Part shown: positions 1 to 22,168 of the stretch, piece after piece
Layout: each line of letters begins with the position of its first letter
Numbering within the stretch: position 1 is the first letter of the stretch
Assembly (NCBI RefSeq): GCF_024699275.1
Contig: NZ_JAILPX010000137.1
Span: 1 to 22,168 of the forward strand
Origin: Selenomonas sp.
Lineage (GTDB): Bacteria; Bacillota_C; Negativicutes; Selenomonadales; Selenomonadaceae
Length of the DNA stretch: 22,168 nt
Direction: 5' to 3'
Position numbers and translations under genes: made by a program
The notes under the pieces: model-generated
Seen by the model: the letters and a program-made list of their open reading frames with translations, nothing else
Databases searched by the model: none
What the model was told of the DNA's origin: nothing

Positions 1-951
1 GCTTATGTTGATATCGGATACAAGCAGGAAATTGCTATTCCGAAGCGCGAGCTGGCTTATCCGGCTCCTGAGTCCGCTGAGGACGTAGTAAAGGTTGGCG
101 ACAAGATTGATGTTTACATTGTTTCCCTGGGCGGTGACAATGGCGGCATTCTTTCCAAAGTTAAGGCTGACCGTATGGTTGCTTGGAAGGAAATGGAAGC
201 CATCATGGAACGCGGTGAAACGGTTCAGGCTACCATCAACCAGGTGGTTAAGGGCGGTCTCGTAGCTTCCGTTAACGGCCTGCGCGGCTTCATTCCTGCA
301 TCCCAGATGGAACTGCATTTCGTTAAGGATCTGTCCATTTATGCTGGTCAGACTGTAGAATGCGAAATCATTGAAATCGATGTTCATAAGCAGCGCCTTG
401 TTCTTTCCCGCCGTAAGCTTCTGGAAGCTGTTCGCGCTGAGAAGGAAGAAGAGGTGTTCTCTACTCTGCAGCCGGATACCATCGTTCGCGGTACGGTTAA
501 ACGTATTGTTGACTACGGTGCATTCATTGATATCGGCGGCGTAGATGGTCTGGCACATATCTCTGATTTGGCTTGGAGCCGTGTGAAACATCCGTCTGAT
601 GTTCTGGAAGTTGGCCAGGAACTGGATGTGTATGTAAAGAGCATCGATCAGGAAGCAAAGCGCATTTCCCTGTCCGTAAAGGATACCATGCGTGATCCCT
701 GGCTGGACAATGCTGAAAAGTATGCGGAAGGCGACATCATCGAAGGCAAGATCATCAAACTGACGGACTTCGGTGCATTCATGGAAATCGAACCGGGCTT
801 CGATGGCTTGATTCCCATGGGCGAGCTGGCTGAAAAGCGCATTGAACGTGCCGATGAAGCTGTTCATGTAGGCGATGAAGTTAAGGTTAAGGTTCTGCGT
901 ATCGACACGAAGCGTAAACGCATTTCGCTGTCCATCACCAAAGCTAACTAA
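1..951 (+). CDS. rpsA: Ribosomal protein S1-type protein, 5' end outside window
   Basis: The reading frame is open from base 1, so the gene is cut by the window edge; 316 residues are visible. The visible part holds the end of one S1 (OB-fold RNA-binding) domain (about 1-55) and three complete ones (about 72-138, 158-227, 243-314). The last two show the typical pattern Y/F-G-A-F followed by D-G-L and end in R-I-S-L-S. S1 proteins bind mRNA at the ribosome. In many Clostridia and Negativicutes an S1 protein of four domains is fused behind IspH (the last enzyme of the MEP isoprenoid pathway). The four-domain count fits that arrangement, but the IspH part would lie upstream and cannot be seen. 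A terminator follows directly. The identity as S1-family is certain; the exact name and the fusion are inference. Confidence 0.88.
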   Translation, partial: AYVDIGYKQEIAIPKRELAYPAPESAEDVVKVGDKIDVYIVSLGGDNGGILSKVKADRMVAWKEMEAIMERGETVQATINQVVKGGLVASVNGLRGFIPASQMELHFVKDLSIYAGQTVECEIIEIDVHKQRLVLSRRKLLEAVRAEKEEEVFSTLQPDTIVRGTVKRIVDYGAFIDIGGVDGLAHISDLAWSRVKHPSDVLEVGQELDVYVKSIDQEAKRISLSVKDTMRDPWLDNAEKYAEGDIIEGKIIKLTDFGAFMEIEPGFDGLIPMGELAEKRIERADEAVHVGDEVKVKVLRIDTKRKRISLSITKAN

Positions 952-974
952 CAGCTTCATAAAAAAGAATAAAC

Positions 975-1010
975 ACAGGGGAGTGATGTTTTCCATCACT
1001 CCTTTGTTTC
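975..1010 (+). terminator. Rho-independent terminator after the S1 gene
   Basis: GGAGTGATG (980-988) pairs perfectly with CATCACTCC (994-1002) around a five-base loop. The stem extends outward to 975/1007 with two G-T pairs and is followed by a T-rich run (TTTGTTTC). It lies 24 bases after the S1 stop codon and before the DUF512 gene. Confidence 0.8.
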
Positions 1011-1037
1011 GTTAGAATTAGAATGAAAGAGAAATGT

Positions 1038-2444
1038 ATGAGCAGAGAATACGCTGGAGTTATTTCCAGAGTGAATGAGGGCAGTCTGGCTGAGGAGCTG
1101 GACCTTGTGCCGGGAGATAAGATTATCGCCATCAATGAGCAGCCCCTGCGGGATATCATCGATGTGAGTTTTGCCATGGCCGATGAAGAAATCGACCTGA
1201 CGGTGGAGCATGCAGATGGGGAGCGGGAAATTATTTCCTTTGATAAGGACTTCGATGAGGAATTAGGTGTAGAATTCCAGTCGGCTGTCTTTGACGGCAT
1301 CCGCAACTGCGCCAATCATTGCTACTTCTGCTTTGTGGATATGATTGCCCCCAATATGCGGGGCAGTTTGTCCATCAAGGATGATGATTACCGGCTGTCC
1401 TTTCTCTATGGTAATTTTGTGACCATGACCAATATGGGGCCGGCGGATTTTAAGCGCATTGAGCAATTTCATCTGTCCCCCTTATATGTTTCGGTGCAGT
1501 GCATGAATCCGGAACTGCGGGCGCAGATGCTGCGCTGCAAGGGAGCGGCTAAGATTGCCCAGCAGTTGGACAATTTGGAAAAAGCCGGGGCCGACTACCA
1601 CACCCAGATTGTGCTCTGCGCTGGTCTCAACGATGGGGAGGAATTGGAGCGTTCCATTCGGGAAATCGCTGACCGGCGTCCCCATGCCCTCTCTATGGCC
1701 GTTGTGCCCGTAGGCCTGACAAAGTACCGTCAGGACCCTTTTCCTTTAAAGCAGTTTGATGCTGAGGGCGCGGCGCAGGTTATCGACATGGTGGAGAAAT
1801 GGCAGCGCAAATTCCAGCAGGAAGAGGGGAGAACCTTCCTTTATCTGGGGGATGAGTTCTACTTCCTGGCTGGCCGCGAGGTTCCGTCTACGGAATTTTA
1901 CGACGGCTTTCCTCAGCTGGATAATGGCATTGGCCTGACTCGCAGCTTTATCAATGATTGGGAGCTTACGGAGCAGGAAACAGAATCGTCTCAAGGATAT
2001 GCTGAACCGCTGTGCATTGATGTGGTTACAGGAACGGCTGTAGCCCCCATGATGGAGAAGCTGGCAAAGTCCTTGAATGTACCAAACCTGCAGGTGCGGA
2101 TTGTGCCGGTGGAAAATGACCATTTCGGTACCACGGTAAATGTATCGGGGCTGCTGACGGCGAAGGATATCCTCCGCACGCTGCAGGATATGCCGGAGGG
2201 GGATAAACGGCAGGGCTTGATTATCCCGGAACCGGCTTTGCGGGCCGGGGAGGATATCTTCCTGGATGATATGACCCTGCAGGAATTTGCTGCCCGTTTC
2301 CCTGGGGTTCGCGTCGAACCGGTGCAGGGCGGGGCAGATTTCTATCATGCCTTGACGGATTGGCTTCGTTATCATAAGGACCGGCAGGGAGAAACTGCTT
2401 ATACCTGGCAGAGCAATGCAGGTTATACGAAGCCTGCAGAATAA
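1038..2444 (+). CDS. DUF512 family PDZ / radical-SAM-like Fe-S protein
   Basis: This is a 468-residue protein. An N-terminal PDZ-like domain (about 5-70) precedes a C-x3-C-x2-C motif (Cys91, Cys95, Cys98), the arrangement that binds the [4Fe-4S] cluster in radical SAM enzymes. A conserved stretch D-D-D-Y-R-L-S-F-L-Y-G-N-F follows at about 115-127, and the C-terminal part corresponds to DUF512. Homologues are annotated as Fe-S oxidoreductases related to NifB/MoaA, and their reaction is not established. The start at 1038 is chosen over an in-frame ATG at 1023: the protein then begins at the PDZ domain as in relatives, and a purine-rich stretch (GAAAGAGAA) precedes it. The gene sits 21 bases before der, so the two are probably co-transcribed. 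Family membership is secure; function is unknown. Confidence 0.88.
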   Translation: MSREYAGVISRVNEGSLAEELDLVPGDKIIAINEQPLRDIIDVSFAMADEEIDLTVEHADGEREIISFDKDFDEELGVEFQSAVFDGIRNCANHCYFCFVDMIAPNMRGSLSIKDDDYRLSFLYGNFVTMTNMGPADFKRIEQFHLSPLYVSVQCMNPELRAQMLRCKGAAKIAQQLDNLEKAGADYHTQIVLCAGLNDGEELERSIREIADRRPHALSMAVVPVGLTKYRQDPFPLKQFDAEGAAQVIDMVEKWQRKFQQEEGRTFLYLGDEFYFLAGREVPSTEFYDGFPQLDNGIGLTRSFINDWELTEQETESSQGYAEPLCIDVVTGTAVAPMMEKLAKSLNVPNLQVRIVPVENDHFGTTVNVSGLLTAKDILRTLQDMPEGDKRQGLIIPEPALRAGEDIFLDDMTLQEFAARFPGVRVEPVQGGADFYHALTDWLRYHKDRQGETAYTWQSNAGYTKPAE

Positions 2445-2465
2445 ATGTAAGAAAGAAGGCAGACC

Positions 2466-3797
2466 ATGAGCAAACCTATCGTTGCCATCGTAGGTCGTCC
2501 GAATGTGGGCAAGTCTACGTTATTTAATCAGATCGGCAAGAAACGTGTTTCCATCGTTGACGATATGCCCGGTGTAACCCGGGACCGGATTTATCTTGAT
2601 GCGGAGTGGCTCAATCATGAGTTCACCATGATTGATACCGGCGGTATCGAATTCGATGAAAGCAATCATATCCTGAAATCCATGCGCAGTCAGGCGGAAA
2701 TCGCCATGGAAGAGGCGGATGTAATCCTCTTCCTGGTGGATGGCCGGACAGGGCTTACCACTGCAGATGAAGAGGTGGCTAAGATTCTGCGCAATACGAA
2801 AAAGCCCGTTGTTTTGGGCGTGAACAAGATTGACAGTCCGCAGCTGGAAATGAATACCTATGAGTTCTATAACTTGGGGCTGGGGGATCCCATTCCTTTG
2901 TCAGCCACCAACGTGATGAATCTGGGTGATTTACTGGATGCCATTGTGGCGGCTTTCCCCGAAGAAGTTCCTGAGGAGAAGGATGAGGATGAAATCAGCA
3001 TTGCGGTCATTGGCCGTCCTAATGTAGGAAAATCCTCGCTGGTTAATCAGCTCTTAGGGGAAGAGCGGGTTATTGTCAGCGATGTGGCCGGCACCACCCG
3101 GGATGCCATCGATACCCATTTCGTCAAGGACGATATGAAGTTCATGCTGATCGATACGGCAGGCATGCGCCGCCGGGGCAAAATCGATGAACCGGTGGAG
3201 CGTTACAGTGTTATGCGCTCTTTGCGGGCTATTGACCGGGCCGATGTGGTGCTCATGGTCATCAATGCCTTTGAAGGCATCACGGAACAGGACAAGAAAA
3301 TTGCTGGCTATGCCCACGAATCCGGCAAGGGTGTGGTCATCGTGGTAAATAAGTGGGATATCTTTCCGGATAAGGATGATAAGTCCACCCTGCGCTTTAC
3401 GGAGGATTTGCGGGAAGAAATCGGCTTTTTGCAGTATGCCCCGGTACTCTATGCTTCGGCACTGACGGGCCAGCGGGTAGGACGGGTGACGGAACTGGTG
3501 AAATATGTGGCAGAACAGCAGTCCATGCGCATTAAGACTAGCGTCTTAAACGAGCTTATCCGGGATGCGGTATCCATCAATCCGCCGCCCATGCATCGTG
3601 GCCGGCGTTTGAAGATTCTCTTCATGACCCAGGCGGATATCAAGCCGCCGAAATTCATTATCTTCGTCAATGACCCGGAACTCATGCATTTTTCCTATTT
3701 ACGGTTTATCGAAAATCGCCTGCGGGAAATGTATGGTTTTGAGGGGACGCCGCTCCGCCTGATTGTCCGGGCAAGGGATGAGGAGGATGATTATTGA
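2466..3797 (+). CDS. der: Ribosome-assembly GTPase Der (EngA)
   Basis: This 443-residue protein has the tandem GTPase domains that define Der. The first has the P-loop G-R-P-N-V-G-K-S (10-17), D-T-G-G (57-60) and N-K-I-D (120-123). The second has G-R-P-N-V-G-K-S (183-190), D-T-A-G (230-233) and N-K-W-D (295-298). A KH-like RNA-binding domain fills about 353-440. The length is normal for the family and all nucleotide-binding motifs are intact. Der acts in maturation of the 50S ribosomal subunit and is essential in most bacteria studied. Its stop codon overlaps the plsY start by one base (TGATG), which suggests translational coupling. Confidence 0.97.
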   Translation: MSKPIVAIVGRPNVGKSTLFNQIGKKRVSIVDDMPGVTRDRIYLDAEWLNHEFTMIDTGGIEFDESNHILKSMRSQAEIAMEEADVILFLVDGRTGLTTADEEVAKILRNTKKPVVLGVNKIDSPQLEMNTYEFYNLGLGDPIPLSATNVMNLGDLLDAIVAAFPEEVPEEKDEDEISIAVIGRPNVGKSSLVNQLLGEERVIVSDVAGTTRDAIDTHFVKDDMKFMLIDTAGMRRRGKIDEPVERYSVMRSLRAIDRADVVLMVINAFEGITEQDKKIAGYAHESGKGVVIVVNKWDIFPDKDDKSTLRFTEDLREEIGFLQYAPVLYASALTGQRVGRVTELVKYVAEQQSMRIKTSVLNELIRDAVSINPPPMHRGRRLKILFMTQADIKPPKFIIFVNDPELMHFSYLRFIENRLREMYGFEGTPLRLIVRARDEEDDY

Positions 3798-4393
3798 TGA
3801 GTGGCATGCTGCTGGCAGGTATTCTCGCTTATATTCTGGGTTCCATTCCCAATGGCCTTTGGCTGGGCAAAGCAGTCTGGCAGACAGACCTGCGGGAACA
3901 TGGCAGTCATAACATCGGTGCCACCAATGCCTGGCGTACCTTGGGAAAAGCTGCAGGCATCGCAATTTTCCTGCTGGACTTTGCCAAGGGAGCGCTGAGC
4001 GTTTATCTGGGTTCAGTTCTGGTGGGGACGCCAGTCTTTATGATTGTTTGCGGTATCCTGGCCATTGTGGGCCATTCCTGTTCCCTGTTTCTGAAGTTCA
4101 AAGGGGGCAAAGGGGTAGCCACGGGCCTGGGGGTGCTGGTCATGCTGATGCCTCTGCCTGCCTTGATCGTATTTTTGATTTGGCTGGCTATTGTGAAGGT
4201 AACGGGCTATGTTTCCCTTGGATCCATTGTGGCGGCTGCCTGTGTACCTCTGTTGGCCTGGTTTATGGACTATGAGTTGCCTTTTATTTTCTTTGGACTG
4301 CTGGCTGCTGTATTTATCATTGTCCGTCACCATAGCAACATTGGCCGTCTCTTGCAGGGGACGGAAAGCAAAATCAAGGCGGCAAAGCGCTGA
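3797..4393 (+). CDS. plsY: Acyl-phosphate:glycerol-3-phosphate acyltransferase PlsY
   Basis: This 198-residue polytopic membrane protein has about five hydrophobic segments. The three PlsY signature regions are present: G-S-H-N-I-G-A-T-N (36-44), G-H-S-C-S-L-F-L-K-F-K-G-G-K-G (92-106) and H-H-S-N-I-G-R-L at about 178-185. PlsY transfers the acyl group from acyl-phosphate to glycerol 3-phosphate, giving lysophosphatidic acid, the first step of phospholipid synthesis in most Firmicutes; its partner PlsX is not in this window. The ATG at 3797 is preferred over a TTG three bases upstream, because AGGAGG (3781-3786) is well placed for it and it overlaps the der stop by one base. Confidence 0.96.
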   Translation: MSGMLLAGILAYILGSIPNGLWLGKAVWQTDLREHGSHNIGATNAWRTLGKAAGIAIFLLDFAKGALSVYLGSVLVGTPVFMIVCGILAIVGHSCSLFLKFKGGKGVATGLGVLVMLMPLPALIVFLIWLAIVKVTGYVSLGSIVAAACVPLLAWFMDYELPFIFFGLLAAVFIIVRHHSNIGRLLQGTESKIKAAKR

Positions 4394-4420
4394 GGCTGTG
4401 CATAGGTGTAAATTTAATCA

Positions 4421-4449
4421 GTGACAATGTATACAAAATGTGCTATACT
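4421..4449 (+). promoter_or_regulatory. Sigma-70-type promoter for the ACT-hom-thrB genes
   Basis: GTGACA (-35, 4421-4426) and TATACT (-10, 4444-4449) are separated by 17 bases. A TG at 4441-4442 adds an extended -10 element. It lies about 42 bases before the start of the ACT-domain gene and after plsY, so it starts a new transcription unit. Confidence 0.7.
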
Positions 4450-4490
4450 ATCTTTTGTGAGTAGAAAATTATCCATTGGAGGCGTAATAT

Positions 4491-4937
4491 ATGAACGAAC
4501 AAAAGAGTGGCTTTTTCCTGGTCCGTGAAGAAATCCTTCCGGAAGCCATCAAGAAAACCATTAAAGTAAAAGAGATGCTTAAACGTGGCGATGCCCGTAC
4601 CATCAATGAAGCGGTGGAGAAGATGGAATTGTCCCGCAGTGCTTATTACAAGTACAAGGACTATGTGTTCCCCTTCTACGAAGCCAGCCAGAACAAGATT
4701 GTCACGCTGACCTTCCTCCTGGAGCATAAGAAAGGGGTTCTTTCCAGCGTGCTGAATACCATTTCGCAGGATTCCGGCAGCGTCATGACCATCAATCAGG
4801 GGATTCCTCTCCAAGGGGTGGCCAATGCCACGGTTTCCATTGAAACCATGAATCTCAGCGTGGATTTGGAAGCTCTGCTGGATAAGCTGCGCATGGTGGA
4901 AGGCGTGAAGCGCCTGGAAGTGCTGGGACAGGCTTAA
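4491..4937 (+). CDS. pheB: ACT-domain protein of the PheB/UPF0735 type
   Basis: This is a 148-residue protein. The N-terminal part (about 20-62) is helical, with a helix-turn-helix-like stretch (M-E-L-S-R-S-A-Y-Y-K-Y-K). The C-terminal part (about 72-145) is an ACT domain with the usual L-L-E-H-K-K-G-V-L turn. ACT domains bind amino acids and regulate amino-acid metabolism. The family was named after Bacillus PheB, but a chorismate mutase activity has not been well established for it. A good Shine-Dalgarno sequence (GGAGG) precedes the ATG. Its place directly before homoserine dehydrogenase and homoserine kinase, behind its own promoter, points to a regulatory role in threonine/methionine precursor synthesis; that role is inferred. 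Confidence 0.88.
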   Translation: MNEQKSGFFLVREEILPEAIKKTIKVKEMLKRGDARTINEAVEKMELSRSAYYKYKDYVFPFYEASQNKIVTLTFLLEHKKGVLSSVLNTISQDSGSVMTINQGIPLQGVANATVSIETMNLSVDLEALLDKLRMVEGVKRLEVLGQA

Positions 4938-4963
4938 TTGAATAGAGAAAAGGGGTGTACCTT

Positions 4964-6262
4964 ATGCAGAAGGTTATTAAGATAGGCTTGTTGGGAGCTG
5001 GAACGGTTGGCTCTGGTGTGATAAATGTGCTGGAGATGAACCGGCAGCAGATTACCGAGCGTGTTGGCGCAGAACTTCAGATTCAAAAGGTTCTGGTGCG
5101 CGACTGCAGTAAGGTGCGCCCCTTTTTGGACGGTTACACCGTTACGGATTCTATTGACGACATCTTAAATGATCCGGAAATCGAGATTGTGGTGGAGCTG
5201 ATGGGGGGCTTGAAGCCCGCTAAGGAATACATGCTGCAGGCCATGGACGCCGGCAAAAATGTGGTCACGGCCAATAAGGATGTGGTGGCCCAATTTGGCA
5301 AGGAAATGTTTGCCATGGCGGAGGAAAAGAACGTGGATTTCCTCTTTGAAGCCAGTGTGGGTGGTGGCATTCCCATCATCACGCCCTTGAAGCAATGTTT
5401 GACCGCCAATCAGATTACGGAAATCATGGGCATTGTCAATGGAACCACCAATTATATGCTGACCAAGATGACGGAATGTGGCAGTGATTATGCTAGTGTG
5501 TTGAAAGAAGCTCAGGAAAAGGGTTATGCAGAAGCCAATCCATCTGCGGATGTGGATGGTCTTGATGCCGCCCGCAAGGCAGCTATTTTGGCTTCTCTGG
5601 CCTTTAATACCCGGGTGGAGCTTAAGGATGTATCCGTAGAGGGCATTACGAAGATAACGCCTGATGATATTGAATATGCCAGAAATCTGGGCTATGTGAT
5701 CAAGTTGCTGGCTGTGGGCAAGGAGACCCCGGAAAATGGTGTGGATGTGCGGGTGCACCCTGTATTTCTGCCGAAGGAGCATCCGTTGGCAGCGGTCAAC
5801 GGTGTCTTTAATGCCATCTTCGTCAAGGGAAATGCCATTGGTGATGCCATGTTCTATGGACAGGGAGCGGGTTCTTTGCCCACGGCTTCGGCCGTAGTAT
5901 CCGATGTGATTGACGTGTCCCGGGATATCCTCCATGATAATTTTGGCCGGGTACGCTGTACCTGTTATGAGCAAAAGCCCATCTGCCCATTGGAGAAGAC
6001 CAAGTCTTCCTATTATGTGCGGCTGCTGGTGGATGATAAGCCTGGTGTTTTGGGGTATGTGGCCACGGCCTTTGGCAATGCCGGAGTCAGCCTGGAGTCC
6101 GTTATTCAGACCCATCGCAATATCGTAGACCATGCGGAAATTGTAGCAATATCCCATCGGGTGGAACATGCCCAGATTGAGGCAGCATTAGCGGCTTTGA
6201 AGGCCCTGCCGGTAGTGGACGAGATTCGCAGTGTCATTCGTGTGGAACAGGAACGGGGGTAA
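4964..6262 (+). CDS. hom: Homoserine dehydrogenase
   Basis: This 432-residue enzyme reduces aspartate 4-semialdehyde to homoserine with NAD(P)H. It has an N-terminal Rossmann fold with G-L-L-G-A-G-T-V-G-S-G (8-18) and T-A-N-K-D (102-106, catalytic-region Lys105). The family signature includes N-G-T-T-N-Y-M-L (159-166) and P-S-A-D-V-D-G-L-D-A-A-R-K (193-205). A C-terminal ACT domain (about 352-430) is the usual site of threonine feedback control. The ATG at 4964 is preferred to an in-frame GTG at 4955, because AAGGGG (about 4949-4955) is correctly spaced for it and the Rossmann fold then begins at once. The next gene, thrB, starts four bases after the stop. Confidence 0.96.
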   Translation: MQKVIKIGLLGAGTVGSGVINVLEMNRQQITERVGAELQIQKVLVRDCSKVRPFLDGYTVTDSIDDILNDPEIEIVVELMGGLKPAKEYMLQAMDAGKNVVTANKDVVAQFGKEMFAMAEEKNVDFLFEASVGGGIPIITPLKQCLTANQITEIMGIVNGTTNYMLTKMTECGSDYASVLKEAQEKGYAEANPSADVDGLDAARKAAILASLAFNTRVELKDVSVEGITKITPDDIEYARNLGYVIKLLAVGKETPENGVDVRVHPVFLPKEHPLAAVNGVFNAIFVKGNAIGDAMFYGQGAGSLPTASAVVSDVIDVSRDILHDNFGRVRCTCYEQKPICPLEKTKSSYYVRLLVDDKPGVLGYVATAFGNAGVSLESVIQTHRNIVDHAEIVAISHRVEHAQIEAALAALKALPVVDEIRSVIRVEQERG

Positions 6263-6266
6263 GTCG

Positions 6267-7199
6267 GTGGATAGTCGCAGTATCTGGGTAAGGGTACCGG
6301 GAACAAGTGCCAATTGTGGGCCTGGTTTTGATTCCATCGGGTTGGCCTGTACCGTCTATAATGACCTGCAGCTGAGATTGACTGAAGAGGAAGGCTGTAG
6401 AATTACCATCAGTGGTGCGGGGGCAGAAAACATTCCCTGCGATCAGCGCAATATCGTTTGGCAGTCGGTGCAGTATCTGTTGCAAAAGGCCGGTATGGGC
6501 GAGGTCTATAAAGGTGCGGTCATGCATATGGAGAACAACGTGCCCCTGTCCCGGGGGCTGGGCAGCAGTGCCACTGCTATAGTGGCGGGACTTAAGGGGG
6601 CCAATGCCCTGCTCAATAACCGCTTTACCCGGCGGGAACTGCTGCAGTTCGCCACGGAGATTGAGGGGCACCCCGACAATGTGGCCCCCGCCATCTATGG
6701 CGGTTTTACCATCAGTACCGTAACCAAGGGGGATGTGGAATGCTTTACCTTGATTCCCAAGCTGCGGTTGAAGCTGGTGGTGGCGGTACCGGATTTTCCG
6801 TTGTCCACGAAAAAGGCCCGGGAGGTCCTGCCTGAGGCGGTGTCCATTAAGGATGCGGTGAACAATATTGGCCGGGCAGGTATGCTGGTGGCAGCCCTTT
6901 GTAAGGGCAATGAGAAATTCCTGCGCAATGTCTTCGAGGATGCTCTGCATCAGCCATACCGGGCCAAACTGATTCCTGGAATGTATGAGGTGTTTAAGGC
7001 TGCGCGTAATGCGGGGGCCTTAGGCGCCAGTCTGAGCGGTGCCGGGCCCTGTCTCATGGCCTATACCCTCCAGCGCCGTCATGTGGAAGAGGCGGTGGGA
7101 CAGGCCATGCAGGAGACCTTTGCCCAGTATGGTGTGCATGCGGATATCCTGTTGTTGGATTTGGATACCCGCGGGGCCCATATTATCAATGATAAATAG
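6267..7199 (+). CDS. thrB: Homoserine kinase
   Basis: This 310-residue GHMP-family kinase phosphorylates homoserine, the step before threonine synthase. It begins with V-P-G-T-S-A-N-C-G-P-G-F-D, has the GHMP ATP-binding loop P-L-S-R-G-L-G-S-S-A-T-A (93-104), the segment E-G-H-P-D-N-V-A-P-A, and a C-terminal G-A-S-L-S-G-A-G-P. The start is a GTG at 6267: a GGGGG stretch lies about seven bases before it, and earlier in-frame codons would extend the protein deep into hom beyond the family's normal N-terminus. The gene follows hom by four bases and is surely in the same operon. Threonine synthase is not in the window. Confidence 0.94.
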   Translation: MDSRSIWVRVPGTSANCGPGFDSIGLACTVYNDLQLRLTEEEGCRITISGAGAENIPCDQRNIVWQSVQYLLQKAGMGEVYKGAVMHMENNVPLSRGLGSSATAIVAGLKGANALLNNRFTRRELLQFATEIEGHPDNVAPAIYGGFTISTVTKGDVECFTLIPKLRLKLVVAVPDFPLSTKKAREVLPEAVSIKDAVNNIGRAGMLVAALCKGNEKFLRNVFEDALHQPYRAKLIPGMYEVFKAARNAGALGASLSGAGPCLMAYTLQRRHVEEAVGQAMQETFAQYGVHADILLLDLDTRGAHIINDK

Positions 7200-7210
7200 A
7201 TGACCGGAAA

Positions 7211-7263
7211 GGGAAGAAGAGCCTTCCCCTTTGGGGAACGCATATTCCTCATGGGGGAAGGCT
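7211..7263 (+). promoter_or_regulatory. Possible leader RNA with alternative hairpins before cca
   Basis: A C-rich strand (7220-7229, AGCCTTCCCC) can pair in three mutually exclusive ways: with GGGAAG upstream (7211-7216), with GGGGAA just downstream (7233-7238, three-base loop), or over ten perfect pairs with GGGGAAGGCT (7254-7263). The last partner includes the ribosome-binding site of cca (start 7269), so that fold would hide it. What is seen is the complementarity; regulation is inferred. Confidence 0.4.
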
Positions 7264-7268
7264 TATGT

Positions 7269-8537
7269 ATGGAAAAACAGATGACTGAGTTAGAATTTAC
7301 AGCAAAACTACGCCAGGCTGGTGCCCGGGTGTTTATCGTGGGGGGCTGGGTACGGGACCTTTTGCGTCATGTACCTGCCCATGACAAGGATTATATGGTG
7401 GCAGGGATGGAGGAACAGGTGTTTGAGGAGCTGTTTCCTCAGGCCCAGCGGGTAGGCAGGGCCTTTCCCGTATATCTGGTGGAAATCGATGGCCAGCATG
7501 TGGAAGTGGCCTTTGCCCGTAAGGAAAGAAAAGAGGGCACTGGTTATCGGGGCTTTGCGGTGGATTATAGCCGGGATGTGACTTTGGCGGAGGATTTATA
7601 CCGGCGGGATACCACCATGAACAGCATGGCTATGGAACTTCCTGGTGGAGAAATCTTTGATCCCTATGGTGGCAGGCAGGATGTGGAGCAGGGGATTATC
7701 CGTCCCGTGTCCCCGCATTTTGCCGAGGATCCGGTGCGGGCACTGCGGGCTGCCCGGCAGGCGGCGGAGTTTCGCTTCACCCTGGTGGCAGAAACAAAGG
7801 AGGCCATGGCAGCTTGCCGGCAGGAACTGGCCGCAGAGCCTGCTGAGCGGCTTTTTCAGGAGTTGAAGCGGGCTTTGCAGACACCCAGACCCTCAGTATT
7901 CTTTGCCGCATTACAGGAAACAAATCTGTTGGCCGTGACCTTTCCGGAATTGGCGGCGCTGATTGGCAAGATTCAGCCGGAGGCCTTCCATCCAGAAGGG
8001 GATGCGTTCGTCCATACCCTTCTGGTGCTGGATACGGTGGCGAAGGAAACGGATTCTCCGTTGGCACGGTTTTGTGGCCTGGTCCATGACTTGGGTAAGG
8101 GGGAGACGCCGACAGAGATGCTGCCTCATCATTATGACCACGAATTGCGGGGCTTGGATGTTCTGAAGAAGTGGAACCAACGTATGACCCTGCCGAAAAA
8201 ATGGCTTCAGGCGGGGCTTTTCGTAATTGAACAACATATGCGGGCTCCGCGGCTTACCAAGCCCGGGAAAATTGTGGAGCTTTTGCTTCAGGTGGCGGCT
8301 TCTCCGTTGAATATAGCAGAATTTCAGGCGGTGATTCGGGCGGACCATCATGGTTTGCCCTGTTACCTGGAGGATGCTCCAGGGATTCTTGCCTGCCTGC
8401 AGCAGGTAAATGGCGGCCAGGCGCCGAAACATTTACGAGGAGCAGAAATTGGTGCCTGGGTGCGGAGCCGACAGGTAAAATGTTATCAAGATTATGACGC
8501 GGCAAAATTGGGAAAACAGCGTTATAAAGACCAGTAA
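7269..8537 (+). CDS. cca: CCA-adding tRNA nucleotidyltransferase with HD domain (E. coli type)
   Basis: This 422-residue enzyme builds or repairs the 3' CCA end of tRNAs without a template. The nucleotidyltransferase head shows V-G-G-W-V-R-D (24-30), the catalytic D-x-D (Asp39, Asp41), R-R-D-T-T-M-N (112-118) and the E-D-P-V-R-A-L-R-A-A-R segment (153-163). A C-terminal HD phosphohydrolase domain is present (V-H-D-L-G-K-G, His273-Asp274). The overall layout resembles the multifunctional CCA protein of E. coli rather than the shorter Bacillus enzyme. Start 7269 is preferred to ATG 7200 because GGGGGAAGG lies just before it, and the preceding 23 codons look like untranslated leader. The SGNH hydrolase gene follows after 14 bases. 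Confidence 0.92.
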   Translation: MEKQMTELEFTAKLRQAGARVFIVGGWVRDLLRHVPAHDKDYMVAGMEEQVFEELFPQAQRVGRAFPVYLVEIDGQHVEVAFARKERKEGTGYRGFAVDYSRDVTLAEDLYRRDTTMNSMAMELPGGEIFDPYGGRQDVEQGIIRPVSPHFAEDPVRALRAARQAAEFRFTLVAETKEAMAACRQELAAEPAERLFQELKRALQTPRPSVFFAALQETNLLAVTFPELAALIGKIQPEAFHPEGDAFVHTLLVLDTVAKETDSPLARFCGLVHDLGKGETPTEMLPHHYDHELRGLDVLKKWNQRMTLPKKWLQAGLFVIEQHMRAPRLTKPGKIVELLLQVAASPLNIAEFQAVIRADHHGLPCYLEDAPGILACLQQVNGGQAPKHLRGAEIGAWVRSRQVKCYQDYDAAKLGKQRYKDQ

Positions 8538-8551
8538 GGAGAAACTACGTT

Positions 8552-9931
8552 ATGAAATGGTGGCGTCAACGGCGCACATATGTGATTATTTTTGTTCTGA
8601 CCGTCTGTGTAATTGGCGGTACCATGGGAGGCATACTCTTTTATCAGATGCAGTCAAGAAAAGGGGAAGGTGCGGAGATGGTCAATGAACTGACCAAGAC
8701 CAGCAAGCATCACCCCGTTTCTTATTCCCCTATATTGGAGTGGGAGAAGGATGTTCAGGCGGTGTTCTATGAAGTGGAATTCTTTTCCTCGGTGCCTTTT
8801 TTTCTGGACGACAACAGCGAGTCTACAGCAGCGATTTATCGTACCCGGCGGGTGTATCAGAATCGCTATAATCCGCCCCTGCAGAAATTTGCCGGGGATT
8901 TATTGGGGAAAAAGCCTCTTTACTGGCGGGTACGGTCCATGGACTTTGATGGCCAGCCCTTAACGCCCTTTTCCAAGCCGGCTGAACTTTGGACCAGTCC
9001 GGATATTGCCCCGATGAATGCCCCCTTGCTGGTGACGGAGTACAATGGCGAAAAGGGGCGGGCCCTGCTTTATCCGGTTTATCACTGGGTGCAGCAGGCT
9101 GGGGCTAAAAGCTATGAGGTGGCTTTGTACCATGAAAATCCTAAGCTTAATGAACAGGCTCAGCCCTTTGCCACCATGTTTGCGGATATGTCAGAGCTTT
9201 ACGATACAGCTCCACGTCCGCTGCCCCAGGGGTTTTATTGGCGGGTTTTGTCCTTTGATGGAGAAGGCAATGTTATGGGGAAATGGTCAGAACCGCAGTA
9301 TTATAAGGTTTCTCCCTTGGATCACTGGGAAGTGGGGGTGTTGGGGGACAGCATCAGCCATGGAGGCGGTCATTTTTCCTTCGGTCCGGCGGATTTTGAG
9401 TTCAGCTATTTATCCTATCTGGACTTTTCAGCAGTCAATCTTTCCCAAAGCGGTGATACTGCCCAGATGACCCGGGACCGTTTTGAAAAGGATGTGCTGC
9501 CCTTTAAGCCCCATTATCTGTTGATTATGACCGGCAGCAACAGCCTGCGGGCGGGAGAGGACCCCCAATTGGTCATTGCCTGTCTTCAGGACATCCAGCA
9601 AAAGTGTCTGGAAAATGGGATTGCGCCCATTTTGTTGACTTTGCCTGCAATCAATCCGGATAATATTCAGCATATCTTTAAGGAGGGTACAGCTCCCGAT
9701 TATGCCCGCCGTTTTCAACGGGTTAATGATTTTATCCGTACGCAGGTCTATATCGACACGGCGGCAGCCTTTAACTGTCCGGCGGATAAATTACCCACAG
9801 AATATGCCTTGGATGGCCTTCATCCTGATGCCAATGGCAAAAAACTCATGGCTCAGCGCATTAATGCGGCCTGGCCGCAGGTAAAAGGCCTGGCCGACCG
9901 GATGCTGATACATTACCAGAACGAAGAGTAA
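8552..9931 (+). CDS. Membrane-anchored SGNH/GDSL hydrolase
   Basis: This is a 459-residue protein with a short basic N-terminus and one membrane helix (about 9-31), so most of it lies outside the cytoplasm. The middle part (about 55-255) holds two fibronectin- or sugar-binding-like repeats ending in similar strands (Y-W-R-V-R-S-M-D-F-D-G and Y-W-R-V-L-S-F-D-G-E-G). The C-terminal part is an SGNH hydrolase: G-D-S-I-S with nucleophile Ser267, Gly301, the G-S-N block (328-330) and the D-G-L-H block (Asp421, His424). Such enzymes cleave ester bonds in lipids or acetylated polysaccharides; the substrate here is unknown. AAGGAG precedes the ATG. It lies between cca and an AsmA-like protein, which suggests work in the cell envelope. 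Confidence 0.85.
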   Translation: MKWWRQRRTYVIIFVLTVCVIGGTMGGILFYQMQSRKGEGAEMVNELTKTSKHHPVSYSPILEWEKDVQAVFYEVEFFSSVPFFLDDNSESTAAIYRTRRVYQNRYNPPLQKFAGDLLGKKPLYWRVRSMDFDGQPLTPFSKPAELWTSPDIAPMNAPLLVTEYNGEKGRALLYPVYHWVQQAGAKSYEVALYHENPKLNEQAQPFATMFADMSELYDTAPRPLPQGFYWRVLSFDGEGNVMGKWSEPQYYKVSPLDHWEVGVLGDSISHGGGHFSFGPADFEFSYLSYLDFSAVNLSQSGDTAQMTRDRFEKDVLPFKPHYLLIMTGSNSLRAGEDPQLVIACLQDIQQKCLENGIAPILLTLPAINPDNIQHIFKEGTAPDYARRFQRVNDFIRTQVYIDTAAAFNCPADKLPTEYALDGLHPDANGKKLMAQRINAAWPQVKGLADRMLIHYQNEE

Positions 9932-9942
9932 GAGGGGGTGGC

Positions 9943-11382
9943 ATGATGAAATGGCTGCACAGGCATTGGAAAAAAGCCCTGCTCATTACAGTGGGCGTCC
10001 TTATGGTCAGCGTTATCCTGGTGCTGGAAGTATTGAGCCGGGGAGCTGCGGCCATTTTTAATCAGGCCATGGCTGAACAGGATATGCTCAAGGGCAGCAT
10101 CACGGCAGAAAAGATTGTGGCCCATATTACCGGTGATGTGAATTTTACCGGGCTGGAGTGGCGTGATCCTGAAGGCCGGTTGATTCTTCGGGTACCGGAG
10201 GGGCAATTCCGGGTGCGGCTTTGGGATGTGGCAACAGGCCATATCAAATCCACCACCATGCAGGAGTTGACGCTGAAGCATGCCGAGGTTTCCGTTCACC
10301 TGGCCCCAGACATGACGGTGGATTTCATCCGCAATTCTCCCGCCATGAAACGGGTGAAGGAGGATGAAGAGGATTGGCAGATGAAGGTAAGTCTGGCTGG
10401 AAAGAGCGAAGAAGAACGCAAACGCATTGGTGAGTTTCGCCGCCGTAAACGGGCGGAAAAAATGGCCAAACAATGGAGTAATTTCGATCGGGAAGGCAAG
10501 AAGATTCATCTGAAACTGAATTTTGAAGACTGCCGCATGGAGGTCTTCTTCAAGGCCCGTCATTATCTGTTGTCCAAGGTGAATTTAGTAGCGGATATCG
10601 ACACGGATAAGAAAATGACCATTGACGCTAAGACCGGTGGTTTTGGCGGCACCATGATTGGCAACGGGGTCAATCTCAAGGGCACGGTGGATTTTCATGG
10701 GGATGATGTGCCCGTGGGGGATCTGTATATCAGCTTCAATGATGTGGATCCGTCTTCTTTGGATTTAGGGGTGAACATCCATGATAAGATGACCCTGGAC
10801 AGTCATCTGACAGGGCCGTTAAATGCCATTAATGGTGATGGCCGTGTTCTCATGAGGGATTTGCATATTCCAGCCCTGCATTTCCAGAATGTGATGGGGA
10901 ATGTTCATTATGATGGTGTCAAGCTGGAATTCAGCGATGTCCTGGCCAAGGTTTACGGGGGAGAATTGCGGGCCGATGGGGTCTATGACCTGGATACCCG
11001 TTATTATACAATCCATGGAAAGGGCACTGGTCTGCAGACCAGTCAGGCCCTGCCGGGCAGCCATCTCTACTGTCAGGTGGATTTGGACATGTTTCTGTCT
11101 TCCAAGGGCAGCGGGCGGGAAACTACTTCCTATGGGGAGTTTTCCTCTGGAGAAGGGCGCTATAAAATCATGCCCTTCAAGCGTATTACCGGCCGTTTTC
11201 GGCAGGGGTACCGGGATTTGGAATTCGATGATGTCCTCATTGAGTTTGCAGGTTTCACAGTGGCCACCGATGCGCTGCAGATCAAGGAAGGCAAGCTGAA
11301 CCTGAAGCCCATCAGTCTCAAGGACAATACCGGCAACATTTTGGGCACTTATGATCACGCAAAGGAGGGCAATCCACATTAA
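9943..11382 (+). CDS. AsmA/TamB-like membrane-anchored envelope protein
   Basis: This is a 479-residue protein. A basic N-terminus and one membrane helix (about 11-31) are followed by beta-rich sequence with repeated short strands, the pattern seen in AsmA/TamB/DUF3971-type proteins that bridge the periplasm and handle lipids. A very charged, probably helical insertion lies at about 118-165. Similarity is judged from overall pattern, not a diagnostic motif, so the family name is tentative. There is a strong GGGGG site before 9943, with a second ATG three bases later that could be used instead. It follows the SGNH hydrolase by 11 bases and ends inside a terminator hairpin. An outer-membrane role would fit a diderm Firmicute. 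Confidence 0.65.
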   Translation: MMKWLHRHWKKALLITVGVLMVSVILVLEVLSRGAAAIFNQAMAEQDMLKGSITAEKIVAHITGDVNFTGLEWRDPEGRLILRVPEGQFRVRLWDVATGHIKSTTMQELTLKHAEVSVHLAPDMTVDFIRNSPAMKRVKEDEEDWQMKVSLAGKSEEERKRIGEFRRRKRAEKMAKQWSNFDREGKKIHLKLNFEDCRMEVFFKARHYLLSKVNLVADIDTDKKMTIDAKTGGFGGTMIGNGVNLKGTVDFHGDDVPVGDLYISFNDVDPSSLDLGVNIHDKMTLDSHLTGPLNAINGDGRVLMRDLHIPALHFQNVMGNVHYDGVKLEFSDVLAKVYGGELRADGVYDLDTRYYTIHGKGTGLQTSQALPGSHLYCQVDLDMFLSSKGSGRETTSYGEFSSGEGRYKIMPFKRITGRFRQGYRDLEFDDVLIEFAGFTVATDALQIKEGKLNLKPISLKDNTGNILGTYDHAKEGNPH

Positions 11383-11400
11383 GGATTGCCCTTTATGATT
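11367..11400 (+). terminator. Terminator overlapping the stop of the AsmA-like gene
   Basis: GGGCAATCC (11367-11375) pairs perfectly with GGATTGCCC (11383-11391). The stop codon TAA (11380-11382) is in the seven-base loop and TTTATGATT follows. The convergent response-regulator gene ends at 11423, so the hairpin may serve both strands, although the T-runs are short. Confidence 0.7.
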
Positions 11401-11422
11401 AAGGAATGTTCAGCTGTAGATA

Positions 11423-12151
11423 TTAGCGGTGGGCCAGGTAGCTCATATAGGATACCTTGGCATCACGTATCCGCCGCTTACTGATGGGAATTTTGGATCC
11501 ATCCTTGAGTACGAAGTCATCCCGGTCCATCACGCTGACATAGTCCATATTGATGATGATGCGATGGTGGCATTCCAGGAAGCGCTTGTCCTGCAGAAGA
11601 ATTTCGGAGCAGTTGCTATAGGCCAGCAGGGTATCCACATCGGATTCTGCCAGATGTAGGCGCAGGCTGTGCTTATCATTGATGTCCACATAGACGATGT
11701 TGCGGAAGGGAATATCCACATTCTCACCGGCAACAGGTACGCTGATATCCTGCTCCATGGCCAAAAGTTCCGGCAGGATGTGTTCAAAGGTATGGGCAAA
11801 GTCTTCGGCATGGCTGACCAGCGGCTTGAGAAAGTAGCCCGAGGCAAAGACCCGATAGCCATCCAGCAGGTGCTCTTTGCTGGTGGTCAGGAAGATGATG
11901 GGGACCCGTTCATCTTTTTGCCGGATGGCTTCCGCTGTTTCGATGCCCGTCATGGACCCCATGTAGATATCCAGGATGATCAGGGAGAATTTTCCCGGGG
12001 TAAAGGTGGCAAGCAAATCCTCGCCAGAGGTATAGCTTTCCATGCGCAAGCCCCCGATGATTTCCGGATGATTGTAACGAAGATAACCCAATAGTTGCTT
12101 TTCCGTGGTGAGCAAATCAAATTTTTGGTCGTCTGCAATGGCGATATTCAT
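11423..12151 (-). CDS. LytTR-family response regulator
   Basis: This is a 242-residue regulator. The receiver domain (1-125) has the acidic pair Asp7-Asp8, phosphoacceptor Asp61 (L-I-I-L-D-I-Y-M), Thr89/Thr90 and Lys109 before a proline. The C-terminal domain (about 137-240) is a LytTR DNA-binding domain with the typical ending (L-E-C-H-H-R-I-I-I-N, later K-I-P-I-S-K-R-R). Such regulators (AgrA, LytR) bind pairs of short direct repeats. The start at 12151 is chosen over 12208 because AGAGGTG precedes it and the receiver begins at once (M-N-I-A-I-A-D-D). It is divergent from a GHKL kinase operon, its likely partner. A 13-base direct repeat in the shared intergenic region is a candidate binding site. 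Its targets beyond this locus cannot be told. Confidence 0.93.
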   Translation of the reverse strand: MNIAIADDQKFDLLTTEKQLLGYLRYNHPEIIGGLRMESYTSGEDLLATFTPGKFSLIILDIYMGSMTGIETAEAIRQKDERVPIIFLTTSKEHLLDGYRVFASGYFLKPLVSHAEDFAHTFEHILPELLAMEQDISVPVAGENVDIPFRNIVYVDINDKHSLRLHLAESDVDTLLAYSNCSEILLQDKRFLECHHRIIINMDYVSVMDRDDFVLKDGSKIPISKRRIRDAKVSYMSYLAHR

Positions 12152-12237
12152 TTTGACACCTCTCTTGTACAATGTACTGCCAGGAAATCCGTTTATTATG
12201 CTTAACATAACATAAATCCGGGCAGAATACCATAGGA

Positions 12238-12270
12238 TTCCGAAAAGTGTCGAGTTTTTCCGAAAAGTGT
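12238..12270. promoter_or_regulatory. Direct repeat, candidate LytTR operator
   Basis: TTCCGAAAAGTGT occurs twice without mismatch (12238-12250 and 12258-12270), a 20-base period that puts both copies on the same face of the helix. It lies in the divergent region between the LytTR regulator and the kinase operon. Two direct repeats about two helical turns apart is the known binding geometry of LytTR dimers. The assignment to this regulator is inferred. Confidence 0.5.
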
Positions 12271-12338
12271 TGTTTTTCGTTGGATGCGATTAAAAATCAT
12301 TACAGAAAATTTCTCTTTGCTGACAAGGGGCTTTTCTA

Positions 12339-12368
12339 TCGACAAGGCCTGCATAATGGCAGTATAAT
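12339..12368 (+). promoter_or_regulatory. Sigma-70-type promoter of the kinase operon
   Basis: TCGACA (-35, 12339-12344) and a perfect TATAAT (-10, 12363-12368) are separated by 18 bases. It lies 37 bases before the TTG start of the kinase gene. The repeated operator candidate is about 70-100 bases upstream. Confidence 0.7.
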
Positions 12369-12404
12369 CATTAAAAGAACATTAGAAGAAGGGAGGGAAA
12401 GCTC

Positions 12405-13733
12405 TTGGGGGAAATGGTGCTCTTTTGTTTGGCGGTAGTGTTGGTCCAGCTGGCAGGGGCTTATTTGCGTTTCCTGTCCTTTCGGGATCAGTTGCAGCCC
12501 CTTGAGGTACGCGCTCTCTGGCGGAAATTTTTTCTTTGGAGTATTTTCTGCTGGGTGCTTTACGGCGGTATCTTTACGCAGACAGGATTGACAGCCGCAG
12601 CTTATAAGGCGGTATTGTTTTGCGGCTGGCTGCCTTATTTCCTCATCTTTGTCCGGGCGCTGCCGGGGCGGTGGCTGGCACATATCTTTGTCTTTGGCAT
12701 GTGTTTTCTCTGGAGCTTTACCCTGCATAATTTCAGCAATATCGCTCTGGCGGTATTCATGCGTTTTGCGTCGGAAGCAGTCATTATTGGGATTCATCCC
12801 TGGCTTTATCTGGTATGGTTTCTGTTTACCCTGCCCCTGGCCAAAACGTATTTTATCCGGTTGTTGCCAGAACCGGAACTTTTTGCCCGTCGGCCTTTGG
12901 GCATCTATATTGCCGTTTTGCCCTGGTTGATGCTTTCCGGTCATGTCTGGCTCATTGCGGATGGTGCGCTATGGCATACCTGGGGAGAGCGGATTTCCCG
13001 CCTTTGCCTGGTGATGGGATTTTTGTTGGCCTATCGTTATATCCTGGTGGCGGCCCGGCAATTTTACCAGCGGGAACTAGCGGCCAACAACGAGGAAATC
13101 ATGGGGCAGGAGATTACCTATTTGGAAGATTATCAGCGGTTGATGGCAGAGCGCAAGGAACGGGCAGAAGTGATGCAGGCTAATCTTCTGGCGTCTTATG
13201 ACAAGCTGCACGATTTACTGTTGGCAGGAAAGCTGGCAGAGGCCCGCCATTATATTGGAGAGCAAGAGCAGCTTTTAGGTGCAGTGGCCATTTGGGCTTA
13301 TTCTTCATTTCCTTTGGTTAACGCAGCCATATCCCTGTATCTGCGGCGGGCGGAGAATCAGGGGATTGAGGTCAGCCCAAAGGTGAATCTGCCCCAGAAA
13401 ATGGCCACCGATGAAAACGATTTAGCGGTGTTGTTATCCAATCTTCTGGAAAATGCGATTCAGGCTTGTGAAGGGATGTCGGAGCCGCAGCTGTCTCTGG
13501 TTTTGCAGCATGATGGCCGGCAAATTGTACTGGAAATCGTCAATCCCAGCGCCAGAACCGTGAAAATCGGTGCCGATGGGCTGCCGGTGTCGGATAAAAG
13601 TCGGCCGGGGCATGGCATTGGCACCCTGTCCTTGAAGAGCTTTCTGGCTAAATATGATGGTTATGTGGATTTTTCCCAGGAAGCAGGTTTGGTGCGGCTC
13701 TTTATCTATTGGGAGGATGGAAAATCATGCTGA
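12405..13733 (+). CDS. GHKL sensor kinase with degenerate phosphoacceptor helix
   Basis: This 442-residue membrane protein has about six or seven hydrophobic segments (about 4-24, 42-84, 92-115, 122-152, 166-190, 198-216). A coiled-coil linker and an ATPase domain of the GHKL type follow: N-box L-L-S-N-L-L-E-N-A-I-Q-A-C (343-355) and glycine box G-H-G-I-G-T-L-S (402-409). The family normally carries R-H-D-x-R-H-H upstream of this. Here the same helix, recognisable from Y265 and the following L-x3-L-L-x2-G-K spacing, reads Q258-A-N-L-L-A-S264, so the histidine that should be phosphorylated is alanine. Start is TTG 12405, nine bases after GGAGG (12392-12396); ATG 12414 is possible. The last seven bases overlap the next gene, which encodes the missing phosphoacceptor. 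The kinase fold is intact, so it is unlikely to be a dead gene. Confidence 0.88.
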   Translation: MGEMVLFCLAVVLVQLAGAYLRFLSFRDQLQPLEVRALWRKFFLWSIFCWVLYGGIFTQTGLTAAAYKAVLFCGWLPYFLIFVRALPGRWLAHIFVFGMCFLWSFTLHNFSNIALAVFMRFASEAVIIGIHPWLYLVWFLFTLPLAKTYFIRLLPEPELFARRPLGIYIAVLPWLMLSGHVWLIADGALWHTWGERISRLCLVMGFLLAYRYILVAARQFYQRELAANNEEIMGQEITYLEDYQRLMAERKERAEVMQANLLASYDKLHDLLLAGKLAEARHYIGEQEQLLGAVAIWAYSSFPLVNAAISLYLRRAENQGIEVSPKVNLPQKMATDENDLAVLLSNLLENAIQACEGMSEPQLSLVLQHDGRQIVLEIVNPSARTVKIGADGLPVSDKSRPGHGIGTLSLKSFLAKYDGYVDFSQEAGLVRLFIYWEDGKSC

Positions 13734-14038
13734 TACTGGCCGTCTTGATTACCTTGGCGCAACTATTGATTGTCTACCTGCTGATCTTTCAGGCGACGCG
13801 TCAGCGGCTGCGGAATGAGCGGGTACAGGAGATGCTGCGGCTGCGGCTGGCTGTGCTGAAGCAGGAAACAAGTCTGGTGCAGCAGGATATTGAAAGTACC
13901 CGCATTCTGCGCCACGATATGCGTCATCACTACCGCATGCTCTATGCACTGTTGGAGGAAGGCAATGTGAAAGCCGCCCTGGCCCATATCGAAAATCAGC
14001 AGGCGGCCATTCAATGTTTGCGGCATAAGCAGGATTAA
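13727..14038 (+). CDS. Small membrane protein carrying a stand-alone histidine phosphoacceptor helix
   Basis: This is a 103-residue protein. One membrane helix (1-22) and a charged coiled coil (about 24-58) lead into L-R-H-D-M-R-H-H (61-68, presumed phosphoacceptor His63). It then continues as the second helix of a kinase dimerisation domain (L-L-E-E-G-N-V-K-A-A-L-A-H-I-E-N) and stops. No ATP-binding domain is present here or in any frame downstream, where a different gene follows. The segment 59-95 aligns without gaps to residues 254-290 of the upstream kinase, whose equivalent histidine is lost. The ATG at 13727 lies ten bases after GGGAGG and overlaps the kinase stop, implying coupled translation. 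It may be phosphorylated in trans and pass phosphate to the LytTR regulator. It could also be a truncated second kinase, but the overlap and neat end argue for a real gene. Confidence 0.8.
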   Translation: MLILAVLITLAQLLIVYLLIFQATRQRLRNERVQEMLRLRLAVLKQETSLVQQDIESTRILRHDMRHHYRMLYALLEEGNVKAALAHIENQQAAIQCLRHKQD

Positions 14039-14062
14039 AGAGGCAGGGGCTTGCTTTTTTTT
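14037..14062 (+). terminator. Terminator of the kinase operon
   Basis: The stem pairs 14037-14046 with 14051-14060. Its core is GCAG/TTGC around a GGGC loop, and its outer part is A/G paired with the first T's of an eight-T run (14055-14062). It overlaps the stop codon of the small phosphoacceptor gene. Confidence 0.6.
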
Positions 14063-14114
14063 CGTAAATGATGGAAAATAGACATACATTCCAAGGGGAG
14101 GTAAGAGACGATTC

Positions 14115-14525
14115 ATGAAGGTGAAATTAATGGAACTGGCCCAGGCATTATCCCAATCGGATATGCATCAGGGTTATATCGATATTGAAAGTGGCAAGGT
14201 CATCACTCTGCAGGATGATTTAGGGGAGGAGGATACCCTGAATCATGTCTTTGAGATTGAGGACGACTGGGAGCATTACATCCCACTGCCCAATGCAGTG
14301 GATAGTGAGGAACGGAATCTGATGGAAAGTTTTGCTTCCGCTCAGCGGGATGAAGTGAGGGAGCGTCTGCAGAAAATCTTGCAGCAGCCCGGTGCTCAAT
14401 TGAAGTTTCGGCAGCAGGTAAAGCATCTGCTTCTGCAGGCGGCTTGGGAGAAATTTCAGCAGGCGTATTTCCTGCAGGTGGCTCGGGACTACTGTGAAGA
14501 AAATGATTTGGCATACGAGGATTAA
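14115..14525 (+). CDS. UPF0158 family protein
   Basis: This is a 136-residue, acidic, soluble protein. The N-terminal start (M-K-V-K-L-M-E-L-A-Q-A-L), the central D-I-E-S-G-K-V-I-T-L and a region of alternating acidic and hydrophobic residues match the UPF0158 family, whose function is not known. The C-terminal half is helical and ends with a W-E-K-F-Q-Q-A-Y/D-Y-C-E-E-N-D-L pattern. A strong ribosome-binding site (AAGGGGAGG) precedes it, though about 12 bases from the ATG. The following membrane-protein gene starts three bases after its stop, so the two are co-translated. It follows a terminator, so it presumably has its own promoter, which I could not place with confidence. Confidence 0.7.
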   Translation: MKVKLMELAQALSQSDMHQGYIDIESGKVITLQDDLGEEDTLNHVFEIEDDWEHYIPLPNAVDSEERNLMESFASAQRDEVRERLQKILQQPGAQLKFRQQVKHLLLQAAWEKFQQAYFLQVARDYCEENDLAYED

Positions 14526-14527
14526 AC

Positions 14528-15007
14528 ATGTTAATGGTACAATGCTATAGTGTTTTTTGGTTGTTTACCACCATTGCTTCGTTGAAGATGCTGATGGACC
14601 GCTTGAATACCGACCAGGCAGAAGAGGCATTGCAGGAAGAGAAGGATGAACTGGATGCCATGGGCAAAATGTTTTCCGGCGATTATATCGGTCGGATGTT
14701 TATCCTGATTGGCACGCTGCTGCTGATCTTCGACTGTGCAGGGCTGTTTCTGGCTTATCAGTATGTGGAGTTCCGGCCCTGGCAGCTGGTGGTGTTCTAT
14801 CTGTCCATAGCTGCGCTGGGTGGTGAATTGGCCCATAATATCTACCGCTATCGGGGATTAAGGGCAGAAGGGGCCGATGTATCGGCCATTCTGACCGAAA
14901 GCATTGAGGACTTGCATTCCGGCTGGAATCTGGTGACTTTAGCAGCCATGGGGGGCAAGCTGATTTTAGGGGTTCTTTTGGTACTATGGACGGTGTTCTC
15001 GTCTTAA
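14528..15007 (+). CDS. Small membrane protein of unknown function
   Basis: This is a 159-residue protein that I do not recognise. It has hydrophobic segments at about 5-20, 55-78, 85-105 and 135-157. A charged, acidic cytoplasmic-type stretch (about 24-48, rich in E and D) lies between the first and second. No catalytic motif is visible. The ATG is two bases after the stop of the UPF0158 gene, which supplies a weak ribosome-binding site, so translation is probably coupled. It ends just before the promoter of ireB. Base composition is like the neighbours, with nothing suggesting recent transfer. Confidence 0.7.
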   Translation: MLMVQCYSVFWLFTTIASLKMLMDRLNTDQAEEALQEEKDELDAMGKMFSGDYIGRMFILIGTLLLIFDCAGLFLAYQYVEFRPWQLVVFYLSIAALGGELAHNIYRYRGLRAEGADVSAILTESIEDLHSGWNLVTLAAMGGKLILGVLLVLWTVFSS

Positions 15008-15032
15008 ATTAGTAGGAATAATCGCTGAAATG

Positions 15033-15041
15033 TGGTATCAT
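15033..15041 (+). promoter_or_regulatory. Extended -10 promoter element for ireB
   Basis: TGG followed by TATCAT (15036-15041) makes an extended -10 element. No good -35 sequence is found at the right distance. It lies 32 bases before the ireB start codon, which has a very strong AGGGGGG ribosome-binding site. Confidence 0.45.
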
Positions 15042-15073
15042 ATTAGATAGTAAACAAATCAGGGGGGATTCTC

Positions 15074-15328
15074 ATGGTTAGTGAAGAAACGATGATGTTT
15101 AAGATGGGCGGCGAGGAAAACAAAGCCGAGACGATTATTCGTCAGGCCAGTGCCGCTATGGCGGAAAAAGGCTATAACCCCGTCAATCAGCTGGTGGGCT
15201 ATCTGCTGTCTGGTGACCCGGCTTATGTAACCAGCTACAAGGAGGCCCGGAGCCTTATCCGCCAGCTGGAACGAGATGAATTACTGGAGGAACTGGTGCG
15301 TTCCTATTTGGAGAAATTAAAGAAATGA
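15074..15328 (+). CDS. ireB: IreB family regulatory phosphoprotein (DUF965)
   Basis: This 84-residue protein matches the IreB/UPF0297 family along its whole length: E-T-M-M-F near the N-terminus, [19 protein letters not shown] in the middle and [11 protein letters not shown] at the end. In Enterococcus faecalis IreB is phosphorylated by the PASTA-domain Ser/Thr kinase IreK on two N-terminal threonines and controls cephalosporin resistance. Here only one threonine (Thr6) is present in that region. The gene overlaps ruvX by four bases (ATGA) and heads the cluster that in Bacillus subtilis runs yrzL-yrrK-yrzB-yrrL-yrrM. The matching kinase is not in the window. Confidence 0.93.
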
Positions 15329-15741
15329 AACGATATATGGCCTTGGACATCGGTGACCGTACGGTGGGTATCGCTGTAAGTGACTTATTGGGGCTCACAG
15401 CTCAGGGAGTGGAAACCATCCGCCGGGGAGAATTGGAGGCGGATTTACATCGTCTCGATGAGTTGATTGCCCAGTATGAGGTGGATGAACTGGTATCCGG
15501 GTATCCGAAGAATATGAACGGCACGGAAGGGGAACGCTGTCAGATCGTCAAGGACTTTATGGCTGAGGTCAGCAAGCATCATCCGGACATGCCCGTGCAT
15601 TTTTGGGATGAGCGTCTATCTACGGTGGCAGCGACCCGCTCCCTGCTGGAGGCCGATGTTTCCCGCAAAAAACGGCGCAAGGTTATCGATAAGATGGCGG
15701 CGGTGTTTATCCTGCAAGGTTGGCTTGACAGTCTTCATTGA
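15325..15741 (+). CDS. ruvX: Holliday junction resolvase-like nuclease RuvX (YqgF)
   Basis: This 138-residue RNase H-fold nuclease of the YqgF family is implicated in pre-16S rRNA 5' end processing (E. coli) and Holliday-junction resolution (YqgF/RuvX homologues). Seen here are the N-terminal [15 protein letters not shown] with catalytic Asp8, the [11 protein letters not shown] loop and the C-terminal [10 protein letters not shown] basic [12 protein letters not shown] helix follows. Length is normal. It overlaps ireB by four bases, so the two are coupled. Confidence 0.95.
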
Positions 15742-15786
15742 GATAGGATAAAATAAATTGTTCAATAAATCATTGAGGTGAAAAAT

Positions 15787-16116
15787 ATGGCAAATAAAGA
15801 AGATATGCAGGACGAAGAAGGCTTCATCGTCATTATGACGGATGAAGAGGGAAATGAATATCGCTATGCAGAGGAAATGATTATCCCTGTGGAGGATCAG
15901 AAATACGCATTGCTGGTGGGCATCCATGATGAAGAAGATGGTCATGACCACTGCGGTTGCGGTTGTGGCTGCGAAGATGAGGAAGAGGATGTCATCATCG
16001 CGAAGATCGTCAAGGGTGCTGATGGTGAGGACGAGTACGTGGAGCCCACCGATGAGGAATTCGAGGCGGTACAGAAAGCCTACGATGCTCTGGTTGAGGA
16101 ATCGGAACAGGAGTAA
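15787..16116 (+). CDS. DUF1292 family protein with a Cys-Gly run
   Basis: This is a 109-residue, very acidic protein of the DUF1292 (YrzB-like) family, whose function is unknown. The family pattern is visible: I-V-I-M-T-D-E-E-G-N-E-Y (14-25), Q-K-Y-A-L-L (38-43), then I-I-A-K-I-V (70-75) and a C-terminal E-E-F-E-A-V. Between the halves lies H-D-H-C-G-C-G-C-G-C (53-62), four cysteines alternating with glycine after two histidines, flanked by acidic residues. That could bind a metal; this is inferred. The start at 15787 is preferred to GTG 15778 because GAGGTG sits six bases before it. A terminator follows directly. Confidence 0.87.
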   Translation: MANKEDMQDEEGFIVIMTDEEGNEYRYAEEMIIPVEDQKYALLVGIHDEEDGHDHCGCGCGCEDEEEDVIIAKIVKGADGEDEYVEPTDEEFEAVQKAYDALVEESEQE

Positions 16117-16125
16117 ATAGGTAGA

Positions 16126-16161
16126 ACTGCCATTCACTTGGGGATGGCAGTCTTTTATTTT
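16126..16161 (+). terminator. Terminator after the DUF1292 gene
   Basis: A ten-pair stem (16126-16135 with 16142-16151, core ACTGCCAT/ATGGCAGT, one G-T pair) closes a six-base loop and is followed by CTTTTATTTT. It may be leaky, because mltG begins 26 bases later without a clear promoter of its own. Confidence 0.78.
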
Positions 16162-16187
16162 GCCGAAAAAAGACAGGAGATGTTGGT

Positions 16188-17321
16188 GTGGGGGATCTGC
16201 TTTCCAAAATCGGGGAGTTTAAGGATAAGCTGGGAAAATGGCTTAACGGTGAAGAGGTGGACCTGGGAAATATCCATGATGGGATGAAGAAAGGATCGGA
16301 ATTTTTTCATTCCCTGACCTGGAAGCATTGGGTTGCAATTGGCGGTTTCTGTGTGCTGGTGGGGGTATTGGCCGCAGTCCTGACCTTTAAAACGGCTGAC
16401 GAAGCGGCACCAAAGGATTTGGACCCGAATCAGACCATATTCCTTTCGGTGAAAAAGGGCATGAGTGCTGGTGATATTACCGAGGAACTGCTTAAGCATG
16501 GCATTATCAACAATAAGAAGGCCTTTTGGCTGCAGGTGAAAAAAGGTGATGTGGCGGATAAATTCAAATCTGGCACCTATGCCTTTAAGCCAAATACCCC
16601 GCCGGAGGAAATCATTGCCAAACTGGTGGCAGGAGATACCACCGAGGTGAAGTTTACCATTCCTGAAGGTTTCGGTGTTAAGGAAATAGCCAAGCGGCTC
16701 AGTGATGAAGGCTTAGTGGATGAGCAGGAGTTCCTGGATAAGGCCAAGAATTTTGCACCTTATAGCTACATCAAGCGGGATAAGGATATCCGTTATGCCT
16801 GCGAAGGCTTCCTGTTTCCTGATACCTATGTGCTCCATGATGATCCTTCCGTTGATGGCATTTTGAAGATGATGGCGGAGGATTTGGATACCCGTTTGAC
16901 GTCGAAGCTGCGGCAGCGGGCAGAGGAAATGCATCTTTCCATCCATGAGCTCATTACCCTGGCATCTTTGGTGGAAAAAGAAGCCATGTATGAGGAGGAC
17001 CGGCCCATCATTGCCCAGGTATTCTTCAAGCGGCTCAAGCTGGGGATGCCTATCCAGTCCGATACTACCATCCAGTATCTGCTGGATGCGCCCAAGGAAG
17101 ATGTGAGCATCAAGGATACGAAGATCGATTCCCCTTATAACACCTATCAGATCAAGGGGCTGCCTCCAGGGCCCATTGCCAGTCCGGGCATGGCAGCCAT
17201 AAAAGCGGTGCTTTATCCTGCAGATACCGATTATCTCTATTTTGTGGCGGATCGGCAGGGGCATAATCATTATTCGAAAACCTATGCTGAACATCAGCAG
17301 ATTGTAGAACAGGTGCGATAA
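16188..17321 (+). CDS. mltG: Endolytic murein transglycosylase MltG (YceG-like)
   Basis: This 377-residue enzyme cuts nascent peptidoglycan strands and is thought to set glycan chain ends. An N-terminal cytoplasmic part of about 46 residues is followed by a membrane helix (about 48-67). A LysM-like region (about 80-150) comes next, then the YceG catalytic domain: E-G-F-L-F-P-D-T-Y (206-214), the catalytic glutamate in L-A-S-L-V-E-K-E-A (Glu263) and M-P-I-Q-S-D-T-T-I-Q-Y (287-297). The start codon is GTG, seven bases after AGGAGA. The stop codon is followed after two bases by the start of the methyltransferase gene, so the two form one unit. Confidence 0.94.
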   Translation: MGDLLSKIGEFKDKLGKWLNGEEVDLGNIHDGMKKGSEFFHSLTWKHWVAIGGFCVLVGVLAAVLTFKTADEAAPKDLDPNQTIFLSVKKGMSAGDITEELLKHGIINNKKAFWLQVKKGDVADKFKSGTYAFKPNTPPEEIIAKLVAGDTTEVKFTIPEGFGVKEIAKRLSDEGLVDEQEFLDKAKNFAPYSYIKRDKDIRYACEGFLFPDTYVLHDDPSVDGILKMMAEDLDTRLTSKLRQRAEEMHLSIHELITLASLVEKEAMYEEDRPIIAQVFFKRLKLGMPIQSDTTIQYLLDAPKEDVSIKDTKIDSPYNTYQIKGLPPGPIASPGMAAIKAVLYPADTDYLYFVADRQGHNHYSKTYAEHQQIVEQVR

Positions 17322-17323
17322 AT

Positions 17324-17923
17324 TTGAATGAACTTTTACGGGAGATGGAGGGCTACGCGGCTCTCCATCACGTTCCCATTATCAATGAGCGGGGACGGCA
17401 GGCTTTCTTGCAGGTGGTGCGGGAAGCGAAGCCTCACCGCGTCTTGGAAATCGGCACGGCTATTGGTTATTCCAGCCTGCTGATGGCACAGAATGGTGCC
17501 GACGATATTGAAATCACAACGCTGGAGCTCAGTGACGAACGGATAAGGACGGCACAGGGCTATATTGACCGGTCAGCTTATGCTGGCCGGATTCGCATTA
17601 TGGGCGGAGATGCAGCGGAAAACCTGCTGACCCTGCAGCATACCGAGCAAAAATATGACTTTGTGTTCATTGATGCAGCCAAGGGGCAATATGTGGATTA
17701 TTTCCATAAAATCCAGCCTTTACTGACGGAAGATGCTGTTATTTTAGCGGATAATGTTCTGTTCCGGGGCTATGTCAAAGGCGATGTGGAAACGCCTCGA
17801 CGCTTCAAGACCATTGTCAAGCGCTTGCGGGAGTATATTGAGCTGGTCAGCCAGCCTCCCTTTGTAACGGAAATACTGGAAAACGGCGATGGTCTCGCCG
17901 TAACGAGGAGAGTTAATCGATGA
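17324..17923 (+). CDS. trmR: SAM-dependent O-methyltransferase, TrmR-like
   Basis: This 199-residue class I methyltransferase is of the catechol-O-methyltransferase-like, metal-dependent type. The SAM-binding loop is V-L-E-I-G-T-A-I-G-Y-S-S (40-51), and metal-site residues are Asp117, Asp143 and Asn144. In Bacillus subtilis the gene at this position, yrrM, encodes TrmR, which methylates 5-hydroxyuridine at position 34 of tRNA, acting after the U32 proteins. Here a U32 gene follows with a four-base overlap, so the same role is likely. The start is TTG at 17324; an ATG at 17328 is in another frame. Whether this enzyme truly modifies tRNA is inferred from synteny. Confidence 0.85.
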   Translation: MNELLREMEGYAALHHVPIINERGRQAFLQVVREAKPHRVLEIGTAIGYSSLLMAQNGADDIEITTLELSDERIRTAQGYIDRSAYAGRIRIMGGDAAENLLTLQHTEQKYDFVFIDAAKGQYVDYFHKIQPLLTEDAVILADNVLFRGYVKGDVETPRRFKTIVKRLREYIELVSQPPFVTEILENGDGLAVTRRVNR

Positions 17924-19152
17924 TTAAGAAACCGGAATTACTTGCTCCGGCAGGCAATTTGGAAAAGATGAAGATGGCGGTGCTCTACGGTGCCGATGCG
18001 GTGTACCTTGGTGGCAAAGCCTTTGGTCTGCGGGCCTTCGGCGGAAATTTCACCTATGAGGAATTGAAAGAAGCCGTGGATTTTGCCCATGCCAGGGGGA
18101 AGAAGGTCTATGTGACCGTCAATATTTTTCCGCATAACAGCGATATGGACAAGCTGCCGGATTATCTGCGCTATCTGCAGGAAATCCAGGTGGATGCTCT
18201 GCTGGTGGCTGATTTGGGCGTATTCATGATGTGCCGCAAGCTGATTCCCCATATGGAACTGCATATCAGCACCCAGGCCAACAATACCAACTGGGCTACG
18301 GTGAATGCCTGGAAGGAATTGGGGGCAAAGCGGGTGGTATTGGCCCGGGAAATGAGCCTTAAAGAGATTCGGGAAATTCGGAAAAAATGTGATGTGGATT
18401 TGGAGATGTTCATGCATGGTGCCATGTGCATTTCCTATTCAGGCCGCTGTCTGTTGTCCAATTACTTTACAGGCCGGGATTCCAACCGGGGCAGCTGTGC
18501 CCAGTCCTGCCGCTGGAAGTATGCGCTGGTGGAGGAAACCCGTCCGGGGAAATACTTCCCCATTGCGGAGGATGAGCGGGGCACCTATATCATGAATTCC
18601 AAGGATATGTGCCTGATGCCCCATCTGCGGGATGTGCTGGAAAGCGGCGTGGACAGCCTCAAGATTGAGGGCCGTATGAAAAGTGTCCATTATGCAGCCA
18701 GTGTCACCAAGGCTTACCGGCTGGCCATTGACAACTATTTTGCCGACCCGGAGAATTTTACGGTTAAGCAGGAATGGATGGATGAACTGGAAAAGGTTTC
18801 CCATCGGGCTTATACCACGGGTTTCTATTATCATCAGCCCGACGCCGAGGATCAGATCTATGGCAAGACATCCTATGACCAGACATCGGATTTCGTGGGA
18901 CTGGTGCGTTCCTATGATTCGGCTACAGGGTATGCCGTGGTGGAACAGCGCAACAATATGAAGGTGGGGCAGGAAATCGAAGTATTCCAGCCCACGGGGC
19001 CTCTCTACCGGCAGAAGATTACATCCATGTTGGATGGGGAGACCAATGAGGAAATCTTCGTGGCGCCCCATCCCCAGCAGATTATCCGCATGAAGATGGA
19101 ACAGCCGGTGGAACCTTATACGATTTTACGGCGGGACATTCCTGCTAAATAA
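17920..19152 (+). CDS. trhP: U32 family protein, TrhP-like tRNA hydroxylation protein
   Basis: This 410-residue member of the U32 family (formerly annotated peptidase) has the signature E-M-F-M-H-G-A-M-C-I-S-Y-S-G-R-C (162-177). Cys170, Cys177, Cys193 and Cys231 fall close to the spacing of the four cluster ligands described for UbiU. Members of this family form 5-hydroxyuridine in tRNA (TrhP in B. subtilis and E. coli), drawing oxygen from prephenate. B. subtilis has two U32 genes in this cluster; only one is present here. The start ATG overlaps the methyltransferase stop by four bases. A strong hairpin follows the gene. Confidence 0.88.
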   Translation: MIKKPELLAPAGNLEKMKMAVLYGADAVYLGGKAFGLRAFGGNFTYEELKEAVDFAHARGKKVYVTVNIFPHNSDMDKLPDYLRYLQEIQVDALLVADLGVFMMCRKLIPHMELHISTQANNTNWATVNAWKELGAKRVVLAREMSLKEIREIRKKCDVDLEMFMHGAMCISYSGRCLLSNYFTGRDSNRGSCAQSCRWKYALVEETRPGKYFPIAEDERGTYIMNSKDMCLMPHLRDVLESGVDSLKIEGRMKSVHYAASVTKAYRLAIDNYFADPENFTVKQEWMDELEKVSHRAYTTGFYYHQPDAEDQIYGKTSYDQTSDFVGLVRSYDSATGYAVVEQRNNMKVGQEIEVFQPTGPLYRQKITSMLDGETNEEIFVAPHPQQIIRMKMEQPVEPYTILRRDIPAK

Positions 19153-19164
19153 TATTTTGAAAAG

Positions 19165-19203
19165 CGCGTGGTGGGATGAGTTGCCAACTCATCCCGCCAT
19201 GCG
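19165..19203. terminator. Long hairpin after the U32 gene
   Basis: Bases 19165-19182 pair with 19186-19203 over 18 positions (two G-T pairs) around a three-base loop. The stem is very stable, but no T-run follows on the + strand, so it is an unusual terminator or an RNA-stabilising 3' end. On the - strand the following sequence, CTTTTC, is only weakly T-rich. Confidence 0.5.
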
Positions 19204-19248
19204 TATGGCAATAAAATATAATAGTATTAAACCGGAGTGGTTATATAG

Positions 19249-19277
19249 TTTACATCTGTTACTAAAAATAGTACAAT
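19249..19277 (+). promoter_or_regulatory. Sigma-70-type promoter for the acylphosphatase gene
   Basis: TTTACA (-35, 19249-19254) and TACAAT (-10, 19272-19277) are separated by 17 bases, in an A+T-rich stretch. It lies 46 bases before the acyP start and after the long hairpin, so it starts a new unit. Confidence 0.7.
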
Positions 19278-19322
19278 ATAACCTGTGATTTGTAATATTA
19301 TTGCTTAGGGGAGGCAGTTTTC

Positions 19323-19604
19323 ATGGCAGATTTAGTTCGTTATTTTGGTACCGCAACGGGAACGGTGCAGGGCGTGGGCTTTCGGATGTTTGTACAGCAG
19401 AATGCTTTAGAGCTGGGGATTACCGGTTGGGTGAAAAATATGACGGATGGCACGGTGACTATGGAGCTGCAGGGAACCCAGGCGGCCATTGACCGGCTGA
19501 CTGATATTATCCGTCAGGGAAATTACTTTATTAAGGTGCAGAGCTTTGGGCTGGAGGCCCGGGATGTGATTGCCATGGAACGGCGTTTTGACATTCATTA
19601 CTAA
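19323..19604 (+). CDS. acyP: Acylphosphatase
   Basis: This 93-residue enzyme hydrolyses acyl phosphates. It shows G-T-V-Q-G-V-G-F-R (13-21) with catalytic Arg21, and G-W-V-K-N-M-T-D-G (35-43) with catalytic Asn39. Length is normal for the family. GGGGAGG precedes the ATG. The gene is 11 bases before aroQ. Acyl phosphate is also the substrate of PlsY in this window, but no functional link can be claimed from sequence. Confidence 0.94.
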
Positions 19605-19615
19605 GGAGGCTGTTC

Positions 19616-20050
19616 ATGCATAAAGTATTGGTATTAAATGGTCCCAATCTCAATCTTCTGGGCACCCGGGAGCCGGAAATCTATGGCAGCACCACGCTGC
19701 AGGACATTGAGAAAATGCTCCAAAAGCGGGGAGCTGAGGCCGGTATTACCGTGGACTGCTTTCAGTCCAATCACGAGGGTGTATTGGTGGATAAGATTCA
19801 GGCAGCCCGGGGCGTTTACGATTACATTATCTTCAATGCGGCGGCGTTTACCCACTATAGCATTGCTCTGCGGGATGCCATAGCGGCTATTGAGGTGCCG
19901 GTGATTGAGGTGCATATCTCCAATATCCACAAGCGGGAAGAGTTCCGGCATAATTCGGTGCTGGCGCCGGTGGCAATGGGACAGATATGTGGATTAGGTG
20001 TGGAGAGCTATTTAGCAGCTCTCGAAGCGATTATTTACAAATTAAGTTAA
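19616..20050 (+). CDS. aroQ: 3-dehydroquinate dehydratase, type II
   Basis: This 144-residue shikimate-pathway enzyme dehydrates 3-dehydroquinate. Type II is shown by [14 protein letters not shown] near the N-terminus (7-20) with the loop Arg18 and Tyr23. The segment F-Q-S-N-H-E-G (49-55), N-A-A-A-F-T-H (74-80) and the catalytic His100 in E-V-H-I-S-N are also present. GGAGG lies seven bases before the ATG. No other shikimate genes are nearby. The region after its stop is non-coding and holds a structured element. Confidence 0.96.
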
Positions 20051-20057
20051 TACGTTG

Positions 20058-20158
20058 TTATGTACTTTTCTTTGGTGCAAAGAAAAGTACATAAAGACAA
20101 TAGCGGACTGAAATCCCATCCGGGGATTTACGTCCACAAGTGCCCTTCTTTGGGCGCT
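20058..20158 (+). repeat. Structured intergenic element, three hairpins
   Basis: Three hairpins stand in a row. The first is a perfect 17-pair stem (20058-20074 with 20078-20094, loop GTG). The second is 20105-20117 with 20123-20135, containing one two-by-two internal loop. The third is a seven-pair stem (20139-20145 with 20152-20158) over TTCTTT. The element lies between aroQ and the M24 peptidase gene. It resembles multi-copy intergenic repeats of this type, but the copy number cannot be judged from one window. The first hairpin may also end aroQ transcripts. Confidence 0.6.
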
Positions 20159-20196
20159 GGGAAGTACAGTATCTTTATAGGAGTTGACCCATTTTT

Positions 20197-21276
20197 ATGA
20201 AGGAAAGTCGTTTACAGGCTCTGCGGGTTTTGATGGCAGAGAAGAATTTGGATGCGGTAATTATCACGAAGTATGTGAACTTGCATTACTTTAGCGGGTT
20301 CCGTGGAGATGATACCACGCTGGTGATTGGTCATAAGGATGCCATGCTGATTACGGACAGCCGTTATACGGAACAGGCTGGAAATCAGGCACCGCTGTTT
20401 GAAATCGTGGAACAGAAGAATGGTCTGCTGGCTAAGACGGCGGAGTGTGTGCAGAAGATTGGGGCCAAGAATGTGGGCTTTGAGGGCAATGCCATGATTT
20501 ATGATGACTTTGCCCAGCTGGGCAAGCTCTTGACAGGCTGCACCTTCAATACGCCGTTGAAGCTGGACACCCTGCGTCAGATCAAAGACGAAGAGGAAAT
20601 CGCTAATATCCGCAAGGCCTGCGGCATCGTGGATATTGCCTTTGCAGATATGCTGACCTATGTACGGCCGGGGATGACGGAAGTACAGGCAGCCGCCCAT
20701 CTGGAAAACTGCATGCGGGAAAATGGTTCAGAAGGACCTTCCTTTACCACCATCATGGCTTCCGGCCTGCGGGGCAGTCTGCCCCATGGCGTGGCTACGG
20801 ATAAGGTGATCAATGAAGGGGAATTCTTGACCATGGACTTTGGCGCCTTCTTTAATGGCTATGCTTCGGATATTACCAGAACCATCTGCATCGGCAAGGC
20901 GGATGAGAAGCAGCGCAGAATCTATAAGGCGGTACTGGAATCCCAGCTGCTTGGCCTTAACAAGATCAAGCCCGGTGCTTCCGGCAAGTCTGTCCATGAA
21001 GCGGTACGGGCGAACCTGGCTAAATACGATTTGGCCCAGTATTTCGGTCATGGCTTAGGGCATAGTCTGGGGTTGGAAATCCATGAAGAGCCCCGCCTGT
21101 CCCCTAAGAGCAACTGTGAAGCCCTGCAGCCGGGAATGCTGGTAACCGATGAACCGGGCGTATATCTGCCGGGCTGGGGCGGCCTGCGCATCGAAGATAC
21201 GGTGCTGGTAACGGAAACAGGCTCTGAACCCTTGACCAAGGCGCCCAAAGAACTCATTGAGTTGGGGGCGCGTTAA
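20197..21276 (+). CDS. Xaa-Pro aminopeptidase-like M24 metallopeptidase
   Basis: This 359-residue protein is of the prolidase/aminopeptidase P type. A creatinase-like N-terminal domain (about 1-128) is followed by a pita-bread catalytic domain in which all five metal ligands are present: Asp214 (M-D-F-G), Asp225, His289 (G-H-G-L-G-H-S), Glu319 (D-E-P-G) and Glu333 (R-I-E-D). These enzymes remove an N-terminal residue before proline or cleave Xaa-Pro dipeptides; which of the two applies here is not clear from sequence. There is no signal peptide, so it is cytoplasmic. The AGGAG site is 13 bases from the ATG, rather far. It may be in one unit with the following SIMPL-domain gene, 22 bases downstream. 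Confidence 0.92.
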   Translation: MKESRLQALRVLMAEKNLDAVIITKYVNLHYFSGFRGDDTTLVIGHKDAMLITDSRYTEQAGNQAPLFEIVEQKNGLLAKTAECVQKIGAKNVGFEGNAMIYDDFAQLGKLLTGCTFNTPLKLDTLRQIKDEEEIANIRKACGIVDIAFADMLTYVRPGMTEVQAAAHLENCMRENGSEGPSFTTIMASGLRGSLPHGVATDKVINEGEFLTMDFGAFFNGYASDITRTICIGKADEKQRRIYKAVLESQLLGLNKIKPGASGKSVHEAVRANLAKYDLAQYFGHGLGHSLGLEIHEEPRLSPKSNCEALQPGMLVTDEPGVYLPGWGGLRIEDTVLVTETGSEPLTKAPKELIELGAR

Positions 21277-21298
21277 GGATATTGAAGGAGGCATAATC

Positions 21299-22000
21299 AT
21301 GAGGTTTGCGAAACTGTTGGTGCCTTTTATGGCGGTGCTGATTTTGTGTTCTTCAGCGGTTTATGCGGCGGAGGCACCTGTTCTGTCCGTTGACGGACAG
21401 GGCAGTGCTGGCATTGCACCGGATCAGGCCGATGTGACAGTGGGGGTGGTTTCCCATGCCCGCAGTGCAGCTCAGGCCCAGGCAGAAAATGCCCAAAAGA
21501 CTTTGGCCATTACCCAGGCATTGAAGCAGTTTGGTGTGGCCGGGAGCGAAATCAAGAGCCAGAATTTTTCCTTTCATCCGGATTATCGCAGTGACGGGAA
21601 TAGCCAGAAGATAAGCGGCTATACCGCCAGCCATTCGTTGCAGATTCATGTCCGGGATATTGCCAAAGCAGGAAAAATTGTGGATGCAGCCTTGAATGCC
21701 GGAGCCAATAAGGTCAATTCCCTGCATTTTTCCGTCGGTGATCAAAGTACAGTGCGTAAGGAAGCGCTGGGCAAGGCAATACGGGATGCCCGCAATAAGG
21801 CGGATATCATTGCCCAGGGGCTGGGATGCCGGATTATTGGCATCAAGAATGTATCGGAAAGCACGGGTTCCATCGAATCCCGCTCCTTCAACACCAATAT
21901 GCTGGCCGCAGTCAAGGCAGTGGATACCAGCTTTGAACCGGGGCTGCTGACCTTAGATGCCAATGTGCATATTGAGTATTTGCTGGGCAGTGTCCAGTAA
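21299..22000 (+). CDS. Secreted SIMPL-domain (DUF541) protein
   Basis: This 233-residue protein has a classical signal peptide: basic start, hydrophobic core and an A-V-Y-A cleavage region near residue 23. The SIMPL/DUF541 domain that follows shows the family start V-L-S-V-D-G-Q-G and P-D-Q-A-D-V-T-V-G-V, then the helix rich in A and Q. The C-terminal H-F-S-V-G and A-R-N-K-A-D motifs are also present. Related proteins are periplasmic or outer-membrane associated, and their function is poorly known (oxidative-stress links have been reported for E. coli YggE). The start 21299 is chosen over 21257 because GGAGG lies eight bases before it and it gives the signal peptide. Confidence 0.9.
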   Translation: MRFAKLLVPFMAVLILCSSAVYAAEAPVLSVDGQGSAGIAPDQADVTVGVVSHARSAAQAQAENAQKTLAITQALKQFGVAGSEIKSQNFSFHPDYRSDGNSQKISGYTASHSLQIHVRDIAKAGKIVDAALNAGANKVNSLHFSVGDQSTVRKEALGKAIRDARNKADIIAQGLGCRIIGIKNVSESTGSIESRSFNTNMLAAVKAVDTSFEPGLLTLDANVHIEYLLGSVQ

Positions 22001-22014
22001 GCGATATGGGTTAA

Positions 22015-22042
22015 GAAAAAGGCTGTGAAATTGCAGTTTTTC
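22015..22042 (+). terminator. Weak candidate terminator after the SIMPL gene
   Basis: GAAAAA (22015-22020) pairs with TTTTTC, with a CTGT/GCAG inner stem, a two-base bulge and a six-base loop. The T-run is part of the outer stem. The hairpin is imperfect, hence the modest confidence. Confidence 0.4.
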
Positions 22043-22168
22043 GGGAAGTTCCTGCTGATAGTATTCCGTTCATGCGTGGTAATGGGCGAGCGGGGGAGTA
22101 ATTTTCTGTTTCCCGCTAAAACGACCCCTTCGGAAAATAGGACTGTCCAGTTACCTGCGCCGGGCAGG
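22043..22168. other. Intergenic tail without a recognised gene
   Basis: No gene with a ribosome-binding site is seen here. It has short inverted repeats (AGCGGG 22089-22094 with CCCGCT 22112-22117; CCTGC with GCAGG at 22154-22168) and is unusually GC-rich near the edge. It may be the start of another structured repeat that continues outside the window. Confidence 0.4.

Follow-up and report, generated by a model that had tools for sequence, protein, structure and literature searches.

In AgrC of Staphylococcus aureus, which signals with a LytTR partner, the phosphoacceptor histidine and the ATPase domain reside in one chain. Spo0B of Bacillus subtilis is a DHp-like helical hairpin that bears a histidine and has no kinase activity of its own; it relays phosphate between two receivers and carries a degenerate ATPase-like domain. 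Complementation between histidine-less and ATP-less kinase mutants is a classic laboratory experiment.

Natural systems in which the histidine and the catalytic domain are contributed by different proteins have also been described. The FasB/FasC-FasA system of group A Streptococcus consists of two co-transcribed sensor-kinase-like genes and one regulator; FasC residues 1-286 (transmembrane region and DHp) and FasB residues 216-448 (DHp and HATPase) each suffice, and FasC H246 is required (PMC12675982). FasB and FasC interacted in a two-hybrid assay in which self-association was undetected, a result that supports a heterodimer (PMC12675982). In CheA3/CheA4 of Rhodobacter sphaeroides, the acceptor and catalytic domains lie on separate chains, neither of which autophosphorylates alone, and the same article counts 1556 of 42417 HisKA proteins in SMART as lacking a HATPase domain and presents modelling that argues for the ability of split, bifunctional kinases to respond like a switch (PMC3591291).

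The locus described here lies in a 22,168-nucleotide stretch of Selenomonas sp. DNA (contig NZ_JAILPX010000137.1), the whole of which is referred to as the window. As in the Fas system, the catalytic half comes from one gene product and the histidine from the other. In contrast to the window pair, each of the Fas proteins is full length, and their DHp-only form was a truncation made in the laboratory (PMC12675982). The window partner naturally lacks both an ATPase domain and a multi-helix sensor, and the two systems are likened by logic, not by homology; by analogy, FasB/FasC may be taken as experimental support for the split logic proposed here. CheA3/CheA4 differs from the window pair in that it serves chemotaxis, is cytoplasmic, has a P1 domain in place of a DHp and lacks a membrane sensor of its own (PMC3591291). 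Hik36/Hik43 of Synechocystis likewise has its histidine and catalytic parts in separate genes, but these are of the CheA type with HPt and are located far apart (PMC7656254). The original prediction for this locus knew of no described system with precisely such a layout, but there are precedents, as FasB/FasC and CheA3/CheA4 share the same logic. Within the open-access PMC literature, represented mostly by titles and the beginnings of abstracts, no description of this layout in Selenomonadaceae was found. Split kinases as such were already known; the combination not found in that literature is a membrane-tethered, DHp-only partner beside a histidine-less kinase, together with graded intermediates and both polarities of the split.

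The histidine-less kinase and its small neighbour

The upstream gene of the pair (12414..13733, forward strand) encodes a membrane sensor kinase without a phosphoacceptor histidine, of 439 amino acids from the ATG at 12414 or 442 from the TTG at 12405. Its H-box reads VMQANLLASYDK, and an alanine codon (13179..13181, forward strand) replaces the lost histidine at column 22 of the alignment, within a pseudo-DHp helix. The GHKL ATP-binding (CA) domain (13416..13697, forward strand) matches PF14501 (HATPase_c_5) over residues 338-431 of 442 with an E value of 2e-11, and both the N-box (NLLENA) and the G-box (GHGIG) are intact. The prediction that this kinase had lost its own histidine was borne out.

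An AlphaFold2 model of the kinase (mean pLDDT 85.9) comprises sensor helices, a long helix at 190-270, a short helix at 274-288 and an ATPase fold. The nearest solved structure is the S. aureus AgrC kinase module 6e52 (fold E 4e-9), which was also the sole match at E <= 0.01 in a profile search against structures (E 0.0044). The fold search additionally recovered the AgrC ATPase domain 4bxi with a TM-score on the target of 0.76, and a single-sequence structure search returned PhoQ domains only (E about 1e-3). Like AgrC and other AgrC-like (HPK10) kinases, the protein has a GHKL domain of the HATPase_c_5 family, an AgrC-like module and a LytTR partner; unlike AgrC, it does not carry the histidine in the same chain, and the neighbouring gene supplies it. 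The pair has the traits of a split histidine kinase, one chain having an ATPase domain without an acceptor histidine and the second the reverse.

The neighbouring gene (13727..14038, forward strand) begins with an ATG and encodes a stand-alone DHp protein of 103 amino acids. One N-terminal hydrophobic membrane helix passes into a continuous coiled-coil and H-box helix that extends to ILRHDMRHHYRMLYALLEEG and is followed by a turn and a second DHp helix. The H-box is intact (RHDMRHHY), and its histidine, His63 (codon CAC, 13913..13915, forward strand), is the putative phosphoacceptor. AlphaFold2 modelling with a 16-row alignment placed helices at 2-77 and 81-102 (mean pLDDT 90.6), so that the protein contains the whole DHp hairpin, beyond the histidine helix, and stops where a normal kinase continues into its ATPase domain. 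These findings agree with the original description of the reading frame as a membrane helix and an intact phosphoacceptor helix without an ATPase. Two further features of that description were confirmed: the first seven bases of the small gene (13727-13733) are shared with the end of the kinase gene, and a GGGAGG ribosome-binding site (13711..13716, forward strand) lies within the kinase reading frame, ten bases from the ATG. The predicted role of the small protein as a membrane-tethered phosphoacceptor for the histidine-less kinase is supported by the conservation of the pair described below.

Pfam searches with the 103-residue protein gave no ATPase match, no Hpt domain (PF01627) at E <= 1 and no match above a curated cut-off, the best being Phage_CII (E 0.003, below the family cut-off). 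NCBIfam yielded nothing useful, a fold search with the model of the protein gave no significant match, and tblastn against a plasmid collection returned one match (24%).

Short proteins of this form are present in other genomes. A profile search of a 5.8-billion-protein database recovered 38 proteins of 79-113 amino acids, the window's own included, and [RK]HD[LM]RHHY was found in 36 of them in a search that did not select on the motif. The exceptions were P0088, in which the sequence is RHDLGHHY with the histidine kept, and P0119 (79 amino acids), which diverges ahead of the motif. No precomputed Pfam domain is recorded for any of the 37 profile relatives, which are labelled hypothetical or uncharacterized protein wherever a source gives them a name. 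The short form was detected at E <= 1e-42 in 13 of 380 class-level genomes (next match, 7e-24), all 13 belonging to the GTDB family set of Selenomonas ruminantium HD4. R62, H63, D64, R66, H67, H68 and Y69 are invariant in the 16-row short-form alignment. The seven-base overlap of the ATG with the kinase stop recurs in 11 of 14 short-form loci, and GGGAGG precedes the ATG in 13 of the 14. Of seven pairs, five had a computable dS and gave a dN/dS ratio of 0.06-0.21 for the short gene, with values that are rough for two of the five (dS above 2); in the other two pairs dS was saturated. A truncation or pseudogene cut confined to this one gene, the case that had been set in advance against the prediction, was rejected, as there are 38 short proteins and 13 other genomes carry the short form as a conserved gene in its own right.

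A LytTR response regulator gene (11423..12151, reverse strand; PF00072 and PF04397) is divergent from the kinase and encodes the candidate phosphate receiver. Its open reading frame can extend to 12208; many relatives are 729 nucleotides long, matching the start at 12151. A LytTR regulator adjoins all 14 short-form loci (window included), being divergent in 13 and convergent in 1, and the aspartate is present in every regulator that was aligned from a split system (33 of 33). Upstream of the kinase, a promoter-like TCGACA-18-TATAAT site (12339..12368, forward strand) agrees with the consensus at 11 of 12 positions; as the region holds 4 promoter-like sites where 3.7 would be expected, it is a consensus match only. 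The next gene downstream of the pair encodes a UPF0158 protein (PF03682; 14115-14525), followed by a 159-amino-acid protein without a Pfam match (14528-15007). The scanned reading frames of 15074-21276 are ordinary housekeeping genes (IreB, RuvX, DUF1292, YceG-like, O-methyltransferase, U32 peptidase and M24 peptidase).

Co-occurrence and complementary motif loss

Contigs were scanned with a 40-row kinase alignment, which gave 63 loci; 51 of these (L001-L051), from records titled Selenomonas, Anaerovibrio or other Negativicutes, were examined and 12 distant ones were set aside. The denominator set came from the GTDB family that includes S. ruminantium HD4, in which 189 genomes were searched and at least 99 had a kinase match; 109 loci from 91 family genomes together with the window gave 110 classified kinases. 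Excluded from classification were the weak-match genomes G055, G129, G140, G163, G175, G176, G177 and G189, the fragment G057:C178, and the pairs G002:C8 and G003:C13, the like of which are present at Anaerovibrio loci L049 and L013; L173 had no ATPase match and was left unclassified. The sets L001-L051 and L064-L173 partly overlap and their counts were not summed. Since some single kinases are near-identical (for example, L107/L108), the counts represent loci and not independent events.

The canonical H-box (HDxxH) was absent in 51 of the 110 classified kinases (window included), and the histidine itself was absent in 46. A same-strand gene with HDxxH adjoined 45 of the 51 H-box-less kinases and 42 of the 46 without a histidine at the column. 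The script rule counted 44 partnered kinases; L079 was added from the alignment, its partner having been missed by the overlap rule because the L079 kinase frame reads on. Among the 59 kinases with HDxxH, a neighbour of this type was found beside only one (L160) and was lacking in 58. The association gave a Fisher p of 4e-22 in a test that ignores shared ancestry, a value that is descriptive only because the loci are related. Conservation of the pair with its histidine kept had been chosen beforehand as a test of the original prediction, and the prediction passed it.

The 45 partners comprised 14 short proteins of 100-112 amino acids (window included), 24 sensor and DHp proteins without an ATPase domain (15 upstream and 9 downstream of the kinase) and 7 full-length proteins (4 downstream and 3 upstream). 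Partners thus form a series, from full-length proteins with altered ATP boxes, through sensor and DHp only, to the form of about 103 amino acids.

Six H-box-less kinases had no neighbour with HDxxH. Contig ends truncate three of them (L111, L121 and L134), and the other three (L104, L109 and L114) belong to tandem pairs without a canonical H-box in either gene; L104 and L109 lack the histidine in both genes, and the second gene of L114 has His-Glu. A histidine still stands at the column, in another context, in 5 of the 51 H-box-less kinases (L064, L096, L114, L117 and L134). L064 (RHDLKE), L096 (NHNFL) and L117 (SHEIR) keep it despite having a partner, indicating that loss is incomplete there.

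Two loci were set apart by other features. In the tandem pair L160 (40-2894), each gene has a canonical H-box and the first has an altered G-box; this pair is possibly an early stage of the split. At L127 (from 1932), a stop breaks the frame of a single histidine-bearing kinase just where the ATPase domain begins; this may be a genuine split or a sequencing error, and the locus was counted among the singles although its ATPase part lies past the stop.

With strict patterns for the ATP boxes (NxxEN and G[HQR]GxG), 44 of the 51 H-box-less kinases matched on both, as did 49 of the 57 single kinases, but none of the eight full-length histidine-bearing neighbours did so (L160 included), although two of the eight kept NxxEN. 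Contig ends truncate two of the seven H-box-less kinases that failed the pattern (L146 and L156), and the ATP boxes of the L117 kinase are degraded too.

Motif-position statistics, which omit L160-L172, revealed a corresponding division within the H-box. In 48 H-box-less kinases, the exposed positions -1, 0, +1, +3, +4, +5, +7 and +8 vary widely (2.4-3.3 bits), and the core positions persist (Leu+2 in 36 of 48, Tyr+6 in 46, Leu/Ile+9 in 46 and Leu/Ile+13 in 47). Partners carry R-H-D-x-R-H at -1, 0, +1, +3 and +4 in 42 of 42 cases; because HDxxH served to define the groups, the contrast is in part by construction at 0, +1 and +4, and positions -1, +3, +5, +7 and +8 are independent of that definition. 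Variable exposed positions with a maintained core are the pattern expected if the kinase helix is kept for packing and that of the partner for chemistry.

Phylogeny of the gene pairs

A sensor-domain tree was built from 99 rows and 234 columns, with L160-L172 dropped, every fourth distant single kinase kept and the positions of L079 and L111 set by hand. Second-position genes formed one clade (98/96), whether kinase or partner. In approximately unbiased (AU) tests that were picked after the first tree was known, a single clade of all H-box-less kinases was rejected (p 5e-4), as was a single clade of all partners (p 4e-104). Over the tree as a whole, the H-box state switched about 5-7 times, at least five of these changes lying on well-supported branches. 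In an ATPase-domain tree of only 139 columns, one H-box-less clade was again rejected (p 3e-7), and second-position copies as one clade were not (p 0.27); these values lend no support to the idea that the two polarities arose by a swap of C-terminal halves between paralogues.

The kinases of the short-form loci, which are first-position genes, group in a single clade (13 rows, 100/99; L159 is absent from the tree). Lacking a multi-helix sensor, their short partners stand outside the sensor tree. A DHp tree, with L160-L172 omitted, accommodated the short form with either first-gene or second-gene partners (p 0.29 and 0.22, respectively), the DHp segment being too short to indicate the ancestral gene of the 103-residue form.

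The simplest reading of these trees suggests one old tandem duplication, which would have been followed by complementary degeneration, with reciprocal loss of the histidine and the ATPase from the first and second copies, in both polarities and in different lineages. The split apparently evolved more than once. Gene order, and not the tree, points to a last step toward the short form, in which the partner would subsequently have lost the greater part of its sensor domain.

Loci L169, L170 and L171 (about 1000-3350 on the kinase strand) contain a sensor and DHp gene of 300-307 amino acids (RHDSRHQL) that ends after the DHp and lies immediately upstream of a kinase with Glu in place of His. They belong to the same GTDB family, are far removed from the other loci and apparently represent an independent split, although their branches are long.

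On balance, we favor a family-wide reading in which these would be obligately heteromeric kinases: an ancestral tandem duplication would repeatedly have given way, in either polarity, to catalysing-only and accepting-only chains, ending in the 103-residue membrane DHp protein, with L169-L171 as an independent repeat.

Proposed mechanism and alternatives

Between them, the two window genes very probably encode a single, divided histidine kinase of the AgrC type: the upstream protein would phosphorylate His63 in a mixed bundle, and the small protein would feed the LytTR regulator. This model draws on the observed architecture, complementary loss, co-occurrence, conservation and phylogeny, from which complex formation, the direction of phosphate flow and the identity of the regulator are predicted. 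The upstream protein would sense through its membrane domain and bind ATP, and its pseudo-DHp helix pair would be able to pack. The 103-residue protein, membrane-tethered and probably made by translational coupling, would be the missing DHp half and would form a mixed helix bundle with the kinase. The ATPase domain of the kinase would then phosphorylate His63, and phosphate would pass from His63 to the aspartate of the adjacent LytTR regulator.

A small, membrane-bound partner might also be an accessory regulator that tunes the kinase or the regulator, or serves as a phosphate sink, with another kinase feeding the regulator; accessory or heterodimeric sensor-kinase partners of this kind exist, and RocA, LiaF and RetS are named as examples (PMC12675982). 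An accessory protein need not keep a whole H-box, however, yet nearly all of the short proteins do so, and it would create no need for kinases to lose the H-box in both gene positions. We therefore regard this role as unlikely.

Still less probable is a phosphotransferase of the Spo0B type, in which the DHp protein would relay phosphate between two receivers instead of receiving it from ATP. The original prediction had drawn a loose likeness to Spo0B, and the 103-residue protein shares with it a histidine-bearing helical hairpin. The likeness proved weak: Spo0B (1ixm) was the top Foldseek match of the protein at an insignificant E of 7, and SPOB_a reached E <= 0.01 in 6 of the 16 short homologues, with 4e-4 as the lowest value, but did not match the window protein at E <= 1. 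Unlike Spo0B, the protein ends after the DHp hairpin and has no degenerate ATPase-like C-terminal domain. Further, the LytTR regulator was the only receiver among 16 window reading frames scanned with Pfam, and a relay leaves unexplained an adjacent kinase that has ATP boxes and no acceptor.

That the locus is the relic of a decayed tandem kinase pair heading to loss is very improbable, for although L104, L109, L111 and L114 look decayed, the low dN/dS ratios, the invariant His63 motif, the start geometry common to most of the 14 loci and the ATP boxes of most H-box-less kinases all speak against decay. There is equally little to expect from a kinase that phosphorylates another residue of its own pseudo-DHp, with the small protein as a second, parallel acceptor: the few H-box-less kinases with a histidine at the column would suit it, as would FasB, which keeps other histidines and for which cis phosphorylation was not excluded (PMC12675982), but the exposed H-box positions are variable across the 48 kinases and the window kinase has alanine at the column.

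An annotation pipeline would likely call this locus an orphan dead kinase. If the split-kinase model is true, the pair would be a natural counterpart of the complementation between histidine-less and ATP-less mutants, in which phosphorylation is in trans by construction and each bundle has a single acceptor face. The system opens direct tests of cis versus trans phosphorylation, of one acceptor face per bundle and of signal passage through a pseudo-DHp. Its living relatives preserve many stages in the splitting of a histidine kinase into a catalytic chain and an acceptor chain, apparently reached in both directions after a single duplication.
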